Part shown: in pieces, positions 1 to 64,000 of the stretch
Layout of the letters: each line of letters begins with the position of its first letter
Position numbering within the stretch: the stretch's first letter is position 1
Source: Methanobrevibacter smithii ATCC 35061
Lineage (GTDB): Archaea > Methanobacteriota > Methanobacteria > Methanobacteriales > Methanobacteriaceae
NCBI RefSeq assembly: GCF_000016525.1
Contig: NC_009515.1
Coordinates: forward strand, 646,501-710,500
DNA: 64,000 nucleotides
Direction: 5' to 3'
Position numbers and translations under genes: made by a program
The notes under the pieces: model-generated
What the model saw: only the letters and a program-made list of their open reading frames with translations
The model's database searches: none
Told to the model about the DNA's origin: nothing

Positions 1-173
1 GCAAAAATACCTAAAAATGATCCAAGAGTAGCTATAAGTCCTAAAAAGGATGTTGCTCCAAATCCAAAACTTCCAATCAATAAAATAAATGAACTAGAAA
101 CCAAACTTACAAGTGCCCCTAAGCCACCTACAATTAGTTCAAATATTCTTGAAACTGATTTTCTTCTTTGCAT
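1..173 (-). CDS. DUF4064-like small membrane protein (partial, runs off window edge)
   Basis: The gene reads leftward from an ATG at 173 and continues past base 1, so only the first 57 residues are visible. They begin MQRRKSVSRIFELIVGG and then form glycine- and serine-rich hydrophobic stretches typical of a multi-pass small membrane protein. The pattern (basic N-terminus, R-x-F/L-E-L-x-x-G, then G-rich helices) closely matches the membrane part of the zinc-ribbon protein at 7403-7825, so I place both in a DUF4064-like family. Unlike that protein it has no zinc ribbon before the membrane part. Function is unknown. It lies upstream of and codirectional with archease, with 36 bases between them. 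Confidence 0.6.
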   Translation of the reverse strand, partial: MQRRKSVSRIFELIVGGLGALVSLVSSSFILLIGSFGFGATSFLGLIATLGSFLGIF

Positions 174-209
174 ATTTAATTATTTAACTATAATTCATTA
201 TATATGTTT

Positions 210-632
210 TCATAAATCAACAATTGCTGAAAGTTTTACAGCATTCCCCTCAACAATATTCATTTTGTGAAATGTTATTGCCTTAACTTCATCGCCGCGG
301 TAATGTTTATCCCAATTAATATCTTCGCCTTCAATTGTTGCATTTAAGTGATATCCGTCATCTATTTTATCAATCATGACTTTAAATTCTGAAAATAACA
401 TGAATTCTATTTCATGCAAAAATAAAAGTTCCTCTAAAAAATCATATAATAATGAAACTTTGTCTTCCGAGGTTATTTCAAATGATTTGGAAGTTATTGG
501 ATTTATATTATCTGTTTTGGAAATTATATTAAATAATGCCAATCCTGCATTTTCAAAAGCTTCGTTTAAGTTGTTTCCATATGCATAAAATCCAATATCT
601 GCAGTTACATCAAAAAATTCAAATTTTTTCAT
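210..632 (-). CDS. Archease (RtcB tRNA ligase cofactor family)
   Basis: The 140-residue product matches archease in length and layout. It opens with the FFDVTADIGFYAYG stretch, whose D-V-T-A-D-I-G core is the family signature with metal-binding acidic residues, and ends SAIVDL, where a conserved acidic residue sits. Archease is known to help RtcB, the archaeal tRNA-splicing ligase, through multiple turnovers by promoting guanylylation. RtcB itself is not in this window. An intron-containing tRNA-Met at 51204-51313 is a plausible substrate of that pathway. Start is the ATG at 632; the gene is separated from the divergent small gene at 726 by about 90 bases. Confidence 0.88.
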   Translation of the reverse strand: MKKFEFFDVTADIGFYAYGNNLNEAFENAGLALFNIISKTDNINPITSKSFEITSEDKVSLLYDFLEELLFLHEIEFMLFSEFKVMIDKIDDGYHLNATIEGEDINWDKHYRGDEVKAITFHKMNIVEGNAVKLSAIVDL

Positions 633-725
633 AGTTTTTTTCCTAAAATATTACTTTTCAAATGGGGTGTCTCTCTTTCTTTATATTACACTTTCAAACA
701 ATATTAATTTAGCGATGTGATAGAA

Positions 726-905
726 ATGTTAAAAAATTCAGATACCACAATAAAAGCTGATTTAAGAAAGAAAAGTTCTATAATGGATGAAATAGAATAT
801 AGTAACTATAATATTCAAGCTTGCATGGTGATACTTGTTATAATGATGGTATTGCTTTTATCAATAATCTCTGTTGTAACTGCGCAAAATCCCAATTTAG
901 TATAA
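726..905 (+). CDS. Small single-span membrane protein, unknown
   Basis: This is a 59-residue product with a charged, coil-like N-terminal half and one strong hydrophobic span near residues 34-52 (VILVIMMVLLLSIISVV), followed by a short polar tail. I chose the ATG at 726 because GATGTGAT precedes it at a proper distance; a GTG at 717 is possible. I recognise no family. The span near the C-terminus would anchor it in the membrane with most of the protein on one side. It may be real but has little supporting evidence beyond the start context and composition. Confidence 0.45.
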   Translation: MLKNSDTTIKADLRKKSSIMDEIEYSNYNIQACMVILVIMMVLLLSIISVVTAQNPNLV

Positions 906-1009
906 TTGGTTTTTTCTGATTATATGCTACCAAACCCTTGGCGCAGAAAAAGCATTAGATCAAAACAGGTTGACCCATGCAAAAATCTAATGTTACAGAG
1001 ATGATTAAT

Positions 1010-1273
1010 ATGAAATTTGATTCAGATATGAAGTTTTGTCAGTCATGTGCAATGCCCATGACTGAAGAATTATACGGCAGCAACAAAGACGGCAGTAAAA
1101 ACGAAGATTACTGCATTTACTGCTATGAAAATGGTGAATTTACAGCAGATATATCTATGGAAGAAATGATTGATTTTTGTGTTCCGAAAACTGTCGAAAA
1201 TACAGATATGGATGAAAAAACAGCTAGAAAAATGTTAAATGAAGCATTTCCACAACTTAAAAGATGGAAATGA
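1010..1273 (+). CDS. Zinc-ribbon domain protein
   Basis: The product of about 87 residues carries C-x2-C (FCQSCAMPM) and, after some 20 residues, C-x2-C (YCIYCYENG), which is the layout of the putative zinc-ribbon family found in bacteria and archaea next to regulators. The C-terminal part (TARKMLNEAFPQLKRWK) is typical of that family, where a short helical tail follows the ribbon. The ATG at 1010 is favoured over an upstream ATG at 977 because the latter has no ribosome-binding sequence and adds no conserved residues; an ATG at 1028 is also possible. It ends just 3 bases before the convergent Cdc6-like gene. Confidence 0.75.
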   Translation: MKFDSDMKFCQSCAMPMTEELYGSNKDGSKNEDYCIYCYENGEFTADISMEEMIDFCVPKTVENTDMDEKTARKMLNEAFPQLKRWK

Positions 1274-1276
1274 ATT

Positions 1277-2395
1277 TCATAATTTGAAATCACATGGGTT
1301 AAAACGTAAAATAATTTCTCTGGAATTTCCTCTTGATCCTTTTCCTGTGAATTTTGTATCAACTAATCTTAAAAACTCCAATTTTTCAAGGGTTCTGTTA
1401 AAGGTAGCATAACTTACATTTTCTTTTTCTTTAAACAGTTCAGATAATTCTCCAGCTGTGAAAATCTTATCTGAATCTGAAATTATTTTTAATAATGCCT
1501 TTTCGGTGTCATTTAATGATTTTAAAGTTTCTGAGATTTGCACTGAAACTAAAGAATCAACTGCTTTTTGGAAATGTTCTTCAGTGATTTCTCTAGAGGC
1601 ATCAGCCTCAGCAATATTACCGCAAGAGCGTAAAAGATTGATACCTACTCTCAAATCACCTACATCATAGGTATGCATAGCTACCAATTCCAATATTTCA
1701 TCACCCATTACTCCCGGGAAAAATCCTGCATTTACCCTGTCTCTTAATATATCTTCAATTTCTGAGTAAGTATATGGCTGAAATGTAATGTCCTGAGGTA
1801 TGAAAACCGTGTTTACGTTTTTATCAAAGGCATATCTGAATTCAAGATCAGACAATATTGCAAAAATTCCGGTTTTAACACCAGGATATTCTTCATATGC
1901 TCTTAACAAATCATAAAATACTTTATTAGCTGCCTTACTTTGGAACAAATAATTGACATCATCCAATGCAACGATTAATGCTTTTTTATCTGATTGAAGT
2001 TTATGCATGATCTGGTCATAAATTCTTGAAAATGGAACTCCTGTTTCCGGAGGAATATGGCCAAACAACTTTTTGTATATTTGTGAAAATATTCCAAAAC
2101 GTGTTGTATGAAGCTGACAGTTTATATAAACACAAACAACTTTTTCTGTAGTCTTTTCAACTAATTCAAATACTTTTCTGATAGCTGTTGTTTTTCCGGT
2201 TGCACATGAACCTAAAACAACGGAATTTGATGGTTGACCTCCACTTATAGCCGGTCTGATTGCCATTGCCATAGCTTCCATTTGCCTGTCCCTATAATTA
2301 TAATTTGGAGGCACATAATCTGGATCAAAAGCATTTATATTTTGAAAAAGACTTTCATCATGCATTAAAATATCTTCAATTCCCATACTTATCAT
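1277..2395 (-). CDS. cdc6: Divergent Orc1/Cdc6-type initiator AAA+ ATPase
   Basis: This 372-residue AAA+ protein has the layout of archaeal Orc1/Cdc6. Walker A GSCATGKT is at about residues 62-69, Walker B LIVALDDVNYLF at about 147-158, a sensor-2-like GDLRVGINLLR near 250, and a C-terminal winged helix from about 290 to 372. Such proteins bind origin repeats and help load MCM. Two features are unusual: Walker B reads DD rather than DE, and the P-loop lacks the usual GKTGTGKT form, which points to a second, diverged paralogue rather than the main initiator. I see no obvious origin-box repeats beside it; the gap to mptE is only 28 bases. Confidence 0.85.
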   Translation of the reverse strand: MISMGIEDILMHDESLFQNINAFDPDYVPPNYNYRDRQMEAMAMAIRPAISGGQPSNSVVLGSCATGKTTAIRKVFELVEKTTEKVVCVYINCQLHTTRFGIFSQIYKKLFGHIPPETGVPFSRIYDQIMHKLQSDKKALIVALDDVNYLFQSKAANKVFYDLLRAYEEYPGVKTGIFAILSDLEFRYAFDKNVNTVFIPQDITFQPYTYSEIEDILRDRVNAGFFPGVMGDEILELVAMHTYDVGDLRVGINLLRSCGNIAEADASREITEEHFQKAVDSLVSVQISETLKSLNDTEKALLKIISDSDKIFTAGELSELFKEKENVSYATFNRTLEKLEFLRLVDTKFTGKGSRGNSREIILRFNPCDFKL

Positions 2396-2423
2396 TTATA
2401 TTTAAACTATTATAAAAAAATTA

Positions 2424-3143
2424 TTATGACTTTAAATTAATAATTTTAACGTCCTCATTATCGTCAATCCACTTTGTAAACAATTCTGCATACTTCAATT
2501 TTTTTGTTTTGATTTCATCAGCCTTTGCAGTCTCTTCTGCAATATTCGGTCTTGAATATTTGGTTACAACATCTCCAAAATCCATTCCTGCCAATGTCAA
2601 TTCACTGGCTCCAAGTGCAATAGCTAAAAACATTGCCCTGTCCCCGTCTGTAAATCCTCCAAAATTATAGAGGTTTCCATGTGACTGAGCTTGTGTTGTT
2701 CCTAAAACATTATCGAAAAATGGAGTGTAATTTCGTACTGCATCCATGTTATTTCCATGACCGTGAATAACTAAACTTGCACCATGTGCATTTGCATATA
2801 AAATATCATTTATTTTACCGTCCAAATCAGTAGCTATTATGTCCGGAACTATTTTTTCTTCAACCAGAGCTGTTGTTGCCCCGTCTGCAGCTATTAAAAC
2901 ATAATCTATCAAATCATAGTTTTCTTTTATTTTTTTAATATGCTCTTTTAGAGAAGGACCTGCTCCAAATACTATGAATTTAGTGGAAAAATCTACTTTT
3001 TCATGCAAATCCTCCAGTGTTAAACAGCCTTGCTCAAAAAGAATGTCATCCAATACCTGGGCAGTTTTTTCATCATCTTTTCTTTCAAATCCGAAATCAT
3101 CCAATATTTTCCTATAGTAAGTTTCCCAAAGACCAAAATCCAT
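2424..3143 (-). CDS. mptE: 6-hydroxymethyl-7,8-dihydropterin pyrophosphokinase MptE
   Basis: The 239-residue product belongs to the archaeal DUF115 type of 6-hydroxymethyl-7,8-dihydropterin diphosphokinase. Characteristic stretches are FIVFGAGPSLK near residue 58, AADGAT near 85, PDIIATDLDG near 100 and HGHGNNMDA near 125. The enzyme transfers pyrophosphate from ATP to the pterin alcohol in tetrahydromethanopterin synthesis, which fits a methanogen. It is unrelated in sequence to bacterial FolK. It lies directly upstream of and codirectional with the Cdc6-like gene, but the two have no evident functional link. Confidence 0.9.
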   Translation of the reverse strand: MDFGLWETYYRKILDDFGFERKDDEKTAQVLDDILFEQGCLTLEDLHEKVDFSTKFIVFGAGPSLKEHIKKIKENYDLIDYVLIAADGATTALVEEKIVPDIIATDLDGKINDILYANAHGASLVIHGHGNNMDAVRNYTPFFDNVLGTTQAQSHGNLYNFGGFTDGDRAMFLAIALGASELTLAGMDFGDVVTKYSRPNIAEETAKADEIKTKKLKYAELFTKWIDDNEDVKIINLKS

Positions 3144-3191
3144 TTTAAAACACCTTTACATATGAATTTAGTTGCAAATTATTAATATTTT

Positions 3192-3869
3192 TTATTCCTT
3201 ATTAACAACTCTAATGTCCTTACCTGTAAAATATCTGTACAAATCATGAAACTGCCTTACAACAAAACCTGTACATGCAGCCGAGATTATTGTACCTGCA
3301 CTTACACTTCCCAAAACATCACCTAAAAATATCCAGCATAAAATAACTGTTATTATCACCATTGATGAATCAATGCATATTTTAACTGATGAGAATTTCC
3401 TATCTGCAGCTATGGCTATTGCCTCTATAAGACCTTCTCCAGGAAGAGGTGCAATATTTGCAGGCATCATTATTAAAATCCCTACAGCTATAAGAACTAT
3501 GCTTAATGCAAGCATTAAAAATTTGCCCATTAATGAAAGGTTCTGAATCGGTGCCATTACCCCCAATGAAAAATCGACAAAGTATCCGAATAAAAAAGCA
3601 CTAACAAGCTGAAGAAGTCTTTTCGGATGATACTTGTCTTTCAAAATTGGTTTTTGTATAAAAATAACTACCAGATAAAATAAAACTGATGAAAGCCCCA
3701 CATCAATATTTGCAATTAAAGCTATTGCATAAGGAATTGAATTGATTGGAGTAACTCCCAATTCAGATTTGATTGAAACCCCTACTGCAAAAGACAGTAT
3801 GCATACACCGATTATATAATATATTATTCTTTTAATTAACTCTTTTGTAATTTTAATTCTTTCATACCC
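3192..3869 (-). pseudogene. YczE/YitT-like membrane protein, paralogue 3, no usable start codon
   Basis: The clear reading frame encodes a five-span YczE-like membrane protein. From the TTG at 3761 it starts in the middle of the conserved first region (LGVTPINSIPY). The same frame continues upstream to the TAG at 3870-3872 and encodes the expected N-terminal span (IIYYIIGVCILSFAVGVSIK), but that stretch holds no ATG, GTG or TTG. An ATG at 3865-3863 lies one frame off, so a one-base indel in the A-rich run at about 3845-3862 would repair the gene. It is either decayed, translated from a rare codon, or affected by a sequence error. The family has no settled function. Confidence 0.65.
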
Positions 3870-4524
3870 CTAATTTTCTTTATTAACTACTGTAATTGAC
3901 TTTCCGGTTATTTTTTCATACAATTCTGTAAGATATCTTATAATAATTCCAATGAATATTGCTGCAAGAATTGTACCTATATTCACACTTCCAAAAATAT
4001 CCGATGTAAAGAGTCCGCAAATGATTAAAGATAACACAACCATTGATGTATCAAAACATACTTTGACTTTGGAAAATCGTTTATTATATGCCAAAGATAT
4101 GGCCTCCACAACTCCTTCACCCGGAAGAGGAGCAATGTTTGCAGGCATATAATATTAAAATACCGACAGCTATTAAAAACATACTTACAATCAGCAGTGT
4201 AAAGTTAACATCCAAAGGCAGGCCCGGCATCGGAGATAAAATCCACAGTGAAAGATCTGTAAAATACCCGAACATAACTGTATTGATTAATTGCAAAAGC
4301 CTTTTTGCTTTAAATCTCTTTTTTAAAATTGGTATTTGCAAAAATACAAGAATTGCATTAAAAATAATTGTTGTAATTCCAATATTTACACCTGAAGCCA
4401 GTGTCAAAGAGTAGGGAATTGAGCTGATTGGTGTAACTCCCAAACCAGACTTTATTGAAAGGCCCACTCCAAGTGACATTACAAATAATCCTCCAACAAA
4501 CAAGATAATTCGTTTAATCCACAT
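3870..4524 (-). pseudogene. YczE/YitT-like membrane protein, paralogue 2, frameshifted
   Basis: Two adjoining frames encode the halves of one protein. The first, from the ATG at 4524, gives MWIKRIILFVGG onward and runs out of the family pattern at AVGILILY, ending at 4117. The second resumes at MPANIAPLPGEG (4148) and runs to 3870. The intact paralogue downstream reads AVGILIMMPANIAPLPGEG without a break, so a one-base shift near 4148-4156 explains the split. The joined product would be about 218 residues, the usual family length. The start follows GAGGTATTTTA, 9 bases after the stop of the paralogue at 4534-5208, so the three genes form one transcription unit. Confidence 0.75.
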
Positions 4525-4533
4525 TAAAATACC

Positions 4534-5208
4534 TCACATCTGTTTAAAATCTATTGTTTTTCCGGTCAAATAGCTGTTAAGTTTATGGATATATTTCAAA
4601 ACAGTTCCAACAAAAACAGCTGAAAGAATTGTTCCAATACCTATGCTGCCCCCAATTACTCCTAAAAATACAAAGCAAAGCACTACAGAAATAACAAGCA
4701 GGCTAACATCATAAACAACCTTGGTTTTTGAGAAAGGCATATTAAATGCAATGGCCAATGCCTGAGTTACCCCGTCAACAGATACAGGAATAATGTTTGT
4801 AGGCACATAGAAAAATAATCCCAAAGCCACACTGAATATGCTTAGAAATGTCAGCAGCAGCTCAGAGAGGATACTGGTCGGATCCGGAATAAATCCCATC
4901 AGCCCAACTGAAAAAGTTGTGAAATATCCGAAGAGCACCCCCACAAAGACCTGCAGGAAGTGTTTAATCTTAAAGTCCTTTCCCAACAGTATCAGTTCTA
5001 TCAAAACTAAAACTGCATGAAATATAATTGTAGCTTTACCTATTTCAATTCCCCAAATCAAATTTAAAGTATATGGAATTGAACTGACCGGCGTTGCTCC
5101 CAAATTAGATTTTATTGAAAAACCTATCCCCAAAGTTATGAACCATAATCCCAAAAGATAGTTAAATACCCTTTTAAAAGTCAATTTGTCATTTCCAAAA
5201 AAATCCAT
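4534..5208 (-). CDS. YczE/YitT-like membrane protein, paralogue 1 (intact)
   Basis: This 224-residue protein has about five membrane spans and the family signature GxxxSIKSNLGATPVSSIPY near residues 30-50, with a second characteristic loop VPTNIIPVSVDGVTQALA near 135-155. It is related to bacterial YczE/YyaS/YitT-type membrane proteins, whose function is not established; a transporter-like role is only a guess. It is the first gene of a three-paralogue tandem array and the only one that looks undamaged. It is divergent from the aminotransferase gene at 5321, and the 112 bases between them must carry both promoters. Confidence 0.75.
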   Translation of the reverse strand: MDFFGNDKLTFKRVFNYLLGLWFITLGIGFSIKSNLGATPVSSIPYTLNLIWGIEIGKATIIFHAVLVLIELILLGKDFKIKHFLQVFVGVLFGYFTTFSVGLMGFIPDPTSILSELLLTFLSIFSVALGLFFYVPTNIIPVSVDGVTQALAIAFNMPFSKTKVVYDVSLLVISVVLCFVFLGVIGGSIGIGTILSAVFVGTVLKYIHKLNSYLTGKTIDFKQM

Positions 5209-5257
5209 GTTATATTATATGTACTACACAATATTTAAAAACTATAAAAATAAGACA

Positions 5258-5266
5258 TTTATATAG
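5258..5266 (+). promoter_or_regulatory. Probable TATA box for the class V aminotransferase gene
   Basis: TTTATATAG lies about 60 bases upstream of the ATG at 5321. Archaeal transcription would then start near 5285-5292, leaving a leader of about 30 bases that includes the GGAGG ribosome-binding site at 5307-5311. The call rests on sequence and spacing only. Confidence 0.45.
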
Positions 5267-5320
5267 CTTTATCATAAGCTAAATCATAAAATTTATTTTT
5301 ACATACGGAGGAAATTTTAA

Positions 5321-6463
5321 ATGGATGAAATTTTATTAATGCTTCCAGGTCCAACAACAGTACACCCAAGAGTACTTAACGCTATGTCTCAAGCTGTTGT
5401 AAATCATAGAGGAGCTAAATATGGGGAAATCTTAACTGAAACCAGTGAATTAATGTCTGATGTTTTCCAAACCTCTAACCAATCCTATTTATTAACTGGA
5501 TCTGGAACTGCAGCAATGGAAGCAGCTATAAGTAATGTAGTAAATTCCGGAGAAAAAATCTTAAATGTCGTAGGAGGAAAATTCGGAGAACGTTTCATGA
5601 AAATAGCTAATGCTCATGGAATTACCACCGAAGAATTAGCAGTAGAATGGGGAACTGCAGTAACTCCTGAAGCTATTAAAGCTGCTCTTGATGCTGATGA
5701 GGATATTAAAGCAGTATCTGTTGTTCATAATGAAACCTCAACTGGTGTAGCAGCACCTATTGAAGCAATCGGTAAAGTAATGAAAGACTACGATGCACTC
5801 TACATTGTAGATACAGTATCTTCCCTTGGAGGAGACTATGTTGATGTAGACAAATTCGGAATCGATGTATGTATTACAGGATCCCAAAAATGTATTGCAG
5901 CACCACCTGGAATGGCTGCCATTACATTAAGTGACGATGCATGGGCTGCTGCAGACAAAGTAGACTCCCACACTTTCTACTTAGATATGCAGGCTGCTAA
6001 AAAAAGTGGAGACAAAAATCCGCCACAAACTCCATACACTCCTTCTGTATCTCTAACTTATGCTATGAACGAAGCATTAAAAATGGTTATGGAAGAAGGA
6101 TTAGAAAACAGAGTTGCACGTCACCACAAAGCTGCTAAAGCTAGCGTAGCTGCTTCAAAAGCATTAGGTTTAGAATTATTCGCAGATGAAAAAGTATCCT
6201 CAGCTACTGTAACTGCAGTTAAAATGCCTGAAGGCGTAACTGATGCAGAATTCAGAGGAACTACCCGTGACAAATACGGAGTGGAATTAGCTGGTGGACA
6301 AGACCACTTAAAAGGAAACATATTCAGAATAGGACATATGGGAAATATTTCCTACAAAGAATTGGTACAAACCTTTGCAGCTATCGGAATGACCTTAAAA
6401 GGCCTCGGTGCAATTGAAGATGCTGGTGCCGGAGTAGCATCCATTACAGAATCATACTTATGA
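5321..6463 (+). CDS. Class V PLP-dependent aminotransferase (alanine/serine-glyoxylate type)
   Basis: This 380-residue protein belongs to the class V (SPAT/PucG-like) aminotransferases. It starts with LMLPGPTTVHPRVLNAM, has the cofactor region GSGTAAMEAAI near residue 60, the aspartate stretch YIVDTVSSLGGD near 165, and the PLP lysine in ITGSQKCIAAPPG near 190. The C-terminal FRIGHMGNI is also typical. A homologue in Methanocaldococcus has been described as a broad-specificity aspartate/phosphoserine aminotransferase, so a role in serine or alanine metabolism is likely but the substrate cannot be read from sequence. A strong GGAGG precedes the start, and a hairpin plus T-run overlaps the end, suggesting a well-expressed single gene. 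Confidence 0.88.
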   Translation: MDEILLMLPGPTTVHPRVLNAMSQAVVNHRGAKYGEILTETSELMSDVFQTSNQSYLLTGSGTAAMEAAISNVVNSGEKILNVVGGKFGERFMKIANAHGITTEELAVEWGTAVTPEAIKAALDADEDIKAVSVVHNETSTGVAAPIEAIGKVMKDYDALYIVDTVSSLGGDYVDVDKFGIDVCITGSQKCIAAPPGMAAITLSDDAWAAADKVDSHTFYLDMQAAKKSGDKNPPQTPYTPSVSLTYAMNEALKMVMEEGLENRVARHHKAAKASVAASKALGLELFADEKVSSATVTAVKMPEGVTDAEFRGTTRDKYGVELAGGQDHLKGNIFRIGHMGNISYKELVQTFAAIGMTLKGLGAIEDAGAGVASITESYL

Positions 6464-6487
6464 TTCTGCTTTTTTTTCTTTTTTAAA
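6448..6487 (+). terminator. Hairpin plus T-run terminator of the aminotransferase gene
   Basis: AGAATCAT (6448-6455) and ATGATTCT (6460-6467) form a perfect 8-bp stem with a four-base loop. It is followed at once by a T-rich tract. The stem overlaps the TGA stop at 6461-6463. Confidence 0.7.
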
Positions 6488-6814
6488 TAGCTTTTATCAA
6501 TTATAAAATAAAAACCTTATTTTTATAAAATCATTACTTGAAAAAGCTATATATGAAAATAGATTATTTACAAACCAAATCATCATCCAAATAATTTAAT
6601 AGTTTGATAAATTTCTTTTTGCATTTACTTAATTCAGGACCCATAAATAACTATTTTAAAAAAAATGATTAATTAAAAATAAAAATTAAGTAATTCATCA
6701 TTAATAAAAAACAATTAGAAACACTTAATATAAACATGTTATAAACTGTATAATATCTATTTAATGAATAGATTAATAACATGTGAAAAAAATTACTTTG
6801 AAAGGAGGTCAAAA
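6488..6814. other. AT-rich intergenic region, no gene seen
   Basis: About 330 bases separate the aminotransferase terminator from the zinc-ribbon gene. I see no convincing reading frame or RNA gene. Several TATA-like stretches occur (for example around 6545-6555 and 6740-6755), and the last 14 bases hold the strong AAAGGAGGT ribosome-binding site of the next gene. Confidence 0.5.
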
Positions 6815-7393
6815 ATGTCAAAATTTTGTTTAAAATGTGGTGCTGAAAATAAAGATGAAGCACAGTTCTGCGAAAAATGCGGATATGAATGGAATACTCA
6901 AACAAAAGCACAAAACCATAAAAATGGAATAATAGATAAATTATTCTACAAAATTGATAAAAAAACTATGCAACGAAGAGTTTCAAAGGGAAAAACTATA
7001 CTCATGATAATGATTATACTGTTTATATTACTAATCATCATAGGGTCAATGAGTCCTAGCACTCCTCAAACAAATCCAAAAATAACAGATTTAAGTATAC
7101 AAAGTGAAGGTTATGGTGCTTATTCAGTCAGTGGAACATTAACCCCAGATAAGGATTATGATTATTTAGAAATGGTAGTTGTGTTTTATGACGATAGTGG
7201 AGCAGTAATTGATAAAAGCCCCTTAGTTTGGAATATGAATGATATACAAAAAGACCAAATAGTTAAAATAAATGGTAATGCTTATGTAAATGGTGACTCA
7301 ACACCATCAAAAGCAGAAGTATATATTCTTGATAGTGCATTCGGAGGAAACGATTTATCAGATGCAATATATAACCAAACAATAACAATATAA
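6815..7393 (+). CDS. Zinc-ribbon membrane-anchored protein with exported domain
   Basis: The 192-residue product has three parts. Residues 1-25 form a zinc ribbon (FCLKCGAENKDEAQFCEKCG, two C-x2-C pairs). Near residues 60-80 lies one hydrophobic span (ILMIMIILFILLIIIGSM). The rest looks like an extracytoplasmic beta-rich domain resembling FxLYD-type domains (SVSGTLTPDKDYDYLEMVVVFYD). Proteins of this design are common in Methanobrevibacter, but their role is unknown. The start at 6815 is fixed by AAAGGAGGT at 6801-6809; a longer frame from 6764 lacks such a site. It is followed after 9 bases by another zinc-ribbon membrane gene, probably cotranscribed. Confidence 0.75.
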   Translation: MSKFCLKCGAENKDEAQFCEKCGYEWNTQTKAQNHKNGIIDKLFYKIDKKTMQRRVSKGKTILMIMIILFILLIIIGSMSPSTPQTNPKITDLSIQSEGYGAYSVSGTLTPDKDYDYLEMVVVFYDDSGAVIDKSPLVWNMNDIQKDQIVKINGNAYVNGDSTPSKAEVYILDSAFGGNDLSDAIYNQTITI

Positions 7394-7402
7394 GGTGAAA
7401 AA

Positions 7403-7825
7403 ATGAAATTTTGTGTTTCTTGTGGAACTGAAAATGATGACAATGCTACATTCTGTATAAAATGCGGATACAATTTTGATGGAAAATCTGAAACTTCAAC
7501 TAAAGAAATAACTGCAAATGAAACATCAAGAACCTTAGAACTAGTTTTAGGAATTATTGGTGCAATTTTTGGTTTGCTTGGTGGCGTGTTTGCAATAATG
7601 TTATCATCATTTGGAGGAACCGAAATATTTGCTTTAGGAATATCTGCACTTTTAGCATCCATAGTAGGGATTGTAGGATCAGTATATGTGAAAAATAATG
7701 CAAAAACTGGTGGAATAATATTAATTATTTCAGCAATATGGTTATTAATAAGTATTTCAGCATATGGAATACTCGGATTCATATTATTAGGTATTGCCGG
7801 ACTAATTGCATTAATAAGAAAATAA
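7403..7825 (+). CDS. Zinc-ribbon plus DUF4064-like membrane protein
   Basis: The first 25 residues of this 140-residue protein form a zinc ribbon (FCVSCGTENDDNATFCIKCG). From about residue 42 it turns into three or four membrane spans rich in glycine and serine with the motif RTLELVLGIIGAIFGLLGG, as in DUF4064 proteins. The partial gene at 1-173 is a relative without the ribbon. GGTGA lies just before the ATG. No function is known. It ends in a perfect palindrome that probably terminates transcription. Confidence 0.72.
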   Translation: MKFCVSCGTENDDNATFCIKCGYNFDGKSETSTKEITANETSRTLELVLGIIGAIFGLLGGVFAIMLSSFGGTEIFALGISALLASIVGIVGSVYVKNNAKTGGIILIISAIWLLISISAYGILGFILLGIAGLIALIRK

Positions 7826-7826
7826 A

Positions 7827-7855
7827 TGAAGACAATTGTCTTCATATTTATTTTT
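7827..7855 (+). terminator. Palindrome plus T-rich tract after the DUF4064-like gene
   Basis: The 18-base sequence at 7827-7844 is a perfect palindrome (TGAAGACAA and its complement) placed 2 bases after the stop codon. It is followed by a TATTTATTTTT tract. Confidence 0.6.
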
Positions 7856-8089
7856 AAATAATCTTATTTTATTAATTAGATAGTTAAAATATATTTAAAA
7901 AATTTAAAGTAAAAATATTTGCAACATTACTCTTAAATACAACTTAATTTAACTTATAATTCCAATTTTTTAAATTTAATTTACTAAACAAACAATTAAA
8001 TTAAAAATTTTAAAAAACACTAAAACAAAATACAATAATTAATTTTTTTATATCTTCAAAACTGCATTATTTCTTTTTTTGATTTTGTG
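7856..8089. other. Very AT-rich spacer, no gene seen
   Basis: No reading frame of note on either strand. The base composition is extremely AT-rich, with poly-T and poly-A runs. The spacer ends at the left copy of the 72-bp direct repeat. Confidence 0.5.
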
Positions 8090-8161
8090 AAATTTTATCG
8101 AATATACTCGATAAATTTTAAAAAATAGTAAAAATTTCTTCCATACTCGATAAAAACCAAG
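8090..8161 (+). repeat. 72-bp direct repeat, left copy, containing a palindromic operator-like site
   Basis: This 72-base segment recurs at 9418-9489 with only 5 substitutions and no gaps. It contains the inverted repeat TTTATCGA (8094-8101), ATATAC, TCGATAAA (8108-8115), and a second half-site TACTCGATAAA at 8144-8154. It ends two bases before the stop codon of the ATPase gene, so the two copies bracket that gene exactly. Confidence 0.85.
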
Positions 8162-8163
8162 CA

Positions 8164-9378
8164 TTAAATAATATCATTTTTTAAAAATTCAATTATATTC
8201 ATGTGTTTTATTCCAGTGTTTGAAAAATCCAAATTATCCATACTTAAAACATATTTTTCATAATCATCTCCGATTGCCCTTAGGGAACCGAATTCCCTTT
8301 TAACTGTTTCTTTACCTGACAACAAATAAGTAACCTGAATATAAATCTTTCTATCTGCTTTATTACAGACAAAATCCACTTCCTTACCATTTATATCTCC
8401 AACTTTTACTTCATAACCCCTTCTAAGCAATTCAATATAAACAATATTTTCCAGTATCTGGCCTGTATTTTCCATATCCTTACCAATAATAGCCTGGTTA
8501 AATCCATGATCAACCAAATAATACTTTCCATTGGTTTTTAATACTTTTTTACCTTTTAAATTTTCTTTTTTAGCTTCATGAATGAAGCACGCATTTTGAG
8601 AAAAAGACAGATAATTTAAAACCGTATCTGCAGATACTTTTAAGTTTTCATGCTTTAAATATTTGGATATTCCGTTAGCTGAAACCGACTGCCCGATATT
8701 TGAGATTATGAATGTTAAAATCCTGTTTAAAATTTCAGCATTTCTTAAATTATGTCTGGAAATAATGTCTTTTAAAAGTATGGTGCTGTAAATATCTTCC
8801 AAATATGAAAATTTATCAATGTCCTGCACCTGCTGTAAAGAAGGCATTCCCCCGTATTTTACATATTCATTAAACAACTGCAATTCTTTATTTTTGATAT
8901 CTATACTGTTTATTTCTTTTTTATATTGTAAAAACTCTTTAAATGAAAATGGATAAACATCTATATGGAAATATCTTCCTGCAATTAATGTGGCCAATTC
9001 TCCAGAGAGCAGTTCAGAATTAGAACCAGTTATATAAATATCACAATCAAAATCTACCCTATATGAATTGATGCTTTTTTCCCAGCCCATAATATTCTGG
9101 ATTTCATCAAACAGCAGATATAGTTTACCTGAAGTGTTTTTTATTAAATTATTGACGCACACATCCAATTCCATGAAGTTTTGGATTTTATTGTATTTTT
9201 GAGATTCAAATGATATTAAAAATATGTTTTCTTTGGAAATACCCTGTTCAATAAGTTCTTCTTTTATACTGTGCAACAGATAGGTCTTACCACTTCTTCT
9301 AACTCCTGTAATGATTTTAATTGGTTCTGTATTAATTAACCTTCTGATTTTTTCCAGATATAACTCCCTTTTTATCAT
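8164..9378 (-). CDS. DUF4143-type P-loop ATPase
   Basis: This 404-residue protein has an AAA-type N-terminal domain (P-loop GVRRSGKT at residues 25-32, Walker B LYLLFDEIQNI near 90, sensor ITGSNSELLSGE near 117). Its C-terminal DUF4143 region contains the nuclease-like EVDFVCNKADRKIYIQVTY stretch near residues 340-360. Such ATPases are widespread, multi-copy and rapidly turned over in archaeal and bacterial genomes; their cellular role is unclear. It stands alone between two opposite accessory segments. The upstream repeat copy lies about 40 bases before the ATG, where a promoter would be expected. Confidence 0.85.
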   Translation of the reverse strand: MIKRELYLEKIRRLINTEPIKIITGVRRSGKTYLLHSIKEELIEQGISKENIFLISFESQKYNKIQNFMELDVCVNNLIKNTSGKLYLLFDEIQNIMGWEKSINSYRVDFDCDIYITGSNSELLSGELATLIAGRYFHIDVYPFSFKEFLQYKKEINSIDIKNKELQLFNEYVKYGGMPSLQQVQDIDKFSYLEDIYSTILLKDIISRHNLRNAEILNRILTFIISNIGQSVSANGISKYLKHENLKVSADTVLNYLSFSQNACFIHEAKKENLKGKKVLKTNGKYYLVDHGFNQAIIGKDMENTGQILENIVYIELLRRGYEVKVGDINGKEVDFVCNKADRKIYIQVTYLLSGKETVKREFGSLRAIGDDYEKYVLSMDNLDFSNTGIKHMNIIEFLKNDII

Positions 9379-9417
9379 TTGAAAACACCTGTTTTAAGTT
9401 ATATTTTTAAAATATAT

Positions 9418-9489
9418 AAATTTTATCGACTATACTCGATAAATTTTAAAAAATAGCAAAAATTTCTTTTATACTCGATAAAAATCAAG
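9418..9489 (+). repeat. 72-bp direct repeat, right copy, upstream of the DUF4143 ATPase
   Basis: This is the second copy of the segment at 8090-8161. Its inverted repeat is TTTATCGA (9422-9429), CTATAC, TCGATAAA (9436-9443), and its half-site TACTCGATAAA is at 9472-9482. It lies 40-110 bases upstream of the ATPase start on the minus strand, so the symmetric sites could be binding sites for a regulator. Confidence 0.85.
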
Positions 9490-9589
9490 ATTTCAAAATT
9501 ACATTAAAATCATTATTTTATTGATTTAAGAATGTAAAATTGTTTTTAGAAAAAACTGACCAATTTATAAACTATAAAAACCAATGAGA

Positions 9590-9605
9590 TATTGGATATC
9601 CAATA
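9590..9605. repeat. 16-bp perfect palindrome upstream of the Rpn-like gene
   Basis: TATTGGATATCCAATA is a perfect palindrome lying about 35 bases before the inferred beginning of the Rpn-like coding region. It could be an operator or part of a promoter; nothing else supports either role. Confidence 0.4.
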
Positions 9606-9627
9606 AAAGCAACAGGGGGTTTTAATC

Positions 9628-10494
9628 ATCAACTATCACATACTGGACATAACATTAAAAGAAATAGCGAATACCTCAATAAATGAACTGTTAGAATTTA
9701 TGAACATCGATTATGAAATTGTAGAATCAGCCAAAACAGAATTCAGCGAATTAAAAAATAAAAGATATCATCTGGACTACGTAGGTAAAACAAAAGACAA
9801 AATTTATATCCATATAGAATTTCAAGCAAGATTTCCAACAAAAAAGGAATTGCAAAGAATCTTCGCTTATGTCGCATTACTACATGAATACACCGGCTGT
9901 TTTGTTGAAACCTACATCATTTGTGTTCAAGCAATACCACACGACCAGATTATCCATCAGTACAGTAAAGACAATGTTTTTAAAATTAACATCATGTCCT
10001 TAAAAAACATTGACGGAAATAAAAAAATAAATAGTATAAGTAAAAAAATAGAAAACAACGAAAAACTAACACCAACAGAAATACTTGCTTTGAAATTAAT
10101 GCCGTTTACAAGCTATAAGGAACCAACAGAAGAAATAACATTGAAAACTGCTCAATTAACCAATAAAATAACAACATTAACCATAGACGAACTTAACAAC
10201 ATCAAGTACATTCAACAGGCAGTATGTTCCAAAGTAATAAAAAAAGAACACCAACAACCAATAATGGAGGAAATAAAAATGAGAAACACACTATACGACC
10301 AAGCCAGAAAAGAAGGAATAAAAGAAGGAAAAACAGAAGGAATAAAAGAAGGAATAAACGAGGGAAGAAAAGAAGGAAGAAATGAGGGAAAAAATGAAAT
10401 GAAAAATGAAATAACAAACGAAATAACAACACTAATTCAAAAAGGAAAACTACCCCAAGACACATTAAACCAAATACATTCCTTAAAAATGTAA
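9628..10494 (+). CDS. Rpn/PDDEXK-family nuclease-transposase-like protein, start codon unclear
   Basis: The product matches the Rpn (PDDEXK_2) family. It has a nuclease-like core (YHLDYVGKTKDKIYIHIEFQ, where D, E and Q fit the active-site pattern) at about residues 40-60 and ends in KEG-x-KEG-type low-complexity repeats, as these proteins usually do. The first ATG is at 9700, but the same frame runs upstream with family-like sequence (NYHILDITLKEIANTSINEL) to about 9628. There a GGGGG site is followed by ATC ATC instead of ATG. The gene may have lost its start codon or use a non-standard one; otherwise the 264-residue form from 9700 is made. Confidence 0.7.
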   Translation: MNYHILDITLKEIANTSINELLEFMNIDYEIVESAKTEFSELKNKRYHLDYVGKTKDKIYIHIEFQARFPTKKELQRIFAYVALLHEYTGCFVETYIICVQAIPHDQIIHQYSKDNVFKINIMSLKNIDGNKKINSISKKIENNEKLTPTEILALKLMPFTSYKEPTEEITLKTAQLTNKITTLTIDELNNIKYIQQAVCSKVIKKEHQQPIMEEIKMRNTLYDQARKEGIKEGKTEGIKEGINEGRKEGRNEGKNEMKNEITNEITTLIQKGKLPQDTLNQIHSLKM

Positions 10495-10733
10495 AAAAAC
10501 ACCAGCAATCAATAATAGAGGAAATAAAAATGAGAAACACACTATACGACCAAGCCAGAAAAGAAGGAATAAAAGAAGGAATAAAAGAAGGAATAAAAGA
10601 AGGAAAAACAGAAGGAATAAATATAGGAGAAAATAAGAAAAAAACAGAAATAAAAAACGAAATAACAACACTAATTCAAAAAGGAAAACTACCCCAAGAC
10701 ACATTAAACCAAATACATTCCTTAAAAATGTAA
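10495..10733 (+). pseudogene. Tandem duplicate of the 3' end of the Rpn-like gene
   Basis: Bases from about 10497 onward repeat the 3' part of the preceding gene from about 10246. Both copies share the run ending GAAATAAAAATGAGAAAC, the coding sequence for MRNTLYDQARKEGIKEG, and the terminal stretch TTLIQKGKLPQDTLNQIHSL. They differ mainly in the number and spelling of the EGIKEG units. The fragment could yield a 67-residue peptide from the ATG at 10530, but it lacks the catalytic core, so I treat it as a duplication scar. Confidence 0.75.
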
Positions 10734-10861
10734 AAATAATTCATAAAATAGGCTTGATAATAACTAAATTATTAAGCCTGAAATTTTTTTTAAATAAACA
10801 AAATATTTAATATTTGATAATTAATATTATAATTAACTAAAAAAAATGGATGTGTCAAAAT

Positions 10862-11272
10862 ATGGCTGAAAATATTAAAACAAGTGTAGAAGAATTACGT
10901 AAACTTATCAGTATTGAAAATGTTGTCGGAAAACCTATTGATGCAGGAGACCAATTTTTAATTCCAGTAATGAGAATGGGAGTAGGTTTTGGAGCCTGTG
11001 AAAACATACTGGGCAATGACGGAAACGATACTGTAGGTGCAGGTGCAGGTGTTGAACCTGTTTCCATGGTAATCATTCCAAAAAATGCCAAAAGCGGAGA
11101 AGGAGTTAAAGTTGTTAACTTAACTAAAGGAACCGAAACCAACAAAGCATTGTCTGATTTAGGACTGATTGTTTCTGACCTTGTTAAAAATTACTTCTCA
11201 AAATCTTCAGATGACTACGATGAATCTGAATATATTGAACCTGAGTTTACAACTACCGAAGACGAACAATAA
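10862..11272 (+). CDS. GerW/YtfJ family protein
   Basis: The 136-residue product matches the GerW (sporulation protein YtfJ) family. It has a short helical start followed by VVGKPIDAGDQFLIPVMRM and a glycine-rich core GAGAGVEPVSMVIIPK near residues 60-75, then an acidic tail. The family is common in methanogens that do not sporulate, so the Bacillus germination role does not transfer. I chose the ATG at 10862; an in-frame ATG at 10850 is possible. The next gene encodes DUF2953, the same partner seen beside ytfJ in Bacillus, so the two likely work together. Confidence 0.8.
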   Translation: MAENIKTSVEELRKLISIENVVGKPIDAGDQFLIPVMRMGVGFGACENILGNDGNDTVGAGAGVEPVSMVIIPKNAKSGEGVKVVNLTKGTETNKALSDLGLIVSDLVKNYFSKSSDDYDESEYIEPEFTTTEDEQ

Positions 11273-11290
11273 ACTTAAAAAAGGGATATT

Positions 11291-11869
11291 TTGAACACCA
11301 TATACATCCTAGGAATGATTTTACTTATAATCATCCTAATTCTTATTATTTTTTTATATATGGGTCTTAGAATATCACTTAGCTTTGAAAAAACCGGAAG
11401 CAAACTTTCAGCTATTATTAAAATAAATATTTTTAAAAAAATAACTGTTTATAATTCTTCAAAAGAAAAAGAAACCTCAAAAGACGAAGATAATGAAAAA
11501 GAGTCTAAAAATTTAATGAAACCTCTTAAAAATGCTCTGCCTTACATTTCAGATTTTTTAAAAAAAACCGTCAAATCCCTCAAGGTATCAAAATTAGAAA
11601 ATCATCTGAAATTTGGACTGGCCAGTTATGCAGACACTGCACAGTATATAGGATATATCTGGGCTGTTAACGGATTTATTAAAACATTATATCCTGTTTC
11701 TAAAGTAAGTGCAGAACCTGTTTTTGGAGATCCTGTAATTGATTTTAAAGGATGCTTGGATGTTGACATTAATCTTTTAAAGCTGATTTTGCCTGTTGTC
11801 AATTTAATTTCCAAAAAAGAAATCAGGATTTTAATTAAAACCTTCAGAGGTGATAAAAATGAAAAATGA
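11291..11869 (+). CDS. DUF2953 membrane-anchored protein
   Basis: This 192-residue protein begins at a TTG preceded by AAAGGGATA. An N-terminal hydrophobic span (residues 4-24) anchors it. A charged linker follows, then the DUF2953 core with repeated GxxxY/D motifs (FGLASYADTAQYIGYIWAVN, EPVFGDPVIDFKGCLDVDI). The function is unknown. It follows the GerW-like gene by 18 bases and overlaps the next gene, so the three form an operon. The DUF2953/GerW pairing matches ytfI/ytfJ of Bacillus. Confidence 0.75.
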   Translation: MNTIYILGMILLIIILILIIFLYMGLRISLSFEKTGSKLSAIIKINIFKKITVYNSSKEKETSKDEDNEKESKNLMKPLKNALPYISDFLKKTVKSLKVSKLENHLKFGLASYADTAQYIGYIWAVNGFIKTLYPVSKVSAEPVFGDPVIDFKGCLDVDINLLKLILPVVNLISKKEIRILIKTFRGDKNEK

Positions 11870-12149
11870 TTTTTCAGGATTTGCAAAACACCAAAAGGAA
11901 AAGCTTGACAAATACTTCAAAAAGGATGAAGAATTAACCTTTAAAAAAATAGCTGTTGGTGATGATGACTTTTATTTTATCTATAAATCAAAAGCAGTTA
12001 TCTTAAAAGATAAAATAGCCAGTTATGAACTGATACCAGTCGGATTTATCCATAACCAGGATGAGGAATACTATTACTATTCATTTGACGGCAACTGCCT
12101 GGGATATGAAGATATTGTAAAAAAATTTGTTGAAGAGTGCCTTATTTAG
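11859..12149 (+). CDS. Hypothetical small acidic protein
   Basis: This 96-residue soluble protein has no recognised family. It is rich in lysine, aspartate and tyrosine (for example DDDFYFIYKSKAVILKDK and DEEYYYYSFDGNCLGYE). The ATG at 11859 follows AGGTGAT and lies inside the 3' end of the DUF2953 gene (11-base overlap), so translation is probably coupled. Its 3' end overlaps the convergent acetolactate-synthase-like gene by 8 bases. Confidence 0.65.
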   Translation: MKNDFSGFAKHQKEKLDKYFKKDEELTFKKIAVGDDDFYFIYKSKAVILKDKIASYELIPVGFIHNQDEEYYYYSFDGNCLGYEDIVKKFVEECLI

Positions 12150-13680
12150 GAAGGGGAATATCTTCAAACCTTACAGCAACATCTACAATATCATAATCAT
12201 CCACATCCTGGAGATCTTCAAGTTTTTCTGCCCTTTTTGCTTTTAATCCGTATGCTTCAGCTACTTTTACAAAGTCAGGATTTTTTAAATCTATCTGATA
12301 GGGTTCCATATCATATTTATTAACTTCATGCTGCCTTATAATGCCGTATTGTGAGTTGTTTATTATAAAAATTAAAATATTCAAGCCATATTCTTTTATT
12401 GTAGCCAGTTCCTGAATATTCATCTGGAAATCTCCGTCTCCGTTGATTACAATTATTTTTTTATCAGGATTTGCAACTGCAGCTCCGATAGCTCCCGGAA
12501 TTCCGTAACCCATTGGTCCAAGTGCTGACTGAAACAGCAGCTGGCCAAAGTCAGAGGATTTTTTAAGCAGAGTTACCCATGTAATATGACTTCCGGCATC
12601 ACCGATTATAATATTGTCCTTATACTGATTTAGAATTTCATTAATAGCCACCTGAGGTCTTAACGGAAGTGTTTTATCCCCCAAACCTTCAACAGCTATT
12701 TTGTTGTCAATTTCCAACAGTTCATCTAGCCAGTCTGCTTTTTTAAAGTCTACTTCATATAAGAAGTTTTCAACACTTCCCTGAATCGGATAATTTCCTT
12801 TAAGATGCTTTTTATTAATATTTACATGAATCAGCTTATCTTCAATTTCATCCAAAGCAACAAATGTCCTTTCAGAAGCTCTTGCACCTAAAGCTATGAT
12901 ACAGTCTGAATTTTTTATGGCATAATTTGCTCTGGGAGTTCCTCTGGTACCTGCCATTCCCAGATTTAAAGGATTGCTTTCAGCTATGATTCCTTTTGAA
13001 TTAAAAGTAGTTGCTACCGGAATTCCATTACTTTCAGCTATCAGTTTTAAAACTTTTCTTTGTGATATTGCTCCAGAACCCAATACAAAGAGCGGTTTTT
13101 TAGATTTGTTTATTAATTCCTGGGCTTTTTTAACATTTGACAGGTCATTTTCACACAAATAACATAAATCAAAGTCCTGAAACTCCTCGCTTAACAGGAC
13201 ATCATTTGACAAGTTTATATGAACCGGGCCTTTTGGGTCGTGCCTAATTTTATAAATAGCTGCCCTTAGTGCATATACCGCTTCAGTTCCGTTTAAGGGA
13301 TTGAATGTTTCGTCAACAATATTTCTAAAAATTTCAGATGTCGGAAGTGACTGGAAAACATCCTCATTTCTCAAATCAGTGGGATTGTCTCCTGTCAAAA
13401 CCAGAAGAGGCACATTGTCCTTATATGCTCCTGCCAGAGCCATTGTAAAATTAAGTGCTCCCGGTGCTGCAGTAGCTACACATGCACTTAATTTATGGGA
13501 TGATTTGTAATATGCATCTGCCGCATGCATAGCTGCCTGTTCGTGTCTTACCAGAATATGATTTATTTTGGAGTCTTTAAGAGCCTTATAAAACGGCAGA
13601 ATCTGTTCTCCCGGAAGTCCGAAAATATTTTCCAGACCTTCCTCTTCAAGGATTTTAACTAAATAAGCAGCTACATTCAT
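12142..13680 (-). CDS. Acetolactate synthase-like TPP enzyme (large-subunit type)
   Basis: The 512-residue protein has the three-domain layout of thiamine pyrophosphate enzymes. The catalytic glutamate lies in RHEQAAMHAADAY near residue 46, the central domain includes PLFVLGSGAI, and the TPP motif INGDGDFQMNIQELATIKEY lies near 412-431. It is shorter than typical IlvB, and no regulatory IlvN gene is nearby, so it may be another TPP-dependent decarboxylase or a catabolic-type acetolactate synthase. The gene follows the dUTPase-like gene by 2 bases and is probably cotranscribed with it. Confidence 0.8.
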   Translation of the reverse strand: MNVAAYLVKILEEEGLENIFGLPGEQILPFYKALKDSKINHILVRHEQAAMHAADAYYKSSHKLSACVATAAPGALNFTMALAGAYKDNVPLLVLTGDNPTDLRNEDVFQSLPTSEIFRNIVDETFNPLNGTEAVYALRAAIYKIRHDPKGPVHINLSNDVLLSEEFQDFDLCYLCENDLSNVKKAQELINKSKKPLFVLGSGAISQRKVLKLIAESNGIPVATTFNSKGIIAESNPLNLGMAGTRGTPRANYAIKNSDCIIALGARASERTFVALDEIEDKLIHVNINKKHLKGNYPIQGSVENFLYEVDFKKADWLDELLEIDNKIAVEGLGDKTLPLRPQVAINEILNQYKDNIIIGDAGSHITWVTLLKKSSDFGQLLFQSALGPMGYGIPGAIGAAVANPDKKIIVINGDGDFQMNIQELATIKEYGLNILIFIINNSQYGIIRQHEVNKYDMEPYQIDLKNPDFVKVAEAYGLKAKRAEKLEDLQDVDDYDIVDVAVRFEDIPLPK

Positions 13681-13682
13681 TA

Positions 13683-14138
13683 TTATTCCTCTTCCTGATA
13701 AGATCCGCTGTATTGCCCGGAGCCTTCAACTTCAAAAACAACTCCCTGAGCTATTCTGTCCCCTTTTTTGATTTTGTATTCATAATCTCCGTGATTATAA
13801 ATCATAAACATTAAAGTTCCGAAAAAACCAGGGTCTCCAACAGCTGTCTGAACTGAGACAAAAGACCTCAGTAATGTGGATCTTGGCAGATATAACATTG
13901 AATAGCCCTTCGGAATTTTGATTTTCCTGTCAATTGAAGCAAGATAAGCAGTATGAGGTTTTAAAGTGTAAACAGGCCCTTCCAATTCTTTAATTTCAGG
14001 AAGGTTTTTTTCATTGTCAATCAAAGACCCCTCACTTTCCTGAATATAAATTTTATCTAAAGCCAAATCAATTCCTGAAGGCTGAACCAAATCTTTAAAA
14101 TCCGGAAACAGTTTAACAAGTTCATTTTCACCAAGCAT
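13683..14138 (-). CDS. dUTPase/dCTP deaminase superfamily protein
   Basis: The 151-residue protein shows the trimeric dUTPase fold motifs: QPSGIDLAL near residue 21, PRSTLLR near 90, VGDPGFFGTL near 103, and the C-terminal GDRIAQGVVFEVEGSGQY. It removes uracil nucleotides either by hydrolysing dUTP or by deaminating dCTP; the sequence alone does not decide this cleanly. The length and the single-domain form suit an archaeal dUTP diphosphatase. I start it at the ATG at 14138, preceded by AAGTGAT; a GTG at 14147 is also in frame. Confidence 0.8.
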   Translation of the reverse strand: MLGENELVKLFPDFKDLVQPSGIDLALDKIYIQESEGSLIDNEKNLPEIKELEGPVYTLKPHTAYLASIDRKIKIPKGYSMLYLPRSTLLRSFVSVQTAVGDPGFFGTLMFMIYNHGDYEYKIKKGDRIAQGVVFEVEGSGQYSGSYQEEE

Positions 14139-14205
14139 AATAATCACTTAATAGATAGTTTATTATATCTGATTAATAAATTTTAAAAACAGGGAGGAAA
14201 AAATT

Positions 14206-14394
14206 ATGCCTGTAATAACAATAGCCGGAAATGACACAATCAGTGTTGAAGATAAAAGAGAAATGGTAAAAAAAGTAAGTGAAATAGTAGCTGACAGTTA
14301 CGGATTGCCAATAGAGGCAATAACAGTACTTGTTCAAGCTTATCCGAAAGAAAGCATAGGAGTAGCTGGTGAATTATTAAGTGATAGGGAATAA
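14206..14394 (+). CDS. 4-oxalocrotonate tautomerase family protein
   Basis: A 62-residue product beginning MPVITIAGND, where Pro2 becomes the catalytic N-terminal proline after methionine removal. Length, the KREMVKKVSEIVADSYGLP helix and the central PxEAITV-like segment match the 4-OT family, small oligomeric enzymes that tautomerise keto/enol acids. The physiological substrate in methanogens is not known. GGGAGG precedes the start at 14193-14198. It stands alone. Confidence 0.85.
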   Translation: MPVITIAGNDTISVEDKREMVKKVSEIVADSYGLPIEAITVLVQAYPKESIGVAGELLSDRE

Positions 14395-14407
14395 ATTTCC
14401 TTATCAT

Positions 14408-14722
14408 TTAATCATAATATTCATACCATCCGCTGCCATCTTCTGTATAATGAACTTCCCGTTCACCACTGGGAACTTCATCCATACTATGCATCTGCTT
14501 ATGAGGTCTTTCATCCAAATACCATTCAGTATCCGCATCCATAGGGTCGCTACTATAATCAATTTCATAGTAGCTTTAATCTATAGTCCCAACATTGTTT
14601 GTTATGTTAACTACTGGAGGATTCTTATTTTCTTGCATATTAATTGATAAAAACATATAAGCAATTGACAATGAAAGTACAAGCACCATAACCACAATTA
14701 ATATATTAATTTTCTTATTAAT
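14408..14722 (-). pseudogene. Small membrane-anchored or secreted protein with in-frame stop
   Basis: Reading the minus strand just downstream of the helicase gene gives an N-terminal signal/anchor (KKINILIVVMVLVLSLSIAY), a polar stretch to NNVGTID, then a TAA at 14578-14576, after which the same frame continues for about 55 more residues (SYYEIDYSSDPMDADTEWYL onward) to a TAA at 14410-14408. The segment beyond the stop is aromatic- and acid-rich like other exported methanogen proteins. No ATG occurs at the N-terminal end, although GGTGA is present at 14727-14723. A nonsense mutation plus loss of the start is the simplest reading. Confidence 0.55.
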
Positions 14723-14726
14723 TCAC

Positions 14727-17597
14727 CTATATCTTGTTCTCAAAATAGTCATACAGCTCATCTTTAACTGGAATATGGAGATTATATTTAATATTGACAA
14801 TCGGCAGGTCTCCGTCTTTGCTTTTGATAGTTGTCTGGATAAAATCAAATGGTTCGACCTGACCCATATAGTAGAAATCCTTACCTTCATCATCACTTTT
14901 CTTAATGAAGAGATGTATCTTTAAATTAGTTTTCTGATAATTTTTAATAGCAACTACTTCTTTACTATCTAATTTAAGCCTACTTCTAGTCATCCAGCTG
15001 AAAACATCCCTATTTACAAACTCATCTAGATACTTTGTACTATCTGAAATGTCTTCTTTTTTATCATAAGTTACAAAAATAGGGCAGGTATTGTGTTTTA
15101 CCCTATATCCATATAATGTGGAACTGTCATCATTTGGCCAGTTTAACAGTCTACAAACATCCCTTCTTGAATACTTGGCATATAATGTTAAATTTTCACC
15201 TTCAACTTGAGCATTATATTCTGTTTTATATTTAAGCAATCCATAATTAATTACATCCAAAATATGTTTTCTGTAAGTTTCATGAGATAAATATTTTTTA
15301 AAATCATTTGAAATTTGAAATTCATTCATAAAAGATAATTCAGGAAAATCTTTTTTATCTTTTTTACTGAAATCAAGATTTAAAACATCGATTGCACTTT
15401 CAATTGATTTTACATCATTTTGAATATCATATTCTGTTTTTAATAATTGTTCAATTGATTCAACTGAGAAATAACCATTATAAATTAAAGATTTTAAAAT
15501 CAGCAACTCATGAGGTCTTTTTCCACTGGCTAAGTTTTTGGATATGAATTTTAAAGATGAAATTTCCTCTTCTGAGAGATATTCGTCATAATCTTTATCT
15601 GCCTTTTTTAAAAATGAATAATAGCAATCCATTGCAGTATGATTTAAGATTAATAAAGGATCCATTTCTCCATTTTCATAGAAATCCAAAAGCATTGGAA
15701 TTCTGCCTAACTTAAACTTCAGATTATTGTATTTTTCTTTAAAAAGAGCTATTCTTGAAAATGAAGTGTTGTTTATAGAATTATAAATCCTCTTTTTAGA
15801 AACTTCATCAAAACTGATTGAAGAAGCTCCAGGAATTACTTTATTACCCTCCATCAGATAACGGCGAATATTATCCTTATCATAGGATCTGTCACCTGAA
15901 AGAGCTATCGGAATCATGAAATTGTTTTTATAATTTCCGATAAAATCCAGTATAACAACATAGTCTTTGTTTTTAAATTTCCTAAGGCCTCTTCCCAATT
16001 GCTGAATAAATATAATTGGAGACTGTGTTGGCCTTACAAGTAAAACCTGATTAATTTCAGGAATATCTACCCCTTCATTAAAAATATCAACTGTAAAAAT
16101 GTATTCCAACTTGTTTTTAGCCTCATCATTAGTCAGTCTGTAAATTGCATCCTCCCTTGTCTGCTGTGAATCATCACCTGTTAAGACAATTGCCGGATGG
16201 CCTCTTTTATTGAAAGCTTTTGAAAGTTCATTTGCTTCCTTTTTCCTGCTGCAAAATACCAAAGCTTTAATTCTCTCACCAGAATATCCGTAATAGGCTG
16301 ATTTTTCAAGTAAATAATTTACCCTGTCATCTGAAACCAACTGATTGAATTCTGTTGAATCATCAACAGTTTCTCCATCAATTTCCAAATCAGATATTCC
16401 AAAATAATGAAAAGGACATAACAAATCCTCTTCTAAAGCATCTTTAAGTCTGATTTCACATGCCAGATTATGGTCAAAGAGTTCATAAATATCAATACCG
16501 TCAGGCCTCTCAGGTGAAGCAGTCATTCCCAAACAGAATTCAGGTTCAAAATAATCCATGATTTTTTGATAGGAATAAGCACCTGCTTTATGGACCTCAT
16601 CAATCACAATATAATCAAATTCATCTTTTTTAAACTTGGTATAAACATCATCTTTAGACAATGTCTGAATTGTTGAGAATAAAAAGTTGGAATCATAGTC
16701 TTTAGAATTACCAGTCAGCAATCCGAAATCTTTTGTATTTTTAAAAACATTTTTATAAGCATTAATAGCCTGTTTGGCGATTTGTTCTCTGTGAACTACA
16801 AAAAGAAATTTTTTAGGATTGAAATCCTGAACAGCAAAAGCAGAAGCATAAGTTTTACCAGTACCCGTTGCGGATACCAGAAGTGCCTTTGATTCGCCAC
16901 TTTGAATTAAAGACCTTAAACTTTCCATAAAACCAACCTGCATAGAATTTGGGACCAAATCCTCAGAGCTGAGTTTTTTGTAGTTTTCTTTTAGCTTTGT
17001 AAAGTTCTTTTGAGAATCATATAACTTTTCATAAGCCGGAAGAACATCTTCCAGATTGTTTGCTTCATCCCACAAGTTGTTAAATTCAGATAATAAATTA
17101 TTCAACACTTCACCGTCATGTAAAGAGGTAAATTCAACATTCCACTCCTTGTTAACAGTTAAAGCGTTTAAAGTCAAATTAGAACTGCCTACAATACCTT
17201 TGTAGATATTGCCTTTTCTAAAAACATAACCTTTAGTATGAAAACCGTTCTTTTCCTGAGCATACAGCTTAACTTCAATGTTATCTAAAGACTGAAGCTT
17301 TTTTAAAGCTTTAGGATCTGTAAAATTAAGATAATCAGTTGTAAGAATCTTACCTTTAATACCTCTTTGTTCAAGTTCCAGAAAATCCTGTAAAAGAGGA
17401 GTCAAACCACCTAAAGTAATAAAAGCAGAGCTTATGAAAAATTCATCGCAATTCTGCAGTTCATCCTTAATGGAATTTAAAACCTTATGATTAAAGTTGT
17501 TTGAAAGGAATTTAGGTTTGAAATCATTTGCAGGATTATAAGTTTCATTGATAAAAGCAGTTTTAGCTCCCTCTAAAATATCATTCTGATTATCCAT
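14727..17597 (-). CDS. PLD-like / DEXH helicase / DUF3427 protein
   Basis: The 956-residue protein has three blocks. The first (about 1-190) is a phospholipase-D-like domain with HTKGYVF and GSSNLT. The second is a superfamily 2 helicase: motif I SATGTGKTYAS near 250, DEVHKAGA near 345, TASPERPDG near 370 and QLGRGLRK near 540. The third, C-terminal half (about 580-956) resembles DUF3427. Proteins of this architecture occur in defence islands and are thought to process foreign DNA; that role is inferred. The start (ATG at 17597, after GTGATTTTT) is embedded in the end of the NUDIX gene upstream, so the two are translationally coupled. Confidence 0.85.
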   Translation of the reverse strand: MDNQNDILEGAKTAFINETYNPANDFKPKFLSNNFNHKVLNSIKDELQNCDEFFISSAFITLGGLTPLLQDFLELEQRGIKGKILTTDYLNFTDPKALKKLQSLDNIEVKLYAQEKNGFHTKGYVFRKGNIYKGIVGSSNLTLNALTVNKEWNVEFTSLHDGEVLNNLLSEFNNLWDEANNLEDVLPAYEKLYDSQKNFTKLKENYKKLSSEDLVPNSMQVGFMESLRSLIQSGESKALLVSATGTGKTYASAFAVQDFNPKKFLFVVHREQIAKQAINAYKNVFKNTKDFGLLTGNSKDYDSNFLFSTIQTLSKDDVYTKFKKDEFDYIVIDEVHKAGAYSYQKIMDYFEPEFCLGMTASPERPDGIDIYELFDHNLACEIRLKDALEEDLLCPFHYFGISDLEIDGETVDDSTEFNQLVSDDRVNYLLEKSAYYGYSGERIKALVFCSRKKEANELSKAFNKRGHPAIVLTGDDSQQTREDAIYRLTNDEAKNKLEYIFTVDIFNEGVDIPEINQVLLVRPTQSPIIFIQQLGRGLRKFKNKDYVVILDFIGNYKNNFMIPIALSGDRSYDKDNIRRYLMEGNKVIPGASSISFDEVSKKRIYNSINNTSFSRIALFKEKYNNLKFKLGRIPMLLDFYENGEMDPLLILNHTAMDCYYSFLKKADKDYDEYLSEEEISSLKFISKNLASGKRPHELLILKSLIYNGYFSVESIEQLLKTEYDIQNDVKSIESAIDVLNLDFSKKDKKDFPELSFMNEFQISNDFKKYLSHETYRKHILDVINYGLLKYKTEYNAQVEGENLTLYAKYSRRDVCRLLNWPNDDSSTLYGYRVKHNTCPIFVTYDKKEDISDSTKYLDEFVNRDVFSWMTRSRLKLDSKEVVAIKNYQKTNLKIHLFIKKSDDEGKDFYYMGQVEPFDFIQTTIKSKDGDLPIVNIKYNLHIPVKDELYDYFENKI

Positions 17598-17602
17598 AAA
17601 AA

Positions 17603-17989
17603 TCACATGTTTTCTTTTAGATAATTAACTGCATCAATATCTGCCGGAAGCCAATTTAAAGTGTTTAATTCTTCTTTTGTAATCCATTTACCATCATTAT
17701 GCTCTAAAAGTTCGATTGAACCTTCCTTAATTGAACACATAAAACAGGACATGAATAAATAAAAGTTAGGATACTGATACTCAATATCTATGGCAAATTT
17801 ATCAACACTAATTTCAATGTTTAATTCTTCTTTAATTTCACGAACTAGGGCCTGCTCTTTGGTTTCACCTGATTCGATTTTTCCTCCCGGAAACTCCCAC
17901 ATGTTTATAAACTCGCCATATCCTCTTTTAGTAGCTAAAATTTTGTTTTCTTTTTGAATAATAGCTGCCACTACTTTTATTTCTTTCAT
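17603..17989 (-). CDS. NUDIX hydrolase (MutT-like)
   Basis: The 128-residue protein carries a complete NUDIX box, GGKIESGETKEQALVREI followed by KEELNI, at about residues 36-58. It starts KEIKVVAAIIQKENKILATKR, as in MutT/8-oxo-dGTP or CTP pyrophosphatases. It hydrolyses nucleoside diphosphate derivatives; the substrate is unknown. Its end lies against the start of the PLD-DEXH-DUF3427 gene, and pairing of a NUDIX enzyme with such helicases suggests a nucleotide-related step in the same system rather than general housekeeping. Confidence 0.88.
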   Translation of the reverse strand: MKEIKVVAAIIQKENKILATKRGYGEFINMWEFPGGKIESGETKEQALVREIKEELNIEISVDKFAIDIEYQYPNFYLFMSCFMCSIKEGSIELLEHNDGKWITKEELNTLNWLPADIDAVNYLKENM

Positions 17990-18005
17990 GTTTTTTACAC
18001 CTGAA

Positions 18006-18467
18006 TTAAATGTCCAATTCCCCTAATTTTTTAATAATTCTATCATCTTCATTTAATTTTAATAATATAAGTCTTAATTTTTCAATGAATTCATCTCCCC
18101 CCTCCATATATTCAGTTTCTAAAATATCCAAACCCCCATTTGCATATTCCTCAGCAAATTTATAAATTTCAGGAGTATCTTCAGACAATATTTCAATACC
18201 ATCACTAGATTTAGTTATTGCTAATGCATTTATTAAAGCAGGCAAATCTTTACCAAAATTTTCTTTATTTATAAATAGTTGTCTAGATTCAATAGGTAAC
18301 CTACTACCCTGAGAATAACCATAAGCTAATGCTAATGCAAATATATCTTTTGAATGAAATTTATTCTCCTTTAAAGGACCATTACTCTCTAACAATTTGT
18401 TATATATTTTAGAAGTGTCTTTTTCACGAGACAATCTATTTGAAACTGTTTTATCTTTATTAACCAT
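18006..18467 (-). CDS. Small protein resembling Dnd-associated protein 4
   Basis: The product has about 153 residues when started at the ATG at 18467, inside the last codons of the DndD-like gene (8-base overlap). A longer start at 18494 has no ribosome-binding site. The central sequence KDIFALALAYGYSQGSRLPIE, the later PALINALAITKSSDG and EYANGGLDIL resemble a small family linked to DNA phosphorothioation (dnd) clusters. I make that link from memory of the motif, so it is tentative. The position right after a DndD-like ATPase supports it. No catalytic residues are evident, and an accessory or adaptor role is inferred. Confidence 0.6.
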   Translation of the reverse strand: MVNKDKTVSNRLSREKDTSKIYNKLLESNGPLKENKFHSKDIFALALAYGYSQGSRLPIESRQLFINKENFGKDLPALINALAITKSSDGIEILSEDTPEIYKFAEEYANGGLDILETEYMEGGDEFIEKLRLILLKLNEDDRIIKKLGELDI

Positions 18468-20436
18468 GTTTAACAATCTCCGTTTTATTTTCATAAGGTT
18501 TTAATTCATATTCATCAGCAATATTTTGCAACATATTTGCCCTAACATCATCAGTGTATTGACTATCCGTGAATAAGAATATTATCTGTTTATCAGAAGT
18601 ATACTCATGTAATCCTGAAATAAATTCAATACGTTTACTTTTATCTAATTTTTCCAAAGGAGCATCAATAATTAAAGGAATTTCAAAACCACTAAGACTA
18701 TGTAATGCCATCATAAAAGACAAAGCCAATAAATTCTCCTCACCATCGGATAAATCCCCAGGAGTAATTTTCTGACCAGTACTTTTTGTTATTACAATTT
18801 TATAATCATCTTTAATTGTAACATCCCTATATTTATCATATGCCCAATTGATACTCGTAAATTGTTTTCTAGTTTTATCATTGACTTTCTCACGAATATG
18901 TTTCTGAACATTATTATTTAAATCTGAAAGAATAGTAATTGCTTCTTCACAAAATTTAATTTTATTATTCAAAATCTTTAATTCACCCTCTAATTCTCCA
19001 GCCTCACTCCTTTTACGTTTAAGTTTTTCTATATCTTTTTTTAAGGTATTGATATCTGCACTTAAAGATTTATTCCTTTTACGCAAATCTTCAATGATTT
19101 TTTTATTTTTTTGAGATTGACGTTCATATTCTCTAACATCTTCAATATCAAACTCAGCCAATTCATCGGAAATTTGATTAATTTGAATATTAATCTCATT
19201 AATATTCTCTTCATTTTGTTTTATAGACCTCCTTAAAGATTCTATTTTTGGAAGATCTTTCAGTTTAGTTAAAACTTTCTTAAGATCATAATAATCTTCG
19301 TAAAATACTTCCTGTTTTATTTTACTAGTATTATTTAATCTTTTTTTAAGTTCAGTTACACACTCAGGATGGTCTTCTAGTTTAACACCACAAATACAAA
19401 ATCCATCTTCCAAAATATCATTCAATAAATCTCTTTCAATTTGAGGAGGTGCAGTTTTTTTCTTCCGTGCATCATCAGCAATATTAATTGAATCAACTAA
19501 TTCATCAAACAACACCGCAATTGGGAATAATTCTAAAATCAATTTTTCATAATTTTTACGATCTTCTTTAATATTTTGTTTAAGTTTTTTTTCCATTGAT
19601 TCTTTATTTTTTCTTTTTTGGGTTAACTCGTTAACATAACCTGAATCAACTTGTTTCAATTTTTCAACACATTTATTAACATTTCGAATAGCAATATCAA
19701 TTTTATTATGATTATCTTTAATTTCAGATTCTTTATGTTGTTGTTCCTGCATTTTTTCATTGATTAGTTTATTATAATTTACACTACCTTTAGGCTTTTT
19801 CTTGTTAAATCTCTTATTAATTGAATCAGATGTTTTAACCAAATGATCATAAACTTTATCAATTAAACCCACTTGAGAAATTTGCTCTATAGATGTTTTT
19901 AAACTCAATTCAGATTCATTTTTAAAATAATTGGACAAAGTAGCTCCATTAAAAAAGAAATATTGGAACATTTCTTTAGGGATTTTATTATTAATTGCAT
20001 TTTGTGCAACACCATCCTCCAAAATATCTTTATCTGTTTCATCAACAATCAAATGGTCCGCAAATGCATCCCCCCATTTTCCATTACCCCATTTTTGAAA
20101 AGATAACGATCTATAAATTGAAAAATATTTCTTTTTTTCATCTTCAAATGAATAAAATCTAATTTTAACTTCAACTTTAACTTCATTTATACTATTTTCA
20201 TTTGATTCTAATTCTTTAGCTGCTCTAAGATTATACAATGGTTCTGATTTGTTTCTTACATCATGAAGCTCCTCCCCATACAAACACCAAGTTAATGCAT
20301 TAACCAATGAAGTTTTACCACTCCCATTATCTGCCAAAATTATAGTTAAATTTTCCAAATCATTAAACCCAAAATCAATTTTCTGTGTTCCATAAAATGG
20401 CCTAAAATTAGTTATTTCAATAGAATCTAAGTACAT
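18460..20436 (-). CDS. DndD-like SMC/Rad50-type ATPase
   Basis: The 658-residue protein is an SMC-like ATPase with split nucleotide-binding halves. At the N-terminus it has SIEITNFRPFYG and Walker A LADNGSGKTSLVNALTWCLYG (about 33-53). The middle is coiled coil (about 215-560) interrupted by a cysteine-containing turn FCICGVKLEDHPEC near 348-361 that could be a zinc hook. The C-terminus has the signature LSDGEENLLALSFM and Walker B PLIIDAPLEKLD. The YG-x-E-start and CLYG motif match DndD of DNA phosphorothioation systems better than Rad50. No DndA, DndC or DndE gene is visible, so sulphur modification is not supported here. Confidence 0.85.
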   Translation of the reverse strand: MYLDSIEITNFRPFYGTQKIDFGFNDLENLTIILADNGSGKTSLVNALTWCLYGEELHDVRNKSEPLYNLRAAKELESNENSINEVKVEVKIRFYSFEDEKKKYFSIYRSLSFQKWGNGKWGDAFADHLIVDETDKDILEDGVAQNAINNKIPKEMFQYFFFNGATLSNYFKNESELSLKTSIEQISQVGLIDKVYDHLVKTSDSINKRFNKKKPKGSVNYNKLINEKMQEQQHKESEIKDNHNKIDIAIRNVNKCVEKLKQVDSGYVNELTQKRKNKESMEKKLKQNIKEDRKNYEKLILELFPIAVLFDELVDSINIADDARKKKTAPPQIERDLLNDILEDGFCICGVKLEDHPECVTELKKRLNNTSKIKQEVFYEDYYDLKKVLTKLKDLPKIESLRRSIKQNEENINEINIQINQISDELAEFDIEDVREYERQSQKNKKIIEDLRKRNKSLSADINTLKKDIEKLKRKRSEAGELEGELKILNNKIKFCEEAITILSDLNNNVQKHIREKVNDKTRKQFTSINWAYDKYRDVTIKDDYKIVITKSTGQKITPGDLSDGEENLLALSFMMALHSLSGFEIPLIIDAPLEKLDKSKRIEFISGLHEYTSDKQIIFLFTDSQYTDDVRANMLQNIADEYELKPYENKTEIVKHG

Positions 20437-20442
20437 TATTAA

Positions 20443-20610
20443 TCATTCCCCCATAACATTTTCAATCATGTTTTCATAACTTGCTTTATAATGCATCTTT
20501 TCAGGATTTCTTAATTCATATAATATTGCAGAAATGAAAAAATTTTTTAAATTTTCATCAAAATCAGCTTCCCTAATATAATCAATTATTTCTAAATTTA
20601 TTTTAGTCAT
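20443..20610 (-). CDS. 55-residue protein between helicase and DndD-like ATPase
   Basis: The ATG at 20610 overlaps the TGA of the upstream helicase gene (ATGA arrangement) and is preceded by GGGAGGAAATCAC. The stop lies 6 bases before the next start. This tight packing argues that the short frame is a real gene. The product, MTKINLEIIDYIREADFDEN to ENVMGE, is acidic, predicted helical and soluble, with no family I recognise. It may be a bridging or regulatory subunit of the surrounding system. Confidence 0.6.
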   Translation of the reverse strand: MTKINLEIIDYIREADFDENLKNFFISAILYELRNPEKMHYKASYENMIENVMGE

Positions 20611-22631
20611 GTGATTTCCTCCCATTTTTTTAAGAATTTTTGGCTACATTCTGAAGAATTATCTGCCAAGTCAGCATATTCATCATAACGTTTCTGTTCG
20701 TTTTTAAAAATTGTTTTAACAGAATTCGATTCACCTTTAAGTTTTGGAAAAATTATTAAATCGTAAATATTAGCTTTTGATTTGCCCGGACTTTTTCTTA
20801 ATACTCTTCCCCTTCTTTGAATATGTTGTCTAGAATTTAATGTACTTGCCATTAAAAATGCTGTTTGAGTAGATGGAACATCCACTCCTTCATCCAAACA
20901 TTTAATAGCAACTAAAGACTGGTAGTAACCCTTAGAAAACAATTCTAAAATGCGGTCTCTTTCAGATTTACCATTAATTTTTTTAGTGCTTTCTTCACCA
21001 GTAAATTTATGATTGGAAATATCAAATTCATCCAAAATATTCTGAACTTTAGGCAATTGTTTGCCAGTACAATAAATAATTAAGTCCTTAATATCTTCTT
21101 GATCCTTCAAAAAAGTATGTAAATGAGCAAATTTATCTTCAGCATTATTAATTACATCTCTTCTCTTAATAAGTAATGTATTTAACCGTTTTTCATCCAA
21201 CAATGTTTTTTTCTTTTTTTGTAAAATAATGCTAATTTTATAAGTATAATCTTTATATAACTCCATTTCTTCATTATTTAAATCAACAAAAATAGGATGG
21301 TAATTGTAACGAGTTAAAAACCCTTTTTGAATAGCATTTTCCAAATCATAATCATATATTATGCCATTAAAATAATCATAGACCAAATCAGTTCTTTCAA
21401 AATCATCTTCAATTTCAGGAGTTGCACTTAAACCTAATCTATGATTATATTTATTCAACAAACTCTTCCTATACTCAAAGGAACCTATGCCATGAACTTC
21501 ATCTACAATTACTAAACTATCCCCCTCAAAAAAATCAATTTTTTTTCTAAACTTTTCACTAGCAAATGTTTTAAATGTGGTAAAAACTACAACCTGATTA
21601 TTTGAATTAAAAGAAGACTCCAAATCCCCAATTAAACCCAATAATTCAGAAGACCATTTATTATTATCTCCAGATGCAATAAGAATACTTCCATTAAAAC
21701 CAAATTCTTTCAAATTACTTTCCCATTGACTTATTAAATGTTTTTGAGGACATACAATGATAGTTAAAAGATTATTTTTTTTATTTCGTAAATAATCCCA
21801 ACAGGATAATGCAGTGAATGTTTTTCCCGTACCTGTAGCCATGCTAAAGATACCGCGATAATTATTATTTATCCAATTTTCAACAGCTTCTTCTTGATAA
21901 TCACGCAATTTTGGTTTAGAGTCTAATTTTAAATTAAAAAGTTCATCTTTAGAATTGGGAGCTATTTCAATTAACTTCTTTTTTGTTGCATCAGGAACAT
22001 CAAACAGCTCCAAAGATGGGTCGTTACCCTCCCAAAAATTTTCAAAATCTTTTTTATCATTTTCCATAAATTCCGGATTTTTCCAACTTTTAAATACTTT
22101 TAATGATTCAATATTATTTTTCCATCCGAAAGCAGTTTCATTTACAGACCCATCAAATAATATTGAATCATCCAATTCATCATACATTATCCCAATTTTA
22201 GAATGTATCATTCCAGATTCATAAAAACCATCCTTTTTACGATTAACCCCAATTTTAATTTCCAAATAATTATTAGCCACCATCCATCCCAATACTTTAA
22301 CATGATTCTTTACTATTTCATCTTCAATAGAATCATAATCTTTTAAAAAATTAATATCAATAATATTTTTCAAATCATCAGAATTGTTAATAGATTCCAA
22401 ATCAGCAACATTCAATTTAGCGCCGCAAATAAGGCGCATATGCCCATTATTTTTTATAAATTTATCAATACCTCTTGCAGCAATCGCCAAACTAGTGGAA
22501 TTAAAAAATCCAGATATACGGTCATATTTTATTGCCTCAGATAATACCAAATTATAAAAATTATTTACAATATCATCATGTGCAGAATTATAACTTGGAC
22601 TCACCTCCGAATCAATATCTTTAAATACCAT
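20607..22631 (-). CDS. PLD-like/SF2 helicase resembling Dnd-linked restriction helicases
   Basis: The 674-residue protein starts with MVFKDIDSEVSPSYNSAHDD and a PLD-like N-terminal domain (about 1-200; AIKYDRISGFFNSTSLAIAA, IHSKIGIMYDE, DGSVNETAFGW). An SF2 helicase follows: ATGTGKTFTALSC near 260, DEVHGIG near 345, LSATPEI near 370, and QRRGRVLRKSPGK near 608. This order matches helicase nucleases clustered with dnd genes that restrict unmodified DNA; the family name is from memory. A longer frame from 22703 adds only a hydrophobic, unlikely leader, so the ATG at 22631 is preferred. It is the first gene of a tightly packed four-gene operon. Confidence 0.8.
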   Translation of the reverse strand: MVFKDIDSEVSPSYNSAHDDIVNNFYNLVLSEAIKYDRISGFFNSTSLAIAARGIDKFIKNNGHMRLICGAKLNVADLESINNSDDLKNIIDINFLKDYDSIEDEIVKNHVKVLGWMVANNYLEIKIGVNRKKDGFYESGMIHSKIGIMYDELDDSILFDGSVNETAFGWKNNIESLKVFKSWKNPEFMENDKKDFENFWEGNDPSLELFDVPDATKKKLIEIAPNSKDELFNLKLDSKPKLRDYQEEAVENWINNNYRGIFSMATGTGKTFTALSCWDYLRNKKNNLLTIIVCPQKHLISQWESNLKEFGFNGSILIASGDNNKWSSELLGLIGDLESSFNSNNQVVVFTTFKTFASEKFRKKIDFFEGDSLVIVDEVHGIGSFEYRKSLLNKYNHRLGLSATPEIEDDFERTDLVYDYFNGIIYDYDLENAIQKGFLTRYNYHPIFVDLNNEEMELYKDYTYKISIILQKKKKTLLDEKRLNTLLIKRRDVINNAEDKFAHLHTFLKDQEDIKDLIIYCTGKQLPKVQNILDEFDISNHKFTGEESTKKINGKSERDRILELFSKGYYQSLVAIKCLDEGVDVPSTQTAFLMASTLNSRQHIQRRGRVLRKSPGKSKANIYDLIIFPKLKGESNSVKTIFKNEQKRYDEYADLADNSSECSQKFLKKWEEIT

Positions 22632-23137
22632 ATAAATACCACATAAATAAATTAGAAAGAAAACAATATTCCTTACTCGAATCAATTTTTCAAATTGAAA
22701 CAATTTAATATTATTTTATTAACTATTACAATATATAGTTTACTAAATAAATTTTAAGCACATAAAAATAAATTTTACAAATAATATGAACAAAATACTA
22801 ATTAAAACAAAAATAAATTAATTTTTAAAATATTTAATAAAAATTTTTTATAAAGATAAACAAACAAAAAAGTAATTCTATAAACACAAGTTTAACACAT
22901 GTTTGAATTTGAATACAAACTCCCACAACATTCAAACAATATTAACTAAAAATAACTTACAATATGAAAAACATCCAATATTTTCCCAATTTTAATAAAA
23001 AAATATTTAATAAAAAATATTGATCCAAAAAATGTTTGTCTTTAAAATACCTCAAAATTAACATCATTGTTTAAAAAAAATTTTAAATAGGATTAACACC
23101 AAAACATTATTAAAAATAATTATTTGGTGAAATTTTT
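22632..23137. other. Long AT-rich intergenic region between divergent accessory genes
   Basis: About 500 bases separate the divergent helicase and radical SAM genes. I see no plausible reading frame or RNA. The sequence is unusually poor in G and C, even for this genome, and contains repeated TTTAATAAAAAA-type tracts, for example near 22830-22850 and 22995-23020. GGTGA lies just before the radical SAM start. Confidence 0.5.
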
Positions 23138-24658
23138 ATGGCTTTTGAAGATTGGATAACAAAGGATGTTAAAAATGTTTTATTAGTCGAACCTAACTTT
23201 CCTATCCCTAATAAAAGTAGAAACCATGCTAATTTTTTACCAATAGGCTTATTGAAGATAGCAGCATATCTTAGAAACAAATCAATAAACATAAAATTAG
23301 TAAGACATGACAAAGAAAATTTAAAACAAACAACACTATTTCCAAAAAAGAATCAAGAATTTAAACCTGATTTAATATGTGTAACTTCTATTTTTACTTA
23401 TTGGTCAAAATATGTTAAAAATACAGTATCTTACTATAAATCATTATATAAAAATATCCCAGTAATAGTTGGTGGAATATATGCCTCATTAATGCCAGAA
23501 CATTGTAAAAATTATACAAAATGTGATGATGTTATTTTAGGACCCATATATGAAGCAGAAAAATTATACCCCGCATATGATCTTGTTGATGTGGATTACC
23601 AAATAGTTCACACAAGTAGAGGTTGTGTAAGACAATGTAAATTCTGTGGAACATACATCATAGAACCTGAATGGAAATGTAAAAAAAGCATAAAAAAAGA
23701 AATAAAAAAGAAAAAAATAATTTTTTACGATAATAATCTTCTAGCTAACCCCTATATTAAAAACATATTAAATGAATTAATTGAACTAAAACAAAACCAT
23801 GAAATTAGTTATGTAGAATCCCAATCTGGATTTGATGGTAGAATATTACGAAAACATCCGGAAATAGCTAAAATGTTAAAAAAAGCAGGATTTAAAAATC
23901 CAAAAATTGCATGGGATTATAATCTAAAACAAGCTCCAAAAATAAAAGAACAAATAGATTTATTAATATCCGGAGGATTTAAAGCAAAAGAAATCTCCAT
24001 ATTTATGATATATAATTATGATTTAGATTACAATGAAATGGAAAAAAAAAGAGTGCAATGTGCTAAATGGGGAGTTCAAATAACTGATTGTCGTTACAGA
24101 CCGTTAGATCAAACATTTGACGAATACAGTCCCTATAAAACAAAAGGACAAACTAATAAAGATTACTACATCCATCCAAATTGGACAGATAAAGAAATTC
24201 GTAAATTTAGAAGAAATATAAGGCGTCATAATATATGTATGCGTCACGAGGTAGATTACCATTCCTCAATTCTTGAACGAAAAAAAATACCTCAAGAATT
24301 AGCTCAAAAATATAGAGAAATGGATTATAACGAAGTTAAACAATATTTGCCCGACGCTTGGACCCCTGTTAAATCACATGACCTTAATGAAAAAGATTAT
24401 TTTAAAATAAGTGATACTTTAACACATATTAAAAAACCTGAAAAAACTCAAAAAAATCAAACATTACTAAATCACGATTATTGTCCTCCAAAACAAAATA
24501 TTATTCAAATAAATTATTTAACCACTTACAATAAAACAAACTCCCAAATAGTAGAAAATAAAAATAAAAAAGATAACATTGATGAATGCATAAAATATAT
24601 TATTAATACAAAACAAAAAAATGAAATTGAAATTCCATACAGAATAAATGCTAAATAA
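23138..24658 (+). CDS. Radical SAM protein with cobalamin-binding-like N-terminal domain
   Basis: The 506-residue protein has a Rossmann-like N-terminal region (about 10-145) resembling the B12-binding domain of radical SAM enzymes. The radical SAM cluster motif CVRQCKFC lies near residues 165-172 in HTSRGCVRQCKFCG, with a DDN-like strand (IIFYDNNLLANP) downstream. The last 150 residues are lysine-rich and unrecognised (HIKKPEKTQKNQTLLNHDYC). No substrate gene or partner is adjacent; the nearest neighbour is the divergent Dnd-like operon. Codon use is dominated by A/T-ending codons, like the neighbouring island, which suggests shared origin by transfer. Confidence 0.8.
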   Translation: MAFEDWITKDVKNVLLVEPNFPIPNKSRNHANFLPIGLLKIAAYLRNKSINIKLVRHDKENLKQTTLFPKKNQEFKPDLICVTSIFTYWSKYVKNTVSYYKSLYKNIPVIVGGIYASLMPEHCKNYTKCDDVILGPIYEAEKLYPAYDLVDVDYQIVHTSRGCVRQCKFCGTYIIEPEWKCKKSIKKEIKKKKIIFYDNNLLANPYIKNILNELIELKQNHEISYVESQSGFDGRILRKHPEIAKMLKKAGFKNPKIAWDYNLKQAPKIKEQIDLLISGGFKAKEISIFMIYNYDLDYNEMEKKRVQCAKWGVQITDCRYRPLDQTFDEYSPYKTKGQTNKDYYIHPNWTDKEIRKFRRNIRRHNICMRHEVDYHSSILERKKIPQELAQKYREMDYNEVKQYLPDAWTPVKSHDLNEKDYFKISDTLTHIKKPEKTQKNQTLLNHDYCPPKQNIIQINYLTTYNKTNSQIVENKNKKDNIDECIKYIINTKQKNEIEIPYRINAK

Positions 24659-24773
24659 AAATAATTTTAAAAAAAAAGATAGGAAAATGCTTAATTTTAG
24701 TTACATAAGCTGTATAAATAATTATGTTATTAAATTATAATAACCAACAAACAACTACAAAAATAAAATTAAA

Positions 24774-24794
24774 GCGAGAAAAATCCTTTCTCAC
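24774..24794 (-). terminator. Hairpin after the exported-protein gene
   Basis: On the minus strand, GTGAGAAA (24794-24787) pairs with TTTCTCGC (24781-24774) with one G-T wobble, directly after the stop codon. A T-rich stretch (TTTAATTTTATTTTTG) follows. Confidence 0.6.
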
Positions 24795-25223
24795 TTAAAC
24801 AATAACTTTTTCAAACAGCCCTTCGTCTTCAGCAGTAATCATGACAATCTTATCATTGTCAACATATGTGAAAAAGTACAGTTCACTTTCCTTATCAAAT
24901 TCAAACCAGCCCTTATGACCTTTTATGGTTTTTTCAACCTCGGAAGGTTCCTTAAGACTGTTAAAATCTACACTACCCCCGTCATAAAAAACAGTTACAC
25001 TTAACATGTTGTAATTACTGTCAAAATAGGTATGATCAAATGTTTTAAAACCGTTTTCATCCACTTCACCATTTTTAGCCATGGACATGTCTTCTGTATA
25101 TCCATCAGGAATGGCGAACTTTATTCCGTCAACTTCAATATTTTGCACAGCAGCTACCGAAGCGATTCCAATAGCTAAAACAGCAAATACTCCCAAAGCA
25201 ATCAAAATTTTTCTAGAAACCAT
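24795..25223 (-). CDS. Membrane-anchored or exported small protein, unknown
   Basis: The 142-residue product has an N-terminal signal/anchor (VSRKILIALGVFAVLAIGIASVAAV shape, residues 2-26). A small extracytoplasmic domain follows: VDGIKFAIPDGYTEDMSM, then alternating beta-like segments and an acidic C-terminus. Similar short exported proteins with an IPxGY motif are frequent in Methanobrevibacter, where no function is assigned. The ATG at 25223 is favoured because GGATG lies upstream of it; a second in-frame ATG at 25232 is close. Confidence 0.68.
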   Translation of the reverse strand: MVSRKILIALGVFAVLAIGIASVAAVQNIEVDGIKFAIPDGYTEDMSMAKNGEVDENGFKTFDHTYFDSNYNMLSVTVFYDGGSVDFNSLKEPSEVEKTIKGHKGWFEFDKESELYFFTYVDNDKIVMITAEDEGLFEKVIV

Positions 25224-25368
25224 GAAAAACATCCAATAAATATTAATTTATAAAAGGAAATTAATATAATTACCTATATTCTCCTAAACAAAATAAGCTG
25301 ATTTTAAAAATATTCTAAACAAATTAAAAACACAAGCTATAAAAGCAACTAAATATGAAATTAAAAGT

Positions 25369-25746
25369 ATGGACATTTTTGACGAATATATTGTCGGAAA
25401 CCTCAGCTCCATCAACTGGTGTTTTGAAAATACCCATTTTATTCAGAGGCTTGATGACAACGGAATCTCAAGAGACTATATTGTAGACACAGTATTGAAT
25501 GAAGAGCCTTTAAGATATGAACCTAGCGGAAATCACCAGTATGAAGTTATTTTTCCGGCTCCGAAAACTAAGAAATACTCTGAAATCAAGGTTGTTTTTG
25601 CCTGTGACAACAACACGATAAATTTGGTAACGGTAATGCCCAATGCCACTACAAACAGACAAAAGAACACCTACAAATCACAGAATTATAAAAGTCTGGA
25701 AAAAAAGAAACAGAAAGCCTATTCCAAAAGAAAGAAACTTTATTAA
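25369..25746 (+). CDS. DUF4258-like protein
   Basis: The 125-residue product has the pattern H-x3-R-x3-N/RGIS-x3-I-x4-NEEP seen in DUF4258 proteins (FENTHFIQRLDDNGISRDYI near residues 20-40). The beta-strand segment IKVVFACDNNTINLVTVMP follows near 73-91. Relatives resemble toxins of the RelE-type fold, but no antitoxin gene is adjacent and the catalytic residues cannot be confirmed. The C-terminal tail is a basic stretch rich in lysine and arginine. It lies alone and ends in a strong hairpin. Confidence 0.6.
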   Translation: MDIFDEYIVGNLSSINWCFENTHFIQRLDDNGISRDYIVDTVLNEEPLRYEPSGNHQYEVIFPAPKTKKYSEIKVVFACDNNTINLVTVMPNATTNRQKNTYKSQNYKSLEKKKQKAYSKRKKLY

Positions 25747-25750
25747 AAGT

Positions 25751-25784
25751 GTGTTTTAAGGAGTATAAAACCCCTTTAAAACAC
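25751..25784. terminator. Hairpin between convergent genes
   Basis: GTGTTTTAAGG (25751-25761) pairs with CCTTTAAAACAC (25773-25784), with a one-base bulge. It lies 4 bases after the DUF4258-like gene and about 100 bases before the end of the transporter gene, so it mainly serves the former. Confidence 0.6.
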
Positions 25785-25887
25785 GTGAGAAGGTTTTAAA
25801 CGAATCAAAAAAATAAATTTTTTTGTTGATATATTAGAATATGATTTAAAAAAAACCATATTACACCTTACTATTTGTCATTAACAG

Positions 25888-27345
25888 TTATTTATAATCT
25901 TCGAATTTTGTCAGCATAACACTTGCTATTAAAATGCTGAGTGTAATAACAACATCAACAGCCAGTTCCAGAAATCCCCCTGTTTTAATCAGGTCAATAA
26001 TTCCGAATGTCCAAACTATGAAAATTACACATGGGAGTATATATTTAATGATTGCAACCCATAGTTTTCCAACATGCATTACAGAATCCTTGTTTACAAC
26101 TTCAATTAAATCATCAATTCCTAAAATCCATCCAAATATAATACACTGCAATGCGATTAAAAACAATATTCCGAACTGGTTCAAAAATCCGTCAACTATT
26201 TCCACAAGATAGCTGGAGATTCCGCATGTGAAAAACATTGAAATCACAAATCCGACACCACATAATATACTGGCTGATTTTTTACGGGTAAATCCAAACT
26301 TATCACATACAGAATTAAGTAACGGCTCTAAAAATCCCAGAGCAGAAGTTATTCCTGCAAATAATATAGCCAGGAAAAACAGAGGTCCCAATATCTTACC
26401 TGCTATACCCATTGTATTGAATATTGTCGGAAATACAATAAATACAAGACCTGTACCCTGTCTGATTAGGCTTTCAATCGGAACGCCTGATGTTACTGAC
26501 ATGAAACCCAATATGGAAAAGACTCCAAATGCAGTGAATATCTCAAAACCTGAGTTTGAACTAACTACAATCAGCACATTATTGATTAATTTTGAATCTT
26601 CAGGTAAATAACTTGCATATGTAAGTGCAATAGCCATTCCCAAACTTAATGAAAATATAATCTGTGAAAATGCAGCAAGCCATATGTTTACATCAAAAAG
26701 CACTGACCAGTCAGGAGTCAGCAGTGTTTCAATTCCCAAATTATGGCCAGGCAATGTCAGGGAAAATATTACAATAGCTGCCATTATAACAAACAATAAT
26801 GGAATCAGCACTTTGGATACTTTGCCTATTCCTGAGTTCAGCTCTTTTTTTGAAATAAACCATATCATCACCCATACAATAACCAGTCCCGCCACTGTCG
26901 GAAGTATCAGATGTGACCAGTCAGAAATTGTAGAGTCTCCACCAACATAGTTTAAGAAAAATCCTGCAGGATCAGCCCCCCATGCCAGAAACGGACTTGC
27001 TCCAAGATAAACTATATCCCATGCAAGAATAACCATATAATATGTTACAACACCAAATGCCAGAAGACCTAAAATCCATCCTATTACTTCAAACCTCGGT
27101 CTTATCTTGTGGAGCAGATTTGAAAATGATGTTTTGAATTTGAACCCCAAACCATATTCCAAAATAAGAAAGGGAATTCCCAGAAGCCCAATAGCTACAA
27201 AATAAGGAATAAAAAAGGATCCTCCACCATTGGAGTACAGCACATAGCTGAAACGCCATATATTACCTAATCCAACAGCAGCCCCAATCATTGACATTAA
27301 AAACGCAAGAGAAGAATTCCACTCGCTTTTATTATCATGATTCAT
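25888..27345 (-). CDS. Sodium-dependent transporter, neurotransmitter:sodium symporter (SNF) family
   Basis: This protein of about 485 residues has roughly 11-12 membrane spans. It starts with the family hallmark IGAAVGLGNIWRFSYVLYSNGGGSFFIPY (residues about 20-48), where the unwound helix-1 region binds sodium and substrate. The family carries amino acids or related compounds with sodium; substrate is unknown. The ATG at 27345 follows AGGTGATACCA and overlaps the 3' end of the CapA-like gene by 11 bases, so the two are coupled. Confidence 0.85.
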   Translation of the reverse strand: MNHDNKSEWNSSLAFLMSMIGAAVGLGNIWRFSYVLYSNGGGSFFIPYFVAIGLLGIPFLILEYGLGFKFKTSFSNLLHKIRPRFEVIGWILGLLAFGVVTYYMVILAWDIVYLGASPFLAWGADPAGFFLNYVGGDSTISDWSHLILPTVAGLVIVWVMIWFISKKELNSGIGKVSKVLIPLLFVIMAAIVIFSLTLPGHNLGIETLLTPDWSVLFDVNIWLAAFSQIIFSLSLGMAIALTYASYLPEDSKLINNVLIVVSSNSGFEIFTAFGVFSILGFMSVTSGVPIESLIRQGTGLVFIVFPTIFNTMGIAGKILGPLFFLAILFAGITSALGFLEPLLNSVCDKFGFTRKKSASILCGVGFVISMFFTCGISSYLVEIVDGFLNQFGILFLIALQCIIFGWILGIDDLIEVVNKDSVMHVGKLWVAIIKYILPCVIFIVWTFGIIDLIKTGGFLELAVDVVITLSILIASVMLTKFEDYK

Positions 27346-28420
27346 TGGTATCACCTGTTAAATTAAAATACAATTTACCGGTACCCTCCGGTGTTATTTC
27401 CAAATCATCACATTGAGGATACAATGAATTAAGTAAACTGGTTCCCTCATCAGGTCCCATAAAGTAAGGCAGGTATCCTGAAATAATCACAGGATAAACT
27501 GTACACTCTCCAGTATCATTGACAAAGTCTATTTTGACTATATATGCAATGTGAGTTGCTGAATTTGACATGTCAAATATGAAGTTTCCCAGACTGTAGA
27601 ATATAGGTTTGCCGTTATACATTTCAATTCCCTGTGTTACATGAGGATGTGAACCTAAAACAGCATCTGCCCCATAATCTATTACTTCATGAGCCATCTT
27701 TTCCTGATCAGGATTTGGTGAATGGGAGTATTCATTTCCAAAGTGGAAATAAACAATTACAACATCTGAACCATTTGCCTTTGCATCCTGAATTTGACAT
27801 TTTGCAACATCACTGTCATATGCGGAATAACCTGGATTAGAACCATTAGCCTGAGGCATTACATCAGTACTATATTCTTTAAAGTTGTTTGAATCCATAT
27901 AATTGATTATAGTAATATTTCTTCCGTTTATATCGCTGCTTGCAGTTTGGCGAGCCTGAGATTCATTATTTCCTGCGCCGATATGAGTGATGCCTGCATC
28001 ATCCAAAGACTTTAAGGTATCTTTCATACCGTCAGTGCCGTAATCAAATAAATGGTTGTTAGCCAGTGCTGCAACGGTATTGTTGTTGGCTTTAGCTAAT
28101 GGAACATAGGAAGGATCGCATTTAAGCGGAACATCACCTTTTACAGCACACCCAGAAGTTGTTGCAGCATTTTCAAAGTTAATCAACAGCAAATCCGCAC
28201 TTCCCGTTACATTTTCCACATGTCTGAAAGGACTTTCATCCAAACTTAATACTCCAGCCATATTACGTGCAAACATCACATCACCCGTTACAACAACAGA
28301 AGCATTTCCCTTAGGTGTTTCTATTATTGAATTGTTGCTGGTGAATGTGGCTGCACCAGCTATCAAAACCAACACTGCCAAAATAATAATTAAAATTAAT
28401 GTTATTTTTTTAAGCTTCAT
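27335..28420 (-). CDS. CapA-family metallophosphatase, membrane-anchored
   Basis: The 361-residue protein has an N-terminal membrane anchor (residues 5-28) followed by the CapA fold. Motifs are VVVTGDVMFARNM near 47, NFENAATT near 80, LANNHLFDYG near 118, YFHFGNEYSHSPNPDQ near 226 and GSHPHVTQGIE near 256. These residues bind metal in this calcineurin-like family. Bacterial CapA/PgsA takes part in poly-gamma-glutamate export, but no capB or capC gene is present, so the archaeal substrate is unknown. Its ATG lies within the last codons of ftsY (11-base overlap) and its end overlaps the transporter gene. Confidence 0.82.
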   Translation of the reverse strand: MKLKKITLILIIILAVLVLIAGAATFTSNNSIIETPKGNASVVVTGDVMFARNMAGVLSLDESPFRHVENVTGSADLLLINFENAATTSGCAVKGDVPLKCDPSYVPLAKANNNTVAALANNHLFDYGTDGMKDTLKSLDDAGITHIGAGNNESQARQTASSDINGRNITIINYMDSNNFKEYSTDVMPQANGSNPGYSAYDSDVAKCQIQDAKANGSDVVIVYFHFGNEYSHSPNPDQEKMAHEVIDYGADAVLGSHPHVTQGIEMYNGKPIFYSLGNFIFDMSNSATHIAYIVKIDFVNDTGECTVYPVIISGYLPYFMGPDEGTSLLNSLYPQCDDLEITPEGTGKLYFNLTGDTNES

Positions 28421-29822
28421 TAATGTTTACCTCTTCTCCGCTTTCAGAAAAGAGCTGATTCAGCATCCAGTCAGCATCATATTCCTTAATGTCATCATAT
28501 CCCTGACCCATTCCCAAAAAGAGAATAGGTTTTTTGATAACATAACCAATAGATAATGATGCTCCTCCTTTACTGTCAGCATCTGCTTTAGTTAAAATAA
28601 CACCGTCAAGGTCAATAGCTTCATTAAATTTGGAAGCCTGCTGGGTTGCATCATTACCTGTTAGGGCATCCCCTACAAAGACAACCAAATCAGGTTTTGC
28701 AACTCTCTTAATCTTTTTCATTTCATCCATAAGATTGGTGTTGGTCTGCATCCTACCTGCAGTATCAATTAAAACCAGCTCTTTACCTTGAGCTTTTGCA
28801 TGTTCAACTGCATCAAATGCAACAGCTGCAGGATCTGAACCCTTCTGGTGTTTGATAAGCTTAACTCCAACCTTGTCTGCATGGTAATTAACCTGTTCAA
28901 TAGCACCTGCTCTGAAAGTATCTGCAGCAGCTATTACAGGAGTATAACCTTTTTTAAGATAATAATTAGCTAATTTACCGATGGTTGTTGTTTTACCTGT
29001 TCCGTTAATACCGACAAACATTACAACAAGAGGTTCGCCCTGTGCTTTTTTGGCTTCAATCATTTCAGTCATTGACTTGCCCGGAATATCAATAATTTCA
29101 GCTACAGCATTTCTTAGTGCATTGTAGGTATATTCAGTAATGTCATTGCTTCTTTTGATTTTACGGCCAACCAGATCATCTTTAACAGAATCCACTACTG
29201 CACTAGCTACTTCCATAGCCACGTCCCCTTCCAAAAGACCCATTTCAAGTTCCCATAAAATATCTTCAAGGTGTTTTTCTGAAATGGTTTTGGCAGTAAT
29301 AAATGAAAACATTCCGCTTGATTCTTCATCTTCATCATTTTCTTCAGAAGAATCATTATCTTTATTTCTGCTCCAGAAACGGGATTTTTTCTCTTCTGTT
29401 TTTTCATCGGCATCTTCTGATTCTTCAGTGTCTTCCTCTTTATTTCTGCTCCAGAAATGAGATTTTTTAGGTTCTTCTTCCTCTTGAATCTCTTCAGCTG
29501 ATTCTTCTTCCTCCTGAGGCTCTTCCTTATTATCACTGGATTTTTTACCAAAACTCCAGAAACCAGATTTTTCATCTTTATCATCAGAGGTTTCATCATC
29601 TGAAGTGTCAGTTTCTTGAATACTTTCAACTTCCTGAGGAATTTCCGCTACATCACTTTTAGAATCCTCTTCTTCTTTTTTATCTTTCCTGCCAAATGAA
29701 AAAAAGGAGAATTTTTTACCGGATTCCTCTTCAAGATTGTTTTCTTCCTGTGCTTCTTCAATAAGCTCTTCTTCTAATTTATCACTAGTTCGTGAAAACT
29801 TCTTTTTCAAAGATTCAAACAA
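28410..29822 (-). CDS. ftsY: Signal recognition particle receptor FtsY
   Basis: The 470-residue protein ends in a full SRP-GTPase NG domain: GINGTGKTTTIGKLA near 270-284, DTAGRMQTNTN near 355, TKADADSKGG near 410 and the final GMGQGYDDIKEYDADWML. It receives ribosome-SRP complexes at the membrane. The first 170 residues are a long acidic linker with four copies of an aromatic-basic motif (FFSFGRK, FWSFGKK, FWSRNK, FWSRNK) spaced by acidic runs. Prefoldin alpha, eL18a and aIF6 genes lie upstream in the order usual for archaea; the CapA-like gene is appended downstream. Confidence 0.95.
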   Translation of the reverse strand: MFESLKKKFSRTSDKLEEELIEEAQEENNLEEESGKKFSFFSFGRKDKKEEEDSKSDVAEIPQEVESIQETDTSDDETSDDKDEKSGFWSFGKKSSDNKEEPQEEEESAEEIQEEEEPKKSHFWSRNKEEDTEESEDADEKTEEKKSRFWSRNKDNDSSEENDEDEESSGMFSFITAKTISEKHLEDILWELEMGLLEGDVAMEVASAVVDSVKDDLVGRKIKRSNDITEYTYNALRNAVAEIIDIPGKSMTEMIEAKKAQGEPLVVMFVGINGTGKTTTIGKLANYYLKKGYTPVIAAADTFRAGAIEQVNYHADKVGVKLIKHQKGSDPAAVAFDAVEHAKAQGKELVLIDTAGRMQTNTNLMDEMKKIKRVAKPDLVVFVGDALTGNDATQQASKFNEAIDLDGVILTKADADSKGGASLSIGYVIKKPILFLGMGQGYDDIKEYDADWMLNQLFSESGEEVNINEA

Positions 29823-29938
29823 ATTTTACACAACCTTATGGTTTAATTAGAAAATAATATGTTTTTTATAATATTTAAAAAATAAGCAAAATATGGAAAA
29901 ATAAATTAAATAAAAAAAGTAAAAAAAGGAAGTTATAT

Positions 29939-30379
29939 CTAGTTTAATCCGGTAGCTGACATGTTTCCTTGAGCAACAGCAGCTAACTGTTCTGCCTGAG
30001 CAGATAAAGATCCGATAATGTCAGACACCTGTTGCATATTAGCTAACATTTTATCTAAACTGTCTTCAAGATCTTTTTTCTGTCTTGCAATAGTTTCTCT
30101 TGCTCCGTCAACATCTTTTTTAACAGCTATTCCAGAACCAATACTTACAATAACTTCATCGGTGTTTTTAAGTTCACCTTTAATGAAAGAACCAGCACCT
30201 ACAGGTACGAAAGCTTCAACAGAATCTTTACCTTCCAAATCATCCAAAGTGTTGGTTAATGCATCAACTTCAGCAATGGAAGCTCTGACTAATTCAATTT
30301 GTTGCTGAATTAAGTCTCCTTGCTGTTTGTATACATTTATTTCATTAAGTAATTGATTAAATTTTTGCTGACCTTCCAT
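29939..30379 (-). CDS. pfdA: Prefoldin subunit alpha
   Basis: The 146-residue product is an archaeal prefoldin alpha subunit. Two long coiled-coil helices (residues about 5-45 and 95-140) flank the beta-hairpin region AFVPVGAGSFIKGELKNTD. Two alpha and four beta subunits form the jellyfish-like chaperone that hands unfolded proteins to the thermosome. The gene sits between eL18a and ftsY, the usual archaeal order. Confidence 0.93.
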   Translation of the reverse strand: MEGQQKFNQLLNEINVYKQQGDLIQQQIELVRASIAEVDALTNTLDDLEGKDSVEAFVPVGAGSFIKGELKNTDEVIVSIGSGIAVKKDVDGARETIARQKKDLEDSLDKMLANMQQVSDIIGSLSAQAEQLAAVAQGNMSATGLN

Positions 30380-30389
30380 AGTAACACCC

Positions 30390-30614
30390 TTATAAAATTT
30401 CTTTTAAAATTGGGTCTACAACATCTTCAGGTGCGATTTCAGCAATATCTTTAATAGAAATTTGGTTTCTGTTTAAACCATGTTTACTTCCAAAACGTTC
30501 ATAAATTTTTTCTTCTAAATCAGCTACATTGGTAGCTTTGTATTCTTTAGTAAATTTATGATATGAATCGCCCATTACAAAAGTACCTTTAACTCTGTAA
30601 ATTTTTGTTATCAT
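30390..30614 (-). CDS. rpl18a: Large ribosomal subunit protein eL20 (LX/L18a)
   Basis: The 74-residue protein matches archaeal LX. It starts with KIYRVKGTFVMGDSYHKFTKEY and contains AEIAPEDVVDPILKEIL at the C-terminus. It is part of the large subunit. GAGGAG precedes the ATG. It follows eIF6 closely and precedes prefoldin by 10 bases. Confidence 0.93.
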   Translation of the reverse strand: MITKIYRVKGTFVMGDSYHKFTKEYKATNVADLEEKIYERFGSKHGLNRNQISIKDIAEIAPEDVVDPILKEIL

Positions 30615-30635
30615 ATTAACTCCTCAGGATATTAT

Positions 30636-31307
30636 TTATAAATCGTCTAAAAAGCCTAATGCTTCTTCAACTCTAGCCATTTCAGGACCTGTACTTTCTT
30701 TAGCTACAATAGCTCCACTTGAATTTGCAAGAGAGCATGCCCCAACTAAAGAAATACCTCTGCCTACAGTACCAATATCTCCTTCAACACCAAATACATC
30801 ACGAGCAAAGTCTACTTCAGTTTCAGTAGCATTTTTATCCATTAAAAATCCTTTGTTGGTAACTGTAATCAGTGAACCGATAATATCGCTTCCGACCATG
30901 GAAGTTGATTCAACATTTACATCTAAAGTATCTTCAATGACTTTAACTGCCTCATCAGATAAAAACGGACTTACAATAGCACCAGTATCATTAGCTGCAA
31001 CAATATTACCTACTGCAGTATAATTTCCGGGAATTGTAGCTACATTTAAACCTAATTCTTCAAACTGTTTAACTTCTCTATCTAATACATGTGGGGAAAC
31101 AACAATACCGTTTGAATTAGCTACAGCTAAAGATCCAATAAGGTTACATCCGGAAATAGAAGATTTTACAGCATCAACTTCTAGTGTTTCTTCAATCAGC
31201 TTAACCTTTTCGTCAAGAAGATTGTAAGGAACAACAGCCAAATCATCAGTTGCTAAAATAAATACTCCTATATTAGGATTATCTACAATGTTTATTCTTC
31301 TTAACAT
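30636..31307 (-). CDS. eif6: Translation initiation factor aIF6
   Basis: The 223-residue protein has the fivefold repeated pentein fold of eIF6, visible as recurring segments such as IGSLAVANSNGIVVSP, VGNIVAANDTGAIVSP and VGACSLANSSGAIVAKE. The factor keeps large subunits from joining small ones prematurely. Its place between eL31 and eL18a is standard in archaeal genomes. Confidence 0.95.
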   Translation of the reverse strand: MLRRINIVDNPNIGVFILATDDLAVVPYNLLDEKVKLIEETLEVDAVKSSISGCNLIGSLAVANSNGIVVSPHVLDREVKQFEELGLNVATIPGNYTAVGNIVAANDTGAIVSPFLSDEAVKVIEDTLDVNVESTSMVGSDIIGSLITVTNKGFLMDKNATETEVDFARDVFGVEGDIGTVGRGISLVGACSLANSSGAIVAKESTGPEMARVEEALGFLDDL

Positions 31308-31345
31308 ATTGTTACCTCACGTAGTATTGAAGTAGTATTATATAG

Positions 31346-31591
31346 CTATTCTGCTAAAGTAGCTTCTACTACGCCATCATCATCTTTAACTGCTTTTACA
31401 GTAATTTTAGAAGGTATTTTTTGGATACCTCTTGCCCAAATTTCATGATTAATAGATTCATCGAGCTTTACTTCTTCAGCTTTCATGTGTTTGAATAAGA
31501 AGTTTTGTACTTCTCTGATAGCTCTAGGAGCTCTAATAGTCCTTTTGACTTTTTTTGCGTTTCTAAGTGGAATTGTATAAACTCTTTCCAT
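31346..31591 (-). CDS. rpl31e: Large ribosomal subunit protein eL31
   Basis: An 81-residue basic protein starting [20 protein letters not shown], with [20 protein letters not shown] and [14 protein letters not shown], typical of archaeal eL31. It lies at the exit-tunnel rim of the large subunit. GGGGGA precedes the start. It directly follows the tiny eL39 gene. Confidence 0.95.
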
Positions 31592-31603
31592 GAAAAATCC
31601 CCC

Positions 31604-31759
31604 TTATAATTTAAGACTGTTTCTTCTCCAATGTCTAGGTTTAGGTCTGTATCTAAGTTTACGGTTAGTCTTAGCATAAGCCCAGATTGGAATTCTTCTG
31701 TTTTGTTTATTTGCTTTTGCCATTCTCAATTTTTTAGCTAATGGTTTATTTCTACTCAT
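31604..31759 (-). CDS. rpl39e: Large ribosomal subunit protein eL39
   Basis: The 51-residue product reads [19 protein letters not shown], then [19 protein letters not shown] and ends HWRRNSLKL. These are the length and key residues of eL39, a protein that lines the ribosomal exit tunnel. The gene is short and easily missed. It is preceded by AAGGTGAG and lies 12 bases before eL31, the usual archaeal arrangement. Confidence 0.95.
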
Positions 31760-31780
31760 TTTCTCACCTTATAATAATAA

Positions 31781-32365
31781 TTATTTTTTATACCCAGTAA
31801 CACGAGTTTGATAATGCTCAGGGAAAATATCCAATGAATTTCCTCCTTTTTCATCAATTAAAGTCCTTATTTCAACCTCATAATCAGAGCTGTTATCCTT
31901 ATTGCTTTTTTCATGAGATATTTCAAATAAATTAGATGTGATTAATTTAATTGTCTTGTGACCAAAACTATCCAAATTAATATACTGAACATCTTTTCTA
32001 TCTTCAAGACTTTTAATTTGATTTATATTAAGTTTAGGAGTTCTATCATCCCTTCTAGTTCCATCGGCTATAATATCATACATTTCAGAAATCTCTTCAA
32101 CAACACTTTCATGAAGGAATTTTATTCCGTCATTGGGAAATCCGTCTTCCATAATCATGTCACAGGTTTTGTCTAAAAGTTCAAAATCCAAATCAAGAAC
32201 CCTATGATTAAACCCAAGAGATTTGGCTGAAAGGCTTGCTGGAATATAAGAATCGTAAACACCGAAATTGGCAGTGCACAATTCAACATCAAGACCAAGT
32301 CTTTTAAGCATAACACCCATAAAAGAACTGTCTTTTCCTCCACTGTATAATACACAAGCTTTCAT
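31781..32365 (-). CDS. PP-loop ATPase (predicted tRNA thiolation/nucleotide alpha-hydrolase type)
   Basis: The 194-residue protein starts with the PP-loop VLYSGGKDSSFMG (residues 5-17), which binds ATP pyrophosphate, and contains IADGTRRDDRTPK near 98. It belongs to a small archaeal family, described as predicted tRNA-modification ATPases, that sits next to eL39 and PDCD5 genes in methanogens. The reaction is not established. It lacks the full domain set of ThiI or TtuA, and I see no clear CxxC pair. Confidence 0.8.
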   Translation of the reverse strand: MKACVLYSGGKDSSFMGVMLKRLGLDVELCTANFGVYDSYIPASLSAKSLGFNHRVLDLDFELLDKTCDMIMEDGFPNDGIKFLHESVVEEISEMYDIIADGTRRDDRTPKLNINQIKSLEDRKDVQYINLDSFGHKTIKLITSNLFEISHEKSNKDNSSDYEVEIRTLIDEKGGNSLDIFPEHYQTRVTGYKK

Positions 32366-32370
32366 TAATA

Positions 32371-32727
32371 TTATTTCCTTGTAATTTTAATTTCTCTTTT
32401 CTGACCAGCTATTTGTCTCAAGAGTACTTTTAACTGTTCATCAGTTACTTTACCTCTTAAACTGCCGGCCTGAGCAGATTGAATTAACTGAATTTCAATT
32501 TGATTAACAAGCTCTGGCTTAGTCAATTTAAGGTTAGCTAATCTGGAACGTGCTTCAGTAGTCAAAATTTGAGCTATTAAAGCTTTCTTTTGCTCCTCAA
32601 ATTGTCTTTGTGCTTCTTGCTGTTGCATTTGTTGTTGTGCTTGTTGTTGCATTTGACCTTGTGCAGCAGCTTGTCTGGCTTCTAATTCCGCCATTCTTTT
32701 GCGGCGAATTTCATCAAGATCACTCAT
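32371..32727 (-). CDS. PDCD5-family DNA-binding protein
   Basis: The 118-residue protein has an N-terminal glutamine-rich helix (residues 15-50, MQQQAQQQMQQQEAQ) followed by the compact PDCD5/TFAR19 core: ILTTEARSRLANLKLTKPEL near 53-72 and a basic C-terminus GQKREIKITRK. The family is universal in archaea, usually placed after eS19. It binds DNA in vitro and has been linked to chaperonin; the precise role is unclear. Confidence 0.9.
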   Translation of the reverse strand: MSDLDEIRRKRMAELEARQAAAQGQMQQQAQQQMQQQEAQRQFEEQKKALIAQILTTEARSRLANLKLTKPELVNQIEIQLIQSAQAGSLRGKVTDEQLKVLLRQIAGQKREIKITRK

Positions 32728-32750
32728 ATCAAACTCTCCGAATAATTTAA

Positions 32751-33188
32751 TTAATATTTTGCAAGATTAGGAATATCCTTAATGATTTCAGCAGAAATTT
32801 TATCTAAGAATGATCTTCCTGCTGGAGTAACAACTCTTCCACCTACAACTTTTTCAACATATCCTGCATCTTCTAATTGGTGTAGCGCGTTTCTTACGAT
32901 AGCTCCACTACCTTTTCTGAATACTTCAGGAGTTACTCCACGGTCTTTTTTACCACCGTAGAAAGTTCTTAAGCTCATAACTCCTACAGGTCCGTCCATG
33001 TACACTCTTCTGATGATAGATGCACATCTGGTATACCACCAGTCGACATCTTCAGGTTTTCTTTCTTTGTGAACACCGGTTTTTACAAAATTGGACCATG
33101 CAGGGGAATTGATTTTATCATTGTTTTTAAATTCTTCTGCGACTTTTTTAATTAATAAATCTGCAGGTACATCAAATACAGTAGTCAT
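32751..33188 (-). CDS. rps19e: Small ribosomal subunit protein eS19
   Basis: The 145-residue winged-helix protein has the eS19 signature: [20 protein letters not shown] near 29-48, [20 protein letters not shown] near 50-70, and the C-terminal [15 protein letters not shown]. It is a small-subunit protein of archaea and eukaryotes. The gene heads the group eS19-PDCD5-PP-loop. Confidence 0.95.
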
Positions 33189-33293
33189 ATTAATTCTCCA
33201 ATATTTAATTTTAAATAATTGTCCTCATAATCAACTGTAAATTTAAGACCTAATAAAAATAGGGCCTGTAACTCTAAATTTAAGCAATGTTTT

Positions 33294-33551
33294 CTAAGGC
33301 TTTTTTTTATAAATGACAGCGACATTTCCTCTAACATCTATAAGTTTAGATCTGGTTTTCTGGACAATGTCAGCTATATAATCATCTTTATTTTTAGCGA
33401 TATTTTTTGCAAATTTAAGTTTAACAATTTCATTAGCTTTAAGTTGGCGTTTGATTTCTTCAATGACATTGTCATTAACACCAGCCTTACCAATATTCAT
33501 TGTCATAGCGGAAAGAGCTCTATTCATCATTTCTTTTTTTGATTGACTCAT
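33294..33551 (-). CDS. YhbY/CRM-domain RNA-binding protein
   Basis: An 85-residue protein with a single CRM (YhbY) fold. The family hallmark, a short glycine-containing loop in MNIGKAGVNDNVIEEI, is followed by NEIVKLKFAKNIAKN and ends with RGNVAVIYKKK. The family binds RNA and is associated with ribosome assembly. It overlaps the 3' end of the RNase P component 4 gene by 32 bases, an arrangement seen in other archaea. Confidence 0.9.
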   Translation of the reverse strand: MSQSKKEMMNRALSAMTMNIGKAGVNDNVIEEIKRQLKANEIVKLKFAKNIAKNKDDYIADIVQKTRSKLIDVRGNVAVIYKKKP

Positions 33552-33885
33552 ATCTAGCTCTCCTTTTATTTTTTTTCTCCTTATGATAAGGAATTTTCAT
33601 AACATGCCCACACTCGCCACATAAAATGTTAACTTCTTCGTTAACCAGCCGGACTGTAGCGTTGTGACCAGGGTAGAGAAACTTATTACACCTTTTACAA
33701 TACCTTCTTGCCCATTTATCGGGAATTTTGGTATTGTACTTGGTAGATAATTTCTTAGCTAATACAACATAACGGTTACTTCTTTCCGGGTGCCTTTCGA
33801 ATTCCATCTCAGCACGCTCAAAAAGAATATTCATACGTTCAATAGCTATTTCAATCATCCATTTTGGTCTTTTTCCTCTACTCAA
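33520..33885 (-). CDS. rnp4: Ribonuclease P protein component 4
   Basis: A protein of about 121 residues corresponding to archaeal Rpp21/RPR2. It has a helical N-terminal half (WMIEIAIERMNILFERAE) and a zinc ribbon with CKRC near 68-71 and CGECG near 93-97. It assists the RNase P RNA in maturing tRNA 5' ends. I start it at the TTG at 33885 because AGGAGG lies just before it; an ATG at 33900 is in frame but overlaps that site. Confidence 0.9.
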   Translation of the reverse strand: MSRGKRPKWMIEIAIERMNILFERAEMEFERHPERSNRYVVLAKKLSTKYNTKIPDKWARRYCKRCNKFLYPGHNATVRLVNEEVNILCGECGHVMKIPYHKEKKNKRRARYESIKKRNDE

Positions 33886-34065
33886 AGATATCCTCCTCAT
33901 AATTATAATAATAACTATTAAATTAGGATATAATATTCAAAAATTGAATTAAAATGATTTGCGCATATTAAAACAAAAACCATAGTTAAAATAACCTTAG
34001 GTTAATATGAATATTAGGAATAAATTTGTTTTTCTATATTTATAAAGGTTGTGTTAAAAACAAGT

Positions 34066-34076
34066 GTTATATATAC
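34066..34076 (+). promoter_or_regulatory. Probable TATA box for the PH-domain gene
   Basis: GTTATATATAC lies about 95 bases upstream of the ATG at 34167. Transcription starting about 25 bases downstream would leave a leader of about 70 bases. Judged from sequence only. Confidence 0.4.
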
Positions 34077-34166
34077 ACATATTAGAAATTCATTATAAAA
34101 AAAGATTTCCACATCATCTAAAATTAAATAGTAAAACATTAAAATATTAATATATAGGTGAAAACT

Positions 34167-34577
34167 ATGGCATTTTTAGATAAAGTAATCGGACATGGTG
34201 ATGTAAGTGAAGAGATGGACAAAGACTATGTATCAGAATTCTTTTTTGATGATGAAGAAGTAATTCAGTCATACCAATTCATAAGAGACCAAATAATTTT
34301 AACCAACTATGGAATCTACGAAGTAGACGTTCAGGGATTAAGCGGTAAAAAAGTAGAAGTCAAATTTTTCCCAAAAGACACAATCAAAACCATTTCTTTT
34401 GAAACTGCAGGAACCTTAGACTTTGATGTAGATATTAAAATCGGAGTGACAAACAATACTGTTGTTAATGTGGACGGAGCAGCTTACAGTGAACCATTAT
34501 CATTTAAAGTACCTTCAAGTCAAGCTGCAGAAGCAAAAGAAGTTGTACGTTTAGTAAAAGAACATTATTTATTTTAA
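34167..34577 (+). CDS. PH-domain protein (YvbH-like bacterial/archaeal PH fold)
   Basis: The 136-residue protein starts MAFLDKVIGHGDVSEE after AGGTGAAAACT. It contains DDEEVIQSYQFIRDQIILTNYGIYEVDVQG and then beta-rich segments ending in a helix (AAEAKEVVRLVKEHYLF). That order matches the small prokaryotic PH-like proteins of the YvbH type, whose ligands are unknown. It stands alone with its own promoter. Confidence 0.78.
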   Translation: MAFLDKVIGHGDVSEEMDKDYVSEFFFDDEEVIQSYQFIRDQIILTNYGIYEVDVQGLSGKKVEVKFFPKDTIKTISFETAGTLDFDVDIKIGVTNNTVVNVDGAAYSEPLSFKVPSSQAAEAKEVVRLVKEHYLF

Positions 34578-34645
34578 ATAATGTTTTAACTTTTTTTATC
34601 ACAAATAATACAATATTTTAAATGAAAAAAAAAACAATATAAAAA

Positions 34646-34799
34646 TTAAACAGCCATTACCGCTCTTTTTAAATGTTTTTTACTGCGTTCCAAATTAACC
34701 AAATCATAGCTCGAACACATTATATAAACTGTTGCTCCAGTTACAATTAAACCTGAGAGCCAGTACAGTCGGACTAATTTATAAATGCCCCGGACAGCT
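34646..34799 (-). other. Possible remnant of a small membrane peptide
   Basis: Reading the minus strand gives a continuous stretch of about 50 residues, including LYWLSGLIVTGATVYIMC and ending LKRAVMAV at a TAA (34648-34646). It has a membrane span followed by a basic tail. There is no convincing start codon before an in-frame TGA near 34802. It may be a gene remnant or chance. I list it so that this stretch is not assumed empty. Confidence 0.25.
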
Positions 34800-34866
34800 C
34801 AAAACAAACTAAATAAAAAGAAATATTATTTCAATTATAAAAATAAACTGAACCGCAAAAGTTTCA

Positions 34867-35412
34867 TCATCCAATCAGCCAGTCCATAAAATCAATCACA
34901 CCAAATGGAAAGTCTTTTTTATCAAAAATAACATCTACCACCAGGTTAATTGTCTCATCAATAGACAAATCACTTACATCTATTTCACAGACATCTTCAC
35001 CATATGCCTCGTATGCTTCAGCTCCACATACGTCAAGTGCCTCTGCTTCAAGGTTTTCACGAATTTTAGAATCAGAATATTTGCGCCCAGCCAGCCTTTC
35101 TTCCAAAATACTTGGATGAACTCTTAAAATTATTACTTTATCAGCACCATTACACAAATGAGACAAATGCCCTTCCACAATAAGTAATTTATCTGAATCA
35201 AAATTATCAATAATTTCTCCCAAAACTACATCTAATTCAGGTATGTCAATTATTTTATAACCCTTTTTATTATCGATTCCCAAAACTAAATCATTACTAA
35301 TAGCCAATTCATTAACTCTAACTAAATTAGCACCCAATCTTTTAGAAAGTTCACTAGCTAATGTAGTTTTTCCAACACATGGAGTTCCACTTATAAAAAT
35401 AACTTGATTCAT
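34867..35412 (-). CDS. AK6/Fap7-like adenylate kinase family protein
   Basis: The 181-residue protein begins VIFISGTPCVGKTTLASEL, a P-loop, and continues with the NMP-kinase layout of the AK6 (Fap7/hCINAP) family, including LLIVEGHLSHLC near 84 and VIILRVHPSILEERLAGRKY near 99. In eukaryotes and archaea the family takes part in small-subunit maturation and has adenylate-kinase-like activity. A distinct, standard archaeal adenylate kinase is encoded at 62160-62720. It follows the DRG gene by only about 10 bases. Confidence 0.85.
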   Translation of the reverse strand: MNQVIFISGTPCVGKTTLASELSKRLGANLVRVNELAISNDLVLGIDNKKGYKIIDIPELDVVLGEIIDNFDSDKLLIVEGHLSHLCNGADKVIILRVHPSILEERLAGRKYSDSKIRENLEAEALDVCGAEAYEAYGEDVCEIDVSDLSIDETINLVVDVIFDKKDFPFGVIDFMDWLIG

Positions 35413-35423
35413 ATTACCCACAA

Positions 35424-36517
35424 TTATTTCTTAAGAATAATCCTTAAAACATCCTCATCTTCCAAAACATGATCAGGACCTACCTTCTGACCCGGGAATT
35501 TAACTGATGTTCCCCATATTTTAGCATGACGGAAGTTTTTCACAAATTCCTTGTGCAATTTGTCACAGGCATCAATGACTGTTGAACCCTTTTTAATAAC
35601 TAAAGGATCGTTCATATCTGCTTTTCTTCCTTGCGGTTTAAGATAAACACGAACAAGGTTTAAATTTTCAAAGATTGTTTCCTTAAGATTATCTATATTT
35701 AATTTTTTATCTGCAGAAATTGGTATAAATTCAGGAAGCTGTTTTTTCATCTCTTCAAGATAAGCTTCATCTACAAGATCCACTTTATTTAATAGAATCA
35801 ACATTGGAACATATGATTTATTTCTATCAAGAACATCAATAAACTGATCCATTGTTACATCATCTCTAAAAAGTACGTCTGCATTTGCATACCATACTCA
35901 TTTATGATAGACCTGATTGTTTTTTCATCCAAATGTGTAAGCGGAACTGTTGAAGACACATGAACACCACCAGTTCTTCTCCTGTTTACAGTTACATCAG
36001 GAGGCCTTTCATTTGGTCTGATACCAATATTTCTTAATTCTTTTAAAATAACATCCAAATGCTGCGGATTTAAAACATCCAAAACAACCACAATCAGTTC
36101 TGCTGTTCTGGCTACAGATAAAATTTCCCTTCCTCTACCTTTACCAGTACTTGCTCCGGTAATAATCCCAGGAATGTCAAAAACTTGTATTTTAGCGTTT
36201 TTATACTCCATAACCCCTGGAACAATGTCCAAAGTAGTAAACTGATAAGCTCCCACCTTACTTTCAGCATTAGTAAGTTCATTTAAGAGGGTAGATTTAC
36301 CAACAGAAGGAAATCCAACAAGAACAACAGTAGCATCACCAGATTTCTTTACATGAAATCCCTGACCTTTTGTTCCGGAACTACTTCTTTGAATAGACTC
36401 CTCTTTCAATTTAGAAAGTTTAGCTTTAAGTTTACCAATATGGTGAGAAGTAGCCTTGTTATATGGTGTCTTTTGAATTTCATCCTCAATATCTTTTATT
36501 TTCTCCTCTATTCCCAT
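35424..36517 (-). pseudogene. DRG-family GTPase, coding sequence split by a frameshift
   Basis: The 5' part (36517-35855) encodes the N-terminal helical region, P-loop [20 protein letters not shown] near 78-97, [18 protein letters not shown], and ends in an out-of-frame tail ([11 protein letters not shown]). The 3' part (35852-35424) resumes with [20 protein letters not shown], the G4 motif LNKVDLV and a C-terminal TGS domain. In the +1 frame the missing join reads [15 protein letters not shown], the expected family sequence, so one base is missing near 35885-35890. Intact, the protein would be about 364 residues. The family associates with translating ribosomes. A sequencing error is as likely as a real mutation. 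Confidence 0.85.
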
Positions 36518-36547
36518 TAAATCACCATATTATTAATTAAAAAAAGA

Positions 36548-36571
36548 GATTAGGATTAAAATATCCTAATC
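36548..36571 (-). terminator. Hairpin terminator of aglB
   Basis: GATTAGGAT (36548-36556) and ATCCTAATC (36563-36571) form a perfect 9-bp stem. On the minus strand it comes just after the stop codon and is followed by TCTCTTTTTTTT. Confidence 0.7.
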
Positions 36572-36575
36572 AAAA

Positions 36576-39347
36576 TTAAGCCCTGTCCGGACTAGTAGTA
36601 CCAATATTTCCATCAGTAGCACCAGATGCAGCAGGTGTACTAGTTCCGCCAGCAGCCGTGTTGTTATAATTTACTTGCCATAATGAAACTCCATTTTCCA
36701 TATGAACCATGGAGAATACATTCTGACCCATACCACCTAAAAGGTACAATCTGGTAAACATTGAATCAGCCAATTTATTATGCATTATAATAGGTGTGTA
36801 AACATTATTTTCACCCATCAGGAATAATGTATAATTGGAATCGCTAGGAGCTCCAGCTATTGATTCATTTTTCACTAATTGATTACCTTCAATTACCATG
36901 ATACGGGATACATTCAATGGATTAAATTCTGATCCGTTTATTTTAAGTAAAGAACCGTTATTTGAATATACTGCTTCAGTATGACCAGTAGTAGTGTTGT
37001 TTCCAGTACCTCTAGTAATAACTGCATCATATTCCAAACCGGATTCATTAATTAAAGCTAATCTGCCAGTAGATCCAGGTTCAACAGTTACTTGCTGGGA
37101 AGGCACGTAATAATTGAAGTTTGTGGAATTCTGCTTATCAAAGTCCCACGCACCAAAGTAACTCCACCAGCCAGCTTTTTGCAACATATCTGAACTTGCT
37201 ACAAAGATAACCGGTCTTGGATTATCAGGATGAGTAAGCGGAATAATAGTATTAGCCTGCTCAGTAGTTAAACCATATGTATTAATTAATGCATTTTTAG
37301 CATCCTGTGCGTTTTTCGGCAGGATATCAATTAAAATATCAGTTGCTTTACCCGGACTGCCAGTATAATCTGTTAATGTATTAGTAGCATTTTCACCGGA
37401 AGTTCCCAACATTCTAAATATTCCTGCAGACAAATCCATATTATCCGTCGTCATCGCCTGACCTAGCCAGAATGCCCTACTGTTACCACTTTGACTACCT
37501 CCATCAAAGATTACCTGTCTGTCAGCAGCAATCTCAAAGAGGTAACCGAAGTCCCACCAGGATGCAACAACAGTATTATCAGCAGTATTTTCATTAATCC
37601 ATACCATTGAATCCCACATAGCATCACTAGTACCAGGCACTACCTGATTAGCAGTCTGATAAGCACCACAAACAGTAGGTGTTATCAATGCAAGAGCAAT
37701 AGCAATAATAGCAACATACTTCTTAACAGGTACTTTAGTAGATGCAGACTTACTGGATTTCAGTCCGTATATGGTTATTCCACCAGCTATAGCAATTAAC
37801 AGGAATAATATAATACCGAATATAGGTACTGTAACTGCTGCTAATGGGTATGATGCAAAGAATCCTGTTACCAATATAACTGCCATTAACATTTTGTCAT
37901 TATCAAGTTTAGTTTTGACATAGTCAGAAGCATATCCTACAAATATACCTGCCATTAAACCGAATGGCAATACAATAGTGGTAATGAACCTTGAACCTCT
38001 ACTTACTGCAAGTGCTGTAATTACTACCCATACTATAAATAGAGTAGCAAACATTAAGTTCAAACGTTTAGCTTCAGTTACTTCATTATCTTTGGCAAAT
38101 TTACTTACGCTACCTAAAGATATTTTAAATTTACGGTCATCATCAATTTTTTTAGAAGATGCCAATCTTTGGGATTTAGGCGGTTTTTTAGTTGTGTTTC
38201 CGTCTTGTTTAACATTTCTATAATCATATATCCTTTTTGCAAAGATAAATAATACCGTTAAACCAGCGAAGAATACGAAAATTCCACCAATACCGTTTAT
38301 TACACCATTGGAATTAGCAAGCAAGAATGAATCCATACCTGCTCCAAGCATACTTGGCATTTGCAATTCCGCAACAGAAATAAGTACATTAGGGAATCCA
38401 CCTACAACAGTTGAAGTTGATTGCAAGGACAATAAACCAGTTAAACTGCCAAATATTCCAAGTACACCGTCTACTCCTTTAAATGCTGCAAGACCGATAA
38501 ATCCAATAACACCTAAAATAACAATGGACATTAAATCCTTCTGGTGTACGAACCAAGCAGCCTTACTTGGGTATAACTCTCTTTCACTATCACCAATGTT
38601 AAATACATAACATAATATTAAGTACACAACTGAAAAGATACCCATAAGACCTACATAAAAGATGTATCCTGTCCATGATTGGGAGAAAAGACCAATAGAT
38701 ACAATAGACAATATTGCAAAGACAACTTTTGCAATAAGATTTTTAGACCTCAAGCTCTCCATAAAGAACATTATGAAGAATAATGAGAAGATATAGTAGA
38801 ACATATCTGTATCAAAAAATCCAGGGAATGTGTGTGCAAAATAGTTTGGTGCAAGCACAATTATCAATGTAGCTGTTATTGCACCCAAATCATTAGTCAG
38901 ACGTCTAGCAAAGATAAATGCAGGAACAACTGCAAGAGATGCTACAATAGCACCGGTCCAGAATGCAACTTCCTGAACAGTGTAATCACCGAAGAACTGG
39001 TTTGCTATATTGTAGAAAAATGACGTTACCCATACAATAGCTAACTCATAATTAATCTTATCTCCATCTGGGGAATTCCTATGCATATCCCAGTTTGAAC
39101 CATCGACTAGTTCATCTCCTACATAACCGTGATCAACGAAATTTTCAGTCAACCTTAAGTTATAATATGAATCCATTTCACTAAAATAAGGAAGACCTGA
39201 AGCATCTTCATATTCTGCCTTCAAATCACCGGTAGGCAAAATATTAAGGTCCGCTGCAGGAGCTCTTAATGCAAAAACAACAGCTAACAGAATCAAAATA
39301 ATGATTGCTGATTTACTTATTGTTAATATTGTTTTTTTATTCATCAA
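36576..39347 (-). CDS. aglB: Archaeal oligosaccharyltransferase AglB (STT3)
   Basis: The 923-residue protein has about 13 membrane spans in its first 560 residues, with the catalytic loop DSYYNLRLTENFVDHG near 59-74. The C-terminal domain holds the substrate-binding WWDFG motif near residue 597 (AglB enzymes usually have WWDYG). It transfers lipid-linked glycans to asparagine residues of exported proteins. The ATG at 39347 follows GAGGATTTTG. It is monocistronic, with its own terminator. The Y-to-F change is conservative. Confidence 0.93.
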   Translation of the reverse strand: MMNKKTILTISKSAIIILILLAVVFALRAPAADLNILPTGDLKAEYEDASGLPYFSEMDSYYNLRLTENFVDHGYVGDELVDGSNWDMHRNSPDGDKINYELAIVWVTSFFYNIANQFFGDYTVQEVAFWTGAIVASLAVVPAFIFARRLTNDLGAITATLIIVLAPNYFAHTFPGFFDTDMFYYIFSLFFIMFFMESLRSKNLIAKVVFAILSIVSIGLFSQSWTGYIFYVGLMGIFSVVYLILCYVFNIGDSERELYPSKAAWFVHQKDLMSIVILGVIGFIGLAAFKGVDGVLGIFGSLTGLLSLQSTSTVVGGFPNVLISVAELQMPSMLGAGMDSFLLANSNGVINGIGGIFVFFAGLTVLFIFAKRIYDYRNVKQDGNTTKKPPKSQRLASSKKIDDDRKFKISLGSVSKFAKDNEVTEAKRLNLMFATLFIVWVVITALAVSRGSRFITTIVLPFGLMAGIFVGYASDYVKTKLDNDKMLMAVILVTGFFASYPLAAVTVPIFGIILFLLIAIAGGITIYGLKSSKSASTKVPVKKYVAIIAIALALITPTVCGAYQTANQVVPGTSDAMWDSMVWINENTADNTVVASWWDFGYLFEIAADRQVIFDGGSQSGNSRAFWLGQAMTTDNMDLSAGIFRMLGTSGENATNTLTDYTGSPGKATDILIDILPKNAQDAKNALINTYGLTTEQANTIIPLTHPDNPRPVIFVASSDMLQKAGWWSYFGAWDFDKQNSTNFNYYVPSQQVTVEPGSTGRLALINESGLEYDAVITRGTGNNTTTGHTEAVYSNNGSLLKINGSEFNPLNVSRIMVIEGNQLVKNESIAGAPSDSNYTLFLMGENNVYTPIIMHNKLADSMFTRLYLLGGMGQNVFSMVHMENGVSLWQVNYNNTAAGGTSTPAASGATDGNIGTTSPDRA

Positions 39348-39545
39348 AATCCTCGATATTATTCAATTAACATAAAAATAGTTACATCAACTGAATTTAT
39401 TATTTAAAAAACTTATTTGAAATTTATAAGAATGTTAAAGAAATAAAAATATTTTTGGGCAAAACCATCAATACTTTTATTAATTTATATCTATTATTTT
39501 TAACATTATTAAAGATTATGCATTTAAAAAAAAATTAGAAAAAAT

Positions 39546-39562
39546 AAAGTCTATTGGACTTT
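39546..39562 (-). terminator. Short hairpin plus T-run at the end of topA
   Basis: AAAGTC (39546-39551) and GACTTT (39557-39562) form a 6-bp stem with a five-base loop, overlapping the TAG stop on the minus strand. A T-rich run follows. Confidence 0.5.
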
Positions 39563-41701
39563 ATCTTTTAACTCATCTAAAGAACAGGTAAAGCGACATT
39601 TTGGAAATCCTCTGCAACCAACAAATTCTCCATACCTTCCGGACCTTTTAATCAGTTCTTTACCACAACTAGGACACACACCAACTACTTTCATCTCACG
39701 AGGCTTAGTATTCTCTTTACCACAGTTAGGGTCAAGACATGCATGCTGACGTGGCTTACCAAAGGAAATAATAGGTAATCCACATGTTTTACAGGTTTTC
39801 TTTAAGAAATTTGCTCCTTTAGGAACAGAGTAAGTTGCTTTACAGTCAGGATAATTAGAACATCCCACAAAAGTGCTTTTATTTTTAGGAGAGTATTTTT
39901 TAACCAGATTTCCGCCGCATTTACATTTTCCAACAATATTGCTTTCCTGATAGGCATCATAAATCTGTGAACCGATTTTAACTTTGTTTTTATCAATATC
40001 TCCCAAAATAACCTTAACTTCCTTTTCACCTTCAGCTACAACACTTTCACGGGTGGCTTTATCATTGTCTATGCCTTCAAGTTTATTTTCAAAGTCACGG
40101 GTCAGCTCTTCACTTGTTAAGTTAGAACAGTACTCGCTTAAAGTGTCGATTATGTTCTCACCAAGCTGATTAACCTCAATTTTGTTTCCAGTTATATATT
40201 TTCTGTCATATAACTTATCAATAATATCTGCACGGGTAGCTTTGGTTCCAAGTTCTCTTTTTTCAAGTTCCTTAATTAAAGAAGCCTGATTATATCTTGC
40301 AGGAGGTTTGGTTTCTTTTTCTTCTGATACAATCTCCTTGACGATGATGGAATCTCCTTCCTTAACATCAGGAAATTCCTCATTATCTATTTTCTTAAAT
40401 GGATAGTGTTCCAGCCATCCTTTATGGGTAACCCTTCTGCGTCTAAACTTGAATTTTTCACCGCCAATGTCCAAAGTGGTACTCATTGTTTCAAAGGTAG
40501 CTGCTTCGAAAAATACTGAAATAAACCTGTAAACAATCAGTTCATAAATTTTTAACTCATCCTTGTCCAATTTATCAGGTAAAATACCTGTCGGATGAAT
40601 AGCAGGGTGAGCAGCATCTTCCTTTTTACCTTCATTAGGTTTTAATTTAGCCGGAAGAGCTGAAATATGTGTTCTGAATTCGGAATTTTTGGACAGCTGT
40701 AAAAATATGCTTTTGAAATCCAGGCTTTCAGGCAACTTTTGGGATGAAGTACGTGGATAAGATGTATATCCTGCAGTATAAAGGCTTTGAGCAATAGTCT
40801 GAGTTTTTTTAGGTGAAAAACCAAAGACATTATAAGCTTCAGACTGCAAACCACCTAAATTAAATGGAACAGGAGGTTTTGTAGTGGAATTGGAATATTT
40901 GATTTTATCGACAGCTGCATCACTATTTTCACAGTTTGAAAAAATCTCTTCAGCCCTTGTTTTATCGAATATTTTTCCATCTACATGATCCGCTTCAATT
41001 TCACCGTCAAGTAAAGCTTTAATTAACCAGTAAGGTTTAGGTACAAATTTTTTAATCTCTTTTTCACGGTCAACCAAAATAGACAAAGTCGGAGTTTGAA
41101 CTCTTCCTGCAGATAACTTTAAAAATCTTTTTTTGGCTGCGCTTACAGATTTCATTAAAGCCTTTGATATGTTTACACCAAAATAAAAGTCCAGAATATG
41201 TCTGGCTACACCGCTGTCTACCTGATGTCTGTCAATAGGTATTCTATTTTCATATGCTTCCACAATATCCTTTTTAGTTAAAGTGGAAAACTTCATTCTT
41301 GAAGATTTTTTTAAAGCATCATCGCCACACCCATATTTTAATGCATGATATCCGATTAAAGTTCCTTCAATATCATAATCGCATGCATGAATGTAGCTGT
41401 CAGCATCTTTAGCATATTTTTTAATAGCCCTTACATAATCCTTGGTATAGTTCTTATATTTTTTGTCAATCTCAAATAATGGTGCCCAATGCAAATCAAA
41501 ATAGACTTTATCCTTGGGATTATCCGGAGTTAAAGAATATAAGTGTCCGACAGCAGACAATACTGTTATATCCTTACCGTCTCTTTCCAATGTCCAATAT
41601 TTAACTTTTTTATTAAATACGTTCTTTTTAGCTTTAGAAGACAATGCTTTAGCTATTTTTTCTGCAGATTTTGGTTTTTCGCAAATTATTACTTCATTCA
41701 T
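39551..41701 (-). CDS. topA: DNA topoisomerase I (type IA)
   Basis: The 716-residue enzyme starts with a TOPRIM domain ([17 protein letters not shown]; acidic cluster [13 protein letters not shown] near 111). The active-site tyrosine lies in [12 protein letters not shown] near residue 313. The C-terminal region (about 585-716) carries three zinc ribbons ([22 protein letters not shown] with matching CSNYPDC-like partners). It relaxes negative supercoils through a 5'-phosphotyrosine bond. Size and domain order are those of archaeal TopA. Confidence 0.95.
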
Positions 41702-41871
41702 TGTACCTGTACCGTTTTTAAATTTTTAAATTATAAAAATTTGTAAATTACTGATTTAATATTTAAAATAATTAATCCTATAAAAATATTTCTATTGAAA
41801 GATTTTAGTTTATATGAAGTATTTTTAAAAATAAGATAAAATCAATGCAAAAATATGAAAATTAAAAATAA

Positions 41872-42021
41872 TTATAAATCTTCTTTGTAAAAACTGTAAA
41901 ATTCAGCACAGTAATCGCAAATAGGATATTTGTCATAGCGATAGTAGGCAAGTTCGGACTTATTCATGTCAAATTTCTTGCCGCATAAAAAACAGGTTTC
42001 AATTTTTTCTTCATCAGACAT
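41872..42021 (-). CDS. Small two-CxxC zinc-binding protein
   Basis: A 49-residue product: MSDEEKIETCFLCGKKFDMN, then KSELAYYRYDKYPICDYCAE and a short tail. Two C-x2-C pairs spaced by 25 residues indicate one zinc site. GGTAAT precedes the ATG. It lies between topA and the serB fusion gene, codirectional with both. Small zinc proteins like this are common in methanogens and lack known functions. Confidence 0.72.
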   Translation of the reverse strand: MSDEEKIETCFLCGKKFDMNKSELAYYRYDKYPICDYCAEFYSFYKEDL

Positions 42022-42076
42022 GATATTACCTTAAAAAAAGAAATAAATAAAAATTAAAGTAATTTCAGTAAATTAC

Positions 42077-43666
42077 TTAATTAATATTGTATTTTTGTAA
42101 AAGTAAGAGCTCTTCAGTAGATAATTTTCCACCGTGTTTGAATTTATCGAAGATTTCTTCAGCTCTTTCTTTTTCTTCACGATTTTTGTTACCGTTTGAT
42201 GAGGAAGATTTGTTACTAGCAGATCTTCTTTTTCTAGGTCTGTTGGAACCTAATTTTTTATTGATAACATGAATATCGCTTAAAATGGATTTGAACTCTT
42301 CATGTTTTGCAGAAGCATTTTTACGAGCTTCGATGAATTTTTTGTGAGCTTCATCAGCTGCAGTTCTGATATCATCAGTTTTTCTGAAGAATTTGAGCAT
42401 TTCTTCGTGAGCTGCTTGAGCTTTTTCAGAAAAGTCAATAACTTTTTCGTGTTCTTCTTCAGATAATTTTTTAAGCTCTTGTGCTTCACCTTTAACGGAT
42501 TCATCTTCATGAATTTCCATTAACTGTTTTCTTAAATCGTTTGCATTTTTAACAAGTTGATTTTCTTTTTTAATATCTAAAACACGAGTTTCAATGATTT
42601 TATCAATCTTTTTAATCTCATTTTCTATTTTAATTTTGTCACGTTTACCAGAAGACCATTCTAAGTTTCTAATTTTGTTGTTAGCTTCGTTACGTGCTTT
42701 TTTAGCTTCTTCAACTTTTTTGTTGATTTCGTTACGTTCATTTCTGAATTCAATAGCTTTGTTTAAGTTTTCTTTTAATGATGCGTTTAATTCATCACGA
42801 ATTTTACGTTGTTCTTTAGCTATCCTGTTGAATTCTTCTCTTTCTTCAGTAACTTTAGCTATTTCAGCTTCTTTTTCATCTTTTTGTTTTCTTACACCTT
42901 CCATGGTGTCAGCTAAAACAAAATCAGATTCAGGAAGACCGTCTTTTTTAGGTTTTTCAGCTTCTTCAGTAGATTCTTCAGCATCTTCTGCTTCTTCTAC
43001 TTGTTCAGTTTCGTCATTTTCAACAACATCAGTGGATAATTGATTAATAATTTCATCTAAGACTTTGGTTAAGTCTTTTTCATCTACTACAACATCAGCT
43101 TTTTCTTTAACAGAATCTTTTGCATTGAAAGCAATTCCAATACCTGCTGATTCGATCATGGAAATGTCGTTAGCTCCATCTCCAACTGCAACAACTTCTT
43201 CTAAAGAAGTGTCATTACCTTCAATATGTTCTTTTAATACGTCCAATTTAGAACCAGATACTAAAGGTCCAGTTACTTCACCAGTCAATTTACCGTCTTC
43301 AACAGTGAAACTATTAGTGTATGCATTTTCAATACCGAGTTTGTCTTTAACGGTTTGTGCAACAACATCAAAACTGCCACTAATAATAGCTACATCTAAT
43401 CCTTCTTCTTTTAAACGTGCGATGGTATCTTCAGCACCATTCATTAATGGAAGTTCATCAGCAACTTTTTGAATATCTTCAATGGAAGTTCCTTCAAGAA
43501 GTTTAACTCTATCTTTAATAGAAGTTTCAAAGTCGATTTCACCTTGCATAGCTTTTTCAGTAATTTCAGCTATTTCATCTTCAACATTTGCTAATTTCCC
43601 TATCTCATCAATTGCTTCTCCATCAATAATAACGTTATCTAAGTCAAATACTACAAGTTTAATCAA
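42077..43666 (-). CDS. serB: Phosphoserine phosphatase-like HAD domain fused to a long coiled coil
   Basis: The first 210 residues form a HAD phosphatase of the SerB type: DLDNV at residues 8-12 with the catalytic Asp8 and Asp10, SGSFDV near 95, and GDGANDISMI near 162. After an acidic linker (about 215-245) comes a charged coiled coil (about 255-470) like that of an archaeal coiled-coil family (COG1340 type), then a basic serine-rich segment and a final helix. The HAD part probably dephosphorylates phosphoserine. The tail suggests binding to something large, such as the ribosome or a chromosome. Motif I has Asn where SerB usually has Ser or Thr. Confidence 0.82.
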   Translation of the reverse strand: MIKLVVFDLDNVIIDGEAIDEIGKLANVEDEIAEITEKAMQGEIDFETSIKDRVKLLEGTSIEDIQKVADELPLMNGAEDTIARLKEEGLDVAIISGSFDVVAQTVKDKLGIENAYTNSFTVEDGKLTGEVTGPLVSGSKLDVLKEHIEGNDTSLEEVVAVGDGANDISMIESAGIGIAFNAKDSVKEKADVVVDEKDLTKVLDEIINQLSTDVVENDETEQVEEAEDAEESTEEAEKPKKDGLPESDFVLADTMEGVRKQKDEKEAEIAKVTEEREEFNRIAKEQRKIRDELNASLKENLNKAIEFRNERNEINKKVEEAKKARNEANNKIRNLEWSSGKRDKIKIENEIKKIDKIIETRVLDIKKENQLVKNANDLRKQLMEIHEDESVKGEAQELKKLSEEEHEKVIDFSEKAQAAHEEMLKFFRKTDDIRTAADEAHKKFIEARKNASAKHEEFKSILSDIHVINKKLGSNRPRKRRSASNKSSSSNGNKNREEKERAEEIFDKFKHGGKLSTEELLLLQKYNIN

Positions 43667-43678
43667 TCATACCACCAA

Positions 43679-44224
43679 TTATATTAAATCTAGCTCACTT
43701 AATCTATCGTAAGCTCTTTCGACACCTAATTTAGCGTCGCTACGTGTTTTAGCTCCAGTACAAACAACTTTACCGGAACCGAATAATAATAAAACAACTT
43801 TAGGGTCAGATAACCTGTATACTAAACCCGGAAATTGTTCAGGTTCGTATTCAGTATCTTCAAGTTCTAAAGCTACTGCTTCTAAATTTAATGTGGATTC
43901 TAAGTTTGCAGAAGCCACAATGTTTTGAATTTTAATTTCGAATTCATGAGGAATTTCAGTATCAATAGTCCTCATTAAATCAACAGTCTTTTTAATAGCT
44001 AACTTTGAGTCATCTATAGACTTAGCCCCAGTACAAACAAGCTTACCAGAGCTGAAAATTAATGCTGCTGTTTTAGGATCTTTAAGTTTAAAAACTAATC
44101 CTGGAAACTGTTCACGATTAAAATTAACCCCTTCTAAAGCTTCGGAAACTTCAGTTAAAACTATATCTTTTCCTATGCTTGCAGAAGCCACAATGTTTTC
44201 TATTTTTATATCAACATCGGTCAA
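43679..44224 (-). CDS. tbp: TATA-box-binding protein
   Basis: The 181-residue protein is a direct repeat of two saddle halves (about residues 5-85 and 95-175). Both contain VASASIG/VASANLE, the QFPGLVFKL/QFPGLVYRL stretch and the FSSGKLVCTGAK/FGSGKVVCTGAK stretch that contacts the TATA minor groove. It directs archaeal RNA polymerase with TFB. GGAGGT precedes the ATG. It lies 12 bases upstream of the serB fusion. Confidence 0.97.
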   Translation of the reverse strand: MTDVDIKIENIVASASIGKDIVLTEVSEALEGVNFNREQFPGLVFKLKDPKTAALIFSSGKLVCTGAKSIDDSKLAIKKTVDLMRTIDTEIPHEFEIKIQNIVASANLESTLNLEAVALELEDTEYEPEQFPGLVYRLSDPKVVLLLFGSGKVVCTGAKTRSDAKLGVERAYDRLSELDLI

Positions 44225-44312
44225 TTTAAAACCTCCAATTAATTATTAAAATGAGTACAGTAAAGATTTAAAATCATTAAATTTTTACTAATTAAATATT
44301 TTATTTAAATAG

Positions 44313-44320
44313 TATATAAA
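44313..44320 (-). promoter_or_regulatory. Probable TATA box of tbp
   Basis: TTTATATA on the minus strand lies about 90 bases upstream of the tbp ATG. The intergenic region also serves the divergent CYTH gene. Confidence 0.4.
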
Positions 44321-44418
44321 CTTATGTTTATTTATAAAGTAAAAACAAAAATATGTAATAAACATATTTTTTAATTAACTTCAAAAAATATTAATAATTA
44401 TATTAAGGTCTGATAGAA

Positions 44419-44958
44419 ATGATAGAAGTTGAAGTAAAAGCCAAAATTGATAATTTTGAAGATATGAGAAAAAAATTAAATGATCTGGGAGCTATTAAAA
44501 CTAAAGAAGAATTTCAGGAAGATATTTATTTTAACAGCCCAATAGTAGATTTTGCCAAAACAGATGAAGCCCTTAGAATAAGAACAACAAAACAGGGCGA
44601 TGAAAAACACATTTTCATAACATATAAAGGGGCTAAAATTGATTCTGAAAGTAAAACACGTGAAGAAATAGAGTTCGGAATTGAAGATAGCAAAAAATGT
44701 GCAAAAACATTCGAACATATAGGATTTAAAAAAGTCAGAACTGTGCGTAAAAACCGTGAATATTATGCTTATAAAAATTTTGAAATAAGTTTGGATGATA
44801 TTGAAGGTTTAGACCCATATATGGAAATTGAAATAGGTCTTGAAGACGGAAACGATTACAAAGAATCTCAGAACAGCATTTTTGAAGTGTTTAAACAACT
44901 TGGGATTACAGATGGTTTTGAGAGAACCTCATATCTGGAACTTTTAGAAACTTTATAA
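44419..44958 (+). CDS. cyaB: CYTH-domain protein (class IV adenylate cyclase-like)
   Basis: The 179-residue protein starts MIEVEVKAKI, where E3-x-E5-x-K7 is the CYTH signature. It has alternating charged strands forming a tunnel (DEALRIRTTKQGDEKHIFITYKG, EIEFGIED, YYAYKNFEISLDDIEGLDPY). Members hydrolyse triphosphates or cyclise ATP; archaeal members have thiamine-triphosphatase-like or cyclase activity that cannot be told apart from sequence. The gene is separate from the following aks operon by 55 bases. Confidence 0.85.
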   Translation: MIEVEVKAKIDNFEDMRKKLNDLGAIKTKEEFQEDIYFNSPIVDFAKTDEALRIRTTKQGDEKHIFITYKGAKIDSESKTREEIEFGIEDSKKCAKTFEHIGFKKVRTVRKNREYYAYKNFEISLDDIEGLDPYMEIEIGLEDGNDYKESQNSIFEVFKQLGITDGFERTSYLELLETL

Positions 44959-45013
44959 TATAACATAATACAATATTATTAAATTAATAAAATAATTTAA
45001 GAGAAGTGATTAT

Positions 45014-46186
45014 TTGCAATATTATATCAGTCATTATAATAAAGAACCGGAATTAAATTTTCCTGATGAAATTACAGTTTATGATACAACTTTAAGAGAC
45101 GGTGAACAAACCCCAGGAGTTTGTTTTAGTCCTGAAGAAAAGTTAGAAATTGCTAAAAAATTAGATGAAGTTAAAATTAAACAAATTGAAGCAGGTTTTC
45201 CTATAGTTTCCAAAAAAGAACAGGAATCAGTGAAAGCCATAACTTCAGAAGGCCTTAATGCTCAAATCATTTCTTTATCTAGAACAAAAAAAGAAGACAT
45301 TGATGCTGCTCTTGATTGTGATGTTGACGGTGTTATTACATTTATGGGAACTTCAGACATCCATTTAGAACACAAAATGCACATCGGACGTCAGGAAGCA
45401 CTGAATACATGTATGAACGCTATTGAATATGCTAAAGATCACGGATTATTTGTTGCATTTTCTGCAGAAGACGCAACCAGAACTGATTTGGATTTCTTAA
45501 AAAGAATATACAACAAGGCTGAAAGCTATGGAGCAGACAGAGTACACATAGCAGACACTACCGGTGCTATAACTCCGCAGGGAATTACTTACCTGGTAAA
45601 AGAACTTAAAAAAGATGTAAATATAGATATTGCTCTACATTGTCACAATGATTTCGGTCTGGCAGTTATAAATTCCATATCCGGAGTACTGGCAGGAGCT
45701 AATGGAATTTCCACAACAGTAAACGGTATCGGAGAACGTGCAGGAAACGCATCTCTTGAAGAAGTAATTATGTCTCTTAAATTATTATACGGTAAAGATT
45801 TAGGATTTAAAACCAAACATATTAAAGAACTTTCCGAACTTGTATCAAAAGCTAGCGGATTGCCTGTTCCCTATAACAAACCTGTAGTAGGAAACAACGT
45901 ATTCAGACACGAATCCGGAATTCATGTTGATGCAGTTATTGAAGAGCCGTTATGTTATGAACCATATATTCCAGAACTGGTAGGACAAAAAAGACAGCTT
46001 GTATTAGGTAAACATTCAGGCTGCAGAGCAGTCAGAGCCAAATTAAATGAATGTGACCTTGATGTAAGCGACGATACCCTTATTGAAATTGTTAAAAAAG
46101 TTAAAAAAAGCAGAGAAGAAGGAACATACATTAACGATGATGTATTCAAAGAAATTGTAAAAAGTTGTAACTATAAAAAAGAATAG
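45014..46186 (+). CDS. aksA: Homocitrate synthase family enzyme AksA
   Basis: The 390-residue protein has the alpha-isopropylmalate/homocitrate synthase signatures: YDTTLRDGEQTPGVCFSPEEK near 24-44, HCHNDFGLAV near 208 and GNASLEE near 241. In methanogens AksA condenses acetyl-CoA with 2-oxoglutarate and longer keto acids to build the 7-mercaptoheptanoyl chain of coenzyme B. The start is TTG at 45014 after GAGAAGTGAT. The adjoining aconitase-type gene supports AksA over LeuA or CimA. Confidence 0.88.
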   Translation: MQYYISHYNKEPELNFPDEITVYDTTLRDGEQTPGVCFSPEEKLEIAKKLDEVKIKQIEAGFPIVSKKEQESVKAITSEGLNAQIISLSRTKKEDIDAALDCDVDGVITFMGTSDIHLEHKMHIGRQEALNTCMNAIEYAKDHGLFVAFSAEDATRTDLDFLKRIYNKAESYGADRVHIADTTGAITPQGITYLVKELKKDVNIDIALHCHNDFGLAVINSISGVLAGANGISTTVNGIGERAGNASLEEVIMSLKLLYGKDLGFKTKHIKELSELVSKASGLPVPYNKPVVGNNVFRHESGIHVDAVIEEPLCYEPYIPELVGQKRQLVLGKHSGCRAVRAKLNECDLDVSDDTLIEIVKKVKKSREEGTYINDDVFKEIVKSCNYKKE

Positions 46187-46195
46187 GTGACGGTT

Positions 46196-47449
46196 TTGAA
46201 TATTACAGAAAAAATATTATCAGCTAAAGCAAAAAAAGAGGTTACACCCGGAGAAATTATTGAAATTCCGGTTGATTTAGCTATGTCTCATGACGGAACA
46301 TCACCACCAGCTATAAAAACCTTTGAAAAAGTAGCTACCAAAGTCTGGGACAATGAAAAAATTGCAATTGTATTTGACCATAATGTTCCTGCAAATACAA
46401 TCGGATCTGCAGAATTCCAGAAAGTATGCAGAGACTTCATAAAAAAACAGAAAATTACTAAAAATTACATACATGGTGACGGAATATGCCACCAGGTACT
46501 TCCTGAAAAAGGACTGGTAGAACCTGGAAAAGTTATTGTAGGTGCTGACTCACACACATGTACTTATGGTGCATATGGAGCATTTTCAACAGGAATGGGT
46601 GCTACTGATTTAGCTATGGTTTATGCTACAGGTAAAACATGGTTTATGGTTCCTGAAGCTATTAAAATGGAAGTCAGCGGAGAGTTAAATTCATACACTG
46701 CTCCAAAAGACATCATTTTAAAAATCATCGGTGAAGTGGGAATAGCTGGAGCTACCTACAAAACTGCAGAATTCTGCGGAGAAACCATCGAAAAAATGGG
46801 AGTAGAAGGCAGAGCTACAATATGTAACATGGCTATTGAAATGGGAGCTAAAAACGGAATAATGGAACCGAATAAAGAAGTTATCCAATATGTTTCCCAA
46901 AGAACCGGAAAAAAAGAAAGTGAATTGAATATTGTTAAATCCGATGAAGATGCACAGTATTCAGAAGAAATGCACTTTGACATAACTGATATGGAACCTC
47001 AAATAGCCTGCCCTAATGATGTAGACAATGTTAAAGACATCTCCAAAGTTGAAGGCACAGCTGTTGACCAATGCTTAATCGGTTCTTGTACAAACGGCAG
47101 ATTATCTGATTTGAAAGATGCTTATGAAATCTTAAAAGATAATGAAATTAATAATGATACTAGATTACTAATTCTTCCAGCATCAGCTGAAATTTACAAA
47201 CAGGCAATCCATGAAGGATACATTGATGCATTTATAGATGCGGGAGCTATTATATGCAATCCAGGATGCGGACCATGTCTTGGAGGACATATGGGAGTTT
47301 TATCTGAAGGTGAAACCTGCCTATCCACAACAAACAGGAATTTCAAAGGAAGAATGGGGGATCCGAAATCCTCAGTATATCTGGCTAATTCAAAGGTTGT
47401 TGCTGCTTCAGCTATTGAAGGAGTTATTACAAATCCTAAAGATTTATAG
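46196..47449 (+). CDS. aksD: Homoaconitase / isopropylmalate isomerase large subunit (AksD-type)
   Basis: The 417-residue protein is an aconitase-type large subunit. It carries the 4Fe-4S ligands in LIGSCTNGR near 300 and CNPGCGPCLGG near 356, plus ADSHTCTYGAYGAFSTGMG near 116. With a small subunit (AksE, not in this window) it isomerises homocitrate-type acids in coenzyme B synthesis, and a role in leucine synthesis is also possible. I begin it at the TTG at 46196, five bases after AGGTGA; the GTG at 46187 is inside that site. It follows aksA by 9 bases. Confidence 0.85.
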   Translation: MNITEKILSAKAKKEVTPGEIIEIPVDLAMSHDGTSPPAIKTFEKVATKVWDNEKIAIVFDHNVPANTIGSAEFQKVCRDFIKKQKITKNYIHGDGICHQVLPEKGLVEPGKVIVGADSHTCTYGAYGAFSTGMGATDLAMVYATGKTWFMVPEAIKMEVSGELNSYTAPKDIILKIIGEVGIAGATYKTAEFCGETIEKMGVEGRATICNMAIEMGAKNGIMEPNKEVIQYVSQRTGKKESELNIVKSDEDAQYSEEMHFDITDMEPQIACPNDVDNVKDISKVEGTAVDQCLIGSCTNGRLSDLKDAYEILKDNEINNDTRLLILPASAEIYKQAIHEGYIDAFIDAGAIICNPGCGPCLGGHMGVLSEGETCLSTTNRNFKGRMGDPKSSVYLANSKVVAASAIEGVITNPKDL

Positions 47450-47456
47450 TGAAAAA

Positions 47457-48020
47457 ATGACTATTGAAAAAAACGAAGCAAACAAACGTCTGATTGAAAA
47501 AATAAATCAGGTAGAAGAAGGATATACAAAAGACTTTTCAAATACTCAAAAAATTCTGCTGACAACAGACGGATCAATTACAGCTATTTTAGATGTGCTG
47601 TACGGTAAAATTACATTAAGTACCTTAGAACAGCACTTTGATACAGCAGACCGTGAAATCAGCGAATTAATCCATGTTGATGAAGGTGCACAAATCAATT
47701 ACCGGGAAGTTATAATGCATAAAGACGATGAAAATCTAATTTATGCACTGTCATACATTCCATTGGAACGTTTAACCGATGAGATTTGTTGCGATTTGGT
47801 TAGAGCAGACATACCAATCGGAAGAATTTTAAAAAATTACCAGATTGAATCAAGAAGGGAAGTAAATAAAATCTATATTGAAAAACCTAATGAAAGGTTA
47901 AAAGATTTATTTAACACGAAAGAAGATATGCTTGCCAGAGAATATGTAATTATCCATAAAAACAATGTATTGATGTGGATTAAAGAAGTATTCCCAGTCA
48001 GTAAATTTACAAATATTTAA
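47457..48020 (+). CDS. DUF98 / chorismate lyase-like protein
   Basis: The 187-residue protein matches the archaeal DUF98 family, which resembles chorismate pyruvate-lyase. It contains EEGYTKDFSNTQKILLTTDG near 18-37, INYREVIMHKDDENLIYALS near 79-98 and RADIPIGRILKNYQIESRRE near 118-137. The known family reaction releases 4-hydroxybenzoate from chorismate; in methanogens this could feed methanopterin-type cofactors, but no direct evidence is in the sequence. The ATG at 47457 lies 7 bases after aksD and follows TAGTGA, so it is cotranscribed. Confidence 0.75.
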   Translation: MTIEKNEANKRLIEKINQVEEGYTKDFSNTQKILLTTDGSITAILDVLYGKITLSTLEQHFDTADREISELIHVDEGAQINYREVIMHKDDENLIYALSYIPLERLTDEICCDLVRADIPIGRILKNYQIESRREVNKIYIEKPNERLKDLFNTKEDMLAREYVIIHKNNVLMWIKEVFPVSKFTNI

Positions 48021-48032
48021 ACAGGTGATAAA

Positions 48033-49016
48033 ATGGGTGTTAAACTAAAAGACATAATCCAGCCGGAACAGATTGATTTTAAAGATTTGAAAGGAAGAGC
48101 AATCTCTATAGATGCATTTAATACCCTTTACCAGTTCCTGTCTACAATCAGACAAAGAGACGGAAGACCCTTAAGTGACAGCAATGGAAATATAACCTCT
48201 CATTTAAGCGGAATTTTATATAGAAACTCCTCAATGATTGAAAAAGACATAAAACCGATTTATGTATTTGACGGAACACCATCCTATCTTAAACAGGAAA
48301 CCATTGACCAAAGAAGACAGACAAGAGAAGAATCTGAAAAAAAATGGAAAGAAGCACTGGCTAAACAGGATACTCAGGAAGCCAGAAAATATGCAATGAG
48401 ATCTTCCAAATTATCTCCATACATTATAGAATCCTCCAAAAAGCTGCTGACAATGATGGGAATACCATACATTGAAGCATATGGTGAAGGAGAAGCACAA
48501 GCAGCTTACCTTGTTGAAAATGGAGATGCATGGGCAGTAGCTTCACAGGATTATGACTGTCTCTTATTCGGAGCCAAAAGGGTTGTAAGAAACCTTGCCA
48601 TCAATTCCAACTTGGGAGATCTGGAATATTACAATTTAAAAAGAGTTTTAGATGAACTGGACATAAATAGAGAACAGCTTATTGATATGGGAATACTAAT
48701 CGGAACTGATTTTAGTGAAGGCTTAAAAGGAGTAGGTGCAAAAACAGCTCTTAAACTAGCTAAAAAAGGAGAACTTGAAAATAAATTAGCCAAACTTCAG
48801 GAAGAATCATCACATGACATCTCTGAAGTCAGAGAAATATTCCTAAACCATAATGTAAATACCAATTATAAAATCAGATGGAAAAAACCGGCTAAAAATG
48901 ATATTATTGACTTTTTATGTGAAGAACACGGTTTTTCACAGGACAGAGTTTCAAAAGCCTGTGATAAATTAAAAAATTTAAATTCAAGTCAGAAAAGCCT
49001 TGAAGACTGGTTCTAA
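48033..49016 (+). CDS. fen: Flap endonuclease 1
   Basis: The 327-residue nuclease has the FEN-1 layout: an N-terminal region with AISIDAFNTLYQFLSTI near 24-40, YVFDGTPSYLK near 79, EAYGEGEAQAAYL near 147, SQDYDCLLFGA near 168 and a helix-hairpin-helix segment (LKGVGAKTALKLA near 230). The C-terminal SQKSLEDWF is the PCNA-interacting motif. It removes 5' flaps during Okazaki fragment maturation. It is the last gene of the aks operon, a linkage without obvious biochemical reason. Confidence 0.95.
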   Translation: MGVKLKDIIQPEQIDFKDLKGRAISIDAFNTLYQFLSTIRQRDGRPLSDSNGNITSHLSGILYRNSSMIEKDIKPIYVFDGTPSYLKQETIDQRRQTREESEKKWKEALAKQDTQEARKYAMRSSKLSPYIIESSKKLLTMMGIPYIEAYGEGEAQAAYLVENGDAWAVASQDYDCLLFGAKRVVRNLAINSNLGDLEYYNLKRVLDELDINREQLIDMGILIGTDFSEGLKGVGAKTALKLAKKGELENKLAKLQEESSHDISEVREIFLNHNVNTNYKIRWKKPAKNDIIDFLCEEHGFSQDRVSKACDKLKNLNSSQKSLEDWF

Positions 49017-49663
49017 TAAGGGGGAAACTCCGGACCAAATACTTTTTTGGCATAATCAACAGCCAGTGCAACCTGATTATAATAATTTTTCAGCATTTCC
49101 TTTTCAAAATACTCCCTGTCCGGTGCTCTGACAATTAAATTAAGAAGCTTTTCATAGGTTTCAACAGCTGATTTTTTATTGAAATTATATTTTTCTTCTT
49201 TTTCTGCAGACAGCTTTTCAACACAAGGAAATTCCAATGTTTTGCAAACAGTGTCAGTTGAAAAATATGTCATGCGAATTAATGGAGAAACAGAACTTAC
49301 CAGCACATGATTTCCCAAATTTATTAATGGAGGAATTCCTGTTTTAGTGTAACGTTCCATAGAAGTTAATCTGTCAAAATGCGCCAGATCGTAACAGTGA
49401 AGTTCAGTATAAAAATCAGGTTCAAAATACTCAATCAGATCCAAAATCTTCAAACCGATTTCTGATTTATAATATTCCTTTTTAATTGTAGAAATATATG
49501 GAGTTTTATCAAAATTGTAAAAATAAAACTGTCCTTTTGAAAAATCATCAATATTCAAACGTTTAATAAATTTTAAAGAAGTTTTACCTTCATTGCCATG
49601 GACTCCACCTATAAATAACTTAGTTGGACCTTCACCATTGTCAACATATCTGAAATAAGACAT
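49013..49663 (-). CDS. DUF2119 protein (M14-like deacylase fold)
   Basis: The 216-residue protein starts MSYFRYVDNGEGPTKLFIGG; the following VHGNEG is the zinc-binding start of M14/succinylglutamate desuccinylase-like enzymes. A later TELHCYDLAHFD and KTLEFPCVE fit further active-site positions. The family is confined largely to methanogens and its substrate is unknown. The ATG at 49663 is chosen because a longer frame (to 49768) overlaps the next gene's 3' end. It converges on fen with a 4-base overlap of stop codons. Confidence 0.78.
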   Translation of the reverse strand: MSYFRYVDNGEGPTKLFIGGVHGNEGKTSLKFIKRLNIDDFSKGQFYFYNFDKTPYISTIKKEYYKSEIGLKILDLIEYFEPDFYTELHCYDLAHFDRLTSMERYTKTGIPPLINLGNHVLVSSVSPLIRMTYFSTDTVCKTLEFPCVEKLSAEKEEKYNFNKKSAVETYEKLLNLIVRAPDREYFEKEMLKNYYNQVALAVDYAKKVFGPEFPPY

Positions 49664-49703
49664 ATTATCCAAATAAAAAAAAGAAAAAATCAAAGAAGAA
49701 AAC

Positions 49704-50954
49704 TTAAGTTCCTTCTTTCCAGCTGCACATATACTCTTTTTGGCGGTCAGATAAAGTATCAATTTCAATATCCATAGCTTTTAGTTTTAAATTAGCTACT
49801 TCATAATCAATGTCATCAGGAGCTTTAGTTACACCGACTTCCAAATCGTTGTTTAAAATGTATTTTGCAGATAATGCCTGAACAGCAAAACTCATGTCCA
49901 TGATTTCTGCAGGGTGTCCTTGTCCCCTGGCTGCAGATAAGTTTACTAATCTTCCGTCTGCAAGCAGATATATTTTTCTGCCGTCTTTCATGGTAAACAT
50001 TTCAATACTTTCTCTTACTTCACGAACACTGGTTGATTGAGCTTCCAAGTCACGTCTATTAATTTCCACATTAAAATGACCGGAGTTACATAACATACAG
50101 CCGTCTTTCATGTATTTGAAGTCATCACCATGAATAATATTGATATTACCAGTTACAGTAATGATTAAATCAGCTTCTTTTACAGCATCTCTAATTTTCA
50201 TTACTCTGTAACCATCCATTCTTGCTTCAAGTGCTCTGATTGGATCGATTTCAGTTACAATAACATTAGCTCCAAGACCTTGTGCCCTTAAAGCTATTCC
50301 ACGACCGCACCATCCATATCCACATACAACAACAGATTTACCAGCTATTAACATATTGGTGGTTCCCATAATTGCATCAAAACTGGATTGGCCTGTACCA
50401 TATCTGTTATCAAACAAATATTTGGTATAAGCATCATTTACAGCTACAACAGGGAATTTTAAAGCCCCATCTTTATGCATAGCTTCCAATCTGTGAACAC
50501 CAGTAGTAGTTTCTTCACATGCTCCTTTAATATGTTTTAAAACATCAGTTCTTTCATTGTGAAGAACCATAATCATATCTGCACCGTCATCAATGATTAC
50601 ATCAGGTTTGTGATCAAGAACCATGTTGATAGTCTGATAATATTCTTCATCATCCTGATCTCTCCAACCGTAGATGTTCAAACCTAAATCAGCAGCTCCG
50701 GCCACTGCATCATCATGAGTGGATAACGGATTACATCCAGTCATAGCTACTTCAGCTCCACCTGCCTGCAAAGTTAAACCTAAATTAATAGTTTTAGGTT
50801 CTAAATGTAGGCAAGACCCAATAGTGATTCCTTTGAAAGGTTGAGTTTCTTCATATTCTTTTTTGATGTGTTCAAGAACTGGCATGTGTCTTTGAACCCA
50901 TTCAATTTTTCTTATACCTTCTTTAGCAAGAGACATATCTTTAACTTTACTCAT
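49704..50954 (-). CDS. ahcY: S-adenosylhomocysteine hydrolase family (possibly S-inosylhomocysteine hydrolase)
   Basis: The 416-residue enzyme shows NAD-binding VVVCGYGWCGRGIALRAQG near 210-228, the active-site NAYTKYLFDNRYGTGQS-like region near 180 and the C-terminal KAPDDIDYEVANLKL. It recycles the by-product of methylation to homocysteine. A Methanocaldococcus homologue was reported to prefer S-inosylhomocysteine after deamination; the same may hold here. It is a single gene, with the DUF2119 gene just downstream. Confidence 0.9.
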   Translation of the reverse strand: MSKVKDMSLAKEGIRKIEWVQRHMPVLEHIKKEYEETQPFKGITIGSCLHLEPKTINLGLTLQAGGAEVAMTGCNPLSTHDDAVAGAADLGLNIYGWRDQDDEEYYQTINMVLDHKPDVIIDDGADMIMVLHNERTDVLKHIKGACEETTTGVHRLEAMHKDGALKFPVVAVNDAYTKYLFDNRYGTGQSSFDAIMGTTNMLIAGKSVVVCGYGWCGRGIALRAQGLGANVIVTEIDPIRALEARMDGYRVMKIRDAVKEADLIITVTGNINIIHGDDFKYMKDGCMLCNSGHFNVEINRRDLEAQSTSVREVRESIEMFTMKDGRKIYLLADGRLVNLSAARGQGHPAEIMDMSFAVQALSAKYILNNDLEVGVTKAPDDIDYEVANLKLKAMDIEIDTLSDRQKEYMCSWKEGT

Positions 50955-51160
50955 AATATCCCCTATAAAAATTAAATAATATTATAATATATCATTTGAG
51001 GGTTATTAAATATTATTATTCATAAATAATTTTAAAAATATATAATGCAACAAAATATTTCAAATTAACTACATCCATTATTAATTAATTATTATAAAAA
51101 TAAACAATGTTTAATTACAATCAGCCAAACTTAAATTATAATCAAAAATAAGAAAAACAA

Positions 51161-51172
51161 AAAGTATAAATG
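51161..51172 (+). promoter_or_regulatory. Probable TATA box for tRNA-Met
   Basis: AAAGTATAAATG lies about 40 bases upstream of the mature tRNA 5' end, which would place the start of transcription near 51190. Confidence 0.45.
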
Positions 51173-51203
51173 TAATGAGAATTTAATATAATAAATGTCT
51201 GAT

Positions 51204-51313
51204 GCCGGGGTGGCTCAGCTGGTTAGAGCGCACGGCTCATAGGGTAATTAAGCAGTGCTCTGACTAATTCCTGGGATACCGTGAGGCCGCGGGTTCGAAT
51301 CCCGCTCCCGGCA
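51204..51313 (+). tRNA. tRNA-Met(CAT) with intron
   Basis: The cloverleaf is complete. Acceptor GCCGGGG (51204-51210) pairs with TCCCGGC (51306-51312), with discriminator A at 51313. The D stem is GCTC/GAGC, the anticodon stem CACGG (51231-51235) pairs with CCGTG (51279-51283), and the T arm is GCGGG-TTCGAAT-CCCGC (51289-51305). The anticodon CAT is at 51238-51240. A 36-base intron (51242-51277) interrupts the loop after position 37, the usual archaeal site. CCA is not encoded. The intron and the acceptor sequence suggest elongator rather than initiator methionine tRNA. Confidence 0.95.
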
Positions 51314-51493
51314 TCTTCAATCCCCGGAATATTTTTTATAAACTATTTTTTTAGGAAATTTTTAATTTTACAAGCTGATTTTATCGCTGATTTCAAAAAG
51401 GAGAATCTGAGTTACTTTAAACATCACTAATCAAAACTATTTTATAACTCATTAATAAATATATCAAGTGTTAAGATTTGAGGATTTATTAAA

Positions 51494-52660
51494 ATGCAAT
51501 ATACAGAACTTGGAAAAACCAAAGAAAATGTTTCAATTCTTGGTTTCGGAGCTATGCGATTACCGACAAAAGGTTCCAATGACAATATCGATGAAAATAC
51601 AGCTAGTGAAATTCTTAGCTATGGAATTGATAATGGAATTAACCTTATTGATACAGCTTATCCTTATCACAGTGCCGGAATCGACGGTAACGGAAACAGC
51701 GAAGTTTTCATAGGAAACTTTTTAAAAGAAAACAGCTACAGAGATGATGTTTTAATCTCTACAAAATCTCCATCATGGTTAATGGAGGAAAAGGGAGATT
51801 TTGAATATTATCTTGACAAACAGCTTGAAAAACTCAAAACAGACAGTATTGATATTTATTTACTCCATGCTCTTACAAAGGATGATTGGAATAAAGTCCG
51901 CAAACTTAGAGTTTTGGATTTTCTTGATGACAGTTTAAGCAGCGGCAAAATAAAACATGTAGGGTTTTCATCACATACTGAAATTGATACATTTGTAGAC
52001 ATTCTTGACGCATATCCCAAATGGGAAGTTGTCCTGACACAAATGAATTACCTTGATGAATACTACCAGACAGGAGTAATGGGTCTTGATGAACTAAAAC
52101 GGCTGAATATCGGAAGCATGATTATGGAACCACTGCGCGGAGGCAGATTAGTTCAGAACATTCCTCCAGAAGTCCAAAAACTTTGGGACTGTGCTGAAGT
52201 TAAAAGAACTCCTGTCGAGTGGGCTTTAGAATATTTATGGAATAGAGACGATGTTGACTGTGTTTTAAGTGGTATGAACTCCTTAGAACAGGTTAAACAA
52301 AATATTCAAATAGCTTCAAATGTTAAAGAAATTAGCGAAAGCGACCAGGATCTAATTAGAGAAGTTGCCAGAACATACAAGACGCTGACCGGAAATGAGT
52401 GCACCAGTTGCGGATATTGTATGCCATGTCCAGAAGGTGTTGATATCATCAATTGTTTTAACGAATACAATATCGGCAAAATGCTGAATAATCCAAAAGG
52501 AAGTGCAATGCAATATTTTAGTCTGATTGATGAAGACTGCAGAGCAGACAGCTGTATTGACTGTGGAGACTGTGAATTTGTTTGTCCTCAAATGCTAGAT
52601 ATTCCACAGGAACTTGAAAAAGTAGATAATTATTTCGGTAGAGAATTTAATCATTTTTAA
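51494..52660 (+). CDS. Aldo/keto reductase with C-terminal iron-sulphur domain
   Basis: The 388-residue protein starts with an aldo/keto reductase barrel (VSILGFGAMRLP, IDTAYPYHSAGIDGNGNSE, DIYLLHAL, KHVGFSSH). It ends in a ferredoxin-like domain with CTSCGYCMPCPEG near 305-316 and CIDCGDCEFVCPQM near 358-371, enough for two 4Fe-4S clusters. The family, widespread in anaerobes, is a predicted oxidoreductase using electrons from ferredoxin. The substrate is unknown. The next gene encodes a ThiF-like protein and is 9 bases away. Confidence 0.88.
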   Translation: MQYTELGKTKENVSILGFGAMRLPTKGSNDNIDENTASEILSYGIDNGINLIDTAYPYHSAGIDGNGNSEVFIGNFLKENSYRDDVLISTKSPSWLMEEKGDFEYYLDKQLEKLKTDSIDIYLLHALTKDDWNKVRKLRVLDFLDDSLSSGKIKHVGFSSHTEIDTFVDILDAYPKWEVVLTQMNYLDEYYQTGVMGLDELKRLNIGSMIMEPLRGGRLVQNIPPEVQKLWDCAEVKRTPVEWALEYLWNRDDVDCVLSGMNSLEQVKQNIQIASNVKEISESDQDLIREVARTYKTLTGNECTSCGYCMPCPEGVDIINCFNEYNIGKMLNNPKGSAMQYFSLIDEDCRADSCIDCGDCEFVCPQMLDIPQELEKVDNYFGREFNHF

Positions 52661-52669
52661 GGTGAAAAA

Positions 52670-53425
52670 ATGCCAACAAGATATATAGGTGACGGATATT
52701 GGGAACTGATAAGCCGTCAAATGAGTATTGTAACTAGAAGTCAACAGGAAAGATTTAAAGAAGCTAAAATAGCAGTTATTGGCTGTGGAGGAATAGGTGG
52801 TCAGACTATTGAAATGTTAGCCAGAATGGGAGTTGGCCAGCTTAATTTAGTTGATGAGGACGCATTTGATTTATCCAATTTAAACAGACAAACATTAGCC
52901 AGCATTAAAGAACTAGGCCTTTCCAAAAGCAAAGTAACCAAAGAAAAAGTCAGACTGATTAATCCTTATGTTAAAGTTAACTGCTTTGAAGAAACTGTAA
53001 CTAAAGAAAATGTTGATAAAATAATCGGTGAGTGCGATATTGTTATTGATGCTCTTGATAATGTCAAAACAAGAGTAATTGTTTCCAGAGCAGCTGAAAA
53101 TAAGAAAATCCCATTTATTCATGGAGCCATTCATGGAACTTTAGGTCAGATTACAGTATTTTCAGCAGATAAAGATATAAACTATGAAACAATGTTTAAT
53201 CTCCCATCAAAAGATAAAGATTTAACTGAAGATGTATTGGATGACTTATCAAGTGTTACATCAGGTGTCCCTCCAGTTATTGGGCCTACTCCAAATTTAA
53301 TCGGATGTCTTGAAGCTATGGAAGCTTTTAAAATAACGACAGGAGTTGGCAAAGTTACCCAAGCCCCGGAAATTTTAACTTTTGATTTGTTGGATTTAAC
53401 TTCATTTAATGTAAATGAAATTTAA
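52670..53425 (+). CDS. HesA/MoeB/ThiF family protein
   Basis: The 251-residue protein has the adenylation fold: AVIGCGGIGGQTIEMLARMG near 36-55, NLNRQTLA near 74 and IVIDALDNVKTR near 120. The family activates the C-terminus of ubiquitin-like sulphur carriers. The paired CxxC zinc ligands usually found in MoeB/ThiF are not visible, and no carrier gene is adjacent. It may be a diverged member. The gene follows the aldo/keto reductase gene and appears cotranscribed. Confidence 0.82.
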   Translation: MPTRYIGDGYWELISRQMSIVTRSQQERFKEAKIAVIGCGGIGGQTIEMLARMGVGQLNLVDEDAFDLSNLNRQTLASIKELGLSKSKVTKEKVRLINPYVKVNCFEETVTKENVDKIIGECDIVIDALDNVKTRVIVSRAAENKKIPFIHGAIHGTLGQITVFSADKDINYETMFNLPSKDKDLTEDVLDDLSSVTSGVPPVIGPTPNLIGCLEAMEAFKITTGVGKVTQAPEILTFDLLDLTSFNVNEI

Positions 53426-53458
53426 ACAACATTACTTTTTCTTATTTTTTATTTATTT

Positions 53459-53487
53459 GAGTCTGTAAAATTTTATAGGCTTATTTG
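53459..53487 (+). repeat. Left terminal inverted repeat of the IS
   Basis: 29 bases, perfect reverse complement of 54811-54839. Confidence 0.9.
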
Positions 53488-54686
53488 ATTTTAATGTGTT
53501 TTTCAGTCCAATTTTGCATTTGATAGTCTAAAAATGTCAGGATTCCATTTTTGGTTTTGTATATTTTCTTTATTTTTTCAGGATTGGTTTGTCTGTAGTA
53601 ATTTTCGACTTTATTTGATGTTTTTTCTATATTTTCATCATCAAGATATTCTACGTATCTGTGGAAGTGATTTATGATATGTTTTCTTATGAAATCTTTT
53701 AAAACAACTGGTATGGCCGTATATTTTTGTAAATATTGTTTAAATTGTTCTATTGCTTCTTTTTTTGAGTTTTGTCTGAAACAGTTTTTTAATTCTTGTG
53801 CATTTTCGTAAATATGGTCTCTTTGTTTTCCATTAATCTTGTTTCTTCTACAATATACTTTTAATTTATGGTTTATTGTTTGAAACAGATGAAATATGCA
53901 CAATTGATGTTTTACTTCTATTTCATCTGCTACATTACGATACATTGGGAATAAATCGGTTGTTAGGCAAATGAATGGTTTATTTTCTGTTGATTCTAAG
54001 ATAAATTTTTTCGTGTTTTTTGGTATTCTGCGACGTACTATTCGTTCTGTGACTGGAATATTGAGTATTGCATCAAATAAAGTTAATCTGTAGTGTCTAG
54101 TTCCATTAAGTCTTAAAAATTGCTCATCATATAAATAATAGCCAGAATATTCAAATTTTTCATTGCTGATGCTTTCTTCGTGATTTTTGTCAGACCAGTT
54201 CTTGATTGTTTGATGAGATATTCTGATTCCAAGGAATATTTCAAAGTATTTACTTATTTTACGAAGTGATTGGTACCCTATTTTCATTATTCCTGGAATT
54301 TTATCCATTATTTCTTGTAAAAATTGTTTATTTTCACCAATTAATGGATTATTGTATATTCCGAATTTTTTTCCACATTTTTTGCATTGATATTGCTGTT
54401 CTTTGAATTCTGTTGTTTTTCCATTAGTATTTTGTTTGTTTTTCTTTATTGTGCCTTTTTTGATTATTTTGTGGCTTCCACAAACTGGACAAATGGGATT
54501 ATCATATTTAAAAGTATTATTTTCATCTAAAAATAGTTTATGATTAGTATTTTCAAAATTAGGTGTTTTATTCAATCTTTTTGAAATAATTTTTTCTTGA
54601 TCAATTTTTTCATCAAAAAAATCATAAAGTTTAAGTTGTATGAAGTCTATATTACTATTGAGGGCAGATTTGTTTTGTTTGGTCAT
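53481..54686 (-). CDS. DDE transposase with N-terminal zinc ribbon
   Basis: The 401-residue protein has an N-terminal zinc ribbon (CPVCGSHKIIKKG near 69 and CKKCGKKFG near 102). A helix-turn-helix-like region and a DDE-type catalytic core follow: YYLYDEQFLRLNG near 187, CLTTDLFPMYRN near 249 and KVENYYRQTNPEK near 363, which supply plausible catalytic D, D and E. It resembles the archaeal ISNCY/IS6-like transposases; I cannot assign the family without a database. M. smithii is known to carry ISM1, with 29-bp ends; the length reported for it, as I recall, is shorter than this element. The gene appears intact. Confidence 0.85.
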   Translation of the reverse strand: MTKQNKSALNSNIDFIQLKLYDFFDEKIDQEKIISKRLNKTPNFENTNHKLFLDENNTFKYDNPICPVCGSHKIIKKGTIKKNKQNTNGKTTEFKEQQYQCKKCGKKFGIYNNPLIGENKQFLQEIMDKIPGIMKIGYQSLRKISKYFEIFLGIRISHQTIKNWSDKNHEESISNEKFEYSGYYLYDEQFLRLNGTRHYRLTLFDAILNIPVTERIVRRRIPKNTKKFILESTENKPFICLTTDLFPMYRNVADEIEVKHQLCIFHLFQTINHKLKVYCRRNKINGKQRDHIYENAQELKNCFRQNSKKEAIEQFKQYLQKYTAIPVVLKDFIRKHIINHFHRYVEYLDDENIEKTSNKVENYYRQTNPEKIKKIYKTKNGILTFLDYQMQNWTEKHIKIK

Positions 54687-54788
54687 AAAATATTATTTGT
54701 CCTCACTTATTAAAGTATTTTACTATTTTTAAATCATTTATATTAAAATTAAAGAAAAATTAGAATGAAATTTCATCAAAATGAAAGT

Positions 54789-57700
54789 TCAACTGTAAAA
54801 AATTAAAAAACAAATAAGCCTATAAAATTTTACAGACTCAAATTTATTAAATTCTCTTTCAAAGTTTTTATTAGGATATGAATAAATCTTTTCATAGGTA
54901 TACTTAATTCCATAAATAAACAGAAAATTAGCTATATATAACTCTTCATAACTTCTTACAATTTCATTATTTAGTGTTTCCCTCTGTTTATTTTTAAACC
55001 GTCTTTTTAATGTTGAAAAATCTACTCCTTCCTGCCAATCTAACAAATCCCCTTCATATTTAATATCATCCTCAGATGGAGGGACATTTATATAAAAACT
55101 GAAAAATTCAATTAACTTTTTACTTATATCCTCATTTTTCAATGCTTTTTTAGTTAGATATCTTTTAATAATACGTTTAAGAGCAGAAGTATCAGGTCTA
55201 GAATATTGATTATACTGCGTTAAAATATCTTTTCCAACTTTATGAAATGTTTTAATATCAATAGGTTCCGCAATTCTTTCTTTCAAATCATCAACAGATG
55301 CATTGGAAAAGGAAATTGCTAAAATTTCACTAGGATCAACATCTCTTTTTTCAGTTAAATATTTAACTTTACCTTGAATTGTAAAAGTTTTACCACTTCC
55401 AGCACCTGCAATAACTTTTACTGCATCTTCATCAACGACAATAGCTTCTCTTTGTTGAGAATCTAATGATTTTCCATCCAAATCATCAAATAAATCAGAG
55501 TTATCCTTTAATTCCTGATTTATATACCGTTCATTAGCTTGTTTAGTGTCCGTTTCAAAAGTTTCAGGTTTATTATAAAATTTTTCAAAAAATTTTTCAT
55601 CTTCTGAAGAAATGTATTCTGCATAATCTTCTTTAAATTTTTTAACTTTAGAGATTGCATTTTTATGCCAAAGCAACAATTTCTGTTTCCAATTATGGGA
55701 AAAATAATTATCAGGAGCATAATCCCCAATTTTAGCAAATTTTTTAACAACAGAATTTAAATAATAACTTACATTCCATTTAATTACCAAATCATCAATA
55801 TTATCATAGTTTCTGATAGCACCATCCATTAACTCAAATTTATCCTCGCTGAAAATATGTTTTTTAACACAGTACTGGTTAACTTTAGTTAAATTAGAAT
55901 AAATTTTCTGAATACCTGTTTTATACTTTTCCTTTTCCTCATTTTTTATAAAATAAAATGGGTTAACCTTATTCAAAGATGCTCCCCATAAAATAATTTC
56001 ATAATTATCTTTAAAGAAAAACTCAACATTCAATTTAGTAATTATATCATCATAATTATTATAATCCTCAATAAATTCACAGATAATATCTAAATCAAGA
56101 TTTGATGGAAATACATTATTATGAAAATCAACTATTTCATTTAATTTATTATAACAGTCTTCAGATGCTTTTAAAGTGTCTTTTTCTTCCTCAGATATAT
56201 AAGAAGTAATAGTTTTAGATTTTATACTTATGAAATTATTAATATCATTTAAATTATTAGAAAACCATGTCTGATAATTAATTCTTTGAACTATATTCTC
56301 GAAATTTTCATATATTTCAATGAATTCCAATGTTAAATTTTTCCTATATTGTTTAATATTTGGATTTTGATTAAAAACATCCCTAATCTTTAAAAGAATA
56401 TCATAAATATAATTAACCTCTTTTTTACAATTATCCCTGTTCTTATCAGAAATTTCATGTTTTTTAGTTCCTTTTGTAAACAGAATAAATTCATTAATTT
56501 CTTTTAAATGTTTATTAAAAAAAGAAGCTATTCTCAAATTACAAATTTCATTATCTAAATTGTCATATTCTTCAATGAAATTTAAAAATTCATTTTTTTG
56601 AGAATCAGTAATTTTATCATCAAATGAATCAATAATCCTTTTAGAAATAACACAATAATTAGAAAACAAATCTTTTTGTTTTTCTAAATACTCAGAAGAA
56701 TTACTTTCAAAATTCCTCGCATTTATTTCATTTAAAATTTGTTTAATCTTAAATTTACAATTCTTATCAGCAATTATATCCTCTAAATTTTCAAAATTAT
56801 AAACAAAAGAAGACACAACCCCATTCTGAAGTAAAAAAGGACAATAATTTTGAAATTCAACAATTTTATTATAAAAACCCTCAGTTTTCCTTTTTAACTC
56901 CTCAACATCATCATCCAAAACAAGATTAGAAATTTCCCCAGATATTTCATTATTAAAATCAATTAAGTTATTTCTATTAGAATCTAACCAACTATTAACC
57001 TTAAGTTTATAAATTTTACTATCAATAGAAGAATAAACATCCTTAAACTCATTAATCTTAACCTTTTCAGATTCTAACAAATCATCACTAACACGTGAAA
57101 CAAAAGAATCGCATTTATCAAAGAAAACTTTAAAATCTTCCTTCTGCTTTTCCAAAACACCAACAGAATCACCTAAAACAAAACCAGAAACAGAACCGAA
57201 AAAATCTTTAATATCAAAACGATTATTCAAATAAGAAACAATAGCCCCAATACCCTCATAATTAGACCTAAATTCATCAACCAACTCCCAATCACAAATA
57301 TCCAACAAATCCAAATCCAAATCAAGACAATCCTCATACAAATGCCTATAATCATCCTTAATTAACTCAACATCAATATGATCAGTAATCTCAGACTCCC
57401 TTAAAGCATTAAACCTAACAAAATCATCTTTGTTCTCATTCAACCACTTCTTAAGCTGTTTCCTCTTAATCTGCTGAATTTTACCATCTAAAGAATCATA
57501 ATAATCTATAAAATCAATTAATATTTCTTCATTCTTTTTAGATAACCATTTTGAAAAATTGGCAATTGCATCTTTTGAATAAATATAAGCTTTTTTAAAT
57601 TTCAATTGCTGATTTACAAAATCATCTAACTCACAAACCTGCTCAATTTTATTAATTTTAATCAAATATGAATTTAACTTATAATGAAAATTAATTTCAT

Positions 57701-59255
57701 CAATATACACTGCAATATGTGAAAAATTAAAAATAAAATCATCAAGATCTATTTTATTATCATCAGTTATAAACTCCCGAACATTAATAACTTTTTCATT
57801 CAAATCAGCATATTTTTTCTCAAAACTCTTTTTATCGTCTATTTTTATACTGGTAGAGTTTTTTAAACTATTAAAATAAACTAAATTATTCCAATTATCA
57901 TCAACATATATGGCATCATCAAGTTTATTATCCAATAATTCATAATCATTTTTTATACAATCATACTTAAATGATAAATTATTTTCAAATTTATGCAAAA
58001 TTTCTGATTTGAAATGTTCAATATTGTTAAAATTAGCGGTTTTACTGTTAATTTTAAAATAACAATTAGATTCTTCAACAATATATGGAAATTTCGTATA
58101 ATATTTTATAAAATCCTTTAACAGATTTCTATATTGGTTGCTAATATCAATACCATTATCCAAAATACAGTTTACATTAACAAGTAACCTTTTAAAATTA
58201 AAGCATAATTCTTTAAATTTAAAATTATCTATAAACTCTTTAGGAAATTTAGTTTCATAATTTTTTATAGATTCCAACCTGCTAAAATTATCTTTAATCC
58301 AATTTTCAGATTGAACCAATTTTATTTTACTGTTTAATTTTTTATAAGCCTTTTTGAAATTGTTTAAATTATTTCTGTTAAGTTCAATCTTATTTTTTAA
58401 ATAATAAAATGACTCATTATCTTCAAGCATTTCAATAGCTAAATTATAAAGCTCTTTATGATTTTCTTTTTCTTTTAGAAGCTCATCAAGATTATTGGAC
58501 CTTGAAATTTCAGAAGATAATTTTATTATTAAATTTAACTTTTGGTCCATATCATAATTATTGTTTAAATCATCTACATTCTGGTTAAAGTTATCGAAAT
58601 TTGAAATAAAATTAGATATAACTTCCTCTTGGGACTCATTAAAAACATCTGAATTATTTAAAGCATAATCTTTAATTGGTTTAATTAAATCATAACTATC
58701 TTTAAACTGGTTTTTATAAGATAATTTATCTTTAGAAATACGTTCATTAGGAATTGAAACTGAAAAAAAATCATTTAACTTTTCTAAATTAAATTTAATA
58801 CTGTTAAATGTATCAATACAATATTCATTATTCTTTTTAGGGATAATATCATCTAATTCATCATAAATTCTTTTAAATGTATAACAAGACTTTCTTTGAT
58901 TGATGGGCAAATTAAACTTTTTTTCTTCAAAATAATCAGTTAATTTACAAATCATTTCATAAATAGGTTTATTTTCTTTTTTAATAGCTGAAATATCCAA
59001 AACCAAATTTTCAAAAGAACTCTGATATTTACTTATAAAACCAGCTATTTTACTTTCATTATTTAATAAAAATTCATTTAAATCTTTTTTATCATTTTTA
59101 GACAACCCTTTACCGAAAGTTCCTGAAAATGAATTTTTAAGTTTTTGAAATGATGTAAAATCAGTAAAAATATCCTCATTAATATTAGTTCCACAGTATG
59201 AACAAATTTCTTCATTATTTAAAACTTTAGAACATATTGGACACTCTACAACCAT
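54789..59255 (-). pseudogene. Giant zinc-ribbon, helical-repeat, SF1 (UvrD-like) helicase, 3'-truncated by IS
   Basis: The frame encodes 1488 residues. Residues 1-25 hold a zinc ribbon (CPICSKVLNNEEICSYCG). Residues from about 30 to 1260 are long, charged helices with many diverged copies of a repeat whose core is FI-x2-YDNLD-x-I-x2-L followed by a WF-x2-N segment. At about 1268-1440 a UvrD/helicase IV-like N-terminal domain begins: SQQREAIV, P-loop AGAGSGKT at 1283-1290, ILAISFSNASV, ELYIANFLFIYGIKYTYEK. The protein then ends with 16 residues read from the IS (ESVKFYRLIC onward). Motifs II-VI are missing, so it should have no helicase activity. The original gene was probably a single-protein defence or repair factor. 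Confidence 0.75.
54811..54839 (-). repeat. Right terminal inverted repeat of the IS
   Basis: 29 bases, perfect reverse complement of 53459-53487. In the helicase frame it encodes ESVKFYRLI. Confidence 0.9.
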
Positions 59256-59320
59256 TTATTATCCCTCAATATCAAATAATCAAAATATATGTATTCAATT
59301 ACATTTATTTTTCTTATTTA

Positions 59321-59330
59321 ATGTATATAA
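59321..59330 (-). promoter_or_regulatory. Probable TATA box of the giant helicase gene
   Basis: TTATATACAT on the minus strand lies about 65 bases upstream of the ATG at 59255. Confidence 0.4.
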
Positions 59331-59410
59331 GTAATTTGAAAGTTATTAATATATTTCTTACAAAAAAAAGTAAATCTAATTAAAAATAAAAAAATAAAGT
59401 TTTTAATAAT

Positions 59411-60373
59411 TTATTTCCACATTTTAGGATAAATATCTGTTTTCATAAAAACTTTAGAAACATTAACAGCAAATCCTGATTCCAAATCTAAAATCTCATC
59501 ACTGCTAAATAAAGAATTACCTGAAGCAACCAGTTCACCTTTAAGTGTTTCAATAGCTACTATGGAATTTTTTTGAATATTGTCAGACAGATAAGCTATT
59601 CCCCCACTGGCCAAGTTGGCACCGTGACATATTGCATCAACTGCAGAATCTTTAATAACTACTTTTGGCAGGTAATCTGCAGCTCGCTCCATCGGCATAA
59701 TAGCTTTTCTTAAAAATGACTCGTCACCATCTTCTTTGTAGAAATGATATGCATCAGTAACATCCTGAAGAGTGGATAAATGGTTATCCTCTGTAAATGA
59801 ACCTACCTGTGTTCTTCTAAGCTCTGCCATGTGTGCACCAACACCAATTGCTTCACCTATATTATGGCAGTAAGTTCTAACGTAAGTTCCAGCTTCACAG
59901 CCTATTCTAAATAAGACATCCCTACCATTAATTTCATAGATAGTGGAATAATAAACATTACGTGATCTTAATTCACGTTTAACTGCTGATTTAACCGGAG
60001 GAAGTTGGAAAATTTTACCTGTAAACTCATTAAACACTTCACGAATTTTATCCTCATCAACTTCATGATGAAAAGTCATTACACAAACATATTCTTTAGG
60101 AGCTGTTAAAAGAAGTTGAATAGCTCTTGTTGCATCTCCAAGTCCTACAGGCAAAACACCTGTAACTTTTGGATCCAAAGTTCCGCCGTGTCCTGATTTC
60201 TCCAAATTTAAAATACGTTTTACCCATGAATCAATTTCATGAGAAGTTGGTCCTGACGGTTTATCTAAATTAATAACACCATGAGAAATATAATCTGAAA
60301 TTTCACGTTCTTCAGGAGCACATCCATATTCAGGATTTGTAAAACTTTTGGATTTTGTAAGAAAGTCTTTCAT
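59411..60373 (-). CDS. truB: tRNA/rRNA pseudouridine synthase Cbf5
   Basis: The 320-residue protein has the TruB-type core: GVINLDKPSGPTSHEIDSWV near 33-52, the catalytic aspartate in SGHGGTLDPKVTGVLPV near 56-72, and FRIGCEAGTYVRTYCHNIG near 156-174. The C-terminal PUA domain is at about 235-310. Archaeal Cbf5 is the catalytic subunit of box H/ACA guide RNPs. It closes the distal spc-type operon after eL14. Confidence 0.95.
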   Translation of the reverse strand: MKDFLTKSKSFTNPEYGCAPEEREISDYISHGVINLDKPSGPTSHEIDSWVKRILNLEKSGHGGTLDPKVTGVLPVGLGDATRAIQLLLTAPKEYVCVMTFHHEVDEDKIREVFNEFTGKIFQLPPVKSAVKRELRSRNVYYSTIYEINGRDVLFRIGCEAGTYVRTYCHNIGEAIGVGAHMAELRRTQVGSFTEDNHLSTLQDVTDAYHFYKEDGDESFLRKAIMPMERAADYLPKVVIKDSAVDAICHGANLASGGIAYLSDNIQKNSIVAIETLKGELVASGNSLFSSDEILDLESGFAVNVSKVFMKTDIYPKMWK

Positions 60374-60451
60374 GAAAAATCACTAAAAATCAATAAATAA
60401 AAAAAATAAGTAAATAAAAATAAGTAATGAATAATTTAATTAATTATCCAT

Positions 60452-60673
60452 TTATAAATCAGCTAAAGCTGCTTTAATAGAGTCAGCATCACCAGAAACA
60501 TCTACAGAATCTGCAGTTGGTTCTAAATGAGCAATGTTACATCTTCTATTTTTAACAGATTCACCGATTACTTCAACGAAGTTTTCGTCGATGATTTCTA
60601 CGATTGCACATTTTTCGCCAGCTTCTCTACCAGCGGTTTTAACACAAACTCTTCCTACTTCAATTGCTGCCAT
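60452..60673 (-). CDS. rpl14e: Large ribosomal subunit protein eL14
   Basis: A 73-residue protein beginning AAIEVGRVCVKTAGREAGEK, with the KOW-like SH3 fold and RRCNIAHLEPT typical of archaeal eL14. The start ATG overlaps the stop of cmk by one base, so the genes are translationally coupled. Confidence 0.95.
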   Translation of the reverse strand: MAAIEVGRVCVKTAGREAGEKCAIVEIIDENFVEVIGESVKNRRCNIAHLEPTADSVDVSGDADSIKAALADL

Positions 60674-61191
60674 TATATCACCTTTAATGTTGTTAGAATA
60701 ATTTTTGTTATACTTTCAGGGTCAAAACTGTCAGTATTAATCATTAAGTCATAAATATCTAAATTACTAATATCTATGTTATGAATATCTAAATATCTTA
60801 AAGCTTCACTTTCTTCACGAATTTTAATTTCTTCTTTAGCCACATCAACAGATTTAGATTCTCTTTGACTAATCCTTTGAGCACGAACATCAAGAGGTGC
60901 CATTAACCAAAGTTTTAAATCAGCTTCAACAAAATAAGCTGATAGTCTTCCTTCCAATATTAAATTCTCTGAAGATTTAGCAAGTTCAGCTTGTCTTTTA
61001 TCAATTTCTTTATCGATATTATCATTACTTTCAGCAAACTCACTGAATTCAAGAACAGACATGCCTTTTTCTTCAGCCATAGCCCTAAAAATAGAGCCTG
61101 AAGAAACAAAAGGAATACCTAATTTCTCAGACAACAGCTCTGCAGTTGTTGTGGTTCCAGTTCCAGCCAGTCCACCAACAGTAATTATCAT
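60673..61191 (-). CDS. cmk: Cytidylate kinase (archaeal type)
   Basis: The 172-residue enzyme starts IITVGGLAGTGTTTTAELLS with a P-loop at about 6-15 and continues with PFVSSGSIFRAMAEE, LILEGRLSAYF near 80 and the lid region RAQRISQRESKS near 108. It phosphorylates CMP/dCMP. The gene sits between eL34 and eL14 as in most archaea and shares an ATG/TAA overlap with eL34. Confidence 0.93.
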   Translation of the reverse strand: MIITVGGLAGTGTTTTAELLSEKLGIPFVSSGSIFRAMAEEKGMSVLEFSEFAESNDNIDKEIDKRQAELAKSSENLILEGRLSAYFVEADLKLWLMAPLDVRAQRISQRESKSVDVAKEEIKIREESEALRYLDIHNIDISNLDIYDLMINTDSFDPESITKIILTTLKVI

Positions 61192-61457
61192 TATTTTCTA
61201 GCCTCGTTTTTGAAATGTTTACGAGCACAGCTTGAGCATAAATACCCACCATATGGACGGTTAGGTCTTTTATGGGATTTTGCTAATTTATTAATTTCAT
61301 ATGGACGTCCACGTGGAACTCCATGTAATAATTTACCACATTCAGCACAAACATGCTTAGATGGTTTTTTCTTTTTGTATCTTAAAACATTTTCTCCGCC
61401 AGGAGTGTTTTTATAAACTCTTTTATATGATCTTGACCTATATCTGTTTGCAGGCAT
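61191..61457 (-). CDS. rpl34e: Large ribosomal subunit protein eL34
   Basis: The 88-residue protein starts [20 protein letters not shown] and contains two C-x2-C pairs (CAECG, CSSCARK) and the family segment [17 protein letters not shown]. It is a zinc-binding large-subunit protein. Confidence 0.95.
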
Positions 61458-61574
61458 TTAATCACCTAAATTAATTTTAAATAATAAATTTAATAATTGT
61501 GTAATAGCGTATTCAAAATAGAATATTATACTATATTGTTTTCATTATTAATAAATACATAGGTTAAGGATTAA

Positions 61575-62150
61575 TTAAAATCCTTGTTTGAAACCTAAAA
61601 ATTTCCTTAATATTTGACTCATACCAAAGGTACATATGAAATACCAGAATAACCATCCAATATTATATCCGACAGAATGTCCTCCATACATAAAACTACC
61701 AATAAAATGCCAAATCGGAGCTAATGATACATAAAATGCACCCGGTGGCATAGAGATAACTAAACCACTAATTGGAGAAGCTCTCATCCAAAAGAATATT
61801 AAAATAATTGGGATAAAAGTAACAATCATCGGTTTGAAAGAATTAGTCATCATCTTACTTTGATTTTGCATAATTTCAGCTTGTTGAGCTTGAAGTTTAG
61901 CTAATTTCTTTCCATCACCAGATTTTTGAGCTTCCCTAACTTCTTTTTGGTAGTCTTTCATTTTCTGTTGTATTTCATTCATTTCGTCTTGGTCAACTAA
62001 TAATTTATTAGCTATTGTAGTTATTAATGAAACAATGAATGCAATAACTAAAACAGTCAATGCTGGATTTTGAGGATTTGGATCTAAAGCAAGCAACGGA
62101 CTGAATATTGCATTTAGTGCCTCAAATACCATGTTAAATATGTCAATCAT
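61575..62150 (-). CDS. EMC3/TMCO1-like membrane protein (DUF106)
   Basis: The 191-residue protein has three membrane spans and a cytoplasmic coiled coil between the first and second (MNEIQQKMKDYQKEVREAQK near 56-75). This is the layout of the archaeal DUF106 relatives of Oxa1/YidC, Get1 and EMC3. Such proteins help insert membrane proteins and contact ribosomes. The location beside secY and adkA fits that role. Confidence 0.88.
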   Translation of the reverse strand: MIDIFNMVFEALNAIFSPLLALDPNPQNPALTVLVIAFIVSLITTIANKLLVDQDEMNEIQQKMKDYQKEVREAQKSGDGKKLAKLQAQQAEIMQNQSKMMTNSFKPMIVTFIPIILIFFWMRASPISGLVISMPPGAFYVSLAPIWHFIGSFMYGGHSVGYNIGWLFWYFICTFGMSQILRKFLGFKQGF

Positions 62151-62159
62151 GAAATTCCT

Positions 62160-62720
62160 CTATTTATTTAAAACATCCACTAATTTTGAAACTGTAGAAG
62201 GTAAATGATTATCGTGATTTTCAATAATTTTTACAGTAGCACCAGTTAATGTAGCATAAGCCATAGATGCTGCCCTGTTCATTTCTTGATGTAATTGAAT
62301 ATCTTTTGCTCTTTCAATATCTCTAGAACGAGTATCATCATTTAATCTTCTGTAAATAATTTCATCAGGATTAGCTTCAATCATAACAAAAAGATTAGGT
62401 TGCAATTCATTTAAAACCCAAATTGGAAGACCTGGTAAAAATCCGGATGGAGTATTAATAGTACAATGAGTATCTACAATAACATTTTCACTTTCAGATC
62501 TTTCTTTAATTCTTTTTGCTGCTTTTTCTTGAATTTCTTTTTGAACATCTGGAGATAATTTTCTTAAAGCATCCCTATCATCAACAATTTTTTCTTCAAT
62601 TGCGATTTCAGTCATTATATCTCCATAATTTAAATGAACATAATCTACTTCTTCAAGTGCTTTATTAAGCAAAGTGGTACTTCCAGAACCTGGAATACCT
62701 GTTAATACTACCAATTTCAA
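62160..62720 (-). CDS. adkA: Adenylate kinase, archaeal type
   Basis: The 186-residue protein starts KLVVLTGIPGSGSTTLLNKA with its P-loop at about 8-16. It includes LNYGDIMTEIA near 34, VDTHCTINTPSGFLPGLP near 82 and RLNDDTRSRDIE near 124, the pattern of trimeric archaeal adenylate kinases. It balances AMP, ADP and ATP. It follows secY in the standard archaeal order. Confidence 0.93.
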   Translation of the reverse strand: MKLVVLTGIPGSGSTTLLNKALEEVDYVHLNYGDIMTEIAIEEKIVDDRDALRKLSPDVQKEIQEKAAKRIKERSESENVIVDTHCTINTPSGFLPGLPIWVLNELQPNLFVMIEANPDEIIYRRLNDDTRSRDIERAKDIQLHQEMNRAASMAYATLTGATVKIIENHDNHLPSTVSKLVDVLNK

Positions 62721-62760
62721 TTTAATCCCCCATTTTAAAAAGATTAATGAAGAAGAATAA

Positions 62761-64000
62761 TTATTCTCCTCCTAAAAATTTCCTAAGTACTGGATTTGCT
62801 GACATGAGTTGTTCTTCAGCCATTTCCTCATATATTTTATGTATAATACCAACAGTAAGCAATACACCAGTACCTCCACCTAATGCTCCAGTTAAGTCTG
62901 CACAAAATGCAATTATACCAACATAAAGACCACTTATAATGGTAAGTGCCGGAATGTATTTTTTCAATATTTTATATAATTGACGTTTACTGCTTCTGAA
63001 ACCTGGTATCTGAATACCAGACTTGTAAAGTTGTTCTGAAATTTTCTTAGCATTTAATCCACTAATTTCAACCCAAAGATATGAGAATAAAACTGCACAA
63101 AGTAAGAAGAAAAATGCATAGACAATTACACGAACAGGATCAGTTACCAATAAACTAACATCATTCGGTGTAGATAAATATAATGCAATACCGCTTACAG
63201 CCTTACCGTTAACAATTTCACCCAAAATTGGGAAACCAATTTTTTGGAAGACACTTGCAAGAAGTGAAACGTTTACAAGCAATGCACTGGTTAAAATAAC
63301 AGGCATGTTACTTGCATATACAAATTTTAATGGATATTTACCAACAGAACCTCTAATTCTTCCATGTCCCCTTACTGAACCATGAGAAATAGGAATTTCC
63401 ACTCTCATAGATTCACCATATACAACAACAAAGAATACAGCTGCTGTTGCAATTAATGGAATTAATACTGAAAAGTCAATAGAACTTGACCAGAAGGATT
63501 GGATAAATGCAGGAATTGCTCCACCATAAACACCGCCAGGTCCAGGTATGAAACTGAATGTACCTACAATAATGGCTTCACAAACACCAGCTGCAATAAA
63601 TAAACCAATACCACTACCAAATCCCCATTTGGATATAACTTCATCAAGATAAATTATCAATATTGCTCCAATAACAAGTTGAAGGAATAATACACCAAGA
63701 TATGAATTATCAATTGGTACTAAACTACCTGTCAATACCAATACACCAGCTTCAAACATTGTGAAGACGATGGATAATATTTTTTGTGTGGCCTGATACT
63801 GTGACTTATCCTCAGGAGAAGACAAATCCAAATCTAACAACTTGGAACCAACTAATAATTGCAATACAATTGAAGCAGTTACAATAGGTCCAATTCCTAA
63901 TGTTAAAATTGAACCGAAACTTCCCGCCATAACTGCTCTTAACTGAGCAAACTGGTCCACTGCTGCAGAACTCAAACCATATAATGGTATTTCAGTTAAT
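62761..64000 (-). CDS. secY: Preprotein translocase subunit SecY (partial, 5' end outside window)
   Basis: The frame is open to the right edge of the window. The first visible residues, LTEIPLYGLSSAAVDQFAQL, lie after the first transmembrane helix of archaeal SecY, so the true start is outside. Roughly 410 C-terminal residues with nine or ten membrane spans are present, including the plug region near the start, GFGSGIGLFIAAGVCEAI, and GSVRGHGRIRGSVGKYPLKF. SecY forms the protein-conducting channel. Its 3' end runs into adkA after about 40 bases. Confidence 0.95.
   Translation of the reverse strand, partial: LTEIPLYGLSSAAVDQFAQLRAVMAGSFGSILTLGIGPIVTASIVLQLLVGSKLLDLDLSSPEDKSQYQATQKILSIVFTMFEAGVLVLTGSLVPIDNSYLGVLFLQLVIGAILIIYLDEVISKWGFGSGIGLFIAAGVCEAIIVGTFSFIPGPGGVYGGAIPAFIQSFWSSSIDFSVLIPLIATAAVFFVVVYGESMRVEIPISHGSVRGHGRIRGSVGKYPLKFVYASNMPVILTSALLVNVSLLASVFQKIGFPILGEIVNGKAVSGIALYLSTPNDVSLLVTDPVRVIVYAFFFLLCAVLFSYLWVEISGLNAKKISEQLYKSGIQIPGFRSSKRQLYKILKKYIPALTIISGLYVGIIAFCADLTGALGGGTGVLLTVGIIHKIYEEMAEEQLMSANPVLRKFLGGE

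Follow-up and report, generated by a model that had tools for sequence, protein, structure and literature searches.

A PbeABCD module of Methanobrevibacter smithii adjoins a conserved B12-binding radical SAM gene, its likely modification partner

Results and discussion

Genes at the locus

We analysed a stretch of 64,000 bp (the window) of the Methanobrevibacter smithii ATCC 35061 genome, corresponding to positions 646501-710500 of a complete, single contig of 1,853,160 bp. An ORF check of the window confirms all four genes of an operon on the minus strand (18006-22631), packed as tightly as a preliminary description had it: PbeA and PbeB overlap by 4 bp, a 6-bp gap lies between PbeB and PbeC, and PbeC and PbeD overlap by 8 bp. 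Two further genes follow pbeD on the same strand, and a radical SAM gene (rSAM) is found divergently at 23138-24658; the preliminary description mentioned none of these three. The features are:

14727..17606, minus strand: PLD + SF2 helicase + DUF3427 protein (PADLOC mREase_IV), overlapping the Nudix gene
17603..17989, minus strand: Nudix hydrolase (PADLOC PDC-S07), 16 bp after pbeD
18006..18467, minus strand: pbeD, DndE cognate with two ribbon-helix-helix units, 153 aa
18460..20436, minus strand: pbeC, ABC ATPase of the DndD/CxC clade, 658 aa
19390..19398, minus strand: CxC zinc-hook motif of PbeC (residues 347-349, CIC), from a motif scan
20443..20610, minus strand: pbeB, small protein of 55 aa, assigned by position and length
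20607..22631, minus strand: pbeA, single-HKD (PLD) nuclease and SF2 helicase, 674 aa
22137..22205, minus strand: HKD catalytic segment of PbeA (residues 143-165), from conservation in homologues
22632..23137, no strand: divergent intergenic region between pbeA and rSAM, 506 bp
23138..24658, plus strand: rSAM, B12-binding-domain radical SAM protein of 506 aa, divergent from pbeA, the proposed DNA-modification partner
23624..23647, plus strand: radical SAM cluster motif CVRQCKFC (CX3CX2C, residues 163-170), from the alignment of rSAM homologues

Identity of the four-gene operon

PbeA matches the PADLOC PbeA profile over residues 9-665 (1.5e-225) and also TIGR04095 (8e-126, which is below the cut-off of that model). 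Its HKD signature (HxK...D/GSxN, here HSKIGIMYD/GSVN) is intact, as are the SF2 motifs ATGTGKT, DEVH, SATP and QRRGRVLR. Residues H143, K145, D151, G161, S162, N164 and E165 are invariant in 18 homologues, and homologous PbeA proteins back the ATG at 22631 as start codon. PbeC matches its PADLOC counterpart over nearly the full length (9.3e-93), with the best DndD model behind at 6e-54, and scores 155.9 bits against TIGR03185, below the cut-off of 245.85. The ABC signature LSDGE is intact alongside the CxC motif, the latter being the defining mark of the PbeC-type ATPase clade (PMC10853773). PbeD matches TIGR04062 (dnd_assoc_4, NCBIfam) at 2.7e-15, again below cut-off; its AlphaFold model (pLDDT 79) has the order S-H-H-S-H-H, and all of its 12 best PDB matches by fold are DndE structures (4lrv, 7x4e, 5wtu), at TM values of at most 0.65 by target and with weak E-values. 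PbeB has no match in the profile libraries searched (PADLOC, NCBIfam, Pfam), and phmmer finds similar ORFs in three other loci (L023, L024, L031).

With an HKD-SF2 PbeA, a CxC PbeC, a DndE-like double ribbon-helix-helix PbeD and a PbeB recognised by position and size alone, the four genes are PbeA-PbeB-PbeC-PbeD, the published archaeal and bacterial antiviral module (CxC ABC-ATPase/DndE system); taken alone, they represent a system that is already known. The families proposed earlier (Dnd-linked restriction helicases for PbeA, DndD with a cysteine hook for PbeC, Dnd-associated protein 4 for PbeD) turn out to be good guesses by PADLOC and NCBIfam profiles, and the suggestion of a defence system built on a helicase and a DndD-type sensor was right. 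The preliminary description had named co-occurrence of the four families in a named system as a result that would refute it; they do co-occur, in PbeABCD.

Haloterrigena jeotgali A29 has the same four genes in the same order as part of DndCDEA-PbeABCD, and mark-dependent protection against virus was shown for this haloarchaeal phosphorothioate (PT) system only (Xiong et al. 2019, PMC6459918). PbeA, PbeC and PbeD of the window are recognisable by profile or fold, but the cassette has a B12-binding radical SAM gene beside it and not DndCDEA. Xiong et al. describe a replication block and no cleavage, and leave open the role and partner of solitary PbeABCD cassettes (PMC6459918); Rakesh, Aravind and Krishnan (2024) argue that the HKD domain cleaves (PMC10853773). 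The CxC ABC-ATPase/DndE systems of the latter study share with the window the CxC ATPase, the DndE cognate, the HKD-SF2 protein and the small protein, whereas modification there is ascribed to PT genes or to cytosine methylases, and a radical SAM partner does not appear in the main text (PMC10853773).

The absence of DndC near the operon, noted before, extends to the complete genome, in which dndC has no match. On this ground the locus is not a PT-based Dnd system, which would comprise DndC and other PT-installing genes. DndE has no match in the genome either, a weak negative, as the search matched no control genome.

The radical SAM gene

The protein encoded by rSAM combines a B12-binding domain (PF02310, 5e-12, above cut-off) with a radical SAM domain (PF04055, 1e-4 and 23.0 bits, below the cut-off of 29.5) that carries the CX3CX2C motif, which is the make-up of a cobalamin-dependent radical SAM enzyme. 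None of the NCBIfam families is matched above its cut-off. Across 34 homologues the three cysteines of the motif never vary, and C318 and C367 hardly do. A motif scan did not find the canonical cobalamin DxHxxG motif, which is also missing from many class B radical SAM enzymes. In the AlphaFold model 344 of the 506 residues have a pLDDT above 90, and each of its ten best PDB hits by fold is a cobalamin-dependent radical SAM methylase (TsrM, CysS, TokK), though at a modest TM of ~0.45. These enzymes likewise have B12-binding and radical SAM domains and the radical SAM cysteine motif; they act, however, on small-molecule substrates, and a search of PDB sequences with the rSAM profile gave no match.

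The locus might be taken for a decayed, non-functional remnant, as pbe is broken in some relatives (pbeA is split or partial in G157 and G123). The four window genes and rSAM are nevertheless of full length with intact catalytic motifs, and the set is kept in related lineages, which makes decay highly improbable.

Linkage of rSAM and pbe

Among 152 genomes of the phylum, 23 carry rSAM and 38 carry pbeA. Both are present in 21 of the 23 rSAM genomes (Fisher p = 1.8e-13). The other two are G034, where the locus runs into a contig end, and G062, where rSAM has a C5 methylase and a Sau3AI-like enzyme in its vicinity. Over 23 measured loci, the distance from rSAM to the nearest pbe gene ranges from a 41-bp overlap to 565 bp, with a median of 60 bp. 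Altogether rSAM adjoins pbe in more than 20 loci, several of them with overlapping genes, across many genera and reaching a second phylum: homologues are pbe neighbours in other Methanobrevibacter-type genomes and also in G058, which is an archaeon from a different phylum. Its position varies (before pbeA, after pbeD or divergent), and divergent layouts with 520-565 bp spacing are also seen in G122, G135 and G166. Such variation in order and orientation is expected if selection maintains the linkage, and not from recent common ancestry alone.

Judged by this conserved neighbourhood, rSAM is a member of the module and likely its modification partner. The link is conserved and apparently undescribed so far: the papers found on radical SAM enzymes with Pbe, Dnd or DISARM do not mention it (a search that covered few subscription journals and no supplements). 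The operon had also been proposed as an orphan half of a Dnd system. Since the operon has a conserved partner gene, we no longer favour this reading; with a radical SAM gene 506 bp away that shares its conserved neighbourhood with the module, it is probably wrong.

The same linkage bears on the possibility that PbeABCD pairs with a methylase encoded elsewhere in the genome, or needs no mark at all, and that rSAM is a passenger of the defence island. The literature reports many solitary cassettes (320 of 553 pbeAC are without dndCD; PMC6459918), rSAM lies away from pbe in a few genomes, and the methylase search of the genome was limited to the D12 and C5 families. That search, however, gave no D12 match in the complete genome and for C5 one partial match far from the locus (507872-508528) plus a weaker short one. 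Considering also the 21 of 23 genomes, gaps that are mostly below 0.6 kb, the several overlaps and the second phylum, we find a passenger quite improbable.

No rSAM of this family was found in 115 genomes of one other archaeal phylum. Plasmids yield only 23-26% matches to the G058 copy, on alphaproteobacterial plasmids, and phage records yield one 28% match (Marinitoga camini virus 1). In G399 the copies have metabolic genes as neighbours, and around the G294 copy no restriction gene was recognised. A distant radical SAM relative (26%) on the Rhizobium plasmid NC_012854 (L157:4384-11188) is lined up with genes for a DEAD helicase, a ParB-N and a DGQHR-domain protein, an arrangement that also resembles an island for defence or modification.

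Alternation with known modification genes

Most pbe loci without rSAM contain a DpnM/Dam-class D12 methylase instead: 24 loci have rSAM only, 10 have D12 only, 2 have both and 4 have neither (p = 6e-5, or p = 6e-4 with contig-broken loci excluded, the significance of both being overstated, since loci are treated as independent). When mapped on the PbeA tree, at least three switches between the rSAM and D12 states are seen. The best PDB matches of this methylase are DpnM (2.4e-47) and Dam, both GATC enzymes.

Two further loci have a PT-like gene set before pbeABCD, one in a methanogen-phylum genome (L142:1905-9038, G064) and one in an Acholeplasmatales bacterium (L033:2965-9997), the latter being the one Acholeplasmatales locus obtained in a PbeA scan of genome contigs. 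Read from the sequences, both sets comprise a PP-loop protein, a DUF4007-like protein, a large ATPase and a cysteine desulfurase. Overall, the rSAM family is found with known modification genes of restriction systems and can take their place, as is expected of an R-M-like modification component, and the exceptions carry both. As several loci contain rSAM alongside a D12 or C5 methylase, rSAM may add to methylation instead of replacing it.

Related rSAM genes in other restriction contexts

The rSAM copies of G279 and G260, two genomes of the G058 phylum, are 47-51% identical to that of the window and directly follow DrmA-DrmB-DrmC and a fourth gene of ~870 aa. This fourth gene has a DrmE C-terminal domain in G260; in G279 it is DrmE-type by position and length alone. 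The two DISARM operons (DrmA, DrmB, DrmC, DrmE-type) that end in the rSAM family are:

L106:905-11046, in G279
L107:7720-17533, in G260

DISARM typically encodes a methyltransferase (PMC9142583), and no methylase was found among the genes scanned in these two operons. Like the window, DISARM couples a helicase and a PLD nuclease to a DNA-modifying gene, a slot that the rSAM family fills in G279 and G260; the window, on the other hand, is without DrmA/B, and DISARM normally uses the DrmMI or DrmMII methylases. In G270 (L108:915-8474) the gene immediately preceding rSAM encodes a DruE-like Druantia helicase that has a PLD domain at its C-terminus, and C5 methylase and Sau3AI-type genes are close to rSAM in G062, G128, G132 and G071. 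On viral contigs a C5 methylase is near rSAM in 7 of 14 loci (L181, L182, L183, L186, L187, L188, L189), which fits a use in self-protection. The C5 gene of L046 was confirmed by Pfam.

These contexts also help to judge whether rSAM could serve the defence module as an effector or regulator and not as a DNA modifier, for example by making a viperin-like nucleotide or by modifying PbeB, another protein or RNA. Adjacency by itself names no substrate. Small peptides and nucleotides are frequent substrates of radical SAM enzymes, to which the antiviral viperins belong. Nonetheless, PbeB is also found in PT- and D12-coupled loci without rSAM, the family alternates with DNA methylases and adjoins Sau3AI-type and DISARM genes, its fold is that of B12 methylases, and the viral copies near C5 methylases fit self-protection and not an antiviral effector. 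An effector role therefore seems unlikely to us.

A proposed self-mark

The reading that we favour, at a probability of roughly 60%, is that the window holds a PbeABCD module coupled to a B12-type radical SAM enzyme that makes a self-mark on DNA; here we infer the DNA substrate, the chemistry, the target and the defence activity of this locus. PbeC-PbeD (the ABC ATPase and the DndE-like double ribbon-helix-helix protein) would scan DNA for a short target, and PbeA (HKD nuclease and SF2 translocase) with PbeB would block or cut DNA that is without the self-mark. The host DNA would be marked by rSAM, in a slot that is held elsewhere by DndCDEA (phosphorothioate) or a Dam/DpnM-type methylase. Its likeliest reaction would be cobalamin-dependent C-methylation of a base or sugar.

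More tentatively, and with slightly less than even confidence, we suggest that these B12-dependent radical SAM enzymes, a family not recognised until now, install a DNA mark of a new kind (not N6A, N4C, 5mC or phosphorothioate). PbeABCD, DISARM and further restriction systems of methanogens and other archaea would use this mark as their self-signal, and viruses would have copied it for protection. If true, radical SAM/cobalamin chemistry would join the known ways of marking DNA, a new modified nucleoside would be predicted in gut and rumen methanogens and in some viruses, and PbeABCD, DISARM and possibly Druantia would be linked by a common modification enzyme. For the solitary PbeABCD the locus provides a concrete, testable partner, apparently in a culturable human-gut methanogen, and the rSAM-pbe pair could also explain barriers to transforming methanogens.

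The leading candidate for the target of the proposed mark is GATC, given that archaeal Pbe-linked PT is placed at this site (PMC6459918) and that the swapped partners (DpnM/Dam and Sau3AI types) act on it too. No palindromic 4-mer of the window is more depleted than GATC (observed/expected 0.44), which is depleted in viral contigs carrying rSAM as well. Over the Methanobacteriaceae samples (the window and L158-L175) the ratio is ~0.33-0.58, independent of pbe or rSAM. We rejected this depletion as evidence for the system, as relatives without pbe or rSAM are equally depleted.

Other genes around pbe loci

The PLD-helicase-DUF3427 protein matches PDLC03658 (2.9e-240) and PF11907 (6e-93). Together with the Nudix gene it is also found downstream of pbe in L024, L026, L029-L032, L052, L053, L144 and L153, and the pair may form an accessory unit. 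Taken separately, the Nudix hydrolase is a possible accessory of pbe, and the PLD-helicase-DUF3427 protein is possibly an accessory or a separate type IV enzyme. The window has no gene between pbeD and the Nudix gene corresponding to the repeat proteins (AP2-like by eye) that are encoded there in three loci (L024:2167-3927, L026:4888-6771, L031:3734-5503). A second pbeB-C-D (or an entire pbeABCD) set stands beside the first in L023, L026, L090, L092, L099 and L155; by analogy with DndDE, this second set could serve modification.
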